Origin: Sneathiella glossodoripedis JCM 23214 | GTDB taxonomy: Bacteria; Pseudomonadota; Alphaproteobacteria; Sneathiellales; Sneathiellaceae | Length of the DNA: 64,000 nt | Assembly: GCF_000616095.1 (NCBI RefSeq) | Contig: NZ_BAMS01000003.1 | Location: 1 to 64,000 of the forward strand | Direction of reading: 5' to 3' | Shown: positions 1 to 64,000 of the stretch, one piece after another | Position numbering within the stretch: position 1 is the stretch's first letter | Layout: each line of letters opens with the position of its first letter | Position numbers and translations under genes: made by a program | Notes under the pieces: model-generated | Seen by the model: the letters and a program-made list of their open reading frames with translations, nothing else | Told to the model about the DNA's origin: nothing | The model's database searches: none

Positions 1-1113
1 TATATGGATGTCATAGCCCTCTCGCAGGCAGGATTTATGAACTCTGTCGCCCCCCTTGGCACCGCCGTGACCGAGGAGCAGTTGCAAATTCTCTGGAAAA
101 TGGCGGCCGAGCCTATCATGTGTCTGGACGGGGATGCCGCGGGCTGGCGCGCAGCTTTGAGGGCGGCTGAGCGGGCCTTGCCTCTGCTCAAGCCCGGATA
201 TTCATTGCGGTTTTGCCTGCTGCCCGAAGGCGTTGATCCCGATGATCTGGTGCGGCGCGATGGCCCCGATGCCATGCGCACATTGCTGGATCAGTCTCTT
301 CCCCTTTCTGAACTTCTGTGGCGCAAAGAGATCGAGGGGCGCCAGCTGGAGACACCAGAGCAGAAAGCAGCTTTTGAAAAAGCGCTGGAGCGAACCCTTG
401 AAGAAATGCAGGAGCCCACGGTTCGGGGATACTATCGTCAGTATTTCAAAAACCGCCTGTTTGAATGGAACCGGGAAAATAACAGTTACCGCTCGGGGGG
501 GTGGACCGGGGGACAGAAAAAGCAGCCAGCGAAGGATCGATTCGGCAGATTCGCGAATCAAAAAGGCCGATTCGATCAAAAAAGAGATCGAAAACCACTT
601 GCTCTCTCAGCGGAAAGCTGGGGTCGCGGGGAAAAATTATTGATCCTCACGGTGCTCAACCACCCGGAAATACTGGATAATTACTTCGATATTTTTGCCG
701 CCCTCAAGATCAAGGCGGCGCACCTTGACAGGGTACATGCTGCAATCATAGAAATTGCAGCTTCCGAATCAGACCTTGACTATGAGCGTTTGAAGCACCA
801 ATTAAGCATCCGTGGTCTGTCTGAAGTGGTCGCACGGCTGGAACAGTCCTCGGACGGATCGTTGGACTGGTTCATAGCGCGGGGCGCTGCACTGGAAGAT
901 GCGATAAAAGGGTGGCTGCACCTTTTGGCACGGCAAAAGCGAGAGGAGCTGGAGCGCGAAGTCAAGGCAGCCGAGAAAATTTTTGGTGAGGAAGCAACGC
1001 GCGAAAACCTCGACCGCCTAAAGAATGCCAAAGAGGCGCTTCAGAATGCTGAAGGAAATGAGGTGGATCTTGACGGCTTCGGTGTCGCTTCCGGACGAAA
1101 CACTGGGTTTTAA
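1..1113 (+). CDS. dnaG: DNA primase DnaG, 3' part (5' end outside window)
   Basis: Primase makes the RNA primers for DNA replication. The frame is open from the first base of the window, so the zinc finger and the N-terminal half of the catalytic core lie upstream. What remains begins inside the Toprim domain: the sequence YMDVI follows directly on the usual EGYMDV motif, and CLDGDAAG (about residues 40–47) is the acidic metal-binding motif. After that come the rest of the catalytic core and a glycine/arginine/lysine-rich linker around residues 165–200. The C-terminal helicase-interacting domain (about 205–355) follows. It lies 65 bp upstream of rpoD in the same direction, the usual dnaG–rpoD order in Alphaproteobacteria. 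The fragment codes for 370 residues and shows no frame break. Confidence 0.95.
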   Translation, partial: YMDVIALSQAGFMNSVAPLGTAVTEEQLQILWKMAAEPIMCLDGDAAGWRAALRAAERALPLLKPGYSLRFCLLPEGVDPDDLVRRDGPDAMRTLLDQSLPLSELLWRKEIEGRQLETPEQKAAFEKALERTLEEMQEPTVRGYYRQYFKNRLFEWNRENNSYRSGGWTGGQKKQPAKDRFGRFANQKGRFDQKRDRKPLALSAESWGRGEKLLILTVLNHPEILDNYFDIFAALKIKAAHLDRVHAAIIEIAASESDLDYERLKHQLSIRGLSEVVARLEQSSDGSLDWFIARGAALEDAIKGWLHLLARQKREELEREVKAAEKIFGEEATRENLDRLKNAKEALQNAEGNEVDLDGFGVASGRNTGF

Positions 1114-1178
1114 TATGAGATGCCCAACATCTTGCCGATCAGGTCCGGCAATAGTTGGCATTCAGGAGTAAATTCTAT

Positions 1179-3208
1179 ATGGCGACAAAAAGCGCAGAGG
1201 CGGCAGAAGTCCAGGATCAACGCGAAGATGCACCGGACAGCCCCTTGATTGATGCCTCCCAGGCTGCAGTTAAAAAAATGCTCGCAAAGGCCAAGGAAAA
1301 GGGCTTTGTAACATTTGATGAACTGAACGAGGTATTGCCTCAGGATCAGATGTCTTCAGAACAGATTGAAGACACCATGTCCCTGCTTTCTGAAATGGGC
1401 ATCAACGTTGTTGAAAATGACGAAGCCGGCGAAGAAAACGCCGCTGCGGACGATGCCGACGAAGAAGCAGAAGAAACCGCTGTTGAAAAAACACCGGAAA
1501 AAACCACCACGACCGGTGATCGAACCGATGACCCTGTGCGCATGTATCTGCGTGAAATGGGCACCGTGGAACTTCTTTCGCGCGAAGGTGAGATTGCCAT
1601 CGCCAAGCGGATCGAGGCCGGTCGCGGCAAAATGATTGGCGCCATCTGCGAAAGCCCGCTGACCATTCGGGCGATCCTGAACTGGCGTGAATTGATGCTG
1701 CAGGAACAGTTGTTGCTGCGGGACGTGATTGATCTGGATGCAACTTACGGGGCCGGGGCTGCTGCTGAAAAAGCACTGCAGGAAGGCTTCGATGAGGATA
1801 GCGACGACGATCTGCCAGCGGCCGGACTGGATTCCGATGACGATGACAGTGATTCTGACTCTGACGAGGAAGAAGTGATGAGGACGGCAATCCGATCTCA
1901 CGTCGTGAAGACGATGATGAGGATGAGGCCGAAGAAAACACAATGTCACTGGCCGCGCTTGAGGAAACTCTCAAGCCTCAGGTGTTTGAACGCTTTGATG
2001 AAATCGCAAAGACCTACAAGAAGCTTCATAAACTGCAGGAAGCTCGCCTGACTGCTGCGCTGGAAAATGACTCCATTCCAAAAGCGCAGGAAAAGAAATA
2101 TGAAAAGCTGAAAGGCGAACTTGTTAAATTGATGGACGATGTTCATCTGACAAACAACCGCATTGAAGCCCTTGTTGATCAGCTCTATGGCATCAATCGC
2201 CGTTTGATGAGCCTTGAAGGCAAGCTGTTGCGTCTGGCTGAGAAGCACAAGGTCTCCCGCGCAAGCTTCCTTGAAAACTATTTCGGCTCAGAGCTGGATC
2301 CGGGCTGGATGGAAAAAGTTTCCAAGCTGAAAGCCAAAGGCTGGAAAGATTTCGTTGATACGGAAACCAGCGGCATTAATGAAATTCGCAGTGAAATCAT
2401 TAAAATTTCCTCTGAATTTGGAATGCCCATGACGGAATTCCGTCGCATCGTGAGCTCGGTTCAAACTGGTGAACGTGAAGCGAGCCGTGCCAAGAAAGAA
2501 ATGGTTGAGGCAAACCTGCGTCTCGTTATTTCAATCGCCAAAAAATACACCAACCGCGGTCTGCAATTCCTTGATCTCATTCAGGAAGGGAATATCGGCC
2601 TGATGAAAGCGGTGGATAAGTTTGAATATCGCCGCGGTTACAAATTCTCCACCTATGCAACATGGTGGATCCGTCAGGCGATTACCCGCTCTATTGCGGA
2701 TCAGGCGCGCACCATTCGTATTCCGGTTCATATGATCGAAACCATCAACAAACTGGTGAGAACGTCTCGTCAGATGTTGCATGAAATTGGCCGTGAACCG
2801 ACACCCGAAGAACTGGCGGTCAAGCTGGGTATGCCACTTGAAAAAGTGCGCAAAGTGATGAAAATCGCCAAAGAGCCGATCAGCCTTGAAACACCGATCG
2901 GTGACGAGGAAGACAGTCATCTGGGTGATTTCATTCAGGATGAAAATGCGGTTCAGCCTCTTGATGCCGCTATCCAGTCGAATTTGCGTGAAACCACAAC
3001 ACGGGTTCTCGCATCCTTGACCCCGCGTGAGGAACGTGTCCTGCGGATGCGCTTTGGTATCGGTATGAATACGGACCACACACTCGAAGAAGTCGGGCAG
3101 CAATTCTCGGTTACGCGTGAACGTATCCGTCAGATTGAAGCCAAGGCTTTGCGTAAACTCAAGCATCCAAGCCGTTCACGCAAACTGCGCAGCTTCCTCG
3201 ATACCTGA
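1179..3208 (+). CDS. rpoD: RNA polymerase primary sigma factor RpoD (sigma-70), one frameshift
   Basis: This is the housekeeping sigma factor directing RNA polymerase to most promoters. The ATG at 1179 is chosen because AGGAG sits at 1164–1168; an in-frame TTG at 1155 has no such signal. Region 1.2 ([11 protein letters not shown]), an acidic non-conserved region, regions 2–3 ([26 protein letters not shown]) and a region 4 helix-turn-helix ([15 protein letters not shown]) are all present. The frame breaks near 1871–1879 inside the acidic stretch. Upstream reads DSDSDEEE and downstream reads [10 protein letters not shown], so adding one base (for example making a GG) restores about 676 residues, a normal length. 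Because rpoD is essential, this is almost certainly a sequence error and not a pseudogene. Confidence 0.95.
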
Positions 3209-3223
3209 TCGGGATGAAATTCA

Positions 3224-3252
3224 AAAAGGGCGGAAATTCTCCGCCCTTTTTT
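3224..3252 (+). terminator. Intrinsic terminator after rpoD
   Basis: A ten-base perfect stem, AAAAGGGCGG at 3224–3233 and CCGCCCTTTT at 3241–3250, has a seven-base loop and runs into T residues. It lies 16 bp after the rpoD stop and just before the 3' end of the convergent gene, which it could also serve because the stem is flanked by A and T runs on both sides. Confidence 0.85.
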
Positions 3253-3256
3253 GTGT

Positions 3257-3793
3257 CTATTTCAAATGCGTCCGGCGGCATTCCACCGCCGCGCCTATCA
3301 CATAGCTGGCATTGATATATTCATAATCTTTTTTTTCATACAGCTCGGCGGTTTTTGATTGGCTGGCCAGGTCAGCAAAGCAAACACGGTTTTTCAGCCG
3401 ATCCACATAAAATCCTGCTTTGTGGCCCGAAAAAGTTTCTTCAAATTTGGCATCTGAAACTTCCCCTTCCGCATGGCCCCGCATGATGTCGCAATCTGCC
3501 TGAATTTCGGCCTCATCCTTTACAATCCGTTTGCGGATTGCGAGTTTGATGACCCCTTCATATTTCTTTTTGATCTTTACCTGCGCACTATGCAGATCCC
3601 GCTCCATAAACCCTTTTCGCTTGGCAACTTCCGCATCCACAATGTCCAGTGAACAACGGCAAAAGGCTTCGGAATCCTTTTTTGAAATGCAAAATGACAG
3701 ATAATCATCTTTATGAATACGCGTTGGGTCCGCGGCCTGAGCACCCGCGGATACCGTGACTATGAAAAGAATACTGAAAAGAATAAGGCGCAA
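3257..3793 (-). CDS. Small secreted protein of unknown function
   Basis: I do not recognise the family. The product starts with a signal peptide: a basic N-terminus, a hydrophobic core (LILFSILFIVTVSAG) and a likely cleavage site after AQA. The mature part of about 155 residues is rich in charged residues and holds six cysteines, including a CRC pair about 27 residues after the cleavage site, which suggests disulphides in the periplasm. A TTG at 3793 is preferred as start because GGAG (complement of 3802–3805) is eight bases away. A GTG at 3802 is in frame but overlaps that Shine–Dalgarno sequence and would give 181 residues. The gene is convergent with rpoD and shares its terminator region. 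Its role is unknown. Confidence 0.6.
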   Translation of the reverse strand: MRLILFSILFIVTVSAGAQAADPTRIHKDDYLSFCISKKDSEAFCRCSLDIVDAEVAKRKGFMERDLHSAQVKIKKKYEGVIKLAIRKRIVKDEAEIQADCDIMRGHAEGEVSDAKFEETFSGHKAGFYVDRLKNRVCFADLASQSKTAELYEKKDYEYINASYVIGAAVECRRTHLK

Positions 3794-4062
3794 TTTTCTC
3801 ACTCCAGTTGAAGTATTTTAGTTTTCATACAAGTAAATCACCTGCGCGCCATTGGCCACAAAAAACAATCGCCCTGTCAATTTCGATAAGCTGTATAAGA
3901 ACGGTGCCCGCTTGAAGTTTCCGCCTCTTTTTTACCCTGCAGGCAGCTTCGCTTTCAAAAATGAAAGAAATTTGATTTCGGGGTTTGCTTCTTTTGATCG
4001 AACAGGCTAAATAGTCTCCACTTCTGTTTCATGTCTGTAAATTGCAGACGTCTGAAACATGT
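3794..4062. other. Intergenic region with an inverted repeat upstream of the tRNA
   Basis: No coding potential is seen. The region carries the promoter side of the minus-strand secreted-protein gene and the upstream region of the tRNA. An interrupted inverted repeat lies immediately before the tRNA: TGTTTCA (4025–4031) pairs with TGAAACA (4053–4059), and inside it GTCTG (4033–4037) pairs with CAGAC (4045–4049). It could be a hairpin in the precursor leader. No clear −35/−10 pair could be assigned. Confidence 0.5.
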
Positions 4063-4139
4063 GGGCCTGTAGCTCAGTTGGTTAGAGCCGACCGCTCATA
4101 ACGGTCTGGTCGCAGGTTCGAGTCCTGCCGGGCCCACCA
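4063..4139 (+). tRNA. tRNA-Ile2 with anticodon CAU (lysidine-modified), CCA encoded
   Basis: A complete 77-base cloverleaf is visible. The acceptor stem is 4063–4069 with 4129–4135, the D stem GCTC/GAGC, and the anticodon stem GACCG/CGGTC around loop CTCATAA. The T arm is GCAGG-TTCGAGT-CCTGC, and the genome-encoded CCA is at 4137–4139. The anticodon is CAU, so Met, initiator Met and Ile2 are possible. The acceptor stem has G1–C72, which excludes the initiator. C4–G69 and C5–G68 are the pairs known to favour recognition by TilS in E. coli tRNA-Ile2 and absent from its elongator tRNA-Met. I therefore call Ile2, reading AUA after lysidine formation; tilS lies in this window at 60.2 kb. Confidence 0.85.
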
Positions 4140-4387
4140 TTTCTCTCCACATGACTGACCCCGTATTTTAACTTTCCCGATAGTTGATCTGGTGGTGTCT
4201 CCTTCTGCTCCCCATCGATTTGCATTGACCGCTAATTTACAACTTGCTAATGAGGGTATGCCTTTGGTGGTGTTTGAAGCGCGCTGTACGCCGGCTCCCG
4301 CTTCGATTTGATTTTATCTGCCCCGGGGCCTCACTCATTTTTTCGCGACTCGATGGCGTCGAATTGCAACAGATGAAGGAGCAAGCG
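4140..4387. other. Intergenic region before creatinase
   Basis: This stretch of 248 bp between the tRNA and the creatinase start contains no gene and no recognisable riboswitch. The creatinase frame stays open upstream to 4244, but the only good Shine–Dalgarno sequence (AAGGAG, 4376–4381) belongs to the ATG at 4388, so the upstream part is read as leader. Confidence 0.4.
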
Positions 4388-5613
4388 ATGTCAAACGACA
4401 GCTCGCGCGGCATGGACCGTGTATTGACCTGGCATAATGGCGAGAAAGCATTTTCCCCCTTTTCCGATAGAGAAATGAACCGGCGGCAAGACCAGTTGCG
4501 AAACTGGATGAGCGAGCAGGATGTGGATGCCTGTCTGCTGACCTCCTATCACTGCATCAATTATTATGCGGGGTTTCTCTATTGTGCTTTTGGTCGCAAA
4601 TACGGTTTCGTTATTGATCAGGATGCCGCTACCAGCATTTCCGCCGGAATTGATGGCGGGCACCCGTGGCGGCGGACTTTTGGAGGCAACATTACCTATA
4701 CGGACTGGCAAAAGGACAACTATTTTCATGCCGTGCAGCAGCTTATGCAGGGCGTACGCCGAATAGGCATTGAATTTGACCATGTCACTCTGGATTTCAA
4801 GCGCCAGCTCAGCGATGCTTTGCCCGGTGTGGAATTTGTTGATGTAAGTCAGCCCAGCATGTGGATGCGAACCCTCAAGTCGAGCGAGGAAATTCAGCTC
4901 ATCGAACAAGGCGCGCGCGTCGCTGATATCGGCGGGGAGGCTTGCGCGGCTGCCATCAAAGCCGGTGTTCCTGAACATGAAGTGGTAATCGCCTCAACGT
5001 CGGCCATGCTGCGTGAAATTGCATCCCTTTATCCATATGTGGAATTGATGGATAGCTGGACCTGGTTCCAGTCGGGTCTGAATACGGATGGTGCTCATAA
5101 TCCGGTGACAAACCGAAAAATCCGATCTGGCGATATTCTCAGCCTGAACTGTTTTCCCATGATCTTTGGCTATTACACCGCGCTGGAGCGCACTTTATTT
5201 TGCGATTTCGTTGATGATGCATCGCTTGATCTTTGGCAGAAGAACGTCGCTGTTCACGAACGCGGTCTGGAATTGATCCGCCCGGGGGCCCGATGCTGTG
5301 ATATTGCGGCTGAGCTTAATGAAATGTATCGCAGTTGGGATCTGCTCAAATACCGCTCCTTTGGGTATGGTCACTCCTTCGGTGTTCTCAGTCATTATTA
5401 CGGGCGCGAAGCCGGTGTGGAATTGCGTGAGGATATTGACACAGTTCTGCAGCCGGGAATGGTGGTCTCCATGGAACCTATGATCATGATCCTGATGGCC
5501 AGCCCGGTGCCGGCGGGTATCGAGAACATGACATTCTGGTGATTGAAGATACCGGCGCGCGAAACATTACGGCCTTTCCCTACGGGCCAGCGCATAACAT
5601 CATCAAAAATTAA
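4388..5613 (+). CDS. Creatinase (creatine amidinohydrolase), M24/pita-bread fold, one frameshift
   Basis: Creatinase hydrolyses creatine to sarcosine and urea in the cytoplasm. The protein follows the known Pseudomonas creatinase closely: an N-terminal domain with TSYHCINYYAGFLYC and IDGGHPWRR, then the catalytic pita-bread domain with TWFQSG, NTDGAHNP (catalytic His237), ALERTLF (Glu267), GYGHSFG and SMEPM (Glu363). The metal-ligand set of true M24 metallopeptidases is not kept, as expected for creatinase. The frame is lost at the CC of 5491–5492. Restoring one C gives PDGQPGAGG and the normal ending, stopping at 5613 with about 408 residues (family about 403). The start at 4388 has AAGGAG six bases upstream. 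No sarcosine oxidase or urease gene is adjacent. Confidence 0.9.
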
Positions 5614-5760
5614 GTGGATCACTGCGGGCGGGCCCTGTGCTCAAAATGTTCAAAATGCCCAAATCGGGCGCAGGATTATTCTTTGTTAATGTTTTCGATC
5701 TATCATGAAACCTTGTTTGAACGCATTAAGCCCATGCGGAACTGAAGGTCGAAAAATACG

Positions 5761-7542
5761 TTGATTAAAGTCGTAACCGTCGCAAAGAAAAAGGATTTCT
5801 GGTTTCTGAGTTTTGTGGCAATCGTCATTCTTCTATTGGCGATTGTTTTCTCCTTTTTGTATCGCACCCAGGATACCCTCTCTAACGTGGCGGAAATATT
5901 GCCCGATCAAAGTATCATGCAGGCCGGGATGATTGATGATTACATCATCCGAACCGCCGATGCCATTGTGGAAATGGGGGAAGTGGAGCCGGATAAATCT
6001 GCCGTTGTGGTTCGCAAATCCGTGGTGACGCTGAAATCCATTCAGGCGGATTTTTCAAGCAACTTCAGCACGCTGCAGTCCATGCAAAGCACTGTTCTCA
6101 GTCATAACGCGTTTTTTGAAACCTTCCTTCATGAAGTGGATGTTGCTGTTGATGCGTTGGCGCAAGCCGGAACCCGGCCGCAAAGGGAAATTTATGTGGT
6201 GGTCTTGCGGCAACTGCATAAGATCCGCGAAAGTTTTCAGGAACTGCGCGATCGGCTTGATTATGTCAGTCTGGAACGGATTGCCTCCCAAAAAGACGCG
6301 CTTTATACCTTTCGCAATGAATTGATCGCGGCGATCAGCAGTAGTGTGGTGCTAACCGTGCTGTTGGGATATGCGCTGATGCGCCGGCGGGAGACGAACC
6401 GGGCACTGGTAGATAGCGAACGGCAAATGCGCCGCCTTTTTGAGAATGTTACCGAAGGTATTTTCCGTATAGATTTTAACGGAAAGCTCATCACCTGCAA
6501 TCCGGCGATGGCCGAGATGTTTGGCTATGGGACGCTGGAAAATCTTAAGTCCGAGGTAACTTATAATGCACAGCAATTATATTGTGACAGGGAGGATGCG
6601 GAGCGCCATTTGCTGATATTGGCGAAGGGGCAGAAACTTGTAAATGATGTTCTGCGCTGGAACCATAAAGATGGCTCCACATTCTGGGCCGTTGTAAACG
6701 CTTACCCGGTTTTTGATATCAACGGGGACCCTTTATATATCGAAGGGACCCTCACTGACATGAATGACCGCGTCAATGCGGAGCTGGAACTTCGAAAAGC
6801 GAAAGAGACGGCGGAGCTTGCCAATCGGGCAAAATCGGAATTTCTGGCAAATATGAGCCACGAGTTACGCACGCCCCTTAATGCCATCATCGGATTTGCT
6901 GAAATTCTGCGGACCGAGGCTTTTGGCAGTCTTGGGCATGAGAACTACAAGGAATATGCGAGCGATATTCATTCCGCTGGTGGTCATTTGCTTAAAGTGA
7001 TCAATGATATTCTGGATGTGGCGAAGATCGAAGCGGGCCGGCTGGAGCTGTCGGAACGGGAAATCAATCTGGCAAATCTGGTGGATTCCAGTGTTCGCAT
7101 GCTATCTGTTCGCGCGATCAAGGCTGGGGTGACGATTACTGAGAATATCCCATCGGAGTTACCGGTTCTTTTTGCGGATGAAACCCGTCTGAAACAGATT
7201 CTGGTGAACCTGCTGTCAAATGCGGTCAAATTTACGGATACGGGTGGTACCATTTTTGTGAGTGCTGCTGAAACCAGCGAAGGAGGGTTGATCCTGCAGG
7301 TGCGTGATACCGGTATTGGGATTGCCGAGAAGGATATTGAAACCGTTCTTTCGCGCTTTGGTCAGGTGCAGGGAAGTTATGCCCGCACCAATGAAGGAAC
7401 GGGTCTGGGTTTGACTCTGGTGCAACTGATTGCTGATTTGCATCAGGCTGAATTTACCATCGAAAGCGTTGAAGGGCAGGGTACCACCTGCTCGGTCAGC
7501 TTCCCACCCGAACGCGTGCGCAAGTTGCAGCAAACCGGCTGA
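5761..7542 (+). CDS. Membrane-bound PAS sensor histidine kinase (orphan)
   Basis: This is a 593-residue sensor kinase that autophosphorylates in response to an unknown signal. Membrane segments lie at about residues 13–34 and 187–208, enclosing a helical periplasmic sensor region of about 150 residues. They are followed by a PAS domain (about 220–340), a HisKA dimerisation domain with phospho-acceptor His367 in FLANMSHELRTPLN, and a HATPase domain. The ATPase domain has an N box (LVNLLSNAVKF), G1 (DTGIGIA) and G2 (GTGLGL). A stop codon at 5743–5745 limits the start, leaving TTG at 5761 with GAAGG about a dozen bases upstream. There is no receiver domain and no response-regulator gene beside it, so its partner is elsewhere. 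The neighbours give no clue to the signal. Confidence 0.88.
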   Translation: MIKVVTVAKKKDFWFLSFVAIVILLLAIVFSFLYRTQDTLSNVAEILPDQSIMQAGMIDDYIIRTADAIVEMGEVEPDKSAVVVRKSVVTLKSIQADFSSNFSTLQSMQSTVLSHNAFFETFLHEVDVAVDALAQAGTRPQREIYVVVLRQLHKIRESFQELRDRLDYVSLERIASQKDALYTFRNELIAAISSSVVLTVLLGYALMRRRETNRALVDSERQMRRLFENVTEGIFRIDFNGKLITCNPAMAEMFGYGTLENLKSEVTYNAQQLYCDREDAERHLLILAKGQKLVNDVLRWNHKDGSTFWAVVNAYPVFDINGDPLYIEGTLTDMNDRVNAELELRKAKETAELANRAKSEFLANMSHELRTPLNAIIGFAEILRTEAFGSLGHENYKEYASDIHSAGGHLLKVINDILDVAKIEAGRLELSEREINLANLVDSSVRMLSVRAIKAGVTITENIPSELPVLFADETRLKQILVNLLSNAVKFTDTGGTIFVSAAETSEGGLILQVRDTGIGIAEKDIETVLSRFGQVQGSYARTNEGTGLGLTLVQLIADLHQAEFTIESVEGQGTTCSVSFPPERVRKLQQTG

Positions 7543-7559
7543 AGTTTCCAAAATCACTA

Positions 7560-8165
7560 TTAGATCAGACCGCTTTGCCAGACGGAAAGTGACACCACAA
7601 CCAGCATCAGGGCGGCAAGCCCCTGATTGATCCGCTGTAATGTCGCGGGGGACTGGACAATGCGCGCCAGCATGTCGCCGCCTGCGCACCATAGGGAATT
7701 GAGGGTAATCCCGATAATCTGGAAAATGATCTGGATCACCAGAAAGTTCATCAGGGGGGATAGCTCGGGACTTGAAAACTGCGAATAGGCGGCAATCAGC
7801 ATGGCCCAGGCTTTGGGGTTGAGCGGATGAACGAAAAGACCCGCAAAATAGCCACTTCTGGCGTCATTTCCGGCTTTCTTGACCGGCGAGAAAGCGATTT
7901 TCCACGCGAGATAAAGAATATAGGCGGCTGACAGGATCAGGAAGGTTATCCGCAAGGCAGGGAAAATCTCGAACAGAGTGCCAAGGCCTGCAGCGACGCC
8001 TATTCCGACCAGCAGAAATCCCGATGACGTTCCCAGAACAAAGGGCAGGGACGCGCGATACCCATAACGGGCACCTGCCGCCATCAAGGCCATGTTGGCC
8101 GGACCGGGGGAGCCGATCATGGAGACAGCAAAAAATATGATTATAACGATTGTATCTATTGTCAT
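7560..8165 (-). CDS. LysE/RhtB-family amino-acid exporter
   Basis: This is a 201-residue inner-membrane exporter of the LysE/RhtB family, which expels amino acids or related small molecules. About six hydrophobic segments are visible, together with the family signature near the N-terminus (SPGPANMALMAAGARYG) and the conserved HPLNPKAW segment in the middle. The start at 8165 (MTIDTIV) gives a normal family length; the frame is open further upstream but that part overlaps the divergent regulator gene. It faces a MocR-type regulator across 93 bp containing several repeated boxes, one of which lies inside the first codons of this gene. Control by that regulator is therefore likely. The substrate cannot be told from the sequence. 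Confidence 0.88.
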   Translation of the reverse strand: MTIDTIVIIIFFAVSMIGSPGPANMALMAAGARYGYRASLPFVLGTSSGFLLVGIGVAAGLGTLFEIFPALRITFLILSAAYILYLAWKIAFSPVKKAGNDARSGYFAGLFVHPLNPKAWAMLIAAYSQFSSPELSPLMNFLVIQIIFQIIGITLNSLWCAGGDMLARIVQSPATLQRINQGLAALMLVVVSLSVWQSGLI

Positions 8166-8249
8166 TGGGAAATCTCTGGATTGTATCGATATAATTTTAT
8201 ATTGTATCAATATTGTATCCGTAAATTGGAGAATTGTACTAAGTACAAT
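8149..8249. promoter_or_regulatory. Probable MocR operator: four ATTGTATC boxes and a 17-bp palindrome
   Basis: The lysE–MocR divergent region carries four identical direct repeats ATTGTATC at 8149–8156, 8180–8187, 8201–8208 and 8212–8219. Start-to-start distances are 31, 21 and 11 bp, close to three, two and one helical turns, so all boxes lie on one face of the DNA. A perfect palindrome ATTGTACTAAGTACAAT (8233–8249), whose arms resemble the box, sits ten bases before the MocR ATG. MocR regulators such as GabR and PdxR are known to bind spaced direct repeats. Assignment to this regulator is inference from position. Confidence 0.65.
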
Positions 8250-8258
8250 AAAATCAGC

Positions 8259-9583
8259 ATGCGCTCGAGCGAGATAGTTTACGAATTGCGACTGCAGATC
8301 AAAACCGGTCATTTGCGCCCCGGTGACAAATTGCCGACCCAGCGGGATATGGCATGGGAATTCAAATGCAGTCTGGGAACGGTGACCCGCGCCTATGCGG
8401 AGTTGGAACGGCTGGGACTGACTTACGGTGAAGTGGGCCGGGGAACTTTTGTCGCCGAGCAAAGTGATCTGGAGCAGCGCTTGAGCCCACTGTCTTCCTT
8501 TGCCACTGATTTTGGTCATGGGGGAGTTGGGGTCGATTTGTCCCTGAACCAGTTTTATCACGCGGAAACGGATCAGGCGATGAGTTTTGCGATGAGGCGC
8601 ATTGCCAAGCGCGAACCCTACGCCGATTACAGCAACTATAACGACACCCGTGGGCGCTATCAGGATTTGGAGGTGGCGCAATCCTGGCTTGAAGAGATTC
8701 TCGGCGGGTATTGGTCGCTGGACAAACTGATGATTACGCAAGGGGGGCAAGGGGGGCTTTTTCTTGCGATGAAGGCGCTAACCTCCCCCGGTGACACAAT
8801 AGCAACCGAAGCGTTCGGCTATCCGGGCATCAAAGCCGCAGCGTTGGAGGCGAACCTGAAAATTCAGGCGGTGGAGATGGATGACTACGGGATGCGACCG
8901 GAGTCTTTTGCGGCGCTGTGCGAGCGTCACGATATTAAACTGCTGGTCACCAATCCCACTGATCATAATCCGACGGGAACGACCCTGCCGCTGGAGCGGC
9001 GCGAAGAGATTACCGTCATTGCCCGAAAGCATAATGTCATCATTGTCGAAGATGCGGTTTATGCCCCGTTTCAGGTGGAGCCGAGCAAAAGCTTTGTGGA
9101 ACTTGCGGGCGATGTCAGTATCTATATTACCAGCTTTTCCAAGGTGTTCAGCCTGCTTTGCGTGTTGGCTACATGATCGCACCTGAAGATCTGATCCCCA
9201 AACTGATATCAGTATCCAGAGCAATCAGCTGGACAAGCTCCACCATTCCCCTTGATCTGGTCGCGGATCTGGTGACGCAGGGGGTCATATCCCGGCACAA
9301 GCGGTATCTTATTCAGGAGGGAAACCGGCGATTTACAATGGCGCTGGACATTTTGGGGAGCTGGATCAATCCGGTTCACCATCAAATTCCGGGGTTCCTG
9401 CCACATGTTTGGATCCGGATGCCCGGCACCACCACACCCAGCGAGTTCATTTCGCTGGCCCGTGATAAAAAGGTGAATGTCATGGGCGGAGATCGCTTCG
9501 CCATGAGCAAGTCGCTTGATGATCATTATGTTCGGGTGTGCCTGATGGCTGTGCCCAATAGTGACCGGTTGGAGCTTGCCTGA
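8259..9583 (+). CDS. MocR/GntR-type transcriptional regulator with aminotransferase domain, one frameshift
   Basis: This is a regulator fusing a GntR winged helix-turn-helix (about residues 1–70: RPGDKLPTQRDMA, GTVTRAYAELERLG) to a class I aminotransferase-like domain that binds pyridoxal phosphate. The cofactor lysine is in SFSKVFS, and the NPTDHNPTG and EDAVYAPF motifs are present. The frame breaks at the CC of 9152–9153. One extra C gives SPALRVGYM and a complete protein of about 441 residues, normal for the family. The ATG at 8259 is chosen because the DNA-binding domain starts there, although no strong Shine–Dalgarno sequence precedes it. It is divergent from the LysE exporter and probably controls it through the repeats between them, with an amino-acid–PLP adduct as a possible effector. 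Confidence 0.85.
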
Positions 9584-9671
9584 TGATCCTGGCCGAAATT
9601 CTGAGATCCCTTGAGACACCGACTGTGATTTCCTAGCTTGACAGTACCGGGAATTACGAGGATTTTGCGCT

Positions 9672-10613
9672 ATGCAAAAATCAAATGTCATTCTTGATTG
9701 TGATCCCGGGCAGGATGATGCGGTTGCCATTCTGCTTGCACTGGCATCGCCAGAGGAAATAAATCTGCTGGGTATTACCACGGTTGCCGGCAACGTTCCG
9801 CTTGAGCTGACGCAAAGCAATGCCCGGCGAATATGCGAGCTTGCAGGGCGGCGCGATGTGCGCGTATTTGCAGGAGCGAGCAGGCCATTGATGCGTGATC
9901 TGGTAACAGCGGAATGGATTCACGGAAAAACAGGATTGGATGGTTCCGACCTGCCAGAGCCCACAATGCCGCTGCAGGAAGAGCATGCCGTTAATTTCAT
10001 TGTGCAAACCTGCCTTGAGGCCGAAGACAATTCCATTACCATCTGCCCCATCGGCCCGATGACGAATGTGGCGCTTGCCATGATGCAGGCCCCGCAAATC
10101 ATTCCAAAAATCAAACAGGTCGTGTGCATGGGCGGCGCAATCAAAGAGTTTGGCAACACGACACCAGCCGCCGAGTTCAACATCTATGTGGACCCGCAGG
10201 CCGCGAAAGTTGTTCTGAACTCTGGTGTGGATTTTGTCATGATGCCCCTTGATGTCACGCATAAAGCGCTGGTCACGCCAGAACGACTGCAGCGGTTCAA
10301 GGATCTGAATTCGCCGGTGGGGGATGTGTGCGGGGGCATGCTGGATTACTTCAACCGTTTTGACATGAGCCGCTACGGATTTGACGGTGGCCCGCTTCAC
10401 GATCCTTGCGTCATTGCCTATCTGATCGACAGTGATATTTTCAAAGGCCGTGAAGTGCATTTGGACATTGAGACCTCTTCAGAGCTAACCATGGGCCAGA
10501 CACTGGCGGATTGGTGGAATATCATGGAGAGGGAGCCCAATGCCTTCGTCTGTGATGATCTGGATCACGAACGGTTTTTCCAATTACTGACGGAGCGCCT
10601 TGGCCGGCTTTAG
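9672..10613 (+). CDS. Nucleoside hydrolase (IunH/RihA-like)
   Basis: The product is a 313-residue enzyme of the inosine–uridine nucleoside hydrolase family, which splits ribonucleosides into base and ribose with a calcium ion. The N-terminal calcium-binding motif DCDPGQDDA (Asp9, Asp11, Asp15, Asp16) is intact, as are the GNVPLELT region, PIGPMTNVALA, MGGA, FNIYVDP and the late HDP motif that supplies the base-protonating histidine region. The length fits the family. The start at 9672 is preceded by ACGAGGA. The gene stands alone between the MocR regulator and a convergent DUF454 gene, overlapping the latter's stop codon tail to tail. It is probably purine or pyrimidine salvage; base preference cannot be read from the sequence. 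Confidence 0.9.
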   Translation: MQKSNVILDCDPGQDDAVAILLALASPEEINLLGITTVAGNVPLELTQSNARRICELAGRRDVRVFAGASRPLMRDLVTAEWIHGKTGLDGSDLPEPTMPLQEEHAVNFIVQTCLEAEDNSITICPIGPMTNVALAMMQAPQIIPKIKQVVCMGGAIKEFGNTTPAAEFNIYVDPQAAKVVLNSGVDFVMMPLDVTHKALVTPERLQRFKDLNSPVGDVCGGMLDYFNRFDMSRYGFDGGPLHDPCVIAYLIDSDIFKGREVHLDIETSSELTMGQTLADWWNIMEREPNAFVCDDLDHERFFQLLTERLGRL

Positions 10614-11005
10614 GAAATCCGGCTTTCACATTTGCGTTTGCTTGGGCGGGTGAGGATAAAACCCGCTCCTACCCCCATAAGCAGCAGCATTCCGGTTATA
10701 CCATACCAAGGTGTTTGGGTGAGCGTGATCACCAGAATGGCGCTGATTGCCATGGTGGCAAGGGCGATGGTTTTGGCCCGAAGCGGGATGATGCCGTGAG
10801 CTTCCCAGTCACGTAACGGGGGGCCGAAAAATCGGTGGTTATAGAGCCATGCATGAAAGCGGTCAGAGGATTGCGAAAAAGCCCATAGAGAAATCAGCAG
10901 GAACGGCGTTGTTGGAAGCACTGGCACCACAACCCCGATCGCCCCAATAAGGACAAAGAGCCAGCCGATGGCCATCAATATGATTTTTTTGGTTTTGGAC
11001 TGCAT
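10610..11005 (-). CDS. YbaN/DUF454 family inner-membrane protein
   Basis: This is a small membrane protein of 131 residues belonging to the YbaN (DUF454) family, whose function is not established. The diagnostic block is present near the N-terminus: GWLFVLIGAIGVVVPVLPTT followed by WAFSQSSDRFHAWL, HRFFGPPLRDW and GIIPLRAK. Two hydrophobic segments follow towards the C-terminus, ending in a basic tail. The last codons overlap the stop of the convergent nucleoside hydrolase by four bases, with no terminator between. The upstream side opens into a long AT-rich region shared with the amino-acid transporter operon. Confidence 0.85.
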   Translation of the reverse strand: MQSKTKKIILMAIGWLFVLIGAIGVVVPVLPTTPFLLISLWAFSQSSDRFHAWLYNHRFFGPPLRDWEAHGIIPLRAKTIALATMAISAILVITLTQTPWYGITGMLLLMGVGAGFILTRPSKRKCESRIS

Positions 11006-11533
11006 TTTTCCTGCTTTATCGATGCCGCTTCATACCAGTTGCAGCGAAATAATTCTAACGCAATATGGGTTTCACAATAATTAAATTTCTCGAAATGCTC
11101 CAAATGCGAGTTTATTGTTGTGTATAGTATCGCATATGTAGTTTTGATATTTTGTCAATGGCGTATATTCATATTTATTTTTATGATTAATAATTGTGCA
11201 ATTGCCCAATAGTTAGCTTGCGCATAATTTAATTAGATATTTATTTTCAATAAGTTAGTAATCTATATTGTTTTGCATAAAACAAATATTAGTTTTCGCT
11301 CAATATGGGTGCGCCGGATTTTTTGTGTTGAATTATATATCTTTTGAAAATTATACTCATATCAGCTTAGGTCGCTAACAGGGGAAAACAAAAACGCAAT
11401 CAATAAAAGACCCTTATCAGAGTCATCAAATTCCTGATCTGAAAAGACTTTTTTGGCTGCACAATACACCCCGCATAATAACGATAATAGACCGGGTAGT
11501 TTGATGGTGTAACAACCCTAATGGGAGGAAAAA
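11006..11533. other. AT-rich 528-bp regulatory region before the amino-acid transporter operon
   Basis: There is no gene here. Base composition is far more AT-rich than the surroundings. The ten-base word CAATATGGGT occurs twice, at 11061–11070 and 11301–11310, in direct orientation and 240 bp apart. GGGAGGA just before 11534 is the ribosome site of the binding-protein gene. The length and composition suggest a heavily regulated promoter, possibly with nucleoid-protein binding. No promoter hexamers could be assigned with confidence. Confidence 0.5.
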
Positions 11534-12777
11534 TTGAAACTAAAATCCGCTATTATTACGAGTGCCGTGTTTGCTGCTGTATCAGCATTCTCTGCTCAAG
11601 CCGCAGATTCAATCAAACTTGGCTTTATTGATCCGCTATCCGGACCGTTCGCGGCAACCGGAACAGGTGGTTTGAAGCAGCTGGAATATGCAGCTGACGT
11701 TCTGGTTAACGAAAAAGGTGGTGTGCTGGGCGGCAGAAAATTTGAAGTCGTTCCTTACGACAACAAAATCAGCCCAAAGAAAGCCTTGTTCAGTTGAAAA
11801 GAGCAATCGGTGAGGGCGTTCGCTATATTTTCCAGGGTAACAGCTCTGGTGTTGCTAACGCGCTGACAGATGCGATCAAAAAACATAACAGACGTAATCC
11901 GGACGATCGGGTTCTGTTCCTCAACTATTCAGCTGTTGATCCTGCGCTGACTAACGAGAAATGTAACTACTGGCATTTCCGTTTCGACGCCAATGCGGAC
12001 ATGAAAATGAACGCAATGACAGATGTTATTAAAACAAATGATAACATCAAGAGCGTATACATCATCGGTCAGGACTATTCATTTGGTAAAGCGGTTGCTG
12101 CGGCAGCGGTTAAGTTCCTGAAAGAGAAACGTCCAGATATCACCATTGTTGGTAACGAGCTTCACCCAATCGGGAAAGTGAAAGACTTTACACCATATGC
12201 AACGAAAATCCGGGCATCTGGCGCGGATGCGGTTATCACTGGTAACTGGGGTGCGGATATGGTCGGACTTGGTAAAGCCATTGGCGAAACTGGTCTGGAT
12301 GTGCCGATCTTTACATATTATGCAGCCAATGACGGTATCACCAAAACAATTGGTGCGTCTGGTAAAGACAAGATCCGTCTTGTTCACGAAGGTGTCCTGA
12401 ACCCTGTCAGCACAGATGCTTACAAAGCTTACCACGAAGGCTTTAAAGCGAAAAATCCTGATAAGGATATTACACAGTACCGTATTGCAAACGCTGTTCA
12501 GATGCTGGCCGCTGCGATGGAAAAAGCAGGTTCAGACAAGCCAATTGATGTAGCTGCTGCACTTGAAGGTATGGAGTTCACATCACTGCACGGTGAAAAG
12601 CTGATGATGCGTGCGTCTGATCACCAGTTGATCCAGCCAATCCACATTTCAGTTCACACCGATGAAAATATCGTGTTTGACGCTGATAACTCCGGTTTTG
12701 GCCTGGTGGTTGAAAACACAATCGCTGCTGCAGACACTGAGCTGCCAACAACCTGTAAAATGAAACGTCCTAACTAA
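11534..12777 (+). CDS. Branched-chain-type amino-acid ABC transporter, periplasmic binding protein, one frameshift
   Basis: This is the periplasmic receptor of a Liv-type ABC importer, captured by a type I binding-protein fold. A signal peptide (MKLKSAIITSAVFAAVSAFSAQA) is followed by IKLGFIDPLSGPFAATG, the usual start of the mature protein. The frame is lost after NKISPK, at the CCC of 11773–11775 or the A run next to it. One extra base joins it to SLVQLKRAIGEG and the rest (VYIIGQDYSFG, ADAVITGNWGADM), giving about 414 residues. The start codon is TTG at 11534 with GGAGG seven bases upstream. It is the first gene of the transporter operon. The ligand may be an aliphatic or aromatic amino acid, since the downstream oxidoreductase handles aryl pyruvates. 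Confidence 0.88.
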
Positions 12778-12793
12778 GGATAGTAACATTTTG

Positions 12794-12825
12794 GGGCTGC
12801 CCTGCTCGTTCGAAACGGGCAGCCC
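12794..12825 (+). terminator. Hairpin between binding-protein and permease genes (attenuator or mRNA stabiliser)
   Basis: GGGCTGCCC at 12794–12802 pairs perfectly with GGGCAGCCC at 12817–12825 around a 14-base loop. It lacks a strong T run. Such hairpins after the binding-protein gene commonly make that subunit more abundant than the permeases; here that role is inferred from position. Confidence 0.6.
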
Positions 12826-12887
12826 GCTTTCCTAAGCAGACGTTAGATCTGTGCCTGCCTTCATTGTGTACATAAGAGATTCAATCA

Positions 12888-13838
12888 ATGTTTGAATTGA
12901 TATTCTTCTCCCTGTTAAACGGGATTGTCACGGGGCTTCTACTCTTCATGCTTGCAAGCGGTTTGACGCTTATTTTTTCCATGATGGGAGTCCTGAACTT
13001 CGCGCACGCCAGCTTTTATATGCTGGGTGCATATCTTGCCTATACGATAAGCTTGTATCTGGGCTTCTGGGTGGGGCTGCTTGTTGCGCCCATACTTGTG
13101 GGGCTTCTTGGCGCCATGGTGGAACGATACGGACTTCGGTATGTTCACCGCTGGGGCCATGTTGCCGAACTGATTTTTACATTCGGTCTGGCATTTCTTA
13201 TCGAGGAAGTTGTCCAGTTTATCTGGGGGAAAGATACCAAAGCGTATCATGAACCTGAAATTTTGCAGTTTCCGCTCTTCACGTTTTTCGGTCAGGACTT
13301 CCCGGCCTACAAAGCGTTCATGCTGTTCATTTCAATTGCGATCTTTATCGGGTTGCTGCTGATTTTGACGAAATCCCGCGTGGGTCTGATCATTCAGGCT
13401 GCGATCACCAAACCCAACATGACTGCAATGCTTGGCCATAATGTGCCGCTGGTATTCATGAGTGTCTTTGGTGTGGGTTGTGCGCTTGCCGGTGTTGCAG
13501 GTGTGATTGCCGGTCCGGCGCTGGGTACTTTTCCGGGAATGGCCGTTGTGCTTGGCAGTATCGTGTTTGTGATTGTGGTGGTTGGCGGACTTGGTTCCCT
13601 GATCGGTGCATTTGTCGCATCCCTGCTCATCGGGCTTTTGCAAACATTTGCGATTGCGCTTGATTATTCAGTCAATGATCTGTTGCAGGTCTTCAATATC
13701 ACAACCGATGTTGATAGTGCGCTTCGGGATTTGTGGACCCTGTCCCTGCCGCAGATTGCGCCAATTTTGCCGTATCTGTTGCTGGTGCTGATCCTGATTT
13801 TCCGTCCAACTGGCTTATTTGGGAAGCGTGAGACATGA
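12888..13838 (+). CDS. livH: Branched-chain-type amino-acid ABC transporter permease, LivH-like
   Basis: This inner-membrane permease of 316 residues is one of the two channel subunits of the importer. It has about eight hydrophobic segments, the LivH hallmark near the N-terminus (LNFAHASFYMLGAYLAY), and a C-terminal GGLGSLIGAFVASLLIGLLQ block that contacts the ATPase. The ATG at 12888 gives the usual family N-terminus. It follows the binding-protein gene after a 110-bp gap with a hairpin and overlaps the next permease by four bases, so the two are translated together. No frame break was found here, unlike its neighbours. Confidence 0.9.
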   Translation: MFELIFFSLLNGIVTGLLLFMLASGLTLIFSMMGVLNFAHASFYMLGAYLAYTISLYLGFWVGLLVAPILVGLLGAMVERYGLRYVHRWGHVAELIFTFGLAFLIEEVVQFIWGKDTKAYHEPEILQFPLFTFFGQDFPAYKAFMLFISIAIFIGLLLILTKSRVGLIIQAAITKPNMTAMLGHNVPLVFMSVFGVGCALAGVAGVIAGPALGTFPGMAVVLGSIVFVIVVVGGLGSLIGAFVASLLIGLLQTFAIALDYSVNDLLQVFNITTDVDSALRDLWTLSLPQIAPILPYLLLVLILIFRPTGLFGKRET

Positions 13839-15128
13839 GTGATATTGCAAATACACAGTCAGCAGGCGGTTCAAGCTCGCTGCTCAAGCGTTTCGTCCCC
13901 TGGATTGGTCTGATTATTGGTCTGATTGTGCTGCCCTTTATTTTCAGCAGCAACTCAGCGATCTATATCATGAACCTGATGGGAATCTTCATCATCTTTG
14001 CCTTGAGCTACAATATGTTGCTGGGGCAAGGGGGGATGCTGTCTTTTGGTCATGCGGTGTATTTCGGACTTGGCGGATTTATGTCCGTTCATTTCATGAA
14101 CTACATTGAATATGATGGTCTGATGCTGCCGATGGTTTTCGTGCCAGTGTTTGGCGGTATTATCGGACTGATTTTTGCCATCATAATCGGCAGTTTTTCA
14201 ACCCGTCGTGCCGGTACGGTTTTCGCGATGATTTCGCTGGGAATTGGTGAATTGGTGGCGGCAAGTTCGCTCATCTTCGTGGCCTTCTTTGGCGGCGAGG
14301 AAGGTGTGAGCGGGGATCGCACCATGGGCTGAAGTCTTCGGGATGGATTTTGCTCAGGATATCGAGGTTTATTCACTCATCGCATTTTGGGCCTTTATCA
14401 CAATTGCGTTGATGTATCTGTTTTCCAGAACGCCAATGGGGCGGATGGCAAATGCTGTCCGCGACAATGACGAGCGGACTGAATTCGTGGGCTACAGTCA
14501 ACGTAAAGTGCGGTTCATTTCCTTCTGCGCGTCAGGATTTTTTGCCGGGATTGCCGGCGGTCTGTTTGCGATCAACTTTGAGATTGTAACAGAAGAAAAC
14601 CTGAACGCACTGACATCCGGTGTGGTGTTGCTGATGGCTTATATTGGCGGTGTGGGTTTCTTTATTGGCCCGATTGTCGGGGCGGTATTGTTCACATTGC
14701 TGCAGACGCTGCTGAGTATTTATACTGAAATCTGGCAACTATATGTGGGTGTGCTGTTTGTTCTGACGGTTATGTATGTGCCGCAGGGACTGACAGGTAT
14801 TCTGGCAATGCATATTCCCATCTACCAGATTAACAGGCTTGGTAGTCTGGTTGTTCCGTATATTCGCACCGGTATACCACTGGCATTCTGTCTGGCGGGT
14901 GTTGTCGGTTTCCTTGAAATGATTCACCACGTTCGTGCGGCCAGTGTTGGCGACACGGAAATGTCCCTGATCGGTATCGGGTTTGATACGCATACGGTCA
15001 TGCCATGGATTATTGTTGCCGTACTTGTCGCTGTGGGTGGGTATTTCACCAAGACACAGTTACCGCAGCTAAAAGAGGCATGGGAGCGGGCGCACGCGCC
15101 CCTTGGTTCAGATGAGGGAGCAGCTTGA
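13835..15128 (+). CDS. livM: Branched-chain-type amino-acid ABC transporter permease, LivM-like, one frameshift
   Basis: This is the second channel subunit of the importer. The N-terminal part carries membrane segments and YNMLLGQGGMLSFGHAVYFG, a LivM hallmark. The C-terminal part continues MDFAQDIEVYSLIAFW and FFAGIAGGLFAI. The frame breaks at 14327–14330: GACCGC-type SGDRTMG upstream and EVFGMDFAQ downstream. The shift equals two missing bases or one extra; restoring CC would give TMGPEVFG, which fits relatives. The repaired protein has about 430 residues, long for LivM because of an extra C-terminal membrane stretch. It overlaps both livH and livG by four bases. Confidence 0.87.
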
Positions 15129-15883
15129 TGACATCAGCAATTAAACTGACAGGTGTCCGCAAGAGTTTCGGCCCTACCGAGATTATTCGCGGGGTTGATC
15201 TGGATATCAGACAAGGTGAGCGCCATGCCATTATTGGTCCTAATGGTGCCGGTAAATCCACGTTATTCCATCTGGTGAGCGGGCGGTACAATCTGTCTGC
15301 GGGTAGTGTGGAGCTAAACGGGGAAGATATTAGTAATCTGCCGCCATACGAGATTTACCGGAAAGGTCTGTCACGGAGCTTTCAGGTGACAAACATCTTT
15401 CCAAGGATGAGCGTTTTTGAAAATGTTCGCTGCGGTTTGATGTGGTCTCAGGAATATAAATATTCCTTCTGGCATCTGGTTGATCGGGAGAAGAAGCTGA
15501 ACCACAGAACCGCAGAGGTGCTGGAGGAAATTGGCCTGACATCCCGTCAGCATGTACCGGCAGGTGTGCTCACATATGCGGAGCAACGCGCGCTGGAAAT
15601 CGGTATTGCCGCAGCCGGCGGTGCGGATGTCATCATGCTGGATGAGCCAACTGCGGGCATGAGCCATTCGGAGACAGATCAGGCGATTGCACTGATCCGT
15701 AAAATCACCGATGGCAAGACGCTTGTGATGGTGGAGCATGACATGGGTGTTGTGTTTGATGTGGCAGACCGGATTTCCGTGCTGGTGTATGGCGAAATAA
15801 TTGCCACCGATACACCGGAAAATATCCGAAACAACAAGGCCGTTCAGGAAGCCTATCTTGGAGCGGAGGCGGAGCATGCTTAA
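15125..15883 (+). CDS. livG: Branched-chain-type amino-acid ABC transporter ATPase, LivG-like
   Basis: This is one of the two cytoplasmic ATPases driving the importer. Walker A (GPNGAGKST, about residues 38–46), the LivG-type SRSFQVTNIFPRMSV Q-loop region, Walker B (VIMLDEPTAGM) and the switch histidine region (VMVEHDMGVVF) are intact in 252 residues. The signature motif is degenerate (LTYAEQRALEIG instead of LSGGQ-type), which is frequent in LivG proteins. The start overlaps the livM stop by four bases, and its own end overlaps the livF start by eight, so the operon is translationally coupled. Confidence 0.9.
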   Translation: MMTSAIKLTGVRKSFGPTEIIRGVDLDIRQGERHAIIGPNGAGKSTLFHLVSGRYNLSAGSVELNGEDISNLPPYEIYRKGLSRSFQVTNIFPRMSVFENVRCGLMWSQEYKYSFWHLVDREKKLNHRTAEVLEEIGLTSRQHVPAGVLTYAEQRALEIGIAAAGGADVIMLDEPTAGMSHSETDQAIALIRKITDGKTLVMVEHDMGVVFDVADRISVLVYGEIIATDTPENIRNNKAVQEAYLGAEAEHA

Positions 15884-16569
15884 GGTTAGAGATCTAAACG
15901 CCTATTATGCAAAAGCCATATCCTTCAGGGTGTGAATTTTCATGTCAATGAAGGTGAGATTGTCTCCTTGCTTGGGCGTAATGGTGTGGGCAGGTCCACG
16001 ACCATTAAATCCATTATGGGAGAGGTTCCGCCTCATGGCTCCATCGAGTTTCGCGGGGAGGAAATTGCGGGACTGAAAGAGCATGAAGTGGCTCTTCGCG
16101 GGCTTGGCTATGTGCCTGAAAATCGGGATGTGTTTGCCGGACTGACCGTGCGGCAGAACCTGATCCTGGGGATCAAGGACATGAAACGTCAGGGCCGCTG
16201 GAAAATGGAAGACATGTTCGACATGTTCCTAATCTGAAACAGCGTGCGGATGTGGATGCGGGCGTGCTTTCAGGCGGGGAGCAGCAGATGCTGACCATGT
16301 GCCGGACCTTGATGGGAGATCCGGATCTGATCATGATCGATGAGCCAACGGAAGGGTTGGCCCCCAAGATTGTGGAACAGGTTGGTGAGTTGCTGTCTGA
16401 AATTGCGAGGCGGGGTGTTTCCATCCTGCTGGTCGAGCAGAAACTGGCGATTGCACTGAAAATTTCCCACCGCTTATATGTGATGGGGCATGGCCATATG
16501 GTTTATGAGGGCACGCCAGACGAGCTGAAGGCTAATGAGAAAATCCGTAAGGAATGGCTTGAAGTTTAA
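15876..16569 (+). CDS. livF: Branched-chain-type amino-acid ABC transporter ATPase, LivF-like, two frameshifts
   Basis: This is the second ATPase of the importer. The start ATG at 15876 lies inside the end of livG, behind GGAG. The frame is lost at G15909 (one G restores YYGKSHILQGVNF) and again at the CC of 16228–16229 (one C restores MFPNLKQRADV). The repaired protein of about 231 residues has LSGGEQQML and Walker B LIMIDEPTEGLAP. Walker A reads GRNGVGRST, with arginine where lysine is usual; I recall this substitution in other alphaproteobacterial LivF proteins, so it may not mean loss of function. It is the last gene of the operon and is followed by a hairpin. Confidence 0.86.
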
Positions 16570-16594
16570 GCTATATTGCGGTTGAAAAATCGAG

Positions 16595-16633
16595 GGGCGG
16601 CGAGGAAAGTCACGGGCTTTCCAGCCGCCCTTC
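16595..16633 (+). terminator. Hairpin after the transporter operon
   Basis: GGGCGGC at 16595–16601 pairs with GCCGCCC at 16624–16630, with an inner GGAAAG/CTTTCC stem. The T run after it is weak (TTCGTGTTT), so termination may be partial, allowing some read-through into the oxidoreductase gene that starts 90 bp later. Confidence 0.6.
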
Positions 16634-16721
16634 GTGTTTGTAACTGGGCGCTGAGTAGAGTAGTATGGGGAAAAATACTGTTTGTGTTCAAGCAAACTGT
16701 AAGACAGGGCTAGGGAATTCA

Positions 16722-19700
16722 ATGAGTAACATTCAGTCAAATGTGACACTGGACGATAAGTATGAACTGCGCGATGGGCAGGTTTTCATCACGGGAACGC
16801 AGGCACTTGTCAGATTGCCGATCATGCAGCGCCAGCGTGATGCAGCTGAAAATCTGAAAACCGGTGCGTTTATTTCAGGTTATCGGGGATCACCACTTGG
16901 GCTGTATGACCAAAGCCTTTGGAAGGCCAAGCCCTTTTTGAAAAATAATGACATTCATTTCCAGCCGGGCGTGAATGAGGATCTGGCGGCGACCAGTATC
17001 TGGGGGACGCAGCAAATTCATTTGTCGGGCCAGTCTGATTATGACGGGGTTTTTGGCATCTGGTATGGCAAGGGGCCGGGGGTTGATCGCTCCGGTGATG
17101 TGTTCAAGCATGGCAATATGGCGGGCACAACGCGCCATGGCGGCGTGCTGGTTCTGATGGGGGATGATCATACGGCCAAATCCTCCACCGTTGCGCATCA
17201 AAGCGAGCAGGCGCTGGTGGCGGCCATGATCCCGGTTTTGAACCCGGCCACTGTTCAGGAGTATCTGGATTTTGGACTGCATGCGATTGCGCTCAGCCGG
17301 TATAGCGGTTGCTGGGTTGGCATGAAATGTCTGACTGATACGGTCGAAAGTTCGGCAACTGTTGATGTGGGACCCGATCGTGTGAAGGTGGTTGAGCCAG
17401 AAGGTCTGCCCGAACCACAGGGCGGTATTTATCTGCGCTGGCCTGACAATGCCAACGAGCAGGAGGAAAGGCTTGTTCGCTATAAACTGCCGCGGGTGCA
17501 GGCTTATGTGCGGGCAAACGGGCTGGACCGGGTGACGCAAAGCAGTTCGCGAAAATCTTTTGGGATCGTAACCACAGGAAAATCATGGCTTGATACCGTG
17601 CAGGCATTGGCGGATCTGGGCATCAGTGAAAGTCTTGCCGAAGAGATTGGCCTGTCTGTTTACAAGGTGGGCTGTACCTGGCCGCTGGAGAGCGAAGGAC
17701 TTCGCGAATTTGCAGCGGGCCATGATGAAATTCTGGTTATTGAAGAGAAAAGAAGCCTCATCGAAGAGCAGGCCGCCCGTATTTTATATGATCTGGAAGA
17801 TCGCCCGCGACTGGTCGGTAAACAGGATGAAAAAGGCGGCATGCTTCTGCCTCGGATGGGGAGCTGACACCGCGTCTGGTCGCGGCGGCAATCGCATCAA
17901 GATTACGCCTTCGCGATCTGCCAAAAGAGGTTGTGGATGGGATTGCACTGGCAGAAGCGAACGATAGCGGCAATGTGATGCCCGCAGCTCCGGTCAGTCG
18001 CTCTCCGTGGTTCTGTTCGGGATGTCCGCATAACTCGTCAACAAATGTGCCGGAGGGAAGCCGGGCGATGGCGGGAATTGGCTGTCACACGATGGCCGTC
18101 TATATGCCCAACCGCCGCACACAGACCTATACCCATATGGGAGCAGAGGGGGCGAACTGGATCGGGCAGGCCCCGTTTACGGCCGAGACACACATATTCC
18201 AGAATCTGGGCGATGGAACCTATTATCATTCGGGCCTGATGGCCATTCGTGCGGCGGCTGCCGCTAATGTGAACATCACCTATAAAATTCTGTTCAATGA
18301 CGCGGTTGCGATGACGGGCGGGCAACCCTTTGATGGACCGCTCAGCCCCTGGCAAATCAGCCACCAGATCCATTCGGAAGGGGTTGGCAAAATCTGTGTG
18401 GTGACCGATGAGCCGGAAAAATACGCCGCCGATACCAACTGGGCGCCGGGAGTGACAATCCACCACCGGGATGAGCTGGATGCGGTTCAGCGGGAATTGC
18501 GCGAGGTCAGTGGGGTAACCGCGATCATTTATGATCAGACCTGCGCAGCGGAAAAACGCCGCCGGCGCAAACGGGGAACTTTCCCCGATCCTGCCAAGCG
18601 CGCCTTTATCAATGAAGCTGTTTGTGAGGGGTGCGGCGATTGCGGTATTGCCTCCAACTGTGTGTCGGTCAAGCCGCTGGAGACAGAGTTCGGGCGTAAG
18701 CGGGAAATTGATCAATCAAGCTGCAACAAGGATTTCTCCTGCGTGAAGGGTTTTTGCCCAAGCTTTGTTACCATTGAAGGGGGGAGCCTTAAAAAGGCAC
18801 AACGGGCCGAAGTCTCTTCGGATCAGATTGATACGAGCGATCCGGCCAAAGGGATAGCCGATCCTGTTCTGCCCGCCATCAGCGGATCCTATAACATTCT
18901 GGTAACCGGCATCGGCGGGACCGGTGTTGTGACCATCGGTGCGCTGCTGGGAATGGCTGCGCATCTGGAGGGCAAGGGTGCTTCCATTCTGGATCAGACA
19001 GGTCTTGCACAGAAAAACGGGGCCGTGATGAGCATGTGCGCCTGACCAACAGCACAGCAGATTTGGGGGGAACTCGCATTCCCAACCGCCAGGCAGACCT
19101 TGTTCTGGGCTGTGATCTGGTGGTAGCTGCGGGCAAAGATGCCCTCATGAGCTATGGGCTGGGCAGGACAAAGGCCATCATCAACGATTATCTGGCACCG
19201 GTTGCCGCCTTCACGCTGGCCCCTGATCTGGCGATGGACCGGGATAAGCTGACTACACTGGTTGCGCAAAGTATCGGCCGTGAAGCTGCGGAATTTGTCA
19301 GTAGCACGGATCTTGCGACGGCGATCATGGGCGATTCAATCGCCGCCAATCTGTTCCTCTTGGGCTATGCCTATCAGAAGGGCACAATTCCGCTCAGTGC
19401 AGCAGCCATTGAACAGGCGATCGAACTGAACGGGGTCGCCATCGAGGCTAACAAGCGCAGCTTCGCCTGGGGACGCCGCGCGGCTGTCGATCTGGCGCAA
19501 GTGACGCAGATTGCCCATCCAGCCTCGCAGACGGCGCAGATAGAGAAGCCTCTGTCGCTTGAGGAGAAAATTGATCTGCGCGTCGAAGAGCTGACAGCCT
19601 ACCAGAGCCGGCGCTATGCAGAGCGCTATTTGAAACTGGTGAGACGCGTTCAGGCAAAAGAGCAGGAGTTGGGACTTCAGCCGCTGGCTCTTACCGAGCT

Positions 19701-20213
19701 GTGGCGCGCTACGCCTACAAGCTGATGGCGTATAAAGATGAGTATGAAGTGGCCCGCCTCTATTCAAATGGGGCGTTTGAAGCCAAAATTCGCGAGCAGT
19801 TTGAAGGCGATTACCGCATCAAATATCATCTGGCACCACCAATTCTGGCAAAGCGTGACCCGCAAAGCGGCCATCTGCAGAAACAGGAATATGGTCCGTG
19901 GATGCTGCGTGGCTTTGCGGTGCTTGCCAAATTGCGCTTCCTGCGCGGAACATCGCTGGATCCGTTTGGTAAAACCGAAGAGCGGCGCAAGGAAGTTGCC
20001 CTGATTTCGGAGTATGAGCAGACCATTGAAGAGATTTTACAAAATCTGTCTGCCGCGAACCATTCACTTGCCGTGGAGATAGCTCAGGTGCCCGAGCATA
20101 TTCGCGGCTATGGTCATGTGAAGGAGCGTCACATGCAGGCTGCGGCAGCAGAATATCTGAACCTGCTGGAGCGTTTCAGAAACGGAGATAATGAGGTTAA
20201 AGCGGCGCAATAA
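16722..20213 (+). CDS. Indolepyruvate ferredoxin oxidoreductase family protein (fused), three frameshifts
   Basis: This is a large fused 2-oxoacid:ferredoxin oxidoreductase that decarboxylates aryl or branched 2-oxoacids from amino-acid transamination to acyl-CoA, using thiamine diphosphate and iron–sulphur clusters. The N-terminal part contains GAFISGYRGSPLG, and the thiamine-diphosphate part has CSGCPHN-like FCSGCPHNSS and GIGCHTMAVYM. Cluster ligands are in CEGCGDCGIASNC, and the gamma-type domain starts GIGGTGVVTIGALLG. The frame breaks at 17850–17851 (CC, one C restores LLPSDGELTPRL), at C19033 (one C restores VMSHVRLTNS) and at G19698 (one G restores ALTEAVARYAY). The repaired length is about 1,164 residues, typical. 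It sits between the Liv transporter and an enoyl-CoA hydratase, supporting a role in amino-acid breakdown. Confidence 0.88.
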
Positions 20214-20304
20214 TCCGGATTGGAAGGCCGGTTTGCAAAATCTGTTGATCGGCTCGCCGGAGCGCAATAAGCTTGTTTGAACAATAATAAAAAAGGAAGA
20301 AAAC

Positions 20305-21108
20305 ATGTCACAAGATATTCTGGAATCATTCGAAGACGGCGTTGCAACGCTCACCTTTAACCGTCCCGAAGCGCGTAATGCCATGACACCGGGCATGTTC
20401 GAACATCTGCTTGAGGCGCTGCCTCGGCTGGGATCGGACCCCAAAGTGCGTGTGATTGTCCTGACCGGAGCTGGCGGTGCTTTTTGCGCAGGTGGCGATG
20501 TGAAAGGATTTGCTGCCCGTGCAAATTCAGGAGGGGCAGGTGCATATGATTTTAATCAGAAGGTGGAAGAGCTGCGCGGACGGATGGAAGTTACCCGGCT
20601 TATCCATGAATCACCCAAGCCGATTATTGCTGCAATCCCCGGGCCTGCTGCGGGGGCTGGATTTTCGCTCGCCCTCGCCTGCGATATGAGAATTGCCGTT
20701 GATACCGCAAAAATTACAAGCGCCTTTGGAAATGTGGGGCTGACCGGTGATTTTGGCGGGTCCTATTTCCTCACCAAGCTGGTGGGCACGGCAAAAGCGC
20801 GGGAGATGTATTTTATGTCTACCGTTCTGACAGGGAAGGAAGCAGCCGAGGAGGGTATTGTCAACAAGGCAGTCCCTGCAGAAGGTTTCGAGGCCGCTGT
20901 CAAAGAAATGGCCAAGGCGGTTGCCAGCAGACCTACAATTGCCCTTGGCTTCATGAAGAAAAATCTGAACAAGGCGCTGCATGAAGATTTGAACGAGCTT
21001 CTCGACTGGGAAGCAATTCATATGATCACAGCCTTTGAAACCGAGGATCACAAGGGCGCTGCCAAAGCCTTCGTGAATAAAGAAAAGCCGGTTTTCAAGG
21101 GGCGCTGA
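20305..21108 (+). CDS. Enoyl-CoA hydratase/isomerase family protein
   Basis: This is a 267-residue crotonase-fold enzyme acting on an acyl-CoA. The oxyanion-hole segments are recognisable: GGAFCAGGDVKGFA near residue 60 and IPGPAAGAGFSLALACDMRIA near residue 115. They are followed by AFGNVGLTGDFGGSYFLTKLVG and the closing FMKKNLNKA helix. Crotonases that hydrate carry glutamates at two positions. The second one seen here aligns with Asp in GLTGDFG, so isomerase or another crotonase activity is possible. The ATG at 20305 follows AGGAAG. It lies 91 bp after the oxidoreductase and may handle the acyl-CoA it makes. Confidence 0.87.
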   Translation: MSQDILESFEDGVATLTFNRPEARNAMTPGMFEHLLEALPRLGSDPKVRVIVLTGAGGAFCAGGDVKGFAARANSGGAGAYDFNQKVEELRGRMEVTRLIHESPKPIIAAIPGPAAGAGFSLALACDMRIAVDTAKITSAFGNVGLTGDFGGSYFLTKLVGTAKAREMYFMSTVLTGKEAAEEGIVNKAVPAEGFEAAVKEMAKAVASRPTIALGFMKKNLNKALHEDLNELLDWEAIHMITAFETEDHKGAAKAFVNKEKPVFKGR

Positions 21109-21219
21109 GCCAAAAACAGAAATAGCTACAAATTTAGGTAATACTAAACCAATTTTTAAAGAAACCGGGGCATAATCAAATCCATTAAAGTTGCTTTCGC
21201 TTAATTTTTGGAAACGATT

Positions 21220-21846
21220 ATGCCCCGAATGGTTGCGTCTGGTTTTTTGTTGTTTGCCCTGTTTGTAGTGTCAACTCTTGTGGCTCCGAATTACGCGGAT
21301 GCTGCCAGAAAAAGTCCCAGTAGCACATCCTGTAGTTTTGGTTCATCCCTGTATGACAGTGACAATCGTTCGGGGGCCGGTCTGACAAACAGTATCGGCT
21401 GCATGTTGTATACGCATACCAATGACAACGCTAAAAATGACATTCCCGAGCTTAACCCTTTTGGAATTGATGACTGGGTTCTGGCCGATAAAAGCGATGG
21501 CGGCGGAAACGGCGTTATCGACCTGACGGTTACCCTGTCGGATAGCGAGGAATATCTGGGAAGCTGGTCCGTTGACAGCTTTGGCGGTTATACAAATGTG
21601 TTCCTCACCATAAAATCAGGCAACGGGTTTGCCGCTTTTCTTTTGGATACGACCGAGACTTCTGGCGAATGGACAACCGCAGCCCTGTTTCCCACAAAAC
21701 GTGGGGGCGGCAAGGATCTGTCCCATATGTCGCTTTTTTATTCCAACAGTTCCCTGACGGCTGTTCCGTTGCCAGCGGCATTTCCGCTTTATGCGGCGGG
21801 CGTTGCGATCCTCGGCTTTTTGGGATGGCGCAGAAAAAAATCCTGA
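21220..21846 (+). CDS. VPLPA-CTERM (exosortase substrate) surface protein of unknown function
   Basis: This is a secreted protein of 208 residues without a recognised enzymatic domain. The N-terminus has a hydrophobic signal sequence (FLLFALFVVSTLVAP) with likely cleavage after ADA. The mature part is rich in Ser, Gly, Asp and Thr, with two cysteines. The C-terminus is a tripartite sorting signal: the VPLPA motif, a hydrophobic helix (LYAAGVAILGFLGW) and a basic end RRKK. Such tails are known to be processed by exosortase XrtD in VPLPA-CTERM systems and are associated with extracellular polysaccharide; no exosortase gene lies in this window. The ATG at 21220 follows GGAAA; an in-frame TTG at 21208 is less likely. 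It has its own strong terminator. Confidence 0.85.
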   Translation: MPRMVASGFLLFALFVVSTLVAPNYADAARKSPSSTSCSFGSSLYDSDNRSGAGLTNSIGCMLYTHTNDNAKNDIPELNPFGIDDWVLADKSDGGGNGVIDLTVTLSDSEEYLGSWSVDSFGGYTNVFLTIKSGNGFAAFLLDTTETSGEWTTAALFPTKRGGGKDLSHMSLFYSNSSLTAVPLPAAFPLYAAGVAILGFLGWRRKKS

Positions 21847-21868
21847 TCATTGAGATTGACTGAATATT

Positions 21869-21896
21869 AAAGCCCCGGATTTGCCGGGGCTTTTTC
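21869..21896 (+). terminator. Intrinsic terminator after the VPLPA-CTERM gene
   Basis: AAAGCCCCGG at 21869–21878 and CCGGGGCTTT at 21884–21893 form a ten-base stem with a five-base loop, followed by further T residues. It lies 22 bp after the stop codon. Confidence 0.9.
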
Positions 21897-21974
21897 ATTT
21901 GGTGGAATAGACTGCAATTGACCTTTTGCCGGTTAGCGATTAGGAGATAAATCCTAACAGAAAGGCAAAATTAC

Positions 21975-22943
21975 ATGACAGAGATTGCAGCGCTGGTTCT
22001 TCCGCTTTTTGGGCTGATATTTCTGGGCTATGTGATTGCACGGATCACCCGGCAGCCCGAAGCGGCGATGGGATGGCTTAACACTTTCATCATTTATGCA
22101 GCGCTTCCTGCCCTGTTTTTCAAATTATTATCCCGCACACCTGTGGAGCAGTTGGCAAGCTGGGATTTTATCGCAGCCAACCTGTTGGTGACCTTCACGG
22201 TATTTGTGATTGTGTTGCTGATCGCGCTGTTGATCATGCGCGCAGGTATTGCCGAGGGGACCATTCAGGGATTGGCAGCCGCTTATGGCAATATCGGCTA
22301 TATGGGGCCAGCGCTTGCCATCCTTACCTTTGGGGAAATTGCGGCGGTTCCTGTGGCCCTGATTTTCTGTTTTGAAAATGTCATGCATTTTACGGTTGCG
22401 CCGACAATGATGGCCTTTTCCGGACGGGAAAAGCGAAATATCCCCTCCCTTATTCAGGAAATTCTCAAACGGGTGTTTTTTCACCCTTTTATTATTGCCA
22501 CGATTATCGGTGTGGGCGCCGCCATTATTCAGTTTGAGCCGCCGAGGCCTGTAGCGGGACTAATCGATTATCTGGCTCAGGCCGCAGCGCCCTGCGCCCT
22601 GTTTGCCATGGGAGTGAGCCTTGCCCTACGGCCCCTTCGCAAGGTGCCGCTAGAGCTTGGTTATGTGGTGCCGGCCAATCTTCTGTTGCATCCGTTATTG
22701 ATGTATCTGGGCTTAAGTTGGGCCGGTGATTTTGACCCGGTCTGGGTTTATACGGCGGTGCTTCTTGCAGCTCTGCCAACAGCGACCAATGTATATGTCC
22801 TTGCCCAGCAATATGGTGTCTGGATCGAGCGGGCATCAGCAGCGATCCTGTTGACGACGGTGACGTCTATTTTAACAGTTAGTGGCCTTTTGTTCCTGAT
22901 TACATCGGGATATTTGCCTGCAGACCTGTTTGTCGGTAAATAG
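21975..22943 (+). CDS. AEC (auxin efflux carrier) family transporter
   Basis: This 322-residue inner-membrane protein has about ten hydrophobic segments in two repeats. It belongs to the AEC family of bile-acid/auxin-type carriers that move organic acids such as malate or other anions. Family marks include the N-terminal LPLFGLIFLGYVIAR, the YGNIGYMGPALA segment and the LPTATNVYVLAQQYG segment near the C-terminus. An ATG at 21975 fits, although the Shine–Dalgarno sequence is not obvious (AGAAAGG about ten bases upstream). The gene is alone between two terminators, so it is probably its own transcript. The substrate is not predictable. Confidence 0.87.
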   Translation: MTEIAALVLPLFGLIFLGYVIARITRQPEAAMGWLNTFIIYAALPALFFKLLSRTPVEQLASWDFIAANLLVTFTVFVIVLLIALLIMRAGIAEGTIQGLAAAYGNIGYMGPALAILTFGEIAAVPVALIFCFENVMHFTVAPTMMAFSGREKRNIPSLIQEILKRVFFHPFIIATIIGVGAAIIQFEPPRPVAGLIDYLAQAAAPCALFAMGVSLALRPLRKVPLELGYVVPANLLLHPLLMYLGLSWAGDFDPVWVYTAVLLAALPTATNVYVLAQQYGVWIERASAAILLTTVTSILTVSGLLFLITSGYLPADLFVGK

Positions 22944-23031
22944 CGCATCCGCCGCGTTGGTCGTTGCGAAAGGACGGCCAAACATGTACAAGTTGCCAAA
23001 CGCATTTCAGATTTTGGAGAAGTAGAGACTT

Positions 23032-24711
23032 ATGGCTTCCTATCAATATATTTACGTCATGAACGGTCTTGGGAAAACCTATCCGGGTGGCAAGCAGGTT
23101 TTGAAAGACATTCGCTTGAGTTTCTTCCCCGGTGCCAAGATTGGTGTGCTTGGCCTGAACGGTGCCGGTAAATCGACGCTTCTGAAAATCATGGCGGGTA
23201 TTGAAACCGAATTTACAGGTGAAGCCTGGGCCGCCGATGGGGTCAAGGTTGGGTATCTGGCGCAGGAGCCTGAGCTGGACCCGGCAAAGGATGTGCTGGG
23301 CAATGTCATGGATGGCGTTGGTGAAAAGAAAGCACTGCTGGATAAATTCAACGAAATTTCCGCGCGTTTCGCGGAAGAGCTGACCGATGATGAGATGAAT
23401 AATCTGATCGCGGAACAGGGTGAGTTGCAGGAGCAGATTGACGCCCAGAATTTATGGGATCTGGACCGGGAGGTTGAGATTGCCATGGATGCGCTGCGCT
23501 GCCCGCCGGGTGATGCGGATGTGACCAAGCTATCGGGCGGTGAACGTCGCCGTGTTGCGCTGTGTCGCCTTTTGCTGTCCAAGCCGGACATGCTGCTGCT
23601 TGACGAGCCGACCAACCATCTGGATGCGGAAAGTGTCGCGTGGCTTGAGCGCTTCTTGCATGATTATACCGGTACTGTTGTTGCCGTTACCCATGATCGT
23701 TATTTCCTTGATAATGTCGCTGGCTGGATTCTTGAGCTAGATCGCGGAACCGGTATTCCGTGGGAGGGGAACTATTCCAGTTGGCTGGAACAGAAAGAAA
23801 AGCGTCTTGAGCAGGAAGGAAAAGCAGAAGATTCCCGCCGTAAAACGCTTAAGAATGAATTGGAATGGGTTCGTCAGGGTGCCAAGGGACGACAGAGTAA
23901 ATCCAAGGCCCGTCTTGCCGCCTATGAGGAAATGCTCAATCAGGATACCGGTGCCAAGATTGAAGAGATGCAGATTACCATTCCGCCCGGACCACGCCTT
24001 GGCGATCTGGTTGTGGAAGCGGATGGCATTTCCAAAGGATTTGGTGACCGCCTGTTGATTGATGATCTGTCTTTCAAATTGCCACCCGGTGCCATTGTCG
24101 GTGTTATCGGTCCGAACGGTGCCGGTAAGACAACTTTGTTCAAATTGCTAACCGGCAAGGAAGAGCCAGATAGCGGAACGTTTAAGGTTGGGCCGACAGT
24201 GAACCTTGGTTATGTGGATCAGGACCGTGACACGCTGGATCCCAACAAGACAGTTTGGGAAGAAATTTCCGAAGGCAACGAGATTATTTATCTTGGCAAA
24301 AAAGAAATTAACAGCCGGGCTTATGTGTCCGGGTTTAATTTCAAAGGCTCGGACCAACAGAAGAAAGTCGGGCAACTGTCAGGCGGTGAGCGGAACCGGG
24401 TCAATCTGGCAAAGATGCTGAAATCCGGCGCCAATATGCTGCTGCTTGACGAGCCGACCAACGATCTGGATGTGGATACACTTCGGGCGCTGGAAGAGGC
24501 GTTACTGGATTTCGCAGGCTGCGCGGTTGTGATCAGCCATGATCGCTGGTTCCTTGACCGGATTGCGACACATATTCTCGCCTATGAGGGGGATAGTCAT
24601 GTGGAGTGGTTCGAGGGGAACTTTGAAGCCTATGAAGAAGATAAAAAGCGCCGTTTGGGAGCACAATCTGTAGAGCCAACGCGGATCAAATATAAACCGA
24701 TCAGCCGATAG
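23032..24711 (+). CDS. ettA: Energy-dependent translational throttle protein EttA (ABC-F)
   Basis: This cytoplasmic ABC-F ATPase binds the ribosomal E site and gates entry into elongation according to the ATP/ADP ratio. Two ATPase modules are present: Walker [10 protein letters not shown] and GPNGAGKTT, signatures LSGGERRRV and LSGGERNRV, and Walker [12 protein letters not shown] and [11 protein letters not shown]. Between them lies the charged P-site tRNA-interaction linker (about residues 240–305, rich in Lys, Arg and Glu). An arm insertion in module 1 (about residues 95–140) distinguishes EttA from other ABC-F proteins. The length of 559 residues is close to E. coli EttA. It is monocistronic, ending in a strong terminator. 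Confidence 0.93.
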
Positions 24712-24722
24712 GATCAGACAGT

Positions 24723-24755
24723 GAAGGGCGGAACAGGATTTCCGCCCTTCTTTTT
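24723..24755 (+). terminator. Intrinsic terminator after ettA
   Basis: GAAGGGCGGAA at 24723–24733 pairs with TTCCGCCCTTC at 24740–24750, followed by five T residues. It is a textbook rho-independent terminator eleven bases after the stop. Confidence 0.9.
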
Positions 24756-24764
24756 CACTTACTA

Positions 24765-24792
24765 TTGACAATCATTCTTAATTGCATAACTA
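24765..24792 (+). promoter_or_regulatory. Candidate promoter with Fur-like sequence upstream of bfd
   Basis: TTGACA at 24765–24770 is a perfect −35 hexamer, with TAACTA at 24787–24792 as a weak −10 at 16-bp spacing. The overlapping 19 bases from 24767 agree with the E. coli Fur consensus at about 12 of 19 positions, and the surroundings contain CAAT…ATTG arms. Iron control of a bacterioferritin-associated ferredoxin is expected, but the match is weak. Confidence 0.35.
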
Positions 24793-24819
24793 TAGAAATA
24801 TCAGTTAGGAAAGATTCTC

Positions 24820-25011
24820 ATGTACGCTTGTATTTGTAATGGTTTGAAAGATAGTGAAGTGCGCGAGGCTGCGAGATGCGGGGCCGGTACTGTCGGGCAG
24901 GTCTTCAAGAGCCTTGATTGCAAACTGAACTGTGCAACCTGTGTTTCAAATGTCCGTGAAATTCTGGAAGATGAGTTGATCCCGCGCGAGACATTGATGG
25001 CTGCAGAGTAG
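24820..25011 (+). CDS. bfd: Bacterioferritin-associated ferredoxin, [2Fe-2S]
   Basis: This is a 63-residue electron-transfer protein that delivers electrons to bacterioferritin to release stored iron as Fe(II). The cluster ligands follow the Bfd pattern C-x-C … C-x2-C: Cys4 and Cys6 in ACICNG, then Cys38 and Cys41 in NCATC, with 31 residues between the pairs. Two further cysteines (19 and 34) are present. The length matches the family. It converges on the bacterioferritin operon, sharing a bidirectional terminator, so donor and store are neighbours. It probably responds to iron through the upstream region. Confidence 0.92.
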   Translation: MYACICNGLKDSEVREAARCGAGTVGQVFKSLDCKLNCATCVSNVREILEDELIPRETLMAAE

Positions 25012-25056
25012 GTAAGAGTAACTATTAGCTGAACCATTCCCGGCAGGGATTGAATG

Positions 25057-25087
25057 AAAAAACCGGCTGTTTGGGAGCCGGTTTTTT
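25057..25087. terminator. Bidirectional terminator between bfd and the bacterioferritin genes
   Basis: AAAAAACCGGCT at 25057–25068 pairs perfectly with AGCCGGTTTTTT at 25076–25087. The A run on one side and T run on the other let it serve both the plus-strand bfd and the minus-strand bacterioferritin operon. Confidence 0.9.
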
Positions 25088-25109
25088 GTGTTCAGGAGGA
25101 TTTGATTTT

Positions 25110-25580
25110 TCAGGATGTTTTGGACTGTATGTAATTTTCCAATCCCATTTTGTCGATCAGACCGAGCTGCTGTTCCAGCCAGTGAGTATGATCTTCTTCG
25201 GTATCTTTAAGCAGTCCCAATAAGATCTCGCGGGAGATGTAGTCCTGCTCCTTTTCGCAAATGGCAATGGCTGATTTCAGCTCTTTAACAACGCTCAGCT
25301 CGTAAGCGAGGTCGTTTTTCATCATGGATGGGACGTCTTTTCCGATGTTGAGCTTGGCCCGTGCGGCGACATCGGGGTTGCCTTCCAGAAACAGGATGCG
25401 TTCCACCAGTTGGGCAGCATGTTCCAGTTCCTCTTCCTGCTCATGCTTGAGGCGTTCGTAAAGTTCTTCCAGGCCCCAGTCCTGATACATTCTGGAGTGG
25501 ATGAAATACTGGTCCGCAGCACTCATTTCATGTGTGAGAAGCGCGTTCAGTGTATCGATTACTTTTTTATTTCCCTTCAT
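25110..25580 (-). CDS. bfr: Bacterioferritin subunit with ferroxidase centre but without the heme methionine
   Basis: This is an iron-storage subunit of 156 residues. Against E. coli Bfr the ferroxidase ligands are all kept: Glu18, Glu51, His54, Glu94, and Glu128/His131 for 127/130; Tyr25 is also present. The residue that ligates heme between subunit pairs (Met52) is leucine here, in EEELEHA. It therefore should oxidise iron but not hold heme with its own methionine. It is the second gene of an operon, eleven bases after the companion subunit, which has the reverse pattern, so a mixed 24-mer shell is likely. The start follows a GGAGCG sequence. A bidirectional terminator follows. Confidence 0.92.
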   Translation of the reverse strand: MKGNKKVIDTLNALLTHEMSAADQYFIHSRMYQDWGLEELYERLKHEQEEELEHAAQLVERILFLEGNPDVAARAKLNIGKDVPSMMKNDLAYELSVVKELKSAIAICEKEQDYISREILLGLLKDTEEDHTHWLEQQLGLIDKMGLENYIQSKTS

Positions 25581-25591
25581 GACTTCGCTCC

Positions 25592-26056
25592 TTACGACAT
25601 GGATTGAATAAAGTTGGACAGCCCCATTTTGGCAATCAGGCCTTGCTGGGTTTCCAGCCAGTCGACAAATTCTTCTTCATCTTCCAGAATATCTTCCAGA
25701 AGATCGCGAGAGACATAATCGGATGTATCCTCACACAGGGCGATGATATCCCGAAGTTCCTTGATCTGCTCCAGCGTGAGGTCCATTTCACAGCCGAGGA
25801 TTTCTTCGGCATTTTCACCGATGCGCAGCCGACCCAGACTTTGGAGGTTTGGCAATCCTTCAAGGAAAAGAATGCGTTCGATTAACTTGTCCGCCTGCTT
25901 CATGTCCTTGATGGATTTTTTATATTCTTTTTCACCGAATTCAGAGATACCCCAGTCCTTGAGCATCCGGGAATGCAGAAACGTCTGGTTGATGGAGATC
26001 AGTTCAAAGCCCAGAATGGCATTGAGCCCGTTAATGACTTTTTTATCGCCCTTCAT
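25592..26056 (-). CDS. bfr: Bacterioferritin subunit with heme methionine but degenerate ferroxidase centre
   Basis: This is the companion bacterioferritin subunit of 154 residues. The heme ligand Met52 is present in KDMKQADK. Four ferroxidase positions have changed: Glu51 to Asp, His54 to Gln, Glu94 to Thr and His130 to Phe. Tyr25 is Thr; only Glu18 and Glu127 remain. It probably contributes heme binding and electron transfer to a heteropolymer, as described for the paired bacterioferritins of Magnetospirillum, Neisseria and Pseudomonas. The start MKGDKKV at 26056 has GGAGG six bases upstream; an open frame further upstream is not used. First gene of the operon, behind a region with a Fur-like sequence. 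Confidence 0.92.
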   Translation of the reverse strand: MKGDKKVINGLNAILGFELISINQTFLHSRMLKDWGISEFGEKEYKKSIKDMKQADKLIERILFLEGLPNLQSLGRLRIGENAEEILGCEMDLTLEQIKELRDIIALCEDTSDYVSRDLLEDILEDEEEFVDWLETQQGLIAKMGLSNFIQSMS

Positions 26057-26169
26057 TGGGATCCTCCCACGGTTAGAGGCAGCGCTCGTTCTTGAGTGAA
26101 AACTGTATAAAACACAAACGCCGATCTGGCAACTCAATTTTGATAAAAATACAATAAAATCAATAACTT

Positions 26170-26188
26170 AATAATGATTTTCACAACT
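26170..26188. promoter_or_regulatory. Fur-like box upstream of the bacterioferritin operon
   Basis: The 19 bases from 26170, centred on ATAATGATTTTCA, match the E. coli Fur consensus at about 13 of 19 positions. The site lies some 115 bp upstream of the first bacterioferritin start and about 100 bp upstream of the divergent amidase. The surrounding sequence is AT-rich, which raises the chance of a random match. Confidence 0.35.
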
Positions 26189-26289
26189 ATTATTAACAGT
26201 GGCAGATCAGATTTAGAGGATTTTGGCAACTCCCTGATTGAGGCTTGATTGCAAGCCCTGTAGTCTGTTGGGAAAAGGGGAGACTGATA

Positions 26290-27786
26290 ATGTTTGAGGA
26301 CTATGATCAGTATGACGGGTTGGGGCTTGCAGAGCTGGTTCGGCGCAAAGAGGTCAGTGCGCCCGAGCTTTTGGAAAGTGCCATTGCCCGAACCGAGATG
26401 TTGAACCCTGCGCTCAATGCGGTGGTGTATCGGATGTATGAGGAGGCGCGCCGCTATGTGCGCCAAGAGCTGCCGACAGAAGGTCCGTTTTCAGGTGTTC
26501 CCTTTCTGCTTAAAGACCTGATCGCGACCTACAAGGGAACGCCGACGAGTGGCAGTTGCAAGATATTGCAGGATGTGGCGGCTGATGAAGATAGTGAACT
26601 GGTTAAGCGCTTGAAGAAGGCGGGCGTTGTCATTTTTGGGAAAACCAATACCCCGGAATTTGGAATTATGGGGATCACGGAGCCCAAATTACGCGGCGCA
26701 AGCCGTAATCCGTGGGATCAGGAGCGCTCTACCGGTGGGTCCAGTGGCGGGTCCGCTGCGGCGGTCGCCGCGGGACTGGTGCCAATGGCTCATGGGGGTG
26801 ATGGCGGCGGATCGATCCGAATTCCGTCTTCTCATTGCGGAACAGTCGGGCTTTTGCCAAGCCGGGGACGTAATCCCCTTGGCCCTACCATGGGGGAGGC
26901 GTGGGGAGGTCTTGCCCGTGAACATGTTATCAGCCGGAGTGTTCGCGACAGTGCAGCCATGCTTGATTGCTTAAGGGGGGTCGATGCGGGCGCACCATAC
27001 GGCGCACCGAATGGATCGGCGGTGCCATTTTTGAAGGCGTGCGAGCCAAGCAAGCAGCGTTTCAAGGTCGCTTACAGCCTCGAGCCATTATATGGGCAGG
27101 AGGCGCATTCCGATTGCCGCGAAGCGGTGCAGAAAGTTGCTGATCATTTGAGAGAGCTTGGTCATGAGGTGGTTGAAGATCGGCCCCGGATCAATCGGCA
27201 TAAGCTGGCCAGATCCTATCTGCTGATTGTGTGCGCGTGGGTTGCCTGGGAGTTGCGGCAAAGTGCCAGTATGGCTGGGCGGCCTTTGGTTTCGGATGAT
27301 TTTGAGCTGACGAGCTGGATCATGGGGCAGGTGGGCGAAAAGAACAGTATGCTGGATCTGGCTGATGCGGTGCATGCCAATCATGAGGCTGCGCGCCTGA
27401 TGGGCCGGTTTCATGAAAAATATGATCTGCTCCTGACAGCCACCACCGCGCAGCCGCCGGCGAAAATTGGGGAGCTTTACCCGCATGGTAAGGATGAGGC
27501 CGCGTTGAAGTTGCTCAAGTTCCTGCCCGCGAAAGTATTGCTTAACAAGGCGCTGGACAGTTTGGCGGAAGAGGCATTGGCGGCGACGCCCAATACGCAG
27601 CTTTTCAATCAAACGGGACAGCCAGCCATTTCCCTTCCCCTGCACTGGAATGAAGCAGGTTTACCAATTGGTGTGCAGTTTGCTGCAGAATTTGGTAACG
27701 AATGGGCGTTATATACCATAGCCAGCGAGTTGGAGCGGTCAATGCCGTGGAAGGCGCGCCGGCCTGAGCTGCAAAAGGCGACTTGA
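26290..27786 (+). CDS. Amidase, amidase-signature family
   Basis: This is a 498-residue hydrolase of the amidase-signature family, which cleaves amide bonds with a Ser–cisSer–Lys triad. Lys75 is in FLLKDL, the serines lie in [12 protein letters not shown] (about residue 151) and in [11 protein letters not shown] (Ser175), and the downstream [12 protein letters not shown] fits. The substrate cannot be predicted; the family covers aliphatic and aryl amides and cyclic compounds. It is not GatA, since no gatB or gatC is nearby and the C-terminal half is unlike GatA. The ATG at 26290 starts the expected N-terminal helix. It is divergent from the bacterioferritin operon and 27 bp ahead of rfbC. Confidence 0.88.
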
Positions 27787-27813
27787 TGCAGGCAATTGAG
27801 GGGTTGAATTTGA

Positions 27814-28386
27814 ATGGTTGAGGTTATTGAGACGGCAATCAAGGATGTAAAGATCATGGAGCCGGGCAAGTTTGGGGATCACCGGGGTTTTTTTTCGGAA
27901 ACCTGGAACAAAAAGGCGCTGGCGGAGGCGGGGATCGCTGCCGATTTCGTGCAGGACAATCATGCCTTTAGCGCGGCACGCGGAACCGTTCGCGGATTGC
28001 ATTATCAATGCGGTGAATATGCGCAAGGCAAGCTGGTGCGGGTGACCCGGGGTGCTGTTCTGGACGTGGCGGTGGATATTCGTCGCGGCTCGCCCACTTT
28101 TGGGCAGCATGTGGCTGTGGAACTTTCTGCAGAAAACTGGCGACAATTGTGGGTTCCTGCCGGATTTGCCCATGGGTACGTGACATTAAGCGCGGATGTG
28201 GAATTCCTCTACAAGGTGGATAATGACTATAGCCCCGCCCATGAAGCCGGCATTATCTGGAACGATCCGGATTTGCAAATCGACTGGAAAATCACAGCCG
28301 AGGAAGCCAAGCTGTCTGACAAGGATAAGGTTTTGCCACGGCTGAAAGATCAGCATCAGCTATTTGACTATGGAGACAATTCATGA
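27814..28386 (+). CDS. rfbC: dTDP-4-dehydrorhamnose 3,5-epimerase
   Basis: This is the third enzyme of dTDP-L-rhamnose synthesis, epimerising C3 and C5 of dTDP-4-keto-6-deoxyglucose. In 190 residues it shows the cupin core with family motifs: [10 protein letters not shown] near residue 25, the catalytic His in [20 protein letters not shown], and FAHGYVTLS followed by the substrate-binding [11 protein letters not shown]. The start at 27814 is ATG. The stop overlaps rfbB by four bases. The usual first gene, rfbA (glucose-1-phosphate thymidylyltransferase), is not beside it. Confidence 0.93.
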
Positions 28387-29438
28387 CTGTTTTTGTAACA
28401 GGAGGTGCCGGGTTTATTGGATCGGCGCTGGTGCGCGATCTGGTGCAAAATACGGATGAGCGGGTGGTGACCATCGACAAGCTCACTTACGCGGGCAGTC
28501 TTGAAAATCTGAACGTGATCAAGGGCGCAGGCAATCATGTGTTTGAACAGGTGGATATTTGCGATATGGCGGCAGTTACCGCGCTGTTCAGCACCTACAG
28601 GCCGCGCGCCGTCTACCATCTGGCGGCGGAGAGCCATGTGGATCGCTCCATCGACGGGCCGGCTGACTTCATTCAGACCAATCTGGTCGGGACCTTTACC
28701 ATGCTGCAGGCGGCATTGGAATTCTGGCGGGATCTGGAGCCAACAGCCAAGGATGCGTTTCGGTTTTTACATATTTCAACCGACGAAGTGTACGGAGAGT
28801 TGGGTAGCGAGGGACTGTTCAGCGAAACAAGCCCGTATGAGCCAAGCTCACCTTACTCGGCCAGCAAGGCGGGATCGGACCATCTGGCGCGGGCGTGGCA
28901 GCGCACCTATGGGCTTCCGGTACTGGTCACTAATTGTTCGAATAATTACGGGCCCTACCAGTTTCCAGAAAAGCTGCTTCCGGTGATTATCCTCAATGCC
29001 CTTCAGGGGCGGGCACTTCCCGTTTATGGAAACGGGCTTAATGTGCGGGACTGGTTATATGTGGATGACCATGCCCGGGCACTGCAAATGGTGGTGGAAA
29101 AAGGACGCGTTGGTGAGACTTATATGATCGGTGGTCGCGCCGAGCAGACCAATATTTATATGGTCAAGGCTGTTTGCCGGATACTGGATGAAGCATTTCC
29201 GAAAAAAGCACCGCATGAGCGGCTGATCGAATATGTGACGGATCGCCCCGGTCATGATGCGCGCTATGCCGTGGATTGCAGCAAAATCGAGAATGAGCTG
29301 GGTTGGCGGCAGTCTGTCACTCTGGAGGAGGGGCTCAAAAAGACAGTGAGCTGGTATCTGGAAAATCTGGACTGGGTAGATGCGGTTGGCAAGGGCGCCG
29401 CACTGGATCGCCGCGGATTGAGCGGAGACGACACTTGA
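28383..29438 (+). CDS. rfbB: dTDP-glucose 4,6-dehydratase
   Basis: This is an NAD-dependent short-chain dehydrogenase-type enzyme (351 residues) that makes dTDP-4-keto-6-deoxyglucose. The Rossmann motif [12 protein letters not shown] is at the N-terminus. It has [15 protein letters not shown], the catalytic [10 protein letters not shown], and [11 protein letters not shown] containing the YxxxK pair, followed by [17 protein letters not shown]. It overlaps rfbC upstream and rfbD downstream by four bases each, giving a tightly coupled rhamnose operon. The product is needed for O-antigen or exopolysaccharide. Confidence 0.94.
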
Positions 29439-30280
29439 GGATTTTATTGACAGGTGCCGGCGGGCAGGTCGGGCAGGAAGTCGTGCGCGCCGCCAAAAGC
29501 ACTGAGGGAATAGAGGTGATCGCCTGTGATCGCGCCCAGCTTGATATTACTGATAAGGCGAGCATCGAGCGGCAGATAGAGCAGCATGAGCCGCACTGTA
29601 TCGTCAATGCGGCGGCCTATACAGCCGTTGACCGGGCGGAGGAAGACGTTTTGCTGGCCGAGGCAATCAATGCGAAGGCGTGCGGGTATCTGGCCGGTGC
29701 AGCCGCAAAGGCTGATATTCCGCTTATTCATATTTCGACGGATTTTGTCTTTGATGGCCAAAAGAGTGAGCCATATGTGGAAAGCGATCCTTGCGCCCCT
29801 TTAAGCGTTTACGGAAAAAGCAAACGTGGCGGGGAGGTTGCCATCGCGCAGCTTTGGGCTCGGCACATTATTTTGCGCACCGCTTGGGTGTTCGGCGGAA
29901 AGACTAATTTCGCTGCGACTATGCGCCGTCTGGCGAAGGAGAGATCGCAGATTTCTGTTGTGGACGATCAGGTGGGCGGCCCGACACCTGCGCGGCATAT
30001 TGCATCAGCCCTGCTGACAATTGCTCAAAAGCTGCAGACGCCCGATTTCAACGAATATGGTATTTATCATTTTACGGGCGCGCCCTTTGTATCCTGGTAT
30101 GAATTTGCCTGTGAAATTTTGAAAGATGAAGCCGTAGAACTCTTGCCCATTCCCACATCCGCCTATCCGGTCCCCGCAAAAAGACCGGCTAATTCACGAC
30201 TGAACTGCGACAGGATCAAACGGGTATTTGCAATTGACCAACCTGACTGGCGGGCCGAGTTACATCAGAAAAAAGGATAA
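29435..30280 (+). CDS. rfbD: dTDP-4-dehydrorhamnose reductase
   Basis: This is the last enzyme of the pathway, reducing dTDP-4-keto-L-rhamnose to dTDP-L-rhamnose with NAD(P)H. The protein of 281 residues begins with the nucleotide-binding [10 protein letters not shown] and has [13 protein letters not shown], the STDFVFDG catalytic segment and YGKSKRGGE with the Tyr/Lys pair. The start is TTG at 29435, chosen because it gives the family N-terminus and overlaps the rfbB stop (TTGA); an earlier in-frame start would extend 44 residues into rfbB. A thioesterase gene follows after five bases. Confidence 0.92.
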
Positions 30281-30285
30281 GAATA

Positions 30286-30714
30286 ATGACAACAAAAGCT
30301 GATTTTCCCTTTCTGTTTGGATTTCGGGTGAGATATGCGGAAATTGACGGGCAGGGGGTTGTCTTCAATGCCCATTATCTCACCTATTTCGATGTGGCGA
30401 TCACGGAATATTTTCGCGATATGGGGTTCGATTATGTGGCCTATCCGCGTGAGACCGGCTGTGATTTCCACCTGGTTAAATCCCTGGTCAATTATGAAAA
30501 ACCGCTGCTGTTCGATACCGAATTTGAGGTTGGCTGCAGATGCGCCAAATTAGGGAACAGTTCGCTGACGTTTGAGCTGGCCATATTCGATAAAGCGTCA
30601 GAAACCCGCTATGCGACCGGTGAAATCGTGTGGGTGAATACCCATCAAAGCACCCATAAAACACATAGCGTCCCGGACAGCATCCGCAAGATGATTACCG
30701 CCTATCAGGCATAA
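30286..30714 (+). CDS. Acyl-CoA thioesterase, 4HBT hotdog family
   Basis: This is a 142-residue single hotdog-fold protein of the 4-hydroxybenzoyl-CoA thioesterase type. The signature near the N-terminus, RYAEIDGQGVVFNAHYLTYFD, places an acidic residue and the conserved Asn in the active site, and the central helix follows. The usual catalytic Asp of YaeDTDxxGxVyh is Asp in EIDGQG. The substrate is an acyl-CoA of unknown type. It is five bases downstream of rfbD and is likely the last gene of that transcript, although a role in rhamnose metabolism is not expected. A strong terminator follows. Confidence 0.85.
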   Translation: MTTKADFPFLFGFRVRYAEIDGQGVVFNAHYLTYFDVAITEYFRDMGFDYVAYPRETGCDFHLVKSLVNYEKPLLFDTEFEVGCRCAKLGNSSLTFELAIFDKASETRYATGEIVWVNTHQSTHKTHSVPDSIRKMITAYQA

Positions 30715-30740
30715 TCATAAGGCTGCCATGTGCACATAAA

Positions 30741-30782
30741 ACAACCCCCGCTGGGGGGAGCGGGGGTTGTGGGGCCTTTTTA
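30741..30782 (+). terminator. Intrinsic terminator after the rfb–thioesterase transcript
   Basis: ACAACCCCCGCT at 30741–30752 pairs perfectly with AGCGGGGGTTGT at 30759–30770 around six G residues. A second short stem with T residues (GGCCTTTTTAAGGCC) follows at 30773–30787. It separates this plus-strand transcript from the convergent hsp20 gene. Confidence 0.8.
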
Positions 30783-30808
30783 AGGCCTTGAGCGAGGTAA
30801 TGGCGTGA

Positions 30809-31270
30809 TCAGGCAGCTTTGCCTTCGATCAGATTGCCTGGTTTGCCAATCTTGATTGTTTGGGGTTTCAGGGCTTCGGGAATTTCTTTTTGAAGAGAAA
30901 TTTTCAGAAGGCCCTTATCCATTTCAGCGCCCATCACCTTGATGTTGTCGCTCAGATCAAAGCGGTAATCCAGTGACAGGTTTGTCAATCCGCGATGCAG
31001 ATATTCCACATTGCCATTTTCTGAGCTGTCCTCAGCTTCGGATTTGGCTGTGATGGCGAGGGTGTTCTGGGTCAAAGTGATTTCAATGTCATCTTCGCCA
31101 AAACCCGGAGCCGCGATCACGATCTCATATTTATCGTCCGCGGATTTCTTCACGTCATAGCTGGGTTGGCTTGAATCTGTTGAAGCGCGTTCCAATTCGT
31201 TGAAGAGACGGCCAAATGTGCCGTAACCAATCGTTGGACGCAATACGGGTGTAAAATCAAAAGTACGCAT
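30809..31270 (-). CDS. Small heat-shock protein, Hsp20/alpha-crystallin family
   Basis: This 153-residue IbpA-like chaperone binds unfolding proteins and keeps them refoldable. The N-terminal arm carries FDFTPVLRPTIGYGTFGRLF. The alpha-crystallin domain spans about residues 37–130, with YEIVIAAPGFGEDDIEIT, the YLHRGL segment and a late GLLKISL strand. A C-terminal extension contains the IxI-like TIKIGK anchor. The start at 31270 has GGAGG nine bases upstream; an open frame extends further but would run through the leader. Upstream lie a sigma-32 promoter and a leader that fits a ROSE thermometer, so both transcription and translation should rise with heat. Confidence 0.92.
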   Translation of the reverse strand: MRTFDFTPVLRPTIGYGTFGRLFNELERASTDSSQPSYDVKKSADDKYEIVIAAPGFGEDDIEITLTQNTLAITAKSEAEDSSENGNVEYLHRGLTNLSLDYRFDLSDNIKVMGAEMDKGLLKISLQKEIPEALKPQTIKIGKPGNLIEGKAA

Positions 31271-31358
31271 TTTAATATCCTCCTTCAGAGCAATATATCT
31301 GTGGGTTCCCCCGTTTTCGGGCCGAACCATGTGATATCGAAGCCAATTGCAGGCCTTC
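31271..31358 (-). promoter_or_regulatory. ROSE-like RNA thermometer in the hsp20 leader
   Basis: In the transcript, TTGCT (complement of 31289–31293) can pair with AGGA of the Shine–Dalgarno sequence (complement of 31278–31281), leaving the G bulged, and is extended by ATA/TAT pairs outside. The UU(G)CU:AGGA helix with a bulged G is the defining element of ROSE thermometers in Rhizobiales hsp leaders. The loop between is seven bases. The leader of about 88 bases has room for the additional upstream hairpins typical of ROSE, but I did not fold them. Confidence 0.6.
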
Positions 31359-31365
31359 GATACGC

Positions 31366-31396
31366 CATATGTAAGAAGTGCAAAAAAGCTTTCAAG
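31366..31396 (-). promoter_or_regulatory. RpoH (sigma-32) promoter of hsp20
   Basis: On the minus strand, CTTG (complement of 31393–31396) is followed after exactly 17 bases by CTTACATATG (complement of 31366–31375). The alphaproteobacterial sigma-32 consensus is CTTG-N17-CYTATNTNNG; only one of the defined positions differs. Transcription would start near 31358. Confidence 0.7.
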
Positions 31397-31459
31397 TTGC
31401 TATGAGAGAAAATTAACAATTTTAGATTATTTAGAACAATGAACAACAGAAGGATGGCT

Positions 31460-31900
31460 ATGAGTACAGGGCGAAGTGAGCAAGAAGCCAACGTCGAGGG
31501 AGCGATTTTTTTCTCCAGAACCTATGACGAGGCCCTGTTAATGGTGGTCGAGGCAAGAGAATATCTGTTGGGGCCGGGAAAGGCCGCCGTTCGCAAGCTG
31601 CCCAGCGAAGCCAGCTTCTGCTATGCGACAGAATCGCTCCGTCTTACGACACGATTGACCGAATGCATGTCATGGTTGATGTTTCAAAGAGCCGTCACAG
31701 AGGGCGAAATTACCGCTGAAGAAGCACAGGCAGAGGAATGCCATTTACAGTTTCAGGAAACCTGTCTGCCTGATGAGCAGGTCAGTAATCTGGAGTTGTT
31801 GCCGCCGGGTCTTGTCTCGTTGCTGGAGAGAAGCGAATCCCTGTATCGGCGTATTTTAAGGCTGGATCAGCTGGCGATAGAAAAATACCGTGCCGGCTAA
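31460..31900 (+). CDS. DUF1465 family protein
   Basis: This is a conserved alphaproteobacterial protein of about 146 residues with no proven function. Family marks are FFSRTYDEALLMVVEAREYL at the N-terminus, the central ESLRLTTRLTECMSWLMFQRA and the C-terminal LRLDQLA. It is helical and acidic, without membrane segment or signal peptide, so it is probably cytoplasmic. The ATG at 31460 is preferred because AGAAGGA lies just upstream; in-frame ATGs at 31439 and 31454 would add a few residues but lack a ribosome site. It is divergent from hsp20 and convergent with rpmE. Confidence 0.75.
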   Translation: MSTGRSEQEANVEGAIFFSRTYDEALLMVVEAREYLLGPGKAAVRKLPSEASFCYATESLRLTTRLTECMSWLMFQRAVTEGEITAEEAQAEECHLQFQETCLPDEQVSNLELLPPGLVSLLERSESLYRRILRLDQLAIEKYRAG

Positions 31901-31948
31901 GGATGCGCGGGGAGTTTGAGGTCAGCCCTGCTCTTGAAAATCACGCAT

Positions 31949-31974
31949 GAAAAAGGCGCCCCGAAAGAGCGCCT
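31949..31974 (-). terminator. Intrinsic terminator after rpmE
   Basis: AGGCGC and GCGCCT (31954–31959 and 31969–31974 on the plus strand) form the stem, and in the minus-strand direction it is followed by a run of T residues. It lies 23 bases past the rpmE stop. Confidence 0.75.
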
Positions 31975-31997
31975 GATATCGTTCAAGTCAAACTGGC

Positions 31998-32213
31998 TTA
32001 TTTCAGGCCAAAGTTTGAGAAACGCTTGTTAAACTTGGCAACACGACCGTCTTCACGAATACGCTGCGTACCACCTGTCCATGCGGGGTGTGTTTTCACG
32101 TCAATGTCCAGCTTCAGAACGTCGCCTTCATATGTAGAGCGTGTTTCAAATGTTGATCCATCTGTCAGTTCAACAGTGAGGATGTCGTAATTTGGATGTA
32201 TATCTTTTTTCAT
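31998..32213 (-). CDS. rpmE: 50S ribosomal protein L31
   Basis: Ribosomal protein L31 bridges the ribosomal subunits. The 71-residue protein begins with MKKDIHPNY and has the conserved [13 protein letters not shown] and SHPAWTGG-type [10 protein letters not shown] motifs, ending in KFNKRF. It lacks the CxxC zinc-binding cysteines, so it is the zinc-independent form usual in Alphaproteobacteria. The start at 32213 is the family start; a longer frame to 32249 is not needed. It is divergent from the MsbA-like exporter, an arrangement often seen in this class. Confidence 0.95.
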
Positions 32214-32326
32214 AGTCGCCTCTACCCTCTCGGGGATGCTGGAATTCACTAAGCGGGCCTTATATTAAAGGATCGCCCCCATGGCAAGCAAAGATATAGT
32301 TTTTTGCGAATTTTCTTGTAGAAAGC

Positions 32327-34192
32327 ATGAATTTCCTTAAAACCGGGGGCAGAAGAATTCGTGTTGAAAGTAATAGAGTGACTGATACGCAGCTTGATAA
32401 AGAACCATCGCAGGAGAGAAAAGGCAAGGAAAAGCCTGACTTTACCAGACTTCTGGACCTGTATCGATTCGTAAAGCCCTATAAACTGCAGTTTGCAGGG
32501 GCGATGATAGCGCTGGTTATCGCATCCGCCAGTCTGTTGCTGATCGGGCAGGCGATCCGCCTTCTTCTGGATCATGGATTTTCAGCGGGGTCGGAAAATC
32601 TGAATCAGTATTTTCTGGGATTGATGGTCGTCGTTGTCGGGCTCGCCTTTGCTTCTTTCGCCCGATATTATCTTGTTTCCTGGATTGGCGAGCGGGTCAT
32701 ATCGGATATTCGCTCAGCGGTGTTCAGTCATATTCTAAAACTTAATCCTGCCTTTTTTGAAATGACGCGCACGGGCGAGGTTCTATCGCGCCTGACAACG
32801 GATACCACACTGATCCAGACAGTGATCGGATCATCCGTTTCAGTTGCGCTGCGAAATATTCTCTCTTTCGTAGGGGGGCTGGCGCTGCTTATTTATACCA
32901 GTCCGAAACTGGCTGGTATGGTCCTGCTGGTCGTGCCCTTTATCGTATTGCCCATCATTGTTTTTGGCCGCAAGGTGCGAAAGCTGAGCACCGTTAATCA
33001 GGACAGTATCGCACGGGTCAGCTCAACCGCGGACGAGACGCTTCGCGCAATTCAGACAAGTCAGGCATATACTCATGAAGAGCTGGACCGAAAAACCTTC
33101 AGCGAAAGTGTGGAAGAGAGTTTTCGCATTGCCATCAAACGCATTCGGGCGCGGGCCTGGTTGACGGCCATTGTGATTCTTCTGGTGTTTGGTGCCATTG
33201 ATTTTGTCCTCTGGAGCGGGGCAACAGATGTGGTCAATGGCAAGATGTCACCCGGAACACTTGGATCGTTTGTGTTTTACGCGATCGTTGTGGCGGGATC
33301 CATGGGCAGCCTGAGTGAAATCTGGGGTGAGCTGCAACGCGCAGCGGGCGCATCAGAGCGCTTGATGGAGCTGCTTAACCAGAAACCACAGATTACGGCG
33401 CCTGAAAATCCGCAAGTTGTCGGCACTAAACTGGTCAGTGGGATTGCTTTTAAAAATGTCGGCTTTCACTATCCCACGCGGGAGAATTTACCTGCGCTTG
33501 AGGAATTTACGCTTGATATAGCTCCCGGGGAGACGGTGGCCCTTGTGGGACCCAGCGGGGCAGGAAAGACCACGGTGTTTCAGTTGCTGTTGCGGTTTTA
33601 TGATCCCCAAAGCGGACATATTGAAATCAACGGTGTGGATATTGCGAAAGCGAGCCCTACTGAGGTACGAGCTCTGACGGGACTGGTGCCACAGGATCCT
33701 GTTATTTTTGCGGATACGGCACGTAACAATATTCTGTATGGGCGGCCAGACGCCACAGAGGCTGAGGTTATAGAGGCGGCAAAATCAGCGGCGGCAATGG
33801 ATTTCATCGAGCAATTGCCACATGGGCTTGATACCCAGTTTGGCGAGCGTGGGATAACCTTGTCGGGGGGGCAAAAACAACGGATCGCCATTGCGCGGGC
33901 AATTTTGCGGGACCCCCAAATTCTGCTGCTGGATGAGGCAACATCTGCGCTGGATGCGGAAAGTGAACATGCGGTGCAAGGCGCGCTTGTCAATTTGATG
34001 AAAGGCCGGACGACACTTGTGATTGCCCATCGTCTCGCCACCGTATTGAGCGCGGATCGCATCATCGTTATTGATAATGGCAAGATTGTTGCCCAAGGTA
34101 CACATGAAGAGCTGATGCAGGAAGACAGCTTGTATGCAAAACTAGCGAAACTGCAATTCGATACGGGCCGCGAGGCATTGGCGGTGTCCTGA
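32327..34192 (+). CDS. MsbA-type ABC exporter (permease–ATPase fusion)
   Basis: This 621-residue half-transporter probably works as a homodimer in the inner membrane and exports lipid or another hydrophobic substrate. Six membrane segments occupy about residues 55–335, with SDIRSAVFSHILKLNPAFFE as a coupling-helix region. The ATPase has Walker A (GPSGAGKTT), a Q loop (GLVPQDPVIFADT), signature LSGGQKQRIAIARAIL, Walker B (ILLLDEATSALD) and the switch histidine (VIAHRLAT). The first 30–35 residues are polar and could be shortened; the start is an ATG at 32327. It resembles the alphaproteobacterial MsbA relative placed beside rpmE. A paraoxonase-like gene follows after 19 bases. Confidence 0.9.
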   Translation: MNFLKTGGRRIRVESNRVTDTQLDKEPSQERKGKEKPDFTRLLDLYRFVKPYKLQFAGAMIALVIASASLLLIGQAIRLLLDHGFSAGSENLNQYFLGLMVVVVGLAFASFARYYLVSWIGERVISDIRSAVFSHILKLNPAFFEMTRTGEVLSRLTTDTTLIQTVIGSSVSVALRNILSFVGGLALLIYTSPKLAGMVLLVVPFIVLPIIVFGRKVRKLSTVNQDSIARVSSTADETLRAIQTSQAYTHEELDRKTFSESVEESFRIAIKRIRARAWLTAIVILLVFGAIDFVLWSGATDVVNGKMSPGTLGSFVFYAIVVAGSMGSLSEIWGELQRAAGASERLMELLNQKPQITAPENPQVVGTKLVSGIAFKNVGFHYPTRENLPALEEFTLDIAPGETVALVGPSGAGKTTVFQLLLRFYDPQSGHIEINGVDIAKASPTEVRALTGLVPQDPVIFADTARNNILYGRPDATEAEVIEAAKSAAAMDFIEQLPHGLDTQFGERGITLSGGQKQRIAIARAILRDPQILLLDEATSALDAESEHAVQGALVNLMKGRTTLVIAHRLATVLSADRIIVIDNGKIVAQGTHEELMQEDSLYAKLAKLQFDTGREALAVS

Positions 34193-34211
34193 TAAAACAG
34201 GGTGGGCATAG

Positions 34212-35282
34212 ATGAACTTGATACAGCGTCTGTTTTTTACATTTATGGCCCTTCTGTTTGTCGGCGTTGGCTTCGCAGTTTATGTGCTTGTCTCAACCGG
34301 GCAGTTCGATACTTTTGAAGTGGGCTTTACAGGACATTGTGTTGCCATTGAAGGCTTGGCAGGGGCGGAAGATATTATTATTGATCCGCAATCGAGTGTT
34401 GCTTTCATCTCATCTGTTCAGCGCCGAATGACGACAGAAGGTGACAGGCAGGGGCGCGGTGCCATTTATCTGTATGATTTGAAAAATCCGGCACTGGAGC
34501 CGGTCAATTTAACACCTCACGCGAGTGCAGATTTTCGGCCCGCCGGGCTATCCTACTATCCAGATGAAAATGGATCGGGATTTCTGTTTGTGATTAACAG
34601 AACGCATGATGTTCCCTTTGATGAAAAACCGGCAAAGGTGATCATTTATCGGTGGGAACAGGGTGCGCTTGATCAGATCAAGACCGTGGAGGTTGGTATC
34701 AGCCCGAGCAATATCGTGGCGACCGGCCCGGCGCAGTTTTATGTGACCAATGATTTCGCTTTTGCTGGCGGGATAGGGGCGGACTTACAAAAAATTCTGG
34801 CGTTACCTGTATCGGAAGTCGGGTATTTTGACGGGCAGGATTATCGGGCGGTGGCAAGCGGTCTTGCCTTTGCCAATGGCATTGCACGTTCGCGAGATGG
34901 AAATCTGGTTTTTGTCGCTGAAACGTTATCGCGTCAGATTTCGGTTTTTGAGCGAAACAGCGAAAATGGTGAATTGACATTGCAAGGTGAAATTCCGCTG
35001 CAGGCGGCACCGGATAATATCAATGTGGATGAAGAGGGCCAGCTATGGATAGCTGGGCATCCACAACTATTGAGCCTGTATGGGCATCGCGGTGATGCGG
35101 GCAAGCTGTCACCCAGCTATCTGATGACGCTGGAGCGCGGGGCTGCGCAGCAATATGTGATCAAGGATCTGATGCGCGATGCGGGGGATTTGATTTCTGG
35201 CGCATCTGTTGTGGCCCCGATAGGCGATCGGTTTCTAGTCGGTGCACCCTTTGAGAATAAAATCCTTGATTGCAGTCGCTAG
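34212..35282 (+). CDS. Paraoxonase/arylesterase-like beta-propeller protein, membrane-anchored
   Basis: A 356-residue protein resembling the calcium-dependent lactonases PON1–3. Residues 7–29 form one hydrophobic N-terminal segment, likely an uncleaved anchor placing the propeller in the periplasm. PON-like stretches are GAEDIIIDPQSSVAFISS (Glu53, Asp54), NIVATGPAQFYVTND, GLAFANGI (Asn222), VFVAETLSRQISVFER and APDNINVDEEGQLWIAGHP (Asp268, Asn269). These fit the PON1 calcium ligands Glu53, Asp54, Asn224, Asp269 and Asn270. The PON1 catalytic His115 aligns with Ala111 (FRPAGLS), and the PON1 Asn168–Asp169 pair reads Ser166–Asn167. Lactonase activity is therefore uncertain. It follows the ABC exporter closely and converges with the MotB-like gene. 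Confidence 0.75.
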   Translation: MNLIQRLFFTFMALLFVGVGFAVYVLVSTGQFDTFEVGFTGHCVAIEGLAGAEDIIIDPQSSVAFISSVQRRMTTEGDRQGRGAIYLYDLKNPALEPVNLTPHASADFRPAGLSYYPDENGSGFLFVINRTHDVPFDEKPAKVIIYRWEQGALDQIKTVEVGISPSNIVATGPAQFYVTNDFAFAGGIGADLQKILALPVSEVGYFDGQDYRAVASGLAFANGIARSRDGNLVFVAETLSRQISVFERNSENGELTLQGEIPLQAAPDNINVDEEGQLWIAGHPQLLSLYGHRGDAGKLSPSYLMTLERGAAQQYVIKDLMRDAGDLISGASVVAPIGDRFLVGAPFENKILDCSR

Positions 35283-35305
35283 GGGCGTGCGCCCCCAGGC
35301 TCTAT
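35282..35305. terminator. Short convergent hairpin between the PON-like and MotB-like genes
   Basis: GGGGC at 35282–35286 pairs with GCCCC at 35291–35295 around GTGC, then CAGGCTCTATTTTT. It is the only stem between the two convergent stops, and the T run points to plus-strand termination. The stem is short. Confidence 0.4.
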
Positions 35306-36684
35306 TTTTCCGTCAGTTTGAGTTCAATTCGTCGATTGCGCAGGTAGGCAATCTCATCGTCCCGTGGGTCCAGCGGCTGGAACTCTCCAAACCCGGTGGG
35401 GGCCAGCCTGTGCGGGGGGATGCCACGGGCAATCAGGTATTTGGTAACCGATAACGCCCGCGCCATGGATAGTTCCCAGTTTGATGGGAAGCGGGCTGTA
35501 TTAATGGGCTGTTTGTCGGTATGACCATCGACACGCAATACCCAATCGATTTCATCGGGAATATCTTTTGCGATATCAAGCAGGGTTTGAGCGAAGGCCT
35601 GCATGCTTTCACGGCCCTGTTTGCCAAGCTCAGCTTCGCCCAGACCGAAGAGGACTTCAGATTGGAAAACAAATCGATCCCCGACAATGCTGATACCGGG
35701 CTTGTCTTTCAGGACTTCGCGAAGCTGCCCAAAAAAGTCTGACCTGTATTGCTGAAGTTCCTGTACTTTTTGAGCGAGGGCCTGATTGAGGCGCCTACCG
35801 AGATCGGCGATCTGGGCCTTCTGTTCTTTGTCCTTGGCTTCGGAAATTTCGAGAGCTTCTTCGATACGAGCCAGTTGAAGACGCAATGCGGATAGTTGCG
35901 CGTTCAACGCCGCAACCTGTGCTTTGGCCTCCGCCGAGATTTTTTCCTCAGCGGTTAATTGATCCTGTGTTTGCAGATACAGGGCCTGTAGCTCCGAGAG
36001 CTGGATATCACGCTCTTCGATGTCCTTTTGCGCGAGGGAGGTTCTCTCCTCCTGCTCTGAGAGTTTTGCTTCCAGCTCCTTGCTGCGATCGCGCAAGTCC
36101 CCGATCTGGGTGTCTTTATCTTCCAACTTGCTGGCGAGAGTGCCAACCTCTGCCTCCAGTTCCTCGCGGACTTTCTTGAGCGCTTCGATGTCGCGTTTCA
36201 GGCTTTCAATTTCCTTGAGATTGACAGCGATTTTATCCTGTTCTGTCTTGATTTTTTCTTCTGCGGCTTTCAGTGCCTCTTCGCTGGCGGCGGTTTTTTC
36301 CTCCTGCTTGCGAAGGAGCAGAACAAGTTCGTCACGCTCGTTCTCCGCCTCTTGTGCGCGAGTGGTCAAGGTATCGAGCTGAATAATGGCGGTATCGCGT
36401 TCCTTGTTGGATTCCTGTAAGGAAGCCGTGAGATTGACAATATCCTGACGCAATTCCGTATTGGACTGTTTTTCAAGGGCGAGAAGGTCCGCCAGTTCCT
36501 CAACCTGGGCATTGAGCTTTTCAAGAGCCGCATCCCTGCCTGAGAGAGCTTGTGAGAGGAAAAACTGAGCCAGCACAAAAACGACAAGCAAAAAGATGAT
36601 TACCAGCAGCAAGGTCGTGAGCGCATCCACAAAACCCGGCCAGATTTCGTACCCTGCGCGCTGTCCACTGCGTTTGCGTGCCAT
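35302..36684 (-). CDS. MotB-like OmpA-domain protein with long coiled coil
   Basis: This is a 460-residue inner-membrane protein with three parts. A MotB-type plug and single membrane helix (about 18–45) includes Asp20 in WPGFVDALTTLL, matching the proton-binding Asp of MotB. About 230 residues of charged heptad-like coiled coil follow (about 50–290). The C-terminal OmpA/MotB domain (about 315–460) has RVDGHTDKQPI and peptidoglycan-binding motifs, with NRRIELKL at the end. True MotB has no such long coiled coil. It is the third gene of a minus-strand cassette whose other members are a MotA/TolQ-like channel and a Pro/Ala-rich OmpA protein. An ion-driven envelope machine is inferred; its function is unknown. 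Confidence 0.8.
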   Translation of the reverse strand: MARKRSGQRAGYEIWPGFVDALTTLLLVIIFLLVVFVLAQFFLSQALSGRDAALEKLNAQVEELADLLALEKQSNTELRQDIVNLTASLQESNKERDTAIIQLDTLTTRAQEAENERDELVLLLRKQEEKTAASEEALKAAEEKIKTEQDKIAVNLKEIESLKRDIEALKKVREELEAEVGTLASKLEDKDTQIGDLRDRSKELEAKLSEQEERTSLAQKDIEERDIQLSELQALYLQTQDQLTAEEKISAEAKAQVAALNAQLSALRLQLARIEEALEISEAKDKEQKAQIADLGRRLNQALAQKVQELQQYRSDFFGQLREVLKDKPGISIVGDRFVFQSEVLFGLGEAELGKQGRESMQAFAQTLLDIAKDIPDEIDWVLRVDGHTDKQPINTARFPSNWELSMARALSVTKYLIARGIPPHRLAPTGFGEFQPLDPRDDEIAYLRNRRIELKLTEK

Positions 36685-36706
36685 GCTCTACCCCTTAAGC
36701 CGTCAG

Positions 36707-37903
36707 TTACTTGCGCCGGTCTTCTTCGGCAATGGTTGCGATGGTACGCGTGAGCAGTTTGATGTCACTGCGAATTTCCTGAATGACCTGATTTCGGCCA
36801 TCTGCCACGTCTTCGAGCAGACGAGCCAAATACACATCCAGATTACGCAGGTGGTTCCGCGATGCCTGATCAAGGCCGCCCTGTTCCTGAACCTGAGCCA
36901 TGCGTTGCAGTACCGGTTTCAGCTCCATCTGACCTTCGACAAGCTTGACCATCAGATCCTGCTCCGCCCGCATCTGGTCGGTCAGTGCAGCGAGCTTCTC
37001 ACTGACACTGATCATGGCGCTTTCCCCGCTATGGCGTCGCTCTTCGTTGCGCGAGAGGGTCCGCTGGAGGGAATCGAGACTTTCCGCTGTTTGCTCCAGC
37101 AAGGCACTGACATAGGCTGGAACGCTCTGTTCGCCATCAGAAATGGCTGCGGGGCCAGCAGTGGTGAATTTGGTTACGGATGTCAGCCACTCTTCCAGAT
37201 CCGTATAAAATCGGTTCTGGGACTGGGCGGCCTGCATATCCAGAAAACCCAGTATCAAAGAGCCTGACAGACCGAACAGGGAGGATGAAAAGGCAACAGC
37301 CATACCCGCCAGAGGTTTTTCCAGACCGACTTTCAGTTCATCAAAAACTTTTGAGAAATCGCTGCTGCCCACATTCAGAGTGGTGATAGCATCGCCAACA
37401 GAGCCTACGGTTTCGAGCAGGCCCCAGAAGGTTCCAAGCAGCCCCAGGAATACGAGGACATTGATCAGATAGCGTGAAATGTCCCGCCCTTCGTCCAGCC
37501 GCGCGCTGATGCTGTCGAGAATGGTGTTCATGGTAATGGCGGTCATCCGCAGCGGACCGTTGCTGTCGCGAATGATTGTTGCCAGTGGCGAGAGCAGGTT
37601 GGGACCGGACTGGAGGGAAATGCCGCTTTCATTGCGTTTGAGATTTTCTGTCCAGTCGATTTCCGCATTCAGCATGAAAACCTGACGGAAGATAAATACG
37701 ATACCAAACAGCAGAACCGCGAGGATCAGACCATTGAGATACGGGTTTGCTTCAAAGGCGGACCGTGCTGGCTGAAACAGAAAAGCTGCGATGCCAGCGA
37801 CGATAGCCAGAAATATGACCATTCTGATCAGGTGCCGCCGAGGTTTTTTGATCTTTGGGGCATCAAGCCCGCTATTGGTTGAAATACCGGGAAGTGTTGT
37901 CAT
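36707..37903 (-). CDS. MotA/TolQ/ExbB-family channel-like protein
   Basis: This 398-residue membrane protein has hydrophobic segments at about residues 27–45, 55–75, 145–170 and 190–220. The family core is NVLVFLGLLGTFWGLLETV and GLEKPLAGMAVAFSSSLFGLSGSL, which is the TolQ/ExbB/MotA channel signature. The C-terminal 130 residues are charged and helical and probably lie in the cytoplasm. It is longer than TolQ (the real tolQ is at 54.8 kb) and unlike flagellar MotA. The gene sits 22 bp upstream of the MotB-like gene and two bases after the OmpA-like gene, so the three are cotranscribed. It should be the proton channel partner of the MotB-like protein. Confidence 0.82.
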   Translation of the reverse strand: MTTLPGISTNSGLDAPKIKKPRRHLIRMVIFLAIVAGIAAFLFQPARSAFEANPYLNGLILAVLLFGIVFIFRQVFMLNAEIDWTENLKRNESGISLQSGPNLLSPLATIIRDSNGPLRMTAITMNTILDSISARLDEGRDISRYLINVLVFLGLLGTFWGLLETVGSVGDAITTLNVGSSDFSKVFDELKVGLEKPLAGMAVAFSSSLFGLSGSLILGFLDMQAAQSQNRFYTDLEEWLTSVTKFTTAGPAAISDGEQSVPAYVSALLEQTAESLDSLQRTLSRNEERRHSGESAMISVSEKLAALTDQMRAEQDLMVKLVEGQMELKPVLQRMAQVQEQGGLDQASRNHLRNLDVYLARLLEDVADGRNQVIQEIRSDIKLLTRTIATIAEEDRRK

Positions 37904-37905
37904 GA

Positions 37906-39111
37906 TTATCTGGCCACCAGTTTAAGGTCTACGCGATCGGCAGGTGAGTCATCTTCGGGCCGGCCAAGGGCCCTGACCTCGATTTTATTGTTGGGAACCC
38001 CCATTTCCATCAATTTCGAGCGGATCATGAGAGCCCGCCCGAGTGACAGTCGCCGTGCGGTGCCATTACTGCTGGCATTGGCATAGGCCACCAGTTGAAT
38101 GCGATCGCTGTCGGTATTCATGGATTTGGCGATAGTTTCCAGTTTTGCCACCGCAGATGAGGGAAGTTGTGTCTCTCCCTCGTCAAAGAGGATGCGGTTG
38201 ATGGTGTTGTCATCAGCTTTCGCAATTGGCTCTATGACCGGCTTTTTAGCTGCGGGTTTAGTGGTTTGCTCTTTGGGCAGGGCAGCAACCTGCATATCTT
38301 TTTCACGAGGAGCCGTTTCTTCTTTTGCGGTTTCTTTCTGCGCTTTTTCCGCAGGTTTCAACTCTGCCGGAGCAGCGGCATTTGAGGCTGTCTCCGCTGG
38401 CTTTGTGGAAGCTGCAGCGGAGGCAGGCTCTTCTTTAGGGGCTGGTTTTGGCGCTGCTGCGGGAGCGGCAGTAGTTTGTGGTTTTGCAGCCTCTTTAGGT
38501 TTTGCTGCTGATTTGGCCGGTGCTGGAGTGCTGGGCGCGGCGGCGACATTTTTCGCAGATTCCGTAGCTGTTTTTTCTGCGGCTTTTGCAGCAGTGGGGG
38601 CGGCCGGAGCGGGTGCAGGAGCGGGCGCAGGGGCCTCAGCCTTCTGTGCGGCTTTGTTCTCCTTGGGTGCCTCTGTTACAGGGGAGGGCTGTTTTTCAGC
38701 GGTTATTTTTTTAGGCTCTGGTGTTGCGGCAATCGCAGGTTTGGGTTTTGTTACCTTGGGTTTCGCTGGGGCTGGAGCCGCCTGTCTTTTGGGCTGGCTG
38801 CCCGGGGGAACCAGCTTAATGACTTCATCCCCATACCGGATTTCAGCAGGTTTGCTATAATCAACGCTCGCCTGTGGCTGGGCGGGCGTAGCACTTTTGG
38901 TAAAGGGAGACTGACGCGGATGCAGCACATATTGCTGCATGTTGTTCACGCCGTTCATATTGACCGTAACCGGTGCAGCATTTCCACCGCCGACGATAAC
39001 AGTTTGTGAAAATGCCATTGGGCTGAAAGATGTAAGCGCCAGGGACAGGGCGATTGCCGATCCGATCCTCTGACGGTCAGTCGTTCGAATTCGCTGTTTA
39101 TTCCGTGCCAT
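37906..39111 (-). CDS. Secreted Pro/Ala/Lys-rich protein with C-terminal OmpA-like domain
   Basis: This 401-residue protein has a basic N-terminus and hydrophobic core (GSAIALSLALTSFSPMAFSQ), a signal peptide cleaved near the FSQ. The middle (about residues 95–295) is an extended low-complexity region of Ala, Pro, Lys and Glu. The last 105 residues resemble an OmpA C-terminal domain: ILFDEGETQLPSSAVAKL, LVAYANASSNGTARRLSLGRAL and VRALGRPE. This end resembles the Pal/OmpA peptidoglycan-binding fold, but the canonical Asp and Arg are partly changed. First gene of the cassette with the MotA- and MotB-like genes. Its middle could span the periplasm as TolA or TonB linkers do. Confidence 0.75.
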   Translation of the reverse strand: MARNKQRIRTTDRQRIGSAIALSLALTSFSPMAFSQTVIVGGGNAAPVTVNMNGVNNMQQYVLHPRQSPFTKSATPAQPQASVDYSKPAEIRYGDEVIKLVPPGSQPKRQAAPAPAKPKVTKPKPAIAATPEPKKITAEKQPSPVTEAPKENKAAQKAEAPAPAPAPAPAAPTAAKAAEKTATESAKNVAAAPSTPAPAKSAAKPKEAAKPQTTAAPAAAPKPAPKEEPASAAASTKPAETASNAAAPAELKPAEKAQKETAKEETAPREKDMQVAALPKEQTTKPAAKKPVIEPIAKADDNTINRILFDEGETQLPSSAVAKLETIAKSMNTDSDRIQLVAYANASSNGTARRLSLGRALMIRSKLMEMGVPNNKIEVRALGRPEDDSPADRVDLKLVAR

Positions 39112-39328
39112 TACTCTTACCCCCCACTTGAACCAGACTTGCGTGGTTGTCAGCTAATGCACTGATGTAATGCAGGCATCAGCATTTTCAAACAGGTTTT
39201 AGCTGAACCATTATTGAGCCGCAAACCGGGCATAAAAATGGCAGCCGAAACCATGTCCGCAAAAGAATAACTTAGCAGGGGGGATGCAACAAGTTTTTAG
39301 TGTAAATCAAGGATTTAAGAGTTTGTCC

Positions 39329-40135
39329 TCAGTCGCGCTTGCGGCGAGCTTTGCGCAAAACTTCCGATAATTGCTGGTTAATGTTTGAATTGGTTGCCAG
39401 AACATCGCCTTTTTCAAGGATTTTCTCTCCGCCATCGATCTGGCTGACAAATCCACCAGCTTCACGCACGATGATGATACCGGCGGCCAAGTCCCATTCA
39501 GACAGACCCCGCTCCCAATAGCCGTCATAGCGGCCCGCAGCCACATATGCCAGATCCAGAGAGGCCGCGCCAAAGCGACGAATACCTGCGGAGACGGCCA
39601 TAACCTCGTTTGCTTCTTTGAGAAACTGTTCGTGGCCGGGCTTTCCAACAAAGGGAATGCCTGTTGCAAAGACACAATCGGCAAGCCTGTTGCGGTTAGA
39701 GACGCGCAGGCGGTGGTCATTGACAAAGGCGCCTTCACCGCGGCTGGCCCAGAATAACTCGTCCTTTAACGGGTCGAGAATAAGACCGGCGATAATGCTG
39801 TCGCCTTCCATCAGTGCAATCGAAATGGCAAAATGCGGCAGCCCATGCAGAAAGTTTGTCGTTCCATCAAGCGGATCGATGACCCAGTAATGACTGCCAT
39901 CCTGCGCAGGAACCACACCGCCTTCTTCGAGCTTGAAGCCGAAATTGGGGCGGGCGCGGCTCAGTTCTTCGCGCAGTGTCTTTTCCGCACTCAAATCCGC
40001 GTTGCTGACGAAATCAGCGGGCCCCTTGCGAGAGACCTGAAGCTGCTCAACCTCGTTAAAGTCGCGGACGAGCTTGCGGGCAGCCTTTCGAGCGGCTGTT
40101 TCCATTACATTGATGAGTGCGGATTTGCGGGCCAT
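39329..40135 (-). CDS. suhB: Inositol-monophosphatase family protein (SuhB-like)
   Basis: This is a magnesium-dependent phosphatase of 268 residues that removes phosphate from inositol phosphates or similar sugar phosphates; SuhB also helps ribosomal RNA transcription in E. coli. Metal-binding motifs are WVIDPLDGTTNFLHG, and WDLAAGIIIVREAGG near the C-terminus. The acidic pair normally in GEESG reads LEEGG here, so one position is altered in its context but the acidic residues remain. Start ATG at 40135. It follows efp on the minus strand by 42 bp and may be the last gene of the tkt–efp transcript. Confidence 0.88.
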   Translation of the reverse strand: MARKSALINVMETAARKAARKLVRDFNEVEQLQVSRKGPADFVSNADLSAEKTLREELSRARPNFGFKLEEGGVVPAQDGSHYWVIDPLDGTTNFLHGLPHFAISIALMEGDSIIAGLILDPLKDELFWASRGEGAFVNDHRLRVSNRNRLADCVFATGIPFVGKPGHEQFLKEANEVMAVSAGIRRFGAASLDLAYVAAGRYDGYWERGLSEWDLAAGIIIVREAGGFVSQIDGGEKILEKGDVLATNSNINQQLSEVLRKARRKRD

Positions 40136-40177
40136 GTTTTTTACCTGATTACTTGAGTTGGGGGAGCTGGCAGCGGA

Positions 40178-40741
40178 CTATTCAGCCCGCTTTGCATATT
40201 CAGATGTTTCGGTGTTGACCACGATTTTCTCGCCGGTATTGCAAAAGGGTGGCACCATGATGCGCATCCCATTTTCCAAAATTGCAGGCTTGTAGGAAGA
40301 TGCGGCGGTCTGACCTTTTACAGTCGGTTCAGTTTCGGTGATTTCGAAGGTAACATGTTCGGGCAGGAGCAGGTTCAGAGGTTCTTCTTCGTAAAATTCG
40401 ATTTCCAGATCCATGCCATCTTTCAGAAAAGCGGCTTTGTCTCCGACCAGATCCTTGGAGAGGGAGACCTGCTCATAGGTTTCTGTATCCATAAAGGTCA
40501 GAAGTTCGCCATCTTCGAACAGGAATTGATAGGGTTTCTGTTCAAGGCGGGCGCGTTCCACTGTTTCAGAAGAGCGGAAGCGTTCATTCAGCTTTGTTCC
40601 ATCGCGCAGGTTTTTCAGTTCCACCTGCAGATAGGCACCGCCTTTACCGGGTTGGGTGTGCTGAATTTTCACTGCGACCCACAGGCCGTTCTTGTGTTCG
40701 ATCACATTGCCGGGGCGAATTGCATTGCCGTTAATCTTCAT
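40178..40741 (-). CDS. efp: Elongation factor P
   Basis: This translation factor enters the ribosomal E site to rescue polyproline stalling. The protein of 187 residues has the three-domain EF-P length, with the KOW-like N-terminal domain. The tip loop is PGKGGAY with Lys33, the position modified by lysylation in many bacteria, and the conserved C-terminal [20 protein letters not shown]. Poly-proline proteins are made nearby: TolA here is extremely proline-rich. It lies between thiE and the inositol-phosphatase gene on the minus strand. Confidence 0.95.
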
Positions 40742-40789
40742 GGCTATCCATCGTCTATTCGAATATCAAAATATGGTTGGCGGAACCTA

Positions 40790-41446
40790 TCAGCTTGCCA
40801 TGGTCATATCAATGACCTTGTTTAGCTCTTTCACCGCAAGAACCGGGCCCCCTTCGTATTTCCATACGCCAGCGGATACGGCTAAAAAGTCTGCACCGCT
40901 TTTAACCAGTAGTGCGGCATTGTCAACTGTTATCCCGCCAATTGCGACCACAGGTGTCTCGGCAAGAGAGCTCCACCATTGCAGCAATTCCGGCTCAGCG
41001 GAGGTTTTTGCATCCTTCGTGCTTGTCGGGTAGAACGCGCCGAAAGCGACATAGTCAGCGCCATTTTCAGCCGCGACCATCGCCAGATGCCTGGAGTTAT
41101 GGCAGGTCACGCCAACGATGGCATCATCCCCGACAATTGCGCGGGCCTCTTTATAGGGAGTGTCATCCTGTCCCACATGCACGCCATCGGCGCCAACCTC
41201 GCGGGCGATTTGAGGGTCATCGTTTACAATAAAGGCAACGCCACGATCCTGAACAGAGGGCATTAACAACTCACAGGCCCGCATGATGTCATCACGTGGC
41301 AGGTCTTTCAGACGGAGCTGAAAACAGGCAACATCGCCGCCATCGAGTGCTTTGAGAACATCGTCTTTAAAACTGGTCTCAATGCGCGGCGGAGAAATCA
41401 GATACAGGCGGGTGCGGTATTTTTCTGCTTCGGTAGCCCCGGTCAT
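40790..41446 (-). CDS. thiE: Thiamine-phosphate synthase
   Basis: This is a TIM-barrel enzyme of 218 residues joining the thiazole and pyrimidine moieties of thiamine. Expected motifs are CFQLRLKDLPRDD (phosphate/pyrimidine site), FIVNDDPQIAREVGADGVHVGQDD, VGVTCHN, DYVAFGAFYPT and VVAIGGI. Some diverged alphaproteobacterial copies are called ThiE-like, and the VAFGAFYPT with TSTKDAK fits that group. It sits between fba and efp in the minus-strand run. Thiamine diphosphate is the cofactor of the transketolase encoded at the head of the same run, which may explain its place. Confidence 0.85.
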   Translation of the reverse strand: MTGATEAEKYRTRLYLISPPRIETSFKDDVLKALDGGDVACFQLRLKDLPRDDIMRACELLMPSVQDRGVAFIVNDDPQIAREVGADGVHVGQDDTPYKEARAIVGDDAIVGVTCHNSRHLAMVAAENGADYVAFGAFYPTSTKDAKTSAEPELLQWWSSLAETPVVAIGGITVDNAALLVKSGADFLAVSAGVWKYEGGPVLAVKELNKVIDMTMAS

Positions 41447-41466
41447 GGATAAGGTATCTCTTGTAC

Positions 41467-42483
41467 TTAGCTGTTTTCGTCAAGCGCAGAGTAATTTCCG
41501 TCTCTGGCTTCGCTGGTCAGACGTGCACGGCGGATAAAGGCGTCCTGCGCAGCCTTTTTGTTGTCCGCTTTGCCTCCCCATGCCCGCAAGGCTGATGCCT
41601 GCAAGGCACGGCCAAAGGAATAGGTCAGCTCCCATGGGTGAGAATGGCCATCATTCATGGTGTTGAGATTAAGCGTCGCCTGAGCTTCACTCTGTCCGCC
41701 TGATAAGAAGGCGATACCAGGGACTGCCAGTGGAACCGTCTGTTCAAAACAATAAATGGTTTTCGCTGCAACCTCATCCGGGCCAGCCTGTTCCGGACAA
41801 TCCATACCAGAGACAACCATGTTCGGTTTAAGCAGCATCTGCTCCAGGACCACACGTTGCTTGTAGAGCTCATCAAACACGGTTTTAAGTGTTGTTTCAG
41901 TAACCGCGTAACATTCGTCAATGGTATGATCACCATCCATAAGAACCTCAGGCTCTACTATGGGGACAATGTCCGCTTCCTGACAAAGCGCTGCGTAGCG
42001 CGCCAGGGCATGGGCATTTGTATCGATGCAATACTGGCTGGGCGCGGCATCGCCGATCCTGATAACAGCGCGCCATTTTGCAAAGCGGGCGCCGAGAGAT
42101 CTGTATTCAGCCAGTCTTTCGCGCAGGCCATCCAGTCCTTCGGTTACCAACTCCCCTTCTGAAAAGGCGAGTGCTTTGGCGCCTTTGTCCACCTTGATCC
42201 CGGGGATGATTCCCTGATCGGTCAGGATTTGCGCAAGCGTAATTCCGTTGGATGCGGTTTGCCGGATGGTTTCATCATATAAAATAACACCGCTGATATA
42301 ATTGGAAATTCCATCAGCGGTGAAGAGCAGTTCCCGATAGTCGCGTCTTGTTTCCTCGGTACTTTGAACACCAATGGAATCAAAGCGTTTGGTAATCGTG
42401 CCAGTACTTTCGTCAGCTGCCAGAATGCCTTTGCCTTTGGCTACGAGCTGGCTCGCAATTTGTTCCATGGAAATTTCGCTCAT
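41467..42483 (-). CDS. fba: Fructose-bisphosphate aldolase, class I
   Basis: This Schiff-base aldolase of 338 residues splits fructose-1,6-bisphosphate into two triose phosphates. It is of the class I (metal-free) vertebrate-like type: GKGILAADEST, KWRAVIRIG, IVEPEVLMDGDH, the Schiff-base lysine in LLKPNMVVSG, and FLSGGQSE. Bacteria often use the zinc class II enzyme instead. It is 25 bp downstream of pgk and 20 bp upstream of thiE on the minus strand, part of a gap–pgk–fba glycolytic run. Confidence 0.94.
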   Translation of the reverse strand: MSEISMEQIASQLVAKGKGILAADESTGTITKRFDSIGVQSTEETRRDYRELLFTADGISNYISGVILYDETIRQTASNGITLAQILTDQGIIPGIKVDKGAKALAFSEGELVTEGLDGLRERLAEYRSLGARFAKWRAVIRIGDAAPSQYCIDTNAHALARYAALCQEADIVPIVEPEVLMDGDHTIDECYAVTETTLKTVFDELYKQRVVLEQMLLKPNMVVSGMDCPEQAGPDEVAAKTIYCFEQTVPLAVPGIAFLSGGQSEAQATLNLNTMNDGHSHPWELTYSFGRALQASALRAWGGKADNKKAAQDAFIRRARLTSEARDGNYSALDENS

Positions 42484-42508
42484 CGGTTCAGGCCCTTACT
42501 GGTGGTCT

Positions 42509-43702
42509 TCAAGTTGTTAATGCTTTTACGCCGGGTAGTTCCTTGCCTTCCATCCATTCCAGAAACGCACCGCCAGCAGTCGAAATATACGTGAATTCTT
42601 CGCTGACACCGGCATTGGCAAGCGCGGCAACCGTATCACCGCCCCCCGCTACAGTAATCAGAGCACCTGATTTGGTCAATTGGGCAGCTTCACGCGCTAC
42701 GCTGAATGTACCTTCGCCGAAGGGAGAGATTTCAAAAGCGCCGAGTGGCCCGTTCCAGATCAGTGTCTTACAGGTCGCAAGTTTTTCTTTTAGTTGCGCC
42801 GCAGATTTGGCACCGATATCGAGCATCATTTCATCGCTGGCAACATCCGTGACCGGAGCGGTGCGATTTTCGGCATCAGCTTTGAATTCTTTGGCGAGAA
42901 CCGCGTCTTCCTGCAGCAGGACTTCACAGCCAACCCGTTCTGCCTTGCTCAGGATTTCACGGGCCGTATCAGCCAGATCATGTTCACAAAGGGAGGCGCC
43001 GACATCAATTCCACGCGCATTCAGGAAGGTATTTGCCATACCACCACCGATGACGAGTGTATCGACTTTTTCGATCAGGTTGAAAAGAAGATCAAGTTTA
43101 GTAGAGATCTTTGCCCCACCAACAATTGCCATCACTGGACGTTTTGGAGCGCCAAGGGCCGCTTCAAGGGCACTTAATTCAGCTTCCATATTACGACCGG
43201 CATAAGCAGGCAGCAGGCGGGCCAGTGCCTCTGTTGAGGCATGAGCGCGATGAGAGCATGAAAAGGCGTCATTGACGTAAATGTCACCCAGTTTGGCAAG
43301 CTCTGCTGCAAATTCAGGATCGTTTTTTTCTTCGCCGGCGTGAAAACGCACATTTTCAAGCAATGCAACGTCACCGCCTTCAAGGGATGAGATTGTATCA
43401 GCGGCACCGCTTCCGATGCAGTCACTGGCAAAGGCGACATCCATTGCAAGTTCGGAAGCCAGCGCATTGGCGACCGGTTCCAGAGACATTTCAGGGACGA
43501 TCTGACCCTTGGGGCGGCCAAAGTGACTCAAAAGCACCACTTTGGCGCCGGATTTGGAGAGTTCACGAATGGTGGGAGCCACTCTTTGAATTCGGGTAAA
43601 GTCGGAGACGTTTCCATCTTTCATGGGAACGTTTAGATCCACCCGTACCAAAACAGTTTTATCTTTTGCCTCTAAAGCATCCAGATTTTTGTACCCAGCC
43701 AT
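42509..43702 (-). CDS. pgk: Phosphoglycerate kinase
   Basis: This enzyme of 397 residues makes ATP from 1,3-bisphosphoglycerate in glycolysis and works in reverse in gluconeogenesis. Motifs include [11 protein letters not shown] at the N-terminus, the substrate helix with [24 protein letters not shown], and the nucleotide-binding WNGPLGAFE with GGGDTVAAL. The start MAGYKNL at 43702 is the family start; an upstream open extension to 43783 is dismissed. It lies 23 bp after gap on the minus strand. Confidence 0.96.
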
Positions 43703-43725
43703 TCGTATGTCTCTCCGATCAGGGG

Positions 43726-44733
43726 TTAGCCAAGGTTTGCCATTGCAACAGCAGTGTCGCTCATGCGGTTTGAGAAGCCCCATTCGTTGTCGTACCAGCT
43801 AAGAACGCGAACGAATGTACCTTCCACGACCTGTGTCTGAGTAACATCAAATGTGGAACTTGCCGGGTTGTGGTTGAAGTCGATGGAAACGAGAGGTTCG
43901 TCACAAACAGCAAGGACACCTTTGAGACGACCGTTTGCTGCCTCAACAATTGCAGCATTGACTTCTTCGGCAGTTGTTGCACGGCTGGCAACAAATGTCA
44001 GATCGATCATGGAGACATTCGGTGTCGGCACACGAACGGAAGTTCCGTCAAGTTTGCCAGCGAGTTCAGGCAGAACCAGGCCAACGGCCTTGGCGGCACC
44101 GGTAGATGTCGGGATGATTGACGTTGCTGCTGCACGTGCGCGGCGCAGGTCTTTGTGCAGGGTATCCAGTACCGGCTGATCGCCTGTATACGCATGGACA
44201 GTTGTCATGAAGCCATGTTCCAGACCAATCGCTTCATTGAGAACCTGCGCAACGGGTGCCAGGCAGTTTGTTGTGCAGGACGCGTTTGATACGATTTTAT
44301 GTCCAGCTTCGAGCTTGTCATGGTTCACACCATAAACGACAGTCAGGTCAACTTCTGTTCCAGGAGCGGAAATCAGAACTTTTTTAGCGCCTGCATCGAT
44401 ATGTGCTTTTGCTTTGTCAGCATGCGTGAAAATACCTGTACATTCATAGGCGATGTCTACTTCCAGTTCGCCCCATGGCAGGTCTGCAGGGTTGCGTTCT
44501 GCAGTTACGCGAATGGCATCACCATTTACAATGATCGCATTTTCCGTTGTTTTGACATCACCAGGAAAGGGACCATGAACGCTGTCATATTTCAGCAGAT
44601 GTGCGTTGGCTTCTACGGAACCCAGATCGTTGATGCCGACGACTTTCACATCTGTACGGCCGGATTCGTAAATTGACCTCAAAACATTACGGCCAATGCG
44701 ACCAAACCCGTTAATTGCAACACGAACTGTCAT
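43726..44733 (-). CDS. gap: Glyceraldehyde-3-phosphate dehydrogenase
   Basis: This NAD-dependent glycolytic enzyme has 335 residues. The Rossmann motif [13 protein letters not shown], the active-site [13 protein letters not shown] with catalytic cysteine, the catalytic histidine in VHAYTGDQ and the C-terminal [12 protein letters not shown] are all intact. It follows transketolase by 67 bp and precedes pgk by 23 bp in the minus-strand run. Confidence 0.96.
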
Positions 44734-44800
44734 CTTCTTTATGCTCCTATAACTCTTGCAGGAGGGGGACCCTCACTGTCCAGTAATTTATATCGCTGTA

Positions 44801-46804
44801 TTAAAGCTGTTTTTTAGCCGCTGCGACGACGGCTTCACTTGTGATACCAAAATGCGTGTATAGCTCGTCAGCAGGTGCAGATGCGCCAAAACTGTCGAGG
44901 CCAACAAACCTTCCTTTTTCGCCAATGAATCTCTGCCAGCCAAAAGAGCAGGCAGCCTCAATCGCGACACGGGCGGTTTTTGCCCCAATAATTTCCTTGC
45001 GGTAGCTGCTATCCTGTTTCGCAAACAGTTCCCAGCAAGGGACTGAGACGACACGGGTTCCAATGCCTTCGCTTTCCAGCATTTTCTGTGCTTCCAGTGC
45101 GATGGCCACTTCCGATCCGGTAGCGAACACTGTGACCTGCGCATCGCTACTGGCGGCGGAGAGTTCATAAGCACCGCGAGCGGATTTGTTTTCCTCGCTC
45201 TGTTCAGTGCGCACTGTTGGCAATCCCTGACGGCTGAGGGAGAGGACAGACGGTGTTTTTCTGGCTTTCAGCGCGAGTTCCCAGCATTCTGCTGTTTCAA
45301 CCGCATCTGCGGGGCGGAATACATTAACGTTCGGCATTGCCCGAAGTGAGGCAAGATGTTCAACCGGTTGGTGGGTTGGTCCATCTTCGCCCAGCCCGAT
45401 TGAATCATGTGTCATCACATAGATGACACGCTGTTCCATCAGTGCGGAGAGGCGAATTGCAGCGCGCGCATAGTCGGTAAAGACCATGAATGTGCCGCCA
45501 TAGGGGATAAATCCTTTGTGCAGAGCAATCCCGTTCATAATGGCAGCCATGCCAAATTCACGAACCCCGTAATAGACGTAGCGACCCGAGAAATCTCCTT
45601 TGCCAATGGGCAGAGTATGATCGGTCTTCGTCAGGTTGGAGCCAGTCAGATCGGCTGAGCCACCCACCGTGTTGGGGACAATTTCGTTAATGACTTTGAG
45701 CGCTTCCTGACTTGACTTACGGGTTGCCCAAGCAGGGGCATCTTCGGTCAGCTTTTTGCGGTAGTTTTTCAAAGCTTCGTCGAGTGTTGAGGGCAATTCA
45801 CCTGAAAGCGATGCTTCAAATGCAGCCTTCTCGTCAGCATCAGCAGAGGCCAGCGTCTTTTCCCATTCCGCTGAAAGGCGGGCACCCTTGGTGCCAACGG
45901 TGCGCCAACGGTCAAGGATGGTTGCAGGCACTTCAAATGGCGCGTGTGGCCAGCCAAGTTCTTTGCGGGCAAGCGCGATTTCTTCGTCCCCGAGTGGTGC
46001 ACCGTGAACACCGGATGTTCCTTGTTTGTTAGGTGCGCCAAAACCAATTGTTGTCTTGCAGGCAATCAGAGATGGTTTATTGGTCTTGCGGGCCGCTTCA
46101 ATCGCTTTTTCGATGGCTTCAGGGTCGTGTCCATCTGCTGAGAAGGTATCCCAACCCATGGCTTCAAAACGTTTGAGCTGGTTATCAGAAACGGAAAGGT
46201 CAGTCTTGCCGTCGATGCTGATTTCATTGTCATCCCAAAGGACGATCAGTTTACCAAGACCCAGATGGCCGGCAAAGGATGCAGCTTCGTGACTGATGCC
46301 TTCCATCAGGCAGCCATCACCAGCAATAACGTAGGTGTAGTGATCCACTAGATTTTTAAAGCGTTCGCTGTGCATACGTTCGGCAAGTGCCATACCAACG
46401 GCTGTCGCCAGACCCTGACCCAGAGGGCCGGTCGTTGTTTCGATACCGGAGGCATGTCCGTATTCAGGATGTCCAGCTGTGATTGCACCCAGTTGACGGA
46501 AGTTGCGGATCTGTTCGATCGTCATATCCTTGTATCCGGTGAGATACAGAAGGGAGTACAGCAGCATGGAGCCATGACCGGCAGAAAGCACAAACCGGTC
46601 CCGATCAGGCCAGTTTGGTTTTGACGGATCAAATTTTAAAAATTTTGAGAACAGGACGGTTGCGACATCTGCCATGCCCATTGGCATGCCGGGGTGACCG
46701 GAATTTGCCTGCTGGACTGCATCCATTGATAATGCACGGATTGCATTTGCCATATCTGTGTGTTTGGAATTGACAGGCGATTTGTCTGCGCCATTTTCGC
46801 TCAT
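44801..46804 (-). CDS. tkt: Transketolase
   Basis: This thiamine-diphosphate enzyme of 667 residues moves two-carbon units between sugar phosphates in the pentose phosphate pathway. Motifs are [29 protein letters not shown], the cofactor motif [13 protein letters not shown], and the pyrimidine-domain [26 protein letters not shown]. The ATG at 46804 gives a normal start; GTG at 46825 is in frame but less likely. First gene of the minus-strand carbon-metabolism run, divergent from the DUF4164–zapA transcript. Confidence 0.95.
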
Positions 46805-47183
46805 ATTCGACTCTTTGCTATCCACCAGCGATACTGTCTGGACCGTTTAAAACCGGGTACATTTCTGTACAGATACGGTGCCTCGTGCTGGTGCCCCAGT
46901 GGGTATCAAACGTAACCGCTCTTCAACAGGCACACACATACCGGGCGAAAGCCTTTGTGACTGTGTTTTGGGTATCAAACCCGAATGCAAGCTGTTGACG
47001 AGCACTGAAATCGGGACGGAAGATGCCGTCCAATAGTCGAGACGTCAACATCTTAGTGGTCACAAATGCGATAATTCACATAAATTCCCGTTTTGCATTT
47101 CGGTTGACGCATATTGTGTGCTGGTCTTATTGTCCGTAAGAGAAGCAAATGACGTCTTAATCAGCAATTGGGGCTATATTGGC
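46805..47183. other. Divergent intergenic region tkt / DUF4164 with repeats
   Basis: About 379 bp without a gene. The eleven-base word GGGTATCAAAC occurs twice in direct orientation (46901–46911 and 46970–46980), 69 bp apart. GTACATTTCTGTAC (46857–46870) is a five-base inverted repeat with a four-base loop. These lie on the tkt side and could be control sites for the glycolytic run. No promoter hexamers are certain. Confidence 0.45.
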
Positions 47184-47468
47184 ATGAGTAAAGACGAAAA
47201 TACCGAATCACGAATTGAGGCTGCATTGCAACGATTGCATAATCTGTCCACTGCGCTTAGTGAACGACCTGCGCAGACGAGTCTGATTGCGGGTGACGAT
47301 CCTGTGTTGAAAGCGGAAATGGACAGTTTGCGGGTTGAAAACCAGTTGCTGCGTCAGGAATTGCTTGAGCTGACTGCGTCCTATAATGGACTCAAACAGG
47401 CAACAGATGCGGCATCGTCCCGCCTTGACAAGACCATTGCAGATATTAGCGGCATGCTGGAGCAATAG
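47184..47468 (+). CDS. DUF4164 family small coiled-coil protein
   Basis: This is an acidic helical protein of 94 residues found in Alphaproteobacteria next to zapA; no function is known. The sequence is mostly one coiled coil (LKAEMDSLRVENQLLRQELLEL). The ATG at 47184 (MSKDENTES) is preferred to the open extension up to 47118, since the start of the family lies there. It is three bases ahead of zapA, so the two are cotranscribed and it may act in division together with ZapA, though this is only inference from position. Confidence 0.7.
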   Translation: MSKDENTESRIEAALQRLHNLSTALSERPAQTSLIAGDDPVLKAEMDSLRVENQLLRQELLELTASYNGLKQATDAASSRLDKTIADISGMLEQ

Positions 47469-47471
47469 AGA

Positions 47472-47798
47472 ATGGCAAGTGTTACGGTCAAGATAAACGG
47501 GCGCCCCTATCCGATTATTTGCGATGACGGTGAAGAAGATCACCTGCTGTATCTGTCAGAGTATGTGGACAAGAAGGTCAAAGAGCTAAGCGGTATGGCG
47601 GGAAGCGCCAACGAAGCACAGCTTCTGTTGATGGCCTCTTTGTTGATTGCCGATGATCTGTCGCAGGCCTATGAGACGATAGACGAGCTCAGAGAAGGCA
47701 AGGATGGCGCCAAGGACGCACCGGGCGGATTGTCAATTGATGGAGAAAATCTTGCAAAGCAGCTTGAAGCTATTGCAGATCGACTTGAAAAGGCTTAA
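47472..47798 (+). CDS. zapA: Cell-division protein ZapA
   Basis: ZapA bundles FtsZ filaments at mid-cell. The 108-residue protein begins with the typical VTVKINGRPYPIICDDGEE head domain, followed by LLYLSEYVDKKVKELS and a C-terminal coiled coil with LLLMASLLIADDL. Its place upstream of 6S RNA and the 5-FCL gene is conserved in many Proteobacteria. ATG start at 47472 three bases after the DUF4164 stop. Confidence 0.92.
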   Translation: MASVTVKINGRPYPIICDDGEEDHLLYLSEYVDKKVKELSGMAGSANEAQLLLMASLLIADDLSQAYETIDELREGKDGAKDAPGGLSIDGENLAKQLEAIADRLEKA

Positions 47799-47800
47799 GT

Positions 47801-47955
47801 AAACGTCGCTGTTCTGCTCGGCGCGTCAGATCTTAGATATCCTGGGGCCAATAACGAAATCCAGGGGGCTAATCCCTGACTGAACCGTGGTTCTATCACA
47901 TCGGCTCCCACCTGACTTGTCAGGCCACAGAGATTTCATACGATCGACGGCTTAT
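47801..47955 (+). ncRNA. ssrS: 6S RNA (SsrS)
   Basis: The 183-bp gap between zapA and the 5-formyltetrahydrofolate cyclo-ligase gene is the known site of 6S RNA. The ends pair (CGTCG at 47804–47808 with CGACG at 47945–47949), giving a long hairpin of about 150 bases. The CCAATAACG segment near 47845 resembles that of alphaproteobacterial 6S RNAs, where the open central bubble mimics a promoter and binds RpoD-containing RNA polymerase. Exact ends are estimated. Confidence 0.72.
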
Positions 47956-47981
47956 AGTGGTTCAGCACTTTATGATGCGAG

Positions 47982-48557
47982 GTGAGCTTGCAGACAATTG
48001 ATGACAGAAAGCAGGCGCAGCGACGGGCAGCCCTTGAGACGCGTAACGGATTGTCGCCCGCAGAGGCGGCAGAGATGGCCGCGCAAAATTTCTGTGATGC
48101 CATTGCAGTGACCTCTTCAATGGTTGTGTCCGTCTATCTGCCCATTGGCAGCGAAATCAGAACAGGGCCGCTGTTTCGCAAACTTGAAGCAATAGGAGCG
48201 ACTTGCGCGCTTCCGGTTATTCTCAAACAAGATCAGGCATTGATATTTCGGGCCTTTTCATGTGGTGACCCACTAGAGGCAGGCGGTTTTGGAACGCGGG
48301 TCCCGCTGGCAAATCGCGGGGAGCTTTTGCCCGATATTGTGGTTACGCCCCTGCTTGCATTCGATGAGCAGGGCTTCCGTATGGGATATGGCGGGGGATT
48401 TTATGACCGGACCCTCGAAAAATTGCGGCAACTCAAAACCTGCATCGCCATCGGTTATGCCTATGAAGGGCAAAGAGTGGAAGAAGTCGTGACAGATCAG
48501 CATGATCAAAGACTGGACTGTGTCATCACAGAAGAAAAAGTGAGGAAGTTTACGTGA
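47982..48557 (+). CDS. 5-formyltetrahydrofolate cyclo-ligase
   Basis: This enzyme of 191 residues converts 5-formyltetrahydrofolate to 5,10-methenyl-THF, using ATP. Motifs are the N-terminal basic RRAALETRNGL, the substrate part VSVYLPIGSEI, and the C-terminal nucleotide/phosphate motif MGYGGGFYDRTL that defines the family. A GTG start at 47982 is used. The stop overlaps the next gene's GTG start by four bases. Placement directly after 6S RNA is the conserved ssrS–ygfA order. Confidence 0.92.
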   Translation: MSLQTIDDRKQAQRRAALETRNGLSPAEAAEMAAQNFCDAIAVTSSMVVSVYLPIGSEIRTGPLFRKLEAIGATCALPVILKQDQALIFRAFSCGDPLEAGGFGTRVPLANRGELLPDIVVTPLLAFDEQGFRMGYGGGFYDRTLEKLRQLKTCIAIGYAYEGQRVEEVVTDQHDQRLDCVITEEKVRKFT

Positions 48558-49372
48558 GAGTTCTGTATTGCGGTGATGTGGTTGGTCGCTCTGGCAGAGA
48601 AGTTGTCATGGAGCAGGTGCCTTTGCTGCGAAAATCCATGGCGCTGGATTTTGTTGTGGTAAATGGTGAAAATGCGGCGTCCGGATTTGGGATTACGGAA
48701 AAAATCTGTGAGGGTTTTTTTGAGGCCGGTGTTGATTGTATCGTTTTGGGTAATCACAGCTTCGATCAGAAAGAGATCATGACATTCATGGCCGAGGACA
48801 AACGGATTGTCCGGCCGGTCAATTATCCTGAGGGAACACCAGGACGCGGCGCCGCGGTTTATAAAACGCCGGCGGGCAAGACAATCTTGATTGTGCAGGT
48901 GATGGGGCGTGTGTTCATGGACCCGCTGGATGATCCCTTTAGCGGTGTCGACAGAATGCTCAATTCTGGCAAGCTGGGTCAGAAATACGATTTTATTCTG
49001 GTTGATATTCACGCGGAAGCGACGTCAGAGAAAATGGCCATGGGGCATTATTGCGACGGCAGGGCCACAGCCGTTGTGGGGAGCCATCAGCATGTGCCGA
49101 CAGCGGATGCGATGATCCTTCCCGGCGGCACTGCTTATCAGACGGATGCAGGCATGTGCGGGGATTACAATTCGGTCATCGGTATGGATAAAGAAGAGCC
49201 CTTGCGCCGCTTTACCAAAAAAATTTCGTCAAGCCGCTTTAACCCTGCGCTGGGGCCGGGAACATTATGCGGTATTTTTATTGAAAGTGACGACAATACT
49301 GGCCTTGCGAAGCGGATTGAGCCTGTGCGGGTCGGGGGGCGTTTGCATCAAACCCGAACAAAATTACAATAA
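48554..49372 (+). CDS. YmdB-like metallophosphoesterase (TIGR00282 family)
   Basis: A calcineurin-like metal-dependent phosphoesterase of 272 residues, of the YmdB type that hydrolyses 2',3'-cyclic nucleotides in Bacillus. Metal-binding motifs are GDVVGRSGRE at the N-terminus, VNGENAASGFG, LGNHSFDQKE, and DIHAEATSEK with VVGSHQHVPTAD. The usual GNHTWD reads GNHSFD. GTG start at 48554, overlapping the cyclo-ligase stop by four bases. Confidence 0.88.
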   Translation: MRVLYCGDVVGRSGREVVMEQVPLLRKSMALDFVVVNGENAASGFGITEKICEGFFEAGVDCIVLGNHSFDQKEIMTFMAEDKRIVRPVNYPEGTPGRGAAVYKTPAGKTILIVQVMGRVFMDPLDDPFSGVDRMLNSGKLGQKYDFILVDIHAEATSEKMAMGHYCDGRATAVVGSHQHVPTADAMILPGGTAYQTDAGMCGDYNSVIGMDKEEPLRRFTKKISSSRFNPALGPGTLCGIFIESDDNTGLAKRIEPVRVGGRLHQTRTKLQ

Positions 49373-49471
49373 ATTTTATCTAAATTAGTATATCTTGTTT
49401 GTATTTTTTTAACGGTACTGACCTATAAAATTCTTAAACCTATAGTATTATGTACTCCACCGGAGAGAATT

Positions 49472-51151
49472 TTGCCCCAGTCAGGCTCACATTATGAAGT
49501 CCTCGGTCGGCAGTCCAGTTCCTGGACTGTGCAACGTGTCTGCGACGATAAGCAAAGTGCAATCGATAGCGCATCCAGCCTTTTTAAAGAATTATCCCTG
49601 AAAGCTGTGAAGGTTCTGGAAGTGTCCTATGAGGGCGAGGAGCCGGGGTTCAAGGATAAGGAAGTGTATTTTGACGGGGAGCGTAACCCGCCAAAAATCT
49701 GGCAATTCAGACATTGAGCTGATTCAACCCATCTGCAAACAGGCATCAGATCTGTACCGACTGCGATCCCGACGGGCGATGTATAATCTGTTAAAGAACC
49801 CGCTCGGTGGCTGGAGGATATTGCCGCTTGAACTTTTATATCATGCCGAGAATTTGCAACGCCTGAATGATGCAGGGCAGATTTTGCAAGGGGCTGTACA
49901 AAAAGTTGCCATTTCACAGATTCCCAAAACCGGCCAAAAAGTAAATGAGCGAGTGCTTGAGCTGTATTCCTATGTAAATGAGGTGCTCAAAGAGCTGAAA
50001 AATCAGCGTCAGAAAGATGATTTCATTATCATTGAGGATGACAATCTTGAGGAGCTGTTTGAAGCGGCGAAAGAGACAAAAGATATAGAAGGCGCCTTTA
50101 TGACCGCCTTTTGCCGCTACCTTCACCCCCTGAAATCGCTGGATGAGAAATTTGAAAAAATTCTGCAGCTTATCGAGGATAATGATGATCCGGATGTGTT
50201 GGGTTTTTTGGACAAATTTCTGGCCGATTTCCTGCACGGAACTGATCGCGTCAAGACTTTGACAGGCGACAGTGAAAATCTTGGTGAGGGGATATTGCGT
50301 ATTCTGGATGTGGCGCTGGGTGAAGCGAAGCCGACCGCAGATAGCCATCCCAAATTACCGCGGATTGTTGAGCTGCTCAAACGGCGGCAGTTAGCGCAGA
50401 CGCAACAGGCTTTGGTTCACAAAGTGACAACCACCATCAAGGGGAATGCCTCTTTTGTTCGAAATGACCCGTTCAAGAGCGTTATGTATCATAAACGGAT
50501 ACTGGAACGGATGACGCTTAAAGATGGCTCTCACATCGGTGGGCAGGAAATCGCTGATGCGCTTAAAGTCAGGTGCGAGCGGCTGACCGGCAGTACCAGC
50601 ATCGCGGAGTTTCTGGCGGGTTTTGATGAGCCGCTGGATCGGGTGGACCGACTTGCCGATATCGCGTCAGGCTAATCGGTAACGCCAATATGCGGACAAT
50701 CGCCAATTACATACTGCCGATAATCGAGGCGCCTTATAGTGTGCAGCAGATAATTGATAGCGGTGCGGACAATGTGCTGACTTTAAAGAAGCTGTCGTCT
50801 TTACAGCGGAAAATTCGCCGGGCGGGATTTCAGGATTTCTTCGCGAGCCGAATGGCACTGCAACTGGATGAAATTGGCTTGCAGATTTATGAGGGAAAAG
50901 GTCTGGAGGGGCAATTTGTTCGGGATGTGCCAAACCAGATAGAACGAGGTTTGCAGCTTCTGCGTCTGGTAATGGAGGGCGCATTCAGTGAGCCCGAAGT
51001 GACAAACCGACTGCGTGCCTTTGCCAAATCATCCATTATGTCGGTGGATTTCATGGCGGCACTAAAGGAGCAGGCAGGCGGTGGGGCTGGAAATGCCAGT
51101 GTGCTGAAAGAATTCACAGAGCTGTTGCAACGGACAAGAATAGACAGATAG
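49472..51151 (+). CDS. Uncharacterised alphaproteobacterial protein, apparently one gene with two frame breaks
   Basis: I do not recognise a function. Three open segments abut: 49472–49717 (81 residues, SHYEVLGRQSSSWTVQR), 49629–50675 (containing ICKQASDLYRLRSRRAMY and a helical charged middle) and 50690–51151 (MRTIANYILPIIEAPY). The joins are frame breaks. The second, near 50668, is repaired by one extra base and gives DIASRLIGNANMRTIANY. The first, in 49660–49713, needs two more bases or one fewer, and its exact place is unclear. The whole would be about 560 residues, mostly helical, without signal peptide or membrane segment. The TTG start at 49472 follows GGAGAG. It lies directly upstream of yebC and downstream of the YmdB-like gene. 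Confidence 0.6.
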
Positions 51152-51337
51152 CTCACTTCCTGTTAGTCAAAGCGTTTAACATTCAATTAATTTGCCGGAT
51201 TGTCATTCAGGGCTTGGGCAAGCGTTAACTATGCGCTAAATATGGTGCTGGATCGTTTTGTAGCGCTGATCTTTCCCTGTTTGGGAAAGCCGGTGACGAG
51301 GAGGGGCGCGAGTTGCCCCAGTGTTTAAGAGAAGACT

Positions 51338-52090
51338 ATGGCTGGACATTCACAGTTTAAGAACATTATGCACCGCAAGGGTGCGCAGGATAAAAAAAGA
51401 GCGAAGATTTTCGCCAAGCATATTCGCGAGCTGACAGTTGCGGCGAAAACTGGATTGCCTGATCCGGATATGAACCCTCGCTTGAGAACTGCTATCGCAG
51501 CAGCGCGATCAGACAATATGCCCAAAGACAATATCGACCGGGCAATCAAGCGGGCCGCAGGTGATACAGAAGGCGGCAATTATGACGAAATCCGTTATGA
51601 GGGATATGGCCCCGGCGGCGTTGCAATGATTGTGGAAGCGCTGACAGATAACAAAAACCGGACAGCTGCTGAGGTGAGAGCCGCGTTTTCAAAATCCGGC
51701 GGATCGCTGGCGGAAACGGGTGCTGTTGGGTTCATGTTTGATCAGGTCGGCCAGATCATCTACACCGCAGAAGAAATTGAAGCGGATGCAATTTTTGAAG
51801 CGGCGCTGGAAGCCGGTGCGGAAAATGTAGAAAGTAGCGATGATGCTCACGAGATCACTTGCTCACGCGAGGATTTTAACGATGTGCAGAGCTCACTTGA
51901 AGAACAGTTTGGCACTCCGCAGGAAGCCGGTATCGTCTGGAAGCCAAATGTGACGGTAGAAGTTGAGACCGAGGACAAGGCCTCATCCGTTTTCAAGCTG
52001 GTGGACGCGCTTGAAGATAATGATGATGTGCAGCGGGTATTCGCCAATTTTGATATTCCAGATGATGTGATGGAAAAACTGGGCGATTAA
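51338..52090 (+). CDS. yebC: YebC/PmpR family DNA-binding protein
   Basis: This 250-residue protein is of the YebC family, which acts as a transcriptional regulator and, as shown for some members, helps ribosomes past polyproline. It starts [23 protein letters not shown] and contains [11 protein letters not shown]-type [33 protein letters not shown] and the characteristic [14 protein letters not shown]. Its normal place is just upstream of ruvC, as here, with 20 bp between. ATG start at 51338. Confidence 0.95.
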
Positions 52091-52110
52091 GAGAGTAAAG
52101 GGTAGCCAGG

Positions 52111-52626
52111 ATGCGTTTGTTGGGCCTGGATCCCGGGCTGAGAAATACGGGTTGGGGCATAATTGAGGCGGAGGGAAATTCTCTTCGCCATCTTGCCAAT
52201 GGTGCCATAACGTCGGATGCATCCCTCGATCTGTCAAAGCGGTTGGTTCAGCTATATGAAGGGTTGGAGAAGGTCATTGGTGACTGGCAACCTGATGAGG
52301 CGGCTGTTGAAGAGACGTTCGTCAATAAAAACCCGGTTTCTACCCTGAAGCTTGGGCAGGCGCGCGGGGTTTCGTTGCTGGTACCGGCGCTTCATAACCT
52401 GCCGGTTACAGAATATGCACCCAATAAAATCAAGAAATCTGTTGTTGGTGCAGGGCATGCGGGCAAAGAACAAATCCATGTTATGGTTGGCATGCTGCTG
52501 CCCAAATGCAAAATCAGTAATGAGCATGCCGCTGATGCGCTGGCCGTTGCGATTTGTCACGCCCATTATGCAGGATCCAATCGGGCTTTAAAGGGGGCCA
52601 CATTTATGGCCGGGGGGTCTCATTGA
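52111..52626 (+). CDS. ruvC: Holliday-junction resolvase RuvC
   Basis: This endonuclease (171 residues) cuts Holliday junctions during recombination. RNase H-fold residues are Asp7 in GLDPGLRNTGWG, the Glu in AAVEETFVNKNP, and the C-terminal HAADALAVAICH. Its end overlaps the ruvA start by four bases. ATG start at 52111. Confidence 0.95.
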   Translation: MRLLGLDPGLRNTGWGIIEAEGNSLRHLANGAITSDASLDLSKRLVQLYEGLEKVIGDWQPDEAAVEETFVNKNPVSTLKLGQARGVSLLVPALHNLPVTEYAPNKIKKSVVGAGHAGKEQIHVMVGMLLPKCKISNEHAADALAVAICHAHYAGSNRALKGATFMAGGSH

Positions 52627-53252
52627 TTGCAAAACTGAGCGGAATACTCGACAGTGCCGGAGAAGACTGGTTCATTCTGGATGTGGGCGGTGTGGGGTAT
52701 TTGATATATGCCTCGGCACGGATGCTGAGAAATCTGCCAGCGACAGGGGAGGCCGTCTCCGTTCAGGTTGAGACCCATGTGCGCGAAGATCATATTCACC
52801 TTTATGGTTTTCAGACGTCTTCAGAGAAAGCCTGGTTCACACTTTTGCAGACCGTACAGGGCGTAGGTGCCAAAGTCGCCCTGGCCATTCTGTCCATTTA
52901 TTCTGGAGAGGAACTGACACAGATCGTTGCGTCGGCCGATAAGACCGCGCTCACCCGTGTCAGCGGGATCGGCCCCAAGGTTGCCGGGCGGATCACAGCG
53001 GAGCTTAAAGACAAGGTTGCCAAAATGGATCTGGGAGCGGCTGCCTTTACCGAGGGTGCCGCAAAGAGTAGCGCGAAAGCACAGGCATCCCCAAATCATG
53101 GAGCAGCCGGGGATGCGGTGTCCGCACTTGTGAATTTGGGATATAATCGCGCTGATGCTTTTGGGGCCGTTGCGACGGCGGGACGAAAGCTGGGAGCAGA
53201 GGCAACGGTTGAGCAGTTGATTACTGAAGGCCTTAAGGAGCTGGCCGCATGA
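52623..53252 (+). CDS. ruvA: Holliday-junction branch-migration protein RuvA
   Basis: This 209-residue protein tetramerises on Holliday junctions and loads RuvB. Motifs are the N-terminal [10 protein letters not shown], the helix-hairpin-helix [17 protein letters not shown] and [19 protein letters not shown], and the C-terminal RuvB-binding [13 protein letters not shown]. The TTG start at 52623 is supported by the family start and by overlap with the ruvC stop (TTGA); the open frame upstream is not used. Confidence 0.93.
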
Positions 53253-54294
53253 CAGAAGACAGACTTGTATCGTCGTTGCAGCAGGATCTGGATGATAACG
53301 AGCGTCATTTGCGCCCTCAGGTCTTGGGTGATTTCATCGGGCAGCGACAGGTGCGTGAAAATCTGAACGTTTTTATTCAGGCTGCGAAAGCGCGTGGGGA
53401 TGCGTTGGATCATGTTATGTTTTTCGGACCACCGGGCTTGGTAAGACGACCCTATCGCAGATTGTTGCGCGCGAACTTGGCGTGAATTTCAGGGCGACCG
53501 CGGGGCCTGTGATCACCAAGGCGGGTGATCTTGCAGCCTTGCTCACAAATCTTGAAGAAAATGATGTTCTGTTTATTGATGAAATTCATCGTCTGTCACC
53601 GGCGGTAGAAGAAATTCTATACCCGGCGATGGAGGATTTTCATCTTGATCTGATCATCGGGGAGGGACCAGCGGCGAGATCCGTGCGGATCGATCTGCCC
53701 CCCTTTACTCTGGTTGGGGCGACAACACGTTCGGGGTTAATCACAACACCACTTCGCGAACGCTTTGGTATTCCGCTTCGGATGAATTTCTATGAGCCGG
53801 ACGAATTACAACTGATTGTCTCTCGCGGTGCGCGCGTGCTGGGATTCGAGCTTAGTGAAGACGGTGCGGCAGAAATTGCGCGGCGTAGCCGTGGCACGCC
53901 AAGGGTGGCAGGAAGGTTGCTTCGGCGGGTTCGGGATTTTTCCGCGGTAGAAGGCCATGCGGTGGTTACAGCGCGTGAAGCGGACAGGGCGCTTAACCGT
54001 CTGGAAGTGGATGCGCGGGGGTTGGATGCCATGGATCGGCGCTATCTTCGCAAAATTGCCGAGGATTTTTCAGGCGGGCCTGTCGGAGTGGAGACGCTTT
54101 CAGCATCCCTGTCAGAGCCACGCGACGCCATTGAGGATATTATCGAGCCCTATCTTATTCAGCAGGGGTTGTTGCAACGGACGCCGCGCGGGCGCTTGCT
54201 CACCAAAGCGGCATTTGATCATCTGGGCCTTTTCTTTCCCAAGGAAATTTCCCGGCAACTGGATATGATGAAAGGGTTGCCGGGTGACGAATAA
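53249..54294 (+). CDS. ruvB: Holliday-junction helicase RuvB, one frameshift
   Basis: This AAA+ motor drives branch migration. The frame is lost in the Walker A motif at 53434–53437: one extra G or C gives FFGPPGLGKTTL instead of [10 protein letters not shown]. Then follow [16 protein letters not shown], Walker [13 protein letters not shown], sensor [10 protein letters not shown] and the winged-helix GVETLSASL. Repaired length is about 348 residues, normal. Start ATG overlaps ruvA by four bases. As a gene with otherwise perfect conservation, the break is best explained as a sequence error. Confidence 0.93.
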
Positions 54295-54757
54295 GCAGCA
54301 CATGCTGGGTCACTTTGATGTGACCGAAGAGGGCGAGACTTGCCATGTTTTTCCTGTGCAGATTTATTGGGAAGATACGGACGCGGGCGGAATTGTTTAT
54401 CACGCCAATTATCTGAAATTTACGGAACGTGCGCGAAGTGATCTGCTGCGCGGGATCGGCATTGATCAGCCGAAAATGATGACGGAGCATGGTCAGAATT
54501 TTGTGGTTCGCGATAGTGCGATCGAATTTTTAAAACCCGCCCATCTGGACGAGACCCTTCGGGTTCGCACAACTTTGCTGGAGCTCAAATCCGCTTCCTT
54601 GCGATTGCAGCAGGATATCTTCAGAGGGGAAGAGTTGCTGATAAAAAGCAGGGTGCGTGTCGCGTGCTTGCAGAAAAACGGACGACCTGCCCGTTTTTTG
54701 CCTCAAATCAAAGATAGTTTTGCCTCACTAGTGAACAGGTCAGGAGCAACGGTGTAA
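54284..54757 (+). CDS. ybgC: YbgC-type acyl-CoA thioesterase of the Tol–Pal cluster
   Basis: A hotdog-fold thioesterase of 157 residues, which in Proteobacteria heads the tol–pal operon and acts on acyl-CoA or acyl carrier proteins. The motif [19 protein letters not shown] contains the catalytic Asp and Tyr/His context. A GTG start at 54284 overlaps the ruvB end by eleven bases; an ATG at 54302 is a possible alternative, and either retains the domain. It is followed by tolQ after two bases. Confidence 0.93.
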
Positions 54758-54759
54758 GA

Positions 54760-55479
54760 ATGGAAGAAAACGCAGTAACTGTTGGTGGACAACTGGGAGC
54801 CTTAAGTCACGATTTGTCGATGTTTGATCTCTTCCTGCAGGCGGACATTGTTGTACAGCTTGTTATGATCACGCTTATTCTGGCGTCATTCTGGAGCTGG
54901 GCCATTATTATCGACAAAATCATTCGCTTCCGGCGCGTAACTGCTGATTCAGATGATTTCGAGCAGGATTTCTGGTCGGGTGGCAATCTTGAAGATTTGT
55001 ACAAGCGTGTTGGCTCTAGCCCGGACAACCCGCTTGCAATGCTGTTTTCGACAGCCATGCGCGAGTGGCTAAGATCAACTGAAAACGGCATTGATGTTCA
55101 CGCTCACACCGGTTTGCAGGCCCGCATTCATCAGGTGATGCGCGTTGCCATTGATCGTGAGGTCGAGCGTTTGGAAAAATATATGGGGTTTTTGGCGACA
55201 GTGGGTTCAACGGCCACGTTTTTGGGGCTGTTTGGAACTGTCTGGGGGATCATGAACAGTTTCCAGGCGATTGCCGCGACCAAAGACACCAGCCTGGCTG
55301 TCGTTGCCCCGGGTATTGCTGAGGCACTGTTTGCGACCGCATTGGGGCTGGTCGCTGCTATTCCGGCTGTGATTGCCTATAACAAGTTCACCAATGATCT
55401 GCAGCGGATCATTACCCGCCTTGAAGGATTTGCAGGCGAATTTTCCGCGATCCTGTCCCGGCAACTGGACCTTGGGTAA
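54760..55479 (+). CDS. tolQ: Tol–Pal system proton-channel protein TolQ
   Basis: This inner-membrane protein of 239 residues forms, with TolR, the proton channel that energises TolA for outer-membrane constriction at division. It has three membrane segments: VIVQLVMITLILASFWSWAI near residue 30, and the pair near residues 140 and 175 with GSTATFLGLFGTVWGIMNSF and GIAEALFATALGLVAAIPAV. Length and order fit TolQ. It is separated from tolR by five bases. Confidence 0.95.
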   Translation: MEENAVTVGGQLGALSHDLSMFDLFLQADIVVQLVMITLILASFWSWAIIIDKIIRFRRVTADSDDFEQDFWSGGNLEDLYKRVGSSPDNPLAMLFSTAMREWLRSTENGIDVHAHTGLQARIHQVMRVAIDREVERLEKYMGFLATVGSTATFLGLFGTVWGIMNSFQAIAATKDTSLAVVAPGIAEALFATALGLVAAIPAVIAYNKFTNDLQRIITRLEGFAGEFSAILSRQLDLG

Positions 55480-55484
55480 TCGTC

Positions 55485-55946
55485 ATGAATAGCAACGATT
55501 ACAACGCTTTTACGGGTAAGGGCCGCAAGCGGCGTCATCAGTCCATGTCGGAAATCAATGTGACGCCATTTGTCGATGTGATGCTGGTGCTGTTGATTGT
55601 GTTTATGGTGACAGCGCCGCTTTTGACGGTCGGTGTGCCACTGGAACTGCCCGAGACAAAATCCAAAACCGTACAGGGAAATGACGAACCGCTTGTTATC
55701 AGTGTGGATCGCGAGGGGCGTGTTTATCTGGAAGATGTTGAGATTGGTGTTGATGGACTTGTTGAGAAATTACAAGCCGTAACGGGAGCCAAGCAGGACC
55801 AGCGCATTTTTGTGCGCGGTGACAGGGATGTCAATTATGGCCGGGTGTTGCAGGTTATGGGGGAAATCCATGACGCCGGCTTTACCCGTGTTGCAATGGT
55901 TTCCGCAGGCTTGCCGAAATATACGCCAAAAGAGCAGAGCAAATAG
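55485..55946 (+). CDS. tolR: Tol–Pal system protein TolR
   Basis: The partner of TolQ (153 residues): a single membrane helix with the essential Asp in NVTPFVDVMLVLLIVFMVTA, followed by the periplasmic domain containing KTVQGNDEPLVISVDREG and the RVLQVMGEIHDAGFTRVAMV end typical of ExbD/TolR. Start ATG at 55485; the gene is followed closely by tolA. Confidence 0.95.
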   Translation: MNSNDYNAFTGKGRKRRHQSMSEINVTPFVDVMLVLLIVFMVTAPLLTVGVPLELPETKSKTVQGNDEPLVISVDREGRVYLEDVEIGVDGLVEKLQAVTGAKQDQRIFVRGDRDVNYGRVLQVMGEIHDAGFTRVAMVSAGLPKYTPKEQSK

Positions 55947-55964
55947 GCAGGAAGCAGTTTGCAC

Positions 55965-56924
55965 ATGAAGGTTTCCGCGCTCATATCAGCAGCCATACAT
56001 CTGATCATAATGATCCTGATGTATACCGGTTTGCCAATTTTCAGGGATCCTGAGATCCTTGAAGAGAGCACCATCATTGAAGTTGATATTGTCGAGATCG
56101 CGGATATCACCAATCTTCCGAAACCTGCGCCTGAGCCTGAAGAAGAGAAAAAACCGGAGCCTGAACCGGAACCCAAGCCAGAGCCAAAGCCAGAGCCAGA
56201 GCCTAAACCGGAGCCCGCGCCAACACCACCAGAGCCGCCCAAGCCAGAGCCAGCCCCGACACCACCGCCGCCACCAGAGCCCGAACCTGAACCAGAGCCT
56301 GAACCTGCTCCGGAGCCAGAACCGGAACCGGAGCCAGCTCCAAAAGTAGAGGATAAGCCAAGTGAGGTCCCAACGCCGCGCTTGAAGCCAAAACCCAAAC
56401 CTGCACCCAAGCCGGAGCCAAAGCCGGAGAAGAAGGTTGTAGAAAAGCCCAAGAAAGAAGAGAAAAAATTCGACTTGAGCCGGATTTCCGCGCTGTTGGA
56501 CAAGAAAAAGAAGGAAGCTGCACCAAAGGCGCCTGAGCAGAGTGACACAAAAAAGTCTCAATCTGCTGAGAAAGTGCCGAACTCGTCGACCAGAGGGGGG
56601 GATTTGTCGCTTCCTTTGAGCTTGAGTGAAAAAGATGCGTTCAAGCGTCAGGTTCAGAAATGCTGGAACCCGCCAACGGGCAGTGTCAATGCAGAGGATC
56701 TGATTGTGACGGTGAAAATCGAATTGAACCGTGAAGGTAAGGTGCAGGGGACACCCGAGGTCATAAGGCCAACATCCTTCAGGACACGGTTTGAAAAAAT
56801 TGCGGCTGAGAGTGCGGTTCGGGCAGTGCTGCAGTGTCAGTCCTACAGCTTGCCGATTGACAAATATGATCGTTGGCGCGAGATAACATTAAACTTTGAT
56901 CCAAGGGAGATGTTTGGACAATGA
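55965..56924 (+). CDS. tolA: Tol–Pal system protein TolA with a proline-rich linker
   Basis: TolA spans the periplasm and links TolQR to Pal and TolB. The protein of about 319 residues has an N-terminal membrane segment ([16 protein letters not shown]), a long low-complexity middle of [10 protein letters not shown] and PEPAP repeats (about residues 45–165) and a C-terminal TolA domain with [12 protein letters not shown] and [14 protein letters not shown]. In E. coli the middle is an Ala/Lys helix; the TonB-like extended Pro form here is notable. The ATG at 55965 has AGGAAG ten bases upstream; a TTG at 55959 is the alternative. It overlaps tolB by four bases. Confidence 0.92.
56140..56350 (+). 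repeat. tolA: Low-complexity GAGCC/CCAGAG repeats in tolA
   Basis: Irregular tandem words such as GAGCCAGAGCC and CCGGAGCC code the [10 protein letters not shown] linker of TolA. The units vary in length and are not strictly periodic. It is a coding repeat, liable to change length by slippage. Confidence 0.75.
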
Positions 56925-58273
56925 AACGACGGATAAGCGATCTGGCCATGACTGCAAGATTTTGGGTTATGGCAGTTCTTCTGGTGGTGATGGCGACAGG
57001 CCCCGCCAGATCCGAGCTTGTTATCGATATTACGCAAGGCAATATTCAGCCGCTTCCGATTGCAATTACCAATTTCTATAGCGAAACAGAGGTTGCAACC
57101 ATTGTCGGGCAGAAAATTTCCGATGTCATTCGGGCCGATCTTGAGCGGTCAGGCTTGTTCAAGCCCATAAATCCGAAGGCCTTTCTTGAAAAAACATCTG
57201 ACATTAACGCTATTCCCGTCTTTTCGAACTGGCGAAAAATTGATGCGCAAGGCTTGGCTATTGGGCGTGTTCAGGCATTGCCAGATGGACAGATCAAAGT
57301 GCAATTTCGCTTGTATGATGTGTTTTCAGAGCAGTATCTCACCGGACAGGAGCTTACTGCGCAACCAACCAATTGGCGCCGGATTGCTCACAAAGTTGCG
57401 GATGCGATCTATAAAAGGCTGACGGGCGAGGATGGATATTTTGATACCAGAATTGTTTATGTGTCCGAAAGTGGGCCTGCAAATCGCCGGGTCAAACGTC
57501 TTGCCATCATGGATCAGGATGGGGAGCGTCACCAGTTTTTGACCAATGGGGATAATCTTGTTCTAACGCCCCGCTTTTCTCCCAGTCAGCAGGAAATTAC
57601 GTATCTGTCTTATTTCAATAGAAAGCCGCGGGTTTATCTTTTGAATATTGATACTAACCAGCAGGAAGTGCTGGGAGAGTTTCCGGGAATGACATTTGCA
57701 CCCAGATTTTCACCATCAGGCAATCAGGTGGTGATGAGCATGGCGGAAAATGGCAATTCGGATATTTATCTGATGGATTTGCGAACCCGAGCCATCAAAC
57801 GCTTGACCAAGCACCCGGGCATTGACACGGCGCCTTCCTTTTCCCCGGATGGCACACAGATCACGTTTGAATCTGATCGAGGGGGGCGACAGCAGCTTTA
57901 TGTCATGAATTCTGATGGGAGTAACCCCAAGCGGATCAGCTTCGGACGTGGCAATTATGGCACACCTGTGTGGTCACCACGGGGGGATCTGATCGCGTTC
58001 ACCAAGCTGACGGGAGGCAAGTTTTCTATTGGCGTTATGCGCACGGATGGCTCACAAGAGCGGATTTTGACCGAAGGTTTTCATAATGAGGGGCCATCAT
58101 GGGCGCCTAATGGACGTGTTCTTGTGTTTTTCAGGCAAATTCCGGGCAAAGGAAAAAATGCACAGGACAAAGTTCGCTTGTGGTCTATAGACTTAACAGG
58201 CTATAACGAAAGAGAAGTGCTTACTCCAAGAGATGGTTCCGATCCGGCGTGGTCGCCCTTGATTCTGGATTAG
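56921..58273 (+). CDS. tolB: Tol–Pal system beta-propeller protein TolB
   Basis: TolB (450 residues) is a periplasmic beta-propeller that binds Pal and outer-membrane proteins. It has a signal peptide ([16 protein letters not shown], cleaved before ELVIDIT), an N-terminal domain to about residue 170, and then repeated propeller blades. The repeats are of the type [34 protein letters not shown] and [13 protein letters not shown]. The length is normal. The start overlaps the tolA stop (ATGA). Confidence 0.95.
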
Positions 58274-58404
58274 AGCAAACGTATAGTGGTACAAATTTTT
58301 TCGGGGGGTTTATCCAGTTTAGCAGCATCCAATACGACTGTATTGACATGACTTTACCAGATATACCCAAAAATATGAATTTCCATAGCATGGGAGTTAA
58401 GTAA

Positions 58405-58944
58405 ATGCGGCTCAATCTTGGCCTAAAATTCTTGAGTATGATTGCTGCGCTAACGTTGGTCGCAGCCTGTGAAACTGCGCCGACTGATTCAGGCGACAGC
58501 TCTGGTAGCGGGGCAACGTCCCAGGCTAGCTCTTCTTCTGGTTCCAGCGGATCAGTTTCTTCATCCAACAGCGGCTCCAGCGTGCAGCCAGGCAGCCAGG
58601 AAGATCTGGTCCTGAATGTGGGTGATCGTGTGTTCTTTGGTTTTGATCAGTATAACCTGACAGCCGAAGCCCGCTCCACAATCCAGCGTCAGTCAGAATG
58701 GCTGAAAGCAAACCCAAGTGTGACAGTAACTGTCGAAGGGCATGCGGATGAGCGTGGCACACGTGAATACAACCTTGCGCTTGGCGATCGTCGTGCGACA
58801 GCGGTTAAAAACTATTTGGTAACACTGGGTGTTTCTTCCTCTCGGGTTGATACAATTTCCTATGGTAAAGAGCGTCCAGTTGCCCTTGGCCATAACGAAG
58901 AAGCCTGGCAGCAGAACCGCCGTGGTGTAATGGTCGTAAACTAA
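58405..58944 (+). CDS. pal: Peptidoglycan-associated lipoprotein Pal
   Basis: Pal anchors the outer membrane to peptidoglycan. The signal peptide ends in the lipobox LVAAC, so Cys22 is lipidated. A Ser/Gly-rich linker (about 25–65) follows, then an OmpA-type domain with RVFFGFDQYNLTAEA, VTVEGHADERGTREYN and GDRRATAVKNYLV, whose Asp and Arg bind diaminopimelate. 179 residues, the usual length. It follows tolB after 131 bp, with its own terminator downstream. Confidence 0.96.
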   Translation: MRLNLGLKFLSMIAALTLVAACETAPTDSGDSSGSGATSQASSSSGSSGSVSSSNSGSSVQPGSQEDLVLNVGDRVFFGFDQYNLTAEARSTIQRQSEWLKANPSVTVTVEGHADERGTREYNLALGDRRATAVKNYLVTLGVSSSRVDTISYGKERPVALGHNEEAWQQNRRGVMVVN

Positions 58945-58966
58945 GGCCATTTAAACGGAATTGATT

Positions 58967-59012
58967 AACCCGCCTGTGAGCCAGCCCTGCTGGAGTTGCA
59001 GGCGGGTTTTCT
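58967..59012 (+). terminator. Intrinsic terminator after pal
   Basis: AACCCGCCTG at 58967–58976 pairs with CAGGCGGGTT at 58999–59008, with a further T run. The loop is 22 bases long. It may terminate only part of the transcription, since cpoB follows in the same direction. Confidence 0.75.
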
Positions 59013-59164
59013 GTATCTGGTCCTTGGTTTTCTTTAAAAGCCTCGCTTTTGTCACAATGGGCTCCTATCTTGTGGCTGTGCTTTGATGGGCCTTGCGCCT
59101 GATATTGGCGCGAGTCTCAGTTTGGGCGATGTTGAAAGTAACTTCTAACTGGAATAGTGGTGAA

Positions 59165-60208
59165 ATGAGAAAGACACTCTTGAAACCTGCGGTATTTCTG
59201 ATTGCGATGGCCGTTCTTACGGTGTCAGTACCTGAACTTTTGCATGCACAGAGCAGTGATGTTCGTGCGCTGCTGGATCGGATGAACCGGTTGGAAGCTG
59301 ACCTGAACAGTGTGCAGCGCAAAGTTTTTCAGGGGCAGAGTGTTCCCGCTTCTTCTTCGTCATCAGGAACGACGCCCAGCTATACCGGAAGTGATGAAGG
59401 CATTGCACTGCTATCGGCCCGCGTTGATGCGCTTGAGCAGGAGCAACGCCGCGTAACCGGGTCAACCGAAGAAGTGAATTTCAGGCTGGATCAGTTGAAA
59501 TCCCGGCTCGATAAGCTGATATTGGATATTGATTATCGCTTGAGCGAAATTGAACGGCGTCTTGATGGCGGCAATCAGAGCGTGGTGGGACAGGCTAATC
59601 CTAATGCCCCTCAAGATCAGCAGGCAAATACACTGGCGGCAGTGCCTAATTCGCCAGCGGTAACCTCTCAACCAGTGGATCCGTCCAGAGTTGCAGAGGG
59701 CGGAGAGTTGCCGCAAGGGACAAAACTTTTAGGCACTTTGCCAGCGTCTGGTGCGGCATCAGGCACAGCGCCAACTGCAGGGGAAGCCGCGGGGGAAGCC
59801 GCTGCAAGTTCGGTTGCCACCCTTGCACCTGAGGAGCAGTATAATCTGGCGATGAGCCTAATTCGCAAAGACGATTACGCAGGCGCAGAGCAGGCATTTG
59901 TCCAGTTTCTGGAGCAGAATCAGCAGCATACATTGGCGGGAAATGCACAATATTGGCTGGGTGAGACCTACTATGTGCGCGGTGATTACAATAATGCCGC
60001 GTCCTCGTTTTTAAACGGATATCAGAACTATCCTGACAGCTCAAAGGCGGCGGATAATCTGCTCAAGCTTGGTATGACGCTGGGACGTATGGATCAGATT
60101 GAAGAGGCCTGTGCTACTTTTGTGCAGCTTGATCGTCAGTTTGATATTTTGCCAAGCCGTCTTAAACAGATTGCTGCCCGTGAGAAACAGAAATTCAACT
60201 GTCCGTAA
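59165..60208 (+). CDS. cpoB: Tol–Pal associated tetratricopeptide protein CpoB (YbgF)
   Basis: CpoB coordinates outer-membrane constriction with peptidoglycan synthesis. The protein has a signal peptide (AVFLIAMAVLTVSVP, cleaved near LHAQ), an N-terminal coiled coil (LLDRMNRLEADLNSVQRKV), a Pro/Ser/Gly-rich linker and three TPR motifs at the C-terminus (YNLAMSLIRKDDYAGAEQAF, AQYWLGETYYVRGDYNNA, DNLLKLGMTLGRMDQIEEA). The length of about 347 residues fits. The ATG at 59165 begins the signal peptide; the frame is open earlier but without a start signal. Confidence 0.9.
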   Translation: MRKTLLKPAVFLIAMAVLTVSVPELLHAQSSDVRALLDRMNRLEADLNSVQRKVFQGQSVPASSSSSGTTPSYTGSDEGIALLSARVDALEQEQRRVTGSTEEVNFRLDQLKSRLDKLILDIDYRLSEIERRLDGGNQSVVGQANPNAPQDQQANTLAAVPNSPAVTSQPVDPSRVAEGGELPQGTKLLGTLPASGAASGTAPTAGEAAGEAAASSVATLAPEEQYNLAMSLIRKDDYAGAEQAFVQFLEQNQQHTLAGNAQYWLGETYYVRGDYNNAASSFLNGYQNYPDSSKAADNLLKLGMTLGRMDQIEEACATFVQLDRQFDILPSRLKQIAAREKQKFNCP

Positions 60209-60240
60209 ATCTGGTTTAACCCGGGCAGTGTTTTGAGCGA

Positions 60241-61581
60241 GTGAGGCATATGCTACAGCCCCTTGAGCAGACTTTCACTGCTGCCATGGAACGGAATTTC
60301 AAAGGCTCCGCATGCCCTGAAACTGTGGCGGTTGCTGTGTCCGGTGGATCGGACAGTATGGCGCTTGTTCTGTTATTGGACCAATGGGCGCGCAAGAATA
60401 ATGTATCGCTTGTTGGGATCACGGTTGATCATGCGCTGCGAGCAGAAGCCAAAGAGGAAGCGCAGTTGGTTGGCCAATGGCTTGCCCGGTACCAGATTGA
60501 ACATTGTATTCTGACCCGGCAGGGAGAGGTGCCGCAATCTGGTATTCAGGCGTTCGCCCGCGATGCACGTTACCGGCTGATCAGTGAATTTTGTAAAAAC
60601 CGAGAAATTGATCACCTGTTTACAGGGCACCAACTGGAAGATCAGTTGGAGACTTTCGTTCAGCGATTTGCAATGGGAAGTGCGCTGAGCGGGCTCAGGG
60701 CCATGTCCGAGGTGACGACGCGGGATGGGTTGCAGATTTTGCGGCCGCTTTTGGGGGTTCGGCGTAAAAGTCTGAGAGATTTTCTCACCCAAAACGGACA
60801 GGACTGGATTGAAGATCCCAGCAACGAGGATCCAAAATATACCCGGACTGCACTGGGGCGTGTTGTGCGCGATATTGCAGCGCTGCCAGAGAGTAGTCTG
60901 GAAAAGCTGTCTCTTTCGATTAATCGGCTGCAAAGTGCAGACGCTGCCTTGAATAGTTATGCGCAAAAGGCGTGGGACACATGGATATCCGTTAGCGAAT
61001 TCGGTTTTGCAACCGTTGATGCTCAATTGGTTGAAAGTGAAGCAAAAGAAATTGCGCTTCGATGTCTTCAGCGGGCGATTTCAGTGGTTAATGGTCAGGA
61101 TGGGTATTCGAGATTGAAGGAAATTGAACGCCTGTATGACAGGATCGTCTCAGGCGAGGATCAATTTTCGAGCACATTATCGGGGTGCCTGCTTCAAGTG
61201 ACGAAGGGGCAGTTGCGTATCAGCCGGGAGCCGGGGCGAGCGGGACTGGAAATACTTCCTTATAACGGGGGTAAGCTGATTTGGGATAATCGCTTTTGTG
61301 TATCCTGTGCACCTGAAATAGTGTCAAATTCAGATCGGTTGGACTCTTTCAGGATACGGGTTATTGGGGAAGATGGCTGGCAACAGATTGCCGATCTGGA
61401 ACTTTTAGAGGAAGCGAAGAAGCTTCCTGCGCAGATCCGTAAAAATCTTCCGTCACTCTGGCAGGGTGAAAAACTGGTAGCGGCACCGCTGATTTTGGCA
61501 GAAAACGCAGGCTTAGGCATTGCAAATGACGCCTTGGAAATGGTATTCATTCCAACAGTGGGTGCCAAAAGGTCGTCTTAA
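60241..61581 (+). CDS. tilS: tRNA(Ile)-lysidine synthetase
   Basis: TilS converts C34 of tRNA-Ile2 (anticodon CAU) into lysidine, which changes its reading from AUG to AUA. The PP-loop VAVSGGSDSMALVLLLD near residue 30 is the ATP site. LTRQGEVPQSGIQAFARDARY, HLFTGHQLEDQLETF and the C-terminal domain follow. Length 446 residues, normal. The GTG at 60241 is accepted; an ATG at 60250 is possible. Its substrate tRNA is present at 4.1 kb of the same window. Confidence 0.92.
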   Translation: MRHMLQPLEQTFTAAMERNFKGSACPETVAVAVSGGSDSMALVLLLDQWARKNNVSLVGITVDHALRAEAKEEAQLVGQWLARYQIEHCILTRQGEVPQSGIQAFARDARYRLISEFCKNREIDHLFTGHQLEDQLETFVQRFAMGSALSGLRAMSEVTTRDGLQILRPLLGVRRKSLRDFLTQNGQDWIEDPSNEDPKYTRTALGRVVRDIAALPESSLEKLSLSINRLQSADAALNSYAQKAWDTWISVSEFGFATVDAQLVESEAKEIALRCLQRAISVVNGQDGYSRLKEIERLYDRIVSGEDQFSSTLSGCLLQVTKGQLRISREPGRAGLEILPYNGGKLIWDNRFCVSCAPEIVSNSDRLDSFRIRVIGEDGWQQIADLELLEEAKKLPAQIRKNLPSLWQGEKLVAAPLILAENAGLGIANDALEMVFIPTVGAKRSS

Positions 61582-61707
61582 ACTGATCTGTCCCCTTGGA
61601 AGTCATGTATATTGACTTATATTTAAGATATTTCCCCGATGATCGGGGTGTTTCAATTACGATCCGCTGTTGCAATTGACAGCGGATTTCATATGGGAAG
61701 ATTGTCT

Positions 61708-63638
61708 GTGAATCTTTTTGGAAAAAATTTAGTGCTTTGGGTGATTATTGGCATGCTTGCCGTCATCCTGTTTAACCTCTTTAGTGACCCGGGTCAGCGC
61801 ACCGCAGGGCAGAACCTGCCTTATTCGCAGTTCCTTGAAAAAGTGGATAACGGTGAGATTGTTGCTGTCACCATTCAGGGCCAGAAGATTACCGGGCAGA
61901 ATGACGGTGGGATGAACTACTCGACCTATGCCCCCAATGATAATTCGCTGGTCGAGCGCCTTACCGAGCGCGGCGTAAGTATCACTGCAGCTCCAGTGGA
62001 AGAGGGAAGCCTGTTGATGGCGACATTGCTGTCATGGTTCCCGATGCTGCTGCTCATTGGTGTGTGGATCTTCTTCATGCGTCAAATGCAAGGCGGTGGC
62101 GGTAAAGCATGGGGTTTGGCAAATCAAAAGCAAAACTGCTGACAGAAAAGCAGGGCCGAGTGACCTTTGAAGATGTCGCGGGTATTGAAGAAGCCAAGGA
62201 AGAGCTTGAGGAAGTTGTGGATTTTCTGAAAAATCCGCAAAAATATCAGCGTCTTGGCGGTAAAATTCCAAAAGGCTGTCTGCTGGTGGGCCCTCCGGGT
62301 ACTGGTAAGACATTGCTTGCACGTTCTGTTGCAGGTGAAGCCAATGTTCCCTTCTTCACCATTTCCGGCTCTGACTTTGTGGAAATGTTTGTCGGTGTTG
62401 GCGCGAGCCGTGTTCGCGACATGTTCGAGCAGGGTAAGAAAAACGCTCCCTGTATCATCTTTATTGACGAGATTGACGCAGTTGGACGTCATCGTGGTGC
62501 TGGCCTTGGTGGTGGCAATGACGAACGCGAGCAGACATTGAACCAGTTACTGGTTGAGATGGACGGCTTCGAAGCTAATGAAGGTGTCATTCTGATTGCA
62601 GCGACCAACCGTCCTGATGTGCTTGATCCTGCGTTATTGCGTCCGGGTCGTTTTGACCGTCAGGTGGTTGTTCCAAATCCTGATATCATCGGCCGCGAGA
62701 AGATCCTGAAAGTGCATATGCGTAAAGTTCCCCTTGCCAATGACGTCAATGCGAGAACTATTGCGCGCGGAACACCAGGCTTTTCGGGTGCTGATCTTGC
62801 CAACCTGGTGAATGAGGCTGCGTTGCTGGCAGCGCGTAAATCACGCCGTCTGGTTACCCAGCAGGAATTTGAAGAAGCCAAGGACAAAGTCATGATGGGC
62901 ACAGAGCGTCGCTCCATGGTGATGTCCGAAGAGGAGAAAAAGCTGACCGCCTATCATGAAGGTGGCCATGCGCTGGTTGGCATGCATATGAAGGCATCCG
63001 ATCCGATCCACAAGGCGACGATTATTCCGCGGGGTCGTGCACTGGGTATGGTGATGCGCCTGCCTGAAAAAGACAGTTATTCGTTGCGCCGTGACCAGTG
63101 TCTTGCTCACTTGGCGGTGGCCATGGGTGGCCGTATTGCCGAAGAGATGATCTTTGGTCATGATGCGGTAACAACCGGTGCCTCAGGTGATATCAAGATG
63201 GCGACAGATATGGCTCGCCGGATGGTGACCGAATGGGGACTTTCTGACAAGTTGGGGCCGTTGATGTATAGCGCCAATCAGGAAGAAGTATTCCTTGGTC
63301 ATTCTGTTGCGCAACAGAAAAACGTTTCTGATGCGACAGCTCAGCTGATTGATCAGGAAGTGCGCCGCTTCGTCGAGGAAGGCGAAGAGACTGCCCGTAA
63401 GATTTTGACAGAAAATATCGAGCAGCTTCATCGGATTGCCAAAGGTCTGCTGGAATATGAAACCCTGTCAGGCGACGAGATCAAAATCCTGATGGACGGC
63501 GGTGATATTCATCGGCCAGAAGATGACGATCCAACCATTGATCAGGGACCGGGCTCAACCGTACCTGAAGCTGATGGGCATAAAAAATCCGGACCAGAAG
63601 GGGGCGGGCTTGAGCCCGAACCACAGCCGGGCTCATAA
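61708..63638 (+). CDS. ftsH: ATP-dependent zinc metalloprotease FtsH, one frameshift
   Basis: FtsH is the essential membrane protease degrading short-lived and misfolded proteins. It has two membrane segments ([18 protein letters not shown] and [17 protein letters not shown]) and the AAA+ domain with Walker A GPPGTGKT, Walker [12 protein letters not shown] and the SRH region. The zinc site HEGGH is in [12 protein letters not shown]. The frame is lost at C62108, where one extra C gives [16 protein letters not shown]. Repaired length is about 643 residues, normal. The GTG at 61708 (MNLFGKN) matches the family start; an ATG at 61693 is the alternative. It is the last whole gene of the window. 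Confidence 0.94.
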
Positions 63639-63647
63639 GGTTTGGTG

Positions 63648-64000
63648 ATGACAAATCTGACAAAAGGCTCCGCTTTGCCGCGGAGCCTTTCTGAATCTGA
63701 AAGGGTGTATCTTGCGCCCAGTCAGACAAAAACAGGTGATATGCTGACGGTAGCCATCCGCGAGGGCGCTGTTGTCCGGCTTATGGCTGATTTTGAGCGG
63801 GCGGATGTTAAAGCCTGGAGCCGTAATCTTCAATCACATGCAGAGGATGTGACGAGGCAGCTGGACGCCTTGGCCGCATATGATGGACTGCGACTGCAAA
63901 AGCAGCAAGCAGGGCCGGAGATTATGGGGATTGTGAATGTCACACCGGACAGTTTTTCGGATGGAGGGCAATTTGATAGCACCGAGCGTGCCATAGCCCA
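63648..64000 (+). CDS. folP: Dihydropteroate synthase, 5' part (3' end outside window)
   Basis: The enzyme joins pterin pyrophosphate and p-aminobenzoate in folate synthesis and is the target of sulfonamides. The frame stays open to the window end. The signature EIMGIVNVTPDSFSDGG near residue 95 is the start of the catalytic barrel; the part before it, with VYLAPSQTKTGDM, is the extra N-terminal domain of alphaproteobacterial FolP. The ATG at 63648 follows AAGG by seven bases. A GTG at 63705, just after a strong hairpin, is a possible alternative that fits the usual family start. Only about 117 residues are in the window. Confidence 0.88.
   Translation, partial: MTNLTKGSALPRSLSESERVYLAPSQTKTGDMLTVAIREGAVVRLMADFERADVKAWSRNLQSHAEDVTRQLDALAAYDGLRLQKQQAGPEIMGIVNVTPDSFSDGGQFDSTERAIA
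63663..63695 (+). terminator. Perfect hairpin after ftsH, inside the 5' end of folP
   Basis: AAAGGCTCCGC at 63663–63673 pairs perfectly with GCGGAGCCTTT at 63680–63690 around a six-base loop, followed by a weak T run. It would serve as ftsH terminator if folP starts at 63705, or as an intragenic hairpin if folP starts at 63648. Confidence 0.6.

Follow-up and report, generated by a model that had tools for sequence, protein, structure and literature searches.

The locus

In the window (the whole 64-kb stretch of DNA analysed), a gene for a LysE/RhtB-family exporter and a gene for a MocR-type regulator diverge from an intergenic stretch with 26% GC. An 8-bp sequence is repeated several times between and within these genes and is followed by a palindrome, which raises the question of whether these elements form an operator, and for which of the two genes. 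The features concerned are as follows.

7560–8165, minus strand: lysE/RhtB-family exporter gene, 201 aa, start codon 8165–8163 (Pfam LysE, 9.7e-13)
8149–8156, plus strand: direct box ATTGTATC inside lysE codons 4–6; operator role uncertain
8158–8165: box-like ATTGTCAT, overlapping the lysE start codon (CAT, which is ATG on the minus strand)
8180–8187, plus strand: direct box ATTGTATC, particular to this genome and absent from the list of conserved positions
8201–8208, plus strand: direct box ATTGTATC, 11 bp ahead of the box at 8212
8212–8219, plus strand: direct box ATTGTATC, 21 bp (two turns) ahead of the palindrome
8221–8225: position of the GTCAA element, which reads GTAAA in the window
8233–8249: perfect 17-bp palindrome ATTGTACT-A-AGTACAAT; putative core operator ATTGT-N7-ACAAT
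8259–9583, plus strand: mocR regulator gene (Pfam GntR, 2.6e-13; Aminotran_1_2, 8.6e-16), with a frameshift near 9146–9157

The original prediction listed ATTGTATC at 8149, 8180, 8201, and 8212, and all four coordinates were verified on the plus strand, giving spacings of 31, 21, and 11 bp. The perfect palindrome that it described between lysE and mocR was located at 8233–8249, leaving a gap of nine bases (8250–8258) before the mocR ATG at 8259, and the box said to lie within the target gene does sit in the coding sequence of lysE, on the minus strand. The box at 8180 and the adjoining GATATAAT (8188–8195) constitute an imperfect palindrome. A promoter scan of the region placed no clear consensus promoter convincingly relative to the boxes.

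The product of mocR combines a GntR winged helix-turn-helix with an aminotransferase-like domain, the architecture of the MocR subfamily, and the lysine that binds PLP, in the motif SFSK, is retained throughout the regulator alignment. The immediate neighbours of the gene are lysE and a nucleoside hydrolase. In its own genome mocR has no full-length open reading frame: the frame breaks right after the SFSK motif and the C-terminal part resumes in another frame, owing to a one-base gap at 9146–9157 relative to five relatives. The aligned part of the orthologous regulators contains no stops, and the frameshift may represent either a recent breakage (a pseudogene) or a sequence error. It had gone unremarked in the original prediction. 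Because of it the claim of a working switch in this genome is weakened, while the locus class is unaffected; barring a sequencing error, the switch may no longer work here.

Conservation within the genus

A search of 24 genomes of the genus, including the genome of the window, found an orthologous regulator in 20 others (43–54% identity over up to 295 residues), and in all 20 a divergent lysE orthologue lies beside it. The intergenic regions were anchored on the palindrome, and since the anchor demanded ATTGT-N7-ACAAT, the presence of the half-sites ATTGT at 8233 and ACAAT at 8245 in 21/21 loci means that every locus supplied one. ATTGT at the offset of 8201 is exact in 16/21 loci (18/21 with at most one mismatch), and at the offset of 8212 in 7/21 (17/21 with at most one mismatch, i.e., matching at four or more of five positions). 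These two boxes lie three and two helical turns upstream of the palindrome. The GTCAA element at 8221–8225 is near-invariant, with C at 8223 in 20 of the 21 loci, the window reading GTAAA.

A counterpart of the box at 8180 was sought in the 20 relatives and none was found. Instead, an inverted ACAAT at 8181 and a direct ATTGT at 8190 are each exact in 12/21 loci, the window having neither. The plan of the genus thus consists of direct boxes at 8190, 8201, and 8212 followed by the palindrome, spaced 11, 11, and 21 bp; one locus (L009) appears by eye to contain an additional unit of exactly 11 bp.

The conservation check proposed earlier for relatives carrying the lysE–mocR pair, run on these 20 loci, therefore favours the boxes at 8201 and 8212 and the palindrome, goes against 8180, and is partial for 8149. 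The four boxes do not stand as one unit, the first occurring in nearer relatives only; as judged from the alignment, the conserved unit is formed by 8201, 8212, and the palindrome. The palindrome, previously treated as an addition to the boxes, is in fact the most conserved element. Because the sites are kept in about 20 related species, we propose that the array is the operator of the adjacent MocR, most likely serving self-repression via the palindrome and control of the divergent lysE via the direct half-sites, and assign to this reading a probability of roughly 0.8. The original suggestion of a MocR operator for the divergent pair thereby gains strong support from the orthologous loci, and lysE is the probable target.

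The box within lysE

The box at 8149 corresponds to the lysE codons Asp-Thr-Ile (GAT ACA ATC on the minus strand). ATTGT occurs at this position in 7/10 nearer orthologues and in 0/11 farther ones. Among nine nearer orthologues with Thr at this site, seven use ACA, compared with 43 of 210 counted Thr codons in these lysE genes. The codon choice leans towards a constraint at the DNA level, but it is not conclusive, as the genomes are related and 5’ codons are often AT-rich. At the offset of ATTGTCAT (8158–8165), ATTGT is found in three nearer loci.

Distant homologues and alternative readings

The class-level sample comprised 26 distinct upstream regions of distant alphaproteobacterial homologues, which were the best-scoring loci and not a random draw. 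In 19 of these 26, the 100 bp preceding the aligned start of the regulator contain ATTGT-N7-ACAA, where mononucleotide shuffling predicts about 0.0003 occurrences per locus; the sites often span a possible start codon. GTCAA is present 12 bp upstream of the palindrome in 15/26. Among the 19 palindrome-bearing loci, the retrieved stretch contained a lysE match only at L034, L038, and L071. Because it precedes distant homologues that are mostly not beside lysE, the palindrome is probably the ancestral site of autoregulation; the direct boxes directed toward lysE are most simply viewed as a genus-level extension of it. GTCAA was also considered as the -35 element of lysE (reverse complement TTGAC), a candidacy weakened by its retention in distant loci, most of them without a lysE match.

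Several distant loci, among them L036 and L081, have upstream of the regulator a short divergent open frame whose apparent start coincides with ATTGT-type sites. These frames begin M-x-T-I or M-x-T-M, and Pfam returned no matches above cutoff for them.

The same distribution bears on the reading in which the site serves autoregulation of mocR alone and the lysE promoter is a mere bystander, since mocR homologues with a neighbour other than lysE also have the palindrome and GTCAA upstream. We consider this improbable, given that lysE is divergent in 20/20 orthologues of the genus and that direct boxes toward lysE are conserved besides the palindrome. It is very improbable that another regulator of the GntR family uses the site in place of the adjacent MocR. 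Half-sites of the TTGTA type are frequent in that family, and the boxes are intact here next to a frameshifted mocR; across the class, however, the core site follows the start of MocR despite changes of neighbour.

Chance expectation and rarity

In 20,000 dinucleotide shuffles of 8130–8258, ATTGTATC never occurred twice or more (0/20,000), and 20 of the shuffles contained some 8-mer at least four times. A perfect 8+1+8 palindrome arose in 182 shuffles (0.9%). The box array is thus well beyond chance, while the palindrome by itself is weaker evidence, being surprising at only about the 1% level. That the repeats reflect nothing but the low complexity of an AT-rich intergenic region and of N-terminal codons is hardly credible: the coding position of box 8149, the lack of conservation of box 8180, and the modest rarity of the palindrome speak for it, but the shuffles yielded no multiple copies of the box, and 8201, 8212, and 8233 are conserved at constant spacing across genomes with regulators of about 50% identity. 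A chance origin is already contradicted for the core; it is possible for the boxes at 8149 and 8180 taken singly.

Exact ATTGTATC occurs seven times in the window, where 1.6 occurrences are expected, and ATTGTATC-N3-ATTGTATC has a single occurrence in the 3.63-Mb genome. Of the 24 genus genomes, 21 have this locus tagged by the extended motif GTCAA-N7-ATTGT-N7-ACAAT with at most one mismatch; in the genome of the window the match is unique. Further operators were sought elsewhere in this genome, and the near matches inspected by eye seemed to be coding or to lack the extended motif. Boxes resembling ATTGTATC form a second cluster in this genome (L042, G000:C11:557672–557690), in apparently coding sequence.

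Comparison with known MocR operators

MocR motifs have been described as two to four boxes, direct and/or inverted, separated by whole helical turns, with a type of three direct boxes plus one inverted box accounting for 14 regulons (Suvorova and Rodionov 2016, PMC5320631). The array at this locus is of that form, with TGT-containing direct and inverted boxes, between two and four in number, at helical-turn spacing. Operators of GabR, TauR, and PdxR resemble it in having direct repeats separated by two or three turns, at times with an inverted box (PMC5320631), and differ in their target genes and in the sequence of the box, which in TauR, for example, is CTGGACYTAA.

The closest half-sites are those of EnuR/EutR (EhuR), whose operator consensus is cited as ATTGT-N6-ACAAT in PMC8739950. 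The half-sites ATTGT and ACAAT are common to both, whereas the spacer is N7 here and N6 there; this locus also differs in having additional direct boxes and lysE as neighbour in place of ectoine genes. The best NCBIfam model for the regulator is EhuR, although the score of 235 bits, obtained for the N-terminal fragment only, is below the cutoff of 480; the separate C-terminal piece adds a further 66 bits. No genes for ectoine uptake or catabolism are present among the immediate neighbours.

In regulon content there is a likeness to PdxQ, whose regulons, according to PMC5320631, take in LysE/YggA transporters and COG384 (PhzF-related) genes. The locus has lysE, and a PhzF-like frame, read from translations and lacking a database match, lies near three distant homologues with the same core (L033, L035, L037). 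In a point of difference, no PLP-metabolism gene was seen adjoining this locus. The arrangement is thus of an already described kind, of which this locus, with its N7 palindrome, is a new instance as far as PMC5320631 and PMC8739950 show.

Proposed mechanism and significance

In the proposed scheme, MocR would repress its own gene by binding the palindrome and would control the divergent lysE through the direct half-sites, which lie at distances of two and three helical turns. An amino-acid-like effector may bind the PLP-bound aminotransferase domain and, by shifting the seating of the dimer on the array, would allow export. The scheme draws on knowledge of the family, by which repression is the most likely mode, with activation by MocR possible. 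We tentatively add, as a suggestion that is itself unlikely, that a MocR with an ancestral palindrome gained a one-turn direct-repeat array extending into the lysE start, so as to constitute an extended nucleoprotein switch for the export of an amino acid.

With this analysis, an uncharacterised lysE–mocR pair gains a concrete putative operator and predictions at the level of single bases. The genus also provides a natural series of divergent operators, about twenty in number: the palindrome keeps its place in all of them, while direct boxes are gained, lost, or displaced by helical turns. Such a series would help to examine the use that head-to-tail MocR dimers make of operators combining direct with inverted sites.

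Follow-up and report, generated by a model that had tools for sequence, protein, structure and literature searches.

The hsp20 gene of Sneathiella glossodoripedis JCM 23214 is very probably under two layers of heat control, an RpoH-type promoter and a ROSE-type RNA thermometer in the leader of its mRNA. The window analyzed here is the whole 64,000-nt stretch at positions 1 to 64,000 of contig NZ_BAMS01000003.1. As a reading of the sequence, this double-control mechanism is well supported by conservation, by base-pair changes in relatives, and by a covariance model from which the window's own leader was held out. Melting of the leader, ribosome access, and RpoH dependence would be expected by analogy with the experimentally studied class. 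In the proposed mechanism, heat-activated RpoH would transcribe hsp20 from CTTGAA-N19-CATAT, with an mRNA start near 31360. The leader of about 90 nt would fold as a ROSE-type thermometer with three hairpins. The first two would be the more stable; the third would be weak and, through pairing of AUAUU-G-CUCU with GGAGGAUAU, would close the Shine–Dalgarno (SD) sequence at low temperature. Warming would melt the third hairpin and permit ribosome binding, so that Hsp20 would be made mainly when it is hot. The features and their basis are as follows:

30809–31270, minus strand: hsp20, alpha-crystallin-type small heat-shock protein, 153 aa (open reading frame; Pfam HSP20 PF00011, 1.9e-13)
31275–31296, minus strand: predicted SD (thermosensor) hairpin over the Shine–Dalgarno sequence, AUAUU-(bulged G31291)-CUCU / GGAGGAUAU (RNAalifold, pair counts, RF00435 alignment)
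31279–31283, minus strand: Shine–Dalgarno GGAGG (sequence and conservation)
31304–31328, minus strand: predicted ROSE hairpin II, GGUUC..CCCG-AAAA-CGGG..GAACC (single folds)
31337–31360, minus strand: predicted ROSE hairpin I, UCGAAGGCC-UGCAAUU-GGCUUCGA (Rfam alignment and pair changes)
31366–31375, minus strand: -10 region CTTACATATG, containing CATAT (conserved in orthologous leaders)
31391–31396, minus strand: -35 box CTTGAA of the putative RpoH-type promoter (conserved in orthologous leaders)
31408–31417, minus strand: GTTAATTTTC, conserved motif in the region that separates hsp20 from the divergent DUF1465 gene (conservation)

The hsp20 gene and its orthologous leaders

The ATG at 31270 is the start of hsp20 on the minus strand, and the stop side lies at 30809. 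The frame is also open from an ATG at 31330, and the longer ORF takes in most of the leader. We preferred 31270 because this ATG is common to the relatives; a start at 31330, inside the leader, is unlikely. A relative of Hsp20 was present in all 24 genus genomes searched. The closest match in each genome was taken, and G006, whose only match was distant (E 1.8e-16), was left out, giving 23 orthologous leaders. ATGCGY stands directly 3' of the SD in all 23 orthologues taken. By eye, the same leader layout was seen in 23/23, including G004, whose contig begins only 143 nt before the gene.

A predicted RpoH-type promoter

The earlier note had placed a sigma-32 promoter before hsp20. This is well supported, as CTTGAA and CATAT are kept in the orthologous leaders and two sigma-32 genes are encoded in the genome. 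On the minus strand, CTTG (31396) is followed by N17 and CTTACATATG (31375–31366). The -35 box reads CTTGAA in 21 of the 23 leaders, CTTGAT in one, and GTTGAA in one. CATAT is exact in 16, matches in 4/5 letters in five and in 3/5 letters in two; the -10 box is poor in G010 and G023. The promoter motif was found at a near-constant distance of 116–129 nt 5' of the ATG in 23/23 leaders; here the first 110 nt of every upstream stretch (<=170 nt) were scanned and the best match was kept, a procedure that favours finding one. When the 200 nt upstream were shuffled with dinucleotide frequencies preserved, CTTGAA-N14–19-CATAT arose in 4/5000 and the looser CTTG-N17–21-CATAT in 54/5000 (once and twice in the window, respectively, the former counted on both strands), with patterns picked post hoc, after the site had been seen.

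The E. coli RpoH consensus is quoted as CTTGAA-N13–18-CNCCATAT (PMC3669281). When the window sequence CTTGAA-N16-TTACATAT was compared with it, CTTGAA, CATAT, and the spacing fitted, whereas the CNC part did not. This likeness points to an RpoH (sigma-32) promoter, and hsp20 transcription is predicted to depend on RpoH. The transcript would begin near 31360, 5–7 nt past the -10 region; this expected start coincides with the beginning of the Rfam ROSE alignment.

Both sigma-32 genes exceed the cut-offs of NCBIfam models for sigma-32: the gene on contig C12, a single open frame of 296 aa, reaches 379.9 bits on NF005693 (cut-off 315), and a stretch on contig C10 reaches 338.5 bits on NF005143 (cut-off 241). 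Neither gene passes TIGR02392 alone (cut-off 323.1). Sigma-32 matches in the C10 stretch (C10:80618–81426, 16.6 kb beyond the window end) are split over two frames that overlap (313.4 and 37.6 bits), which looks like a frameshift in the gene or the assembly. The gene for the housekeeping sigma factor, rpoD, is partly present in the window itself, at 2471–3166 on the plus strand (NF004208, 562.3 bits).

A ROSE-type leader with conserved base pairing

The ROSE motif consists of a U(U/C)GCU arm that pairs with the SD and leaves a G bulged, and is also present in the RF00435 consensus. In the window leader, hairpins I, II, and SD run in the order of the ROSE family. The arm AUAUU-G-CUCU (31296–31287) can pair with GGAGGAUAU (31283–31275) with G31291 bulged. 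Within it, the UUGCU-type arm at 31293–31289 lies opposite the SD at 31283–31279, and TATTGCT is invariant in 23/23 leaders. In the SD of these leaders, AG is invariant, the first two G are kept in at least 90%, and the last G is G or A. The pattern TTGCT-N5–14-GGAG[GA]ATA, likewise picked post hoc, arose in 0/5000 of the shuffles used for the promoter motif, and a count on both strands of the window gave it once. The leader lies directly 5' of a small heat-shock gene, has an arm with a bulged G, and has hairpins upstream of the SD hairpin; these are characters of the ROSE class, whose members also become more accessible at the SD and better translated as temperature rises, with no protein required.

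The earlier note had drawn a ROSE helix with a bulged G over the SD. The pairs are as drawn, and RNAalifold, run on the 23 leaders with no structure supplied, returned hairpin I with 8 pairs and the SD hairpin with 9, and double-sided changes occur in 7 of these 17. Hairpin II was absent from this consensus of 23 leaders. The pairing is conserved in relatives: for hairpins I and SD in 23 sequences, 97.2% of 390 cells were paired, against 93.5% in column shuffles, and 7 pairs showed double-sided changes, against 2.8. Versions of the structure slid along the alignment were 36–52% paired, at most 51.5%. These shuffle and slid controls are not probabilities, because related sequences were compared and the structure comes from their own consensus.

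The two hairpins contribute differently. Hairpin I has double-sided changes in 5/8 pairs and 96.2% of cells paired across the 23 sequences. In the SD hairpin, 98.1% of cells are paired; of its nine pairs, five are invariant, two change on both sides, and two on one side only. The SD helix is thus too invariable for strong covariation, and its SD side would stay conserved as a ribosome-binding site anyway. A fold like hairpin II was seen in 22/23 leaders, the exception being G009, when 41-nt stretches were folded and judged by eye; its pair counts were omitted because MAFFT misaligned the hairpin II columns.

Covariance-model searches

The Rfam ROSE model, a run proposed in the earlier note, did match at full length: RF00435 (model 1–94) covers the leader and start codon at 31264–31360 (minus strand). 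The score of 23.8 bits (E 0.21), however, is below the gathering score of 45 bits; the best score in the genus was 40.7. We therefore classed the leader as ROSE-like and did not assign it to RF00435 itself. The outcome that the earlier note named as a refutation, absence of a covariance-model hit, applies here only when the gathering score is taken as the measure. ROSE_2 (RF01832) and ROSE_3 (RF02523), which represent the same kind of element, gave no match in the window leader at E<=10. Across the 3.6-Mb genome, RF00435 at E<=10 gave two places, each covering an hsp20 start; the genome has three HSP20 matches.

A covariance model (R1) was built from 22 orthologous leaders of the same genus, with the window's own held out. 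R1 scored the window at 73.2 bits (31265–31365, minus strand; rough E 1.5e-13), and the next place in the genome at 20.6. Elsewhere in this genome, R1 also picked up L116, L117, and L119 (16.4–20.6 bits), which have no hsp20 and were taken as chance. R1 gave the second hsp20 leader only 16.4 bits, and therefore does not reach paralogues.

In relatives, RF00435 at E<=1 matched in 19/40 genomes (own included), among them 14/24 of the genus, with 21 of 22 places over an hsp20 start; at this threshold, 10/24 genus genomes had no match. At E<=0.1, matches came from 26/190 genomes of the class; they amount to 28 places, of which 26 cover an hsp20 start. Filtering was stricter in this 190-genome search, whose output did not include the window's own genome; five RF00435 places were common to both searches. 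Chance matches are opposed by the 21/22 and 26/28 places over hsp20 starts. The gathering score was reached by no RF00435 match in the 190 class genomes. The Rfam gathering score for ROSE is strict, and since all 26 hsp20-start places fall below it, annotation by gathering score understates such leaders.

Folding energy and predicted heat response

Folding of the leader, also proposed earlier, gave a mixed answer. One computed MFE kept the inner SD pairs, but the other kept none, the outer SD pairs were missing, and the plain folding energy was unremarkable (z -1.45, with 19/200 shuffles as good, and z -1.23). An AUAUC/GAUAU extension of the middle hairpin competes for the outer SD pairs. As a test of the helix, thermodynamic folding alone speaks neither for nor against it, and the case therefore rests on comparative evidence.

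The isolated SD hairpin was computed at -5.4 kcal/mol at 25 °C and -2.2 kcal/mol at 42 °C. Computed SD openness at 25, 42, and 50 °C was 0.09, 0.24, and 0.38 for the window leader, and 0.12, 0.20, and 0.30 on average for the 23 leaders; the G007 leader was predicted to be mostly open at all temperatures. ROSE elements contain non-canonical pairs that nearest-neighbour energies do not model. For this reason the predicted melting, which goes in the right direction but is small, is weak evidence either way.

Alternative explanations

The near-invariance of the SD helix, the unremarkable MFE and z-score, and the modest predicted melting would all agree with heat control by transcription only. The RpoH promoter would then be real, and the likeness of the leader to ROSE would reflect a strong, conserved site for ribosome binding together with hairpins that stabilise the mRNA, with no sensing of temperature. 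We consider this quite improbable: a ribosome-binding site does not need the invariant UAUUGCU arm upstream of the SD, the changes that do occur keep the SD-hairpin pairing at the level given above, and the leader resembles a class with experimentally tested members.

Another possibility is that the conserved bases serve mainly to bind proteins, either a repressor or proteins acting on the divergent DUF1465 gene; PMC4166951 recounts that ROSE, too, was initially interpreted as a protein-binding site. The DUF1465 gene lies at 31439–31900 on the plus strand and is divergent in 22/23 orthologous loci; the remaining contig ends too early. A GTTAATTTTC-like motif, [GA]TTAA[TA][TA]TT, is kept in 20/23 leaders, 138–150 nt 5' of the hsp20 ATG. 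Within the leader, however, conservation follows base pairing in hsp20 RNA. Moreover, the ROSE stretch lies downstream of the hsp20 promoter, and the GTTAATTTTC motif is outside it. We consider this explanation very improbable, and a promoter combined with a ROSE-type thermometer remains our preferred reading.

The GTTAATTTTC motif ends 21 nt before the DUF1465 gene, which encodes a protein of unknown function, and could be the DUF1465 promoter or a shared site. That it forms a third control layer linking DUF1465 to the heat response in the genus is unlikely.

Comparison with known systems

RF00435 represents the Bradyrhizobium hspA ROSE1 class, and the window leader shares with it the three-hairpin order, the UUGCU arm over GGAGGA, the bulged G, and the position at a small heat-shock gene start. 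It differs in that two closing-stem positions of the SD hairpin are missing and the outer pairs are mostly mismatched in the Rfam alignment; its score also contrasts with the 59–71 bits of the RF00435 matches of Afipia, Bradyrhizobium, Devosia, and Roseiarcaceae. Among 20 named Hsp20 loci searched with Rfam, RF00435 scored above the gathering score in five (Afipia, two Bradyrhizobium, Devosia, and Roseiarcaceae; six matches in total). Among 15 Hsp20 loci at E<=5, ten had ROSE, ROSE_2, or ROSE_3 at the hsp20 start, including Sphingomonas (40.1 bits) and Telmatospirillum (34.9 bits), and five had no match to any of the three. Sub-threshold matches at hsp20 starts were to ROSE_2 in Amylibacter and to ROSE_3 in Brevundimonas, a Caulobacteraceae, and an alphaproteobacterial MAG locus.

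The ROSE-like thermometers of Pseudomonas ibpA, as described in PMC3669281, likewise combine a sigma-32 promoter with an SD-closing hairpin at a small heat-shock gene; they have two hairpins against three in the window, and control by both sigma-32 and the thermometer was shown experimentally there. The same source lists ROSE in Caulobacter crescentus, Salmonella, E. coli, and Pseudomonas, with >40 alpha- and gamma-proteobacterial candidates. In Sinorhizobium meliloti, a ROSE element precedes RpoH-dependent small heat-shock genes (PMC3989490). ROSE-like motifs are reported for a Roseobacter-clade strain (PMC3230580). For Gluconobacter oxydans, the passage on RF00435 in PMC5756330 places it before hsp20, with no transcription start detected. 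In view of these published cases and of the Rfam matches at Hsp20 loci, both double control and the spread of ROSE beyond Rhizobiales are already known. The mechanism read by the earlier note is thus supported by comparison, but its claim of novelty, an extension of ROSE to a new lineage, was anticipated by publications on Caulobacter, Roseobacter-clade, and Gluconobacter species. The finding enlarges a known heat-sensor class by one alphaproteobacterial genus and is otherwise ordinary biology; the Hsp20 relatives, DUF1465, and the ROSE matches in the class all point to the alphaproteobacteria.

Other hsp20 genes and atypical ROSE matches

The hsp20 gene at C12:1416073 has its own RF00435 match (26.3 bits) and CTTGAA..CATAT. 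For the hsp20 at C12:451599, two Rfam searches gave no RF00435 match. Its leader contains GAAGCGCC..GGGCTTC and then a CUCG..CGAG hairpin over the SD, judged by eye from one fold. This third leader (L004, about 1890–1970, minus strand, near C12:452.0 kb) resembles a shorter ROSE-like element missed by Rfam.

The exceptions to placement at hsp20 were L126 and L127, where no hsp20 was found, and L025, before a reverse transcriptase. L126 (1501–1578, minus strand) and L127 (1501–1573) scored 35.2 and 32.6 bits on RF00435 with no detectable hsp20 after them, and are followed by short ORFs of 22 and 61 aa; in the family of the L126 genome, 10 other ROSE places were found, all at hsp20. These matches may be remnants of hsp20 genes that have disappeared, or reflect ROSE control of other genes. 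At L025 (1501–1586), a weak ROSE match (E 0.86) lies in a structured region that could be a retron RNA; a gene for a 342-aa reverse transcriptase (PF00078) follows 49 nt downstream.
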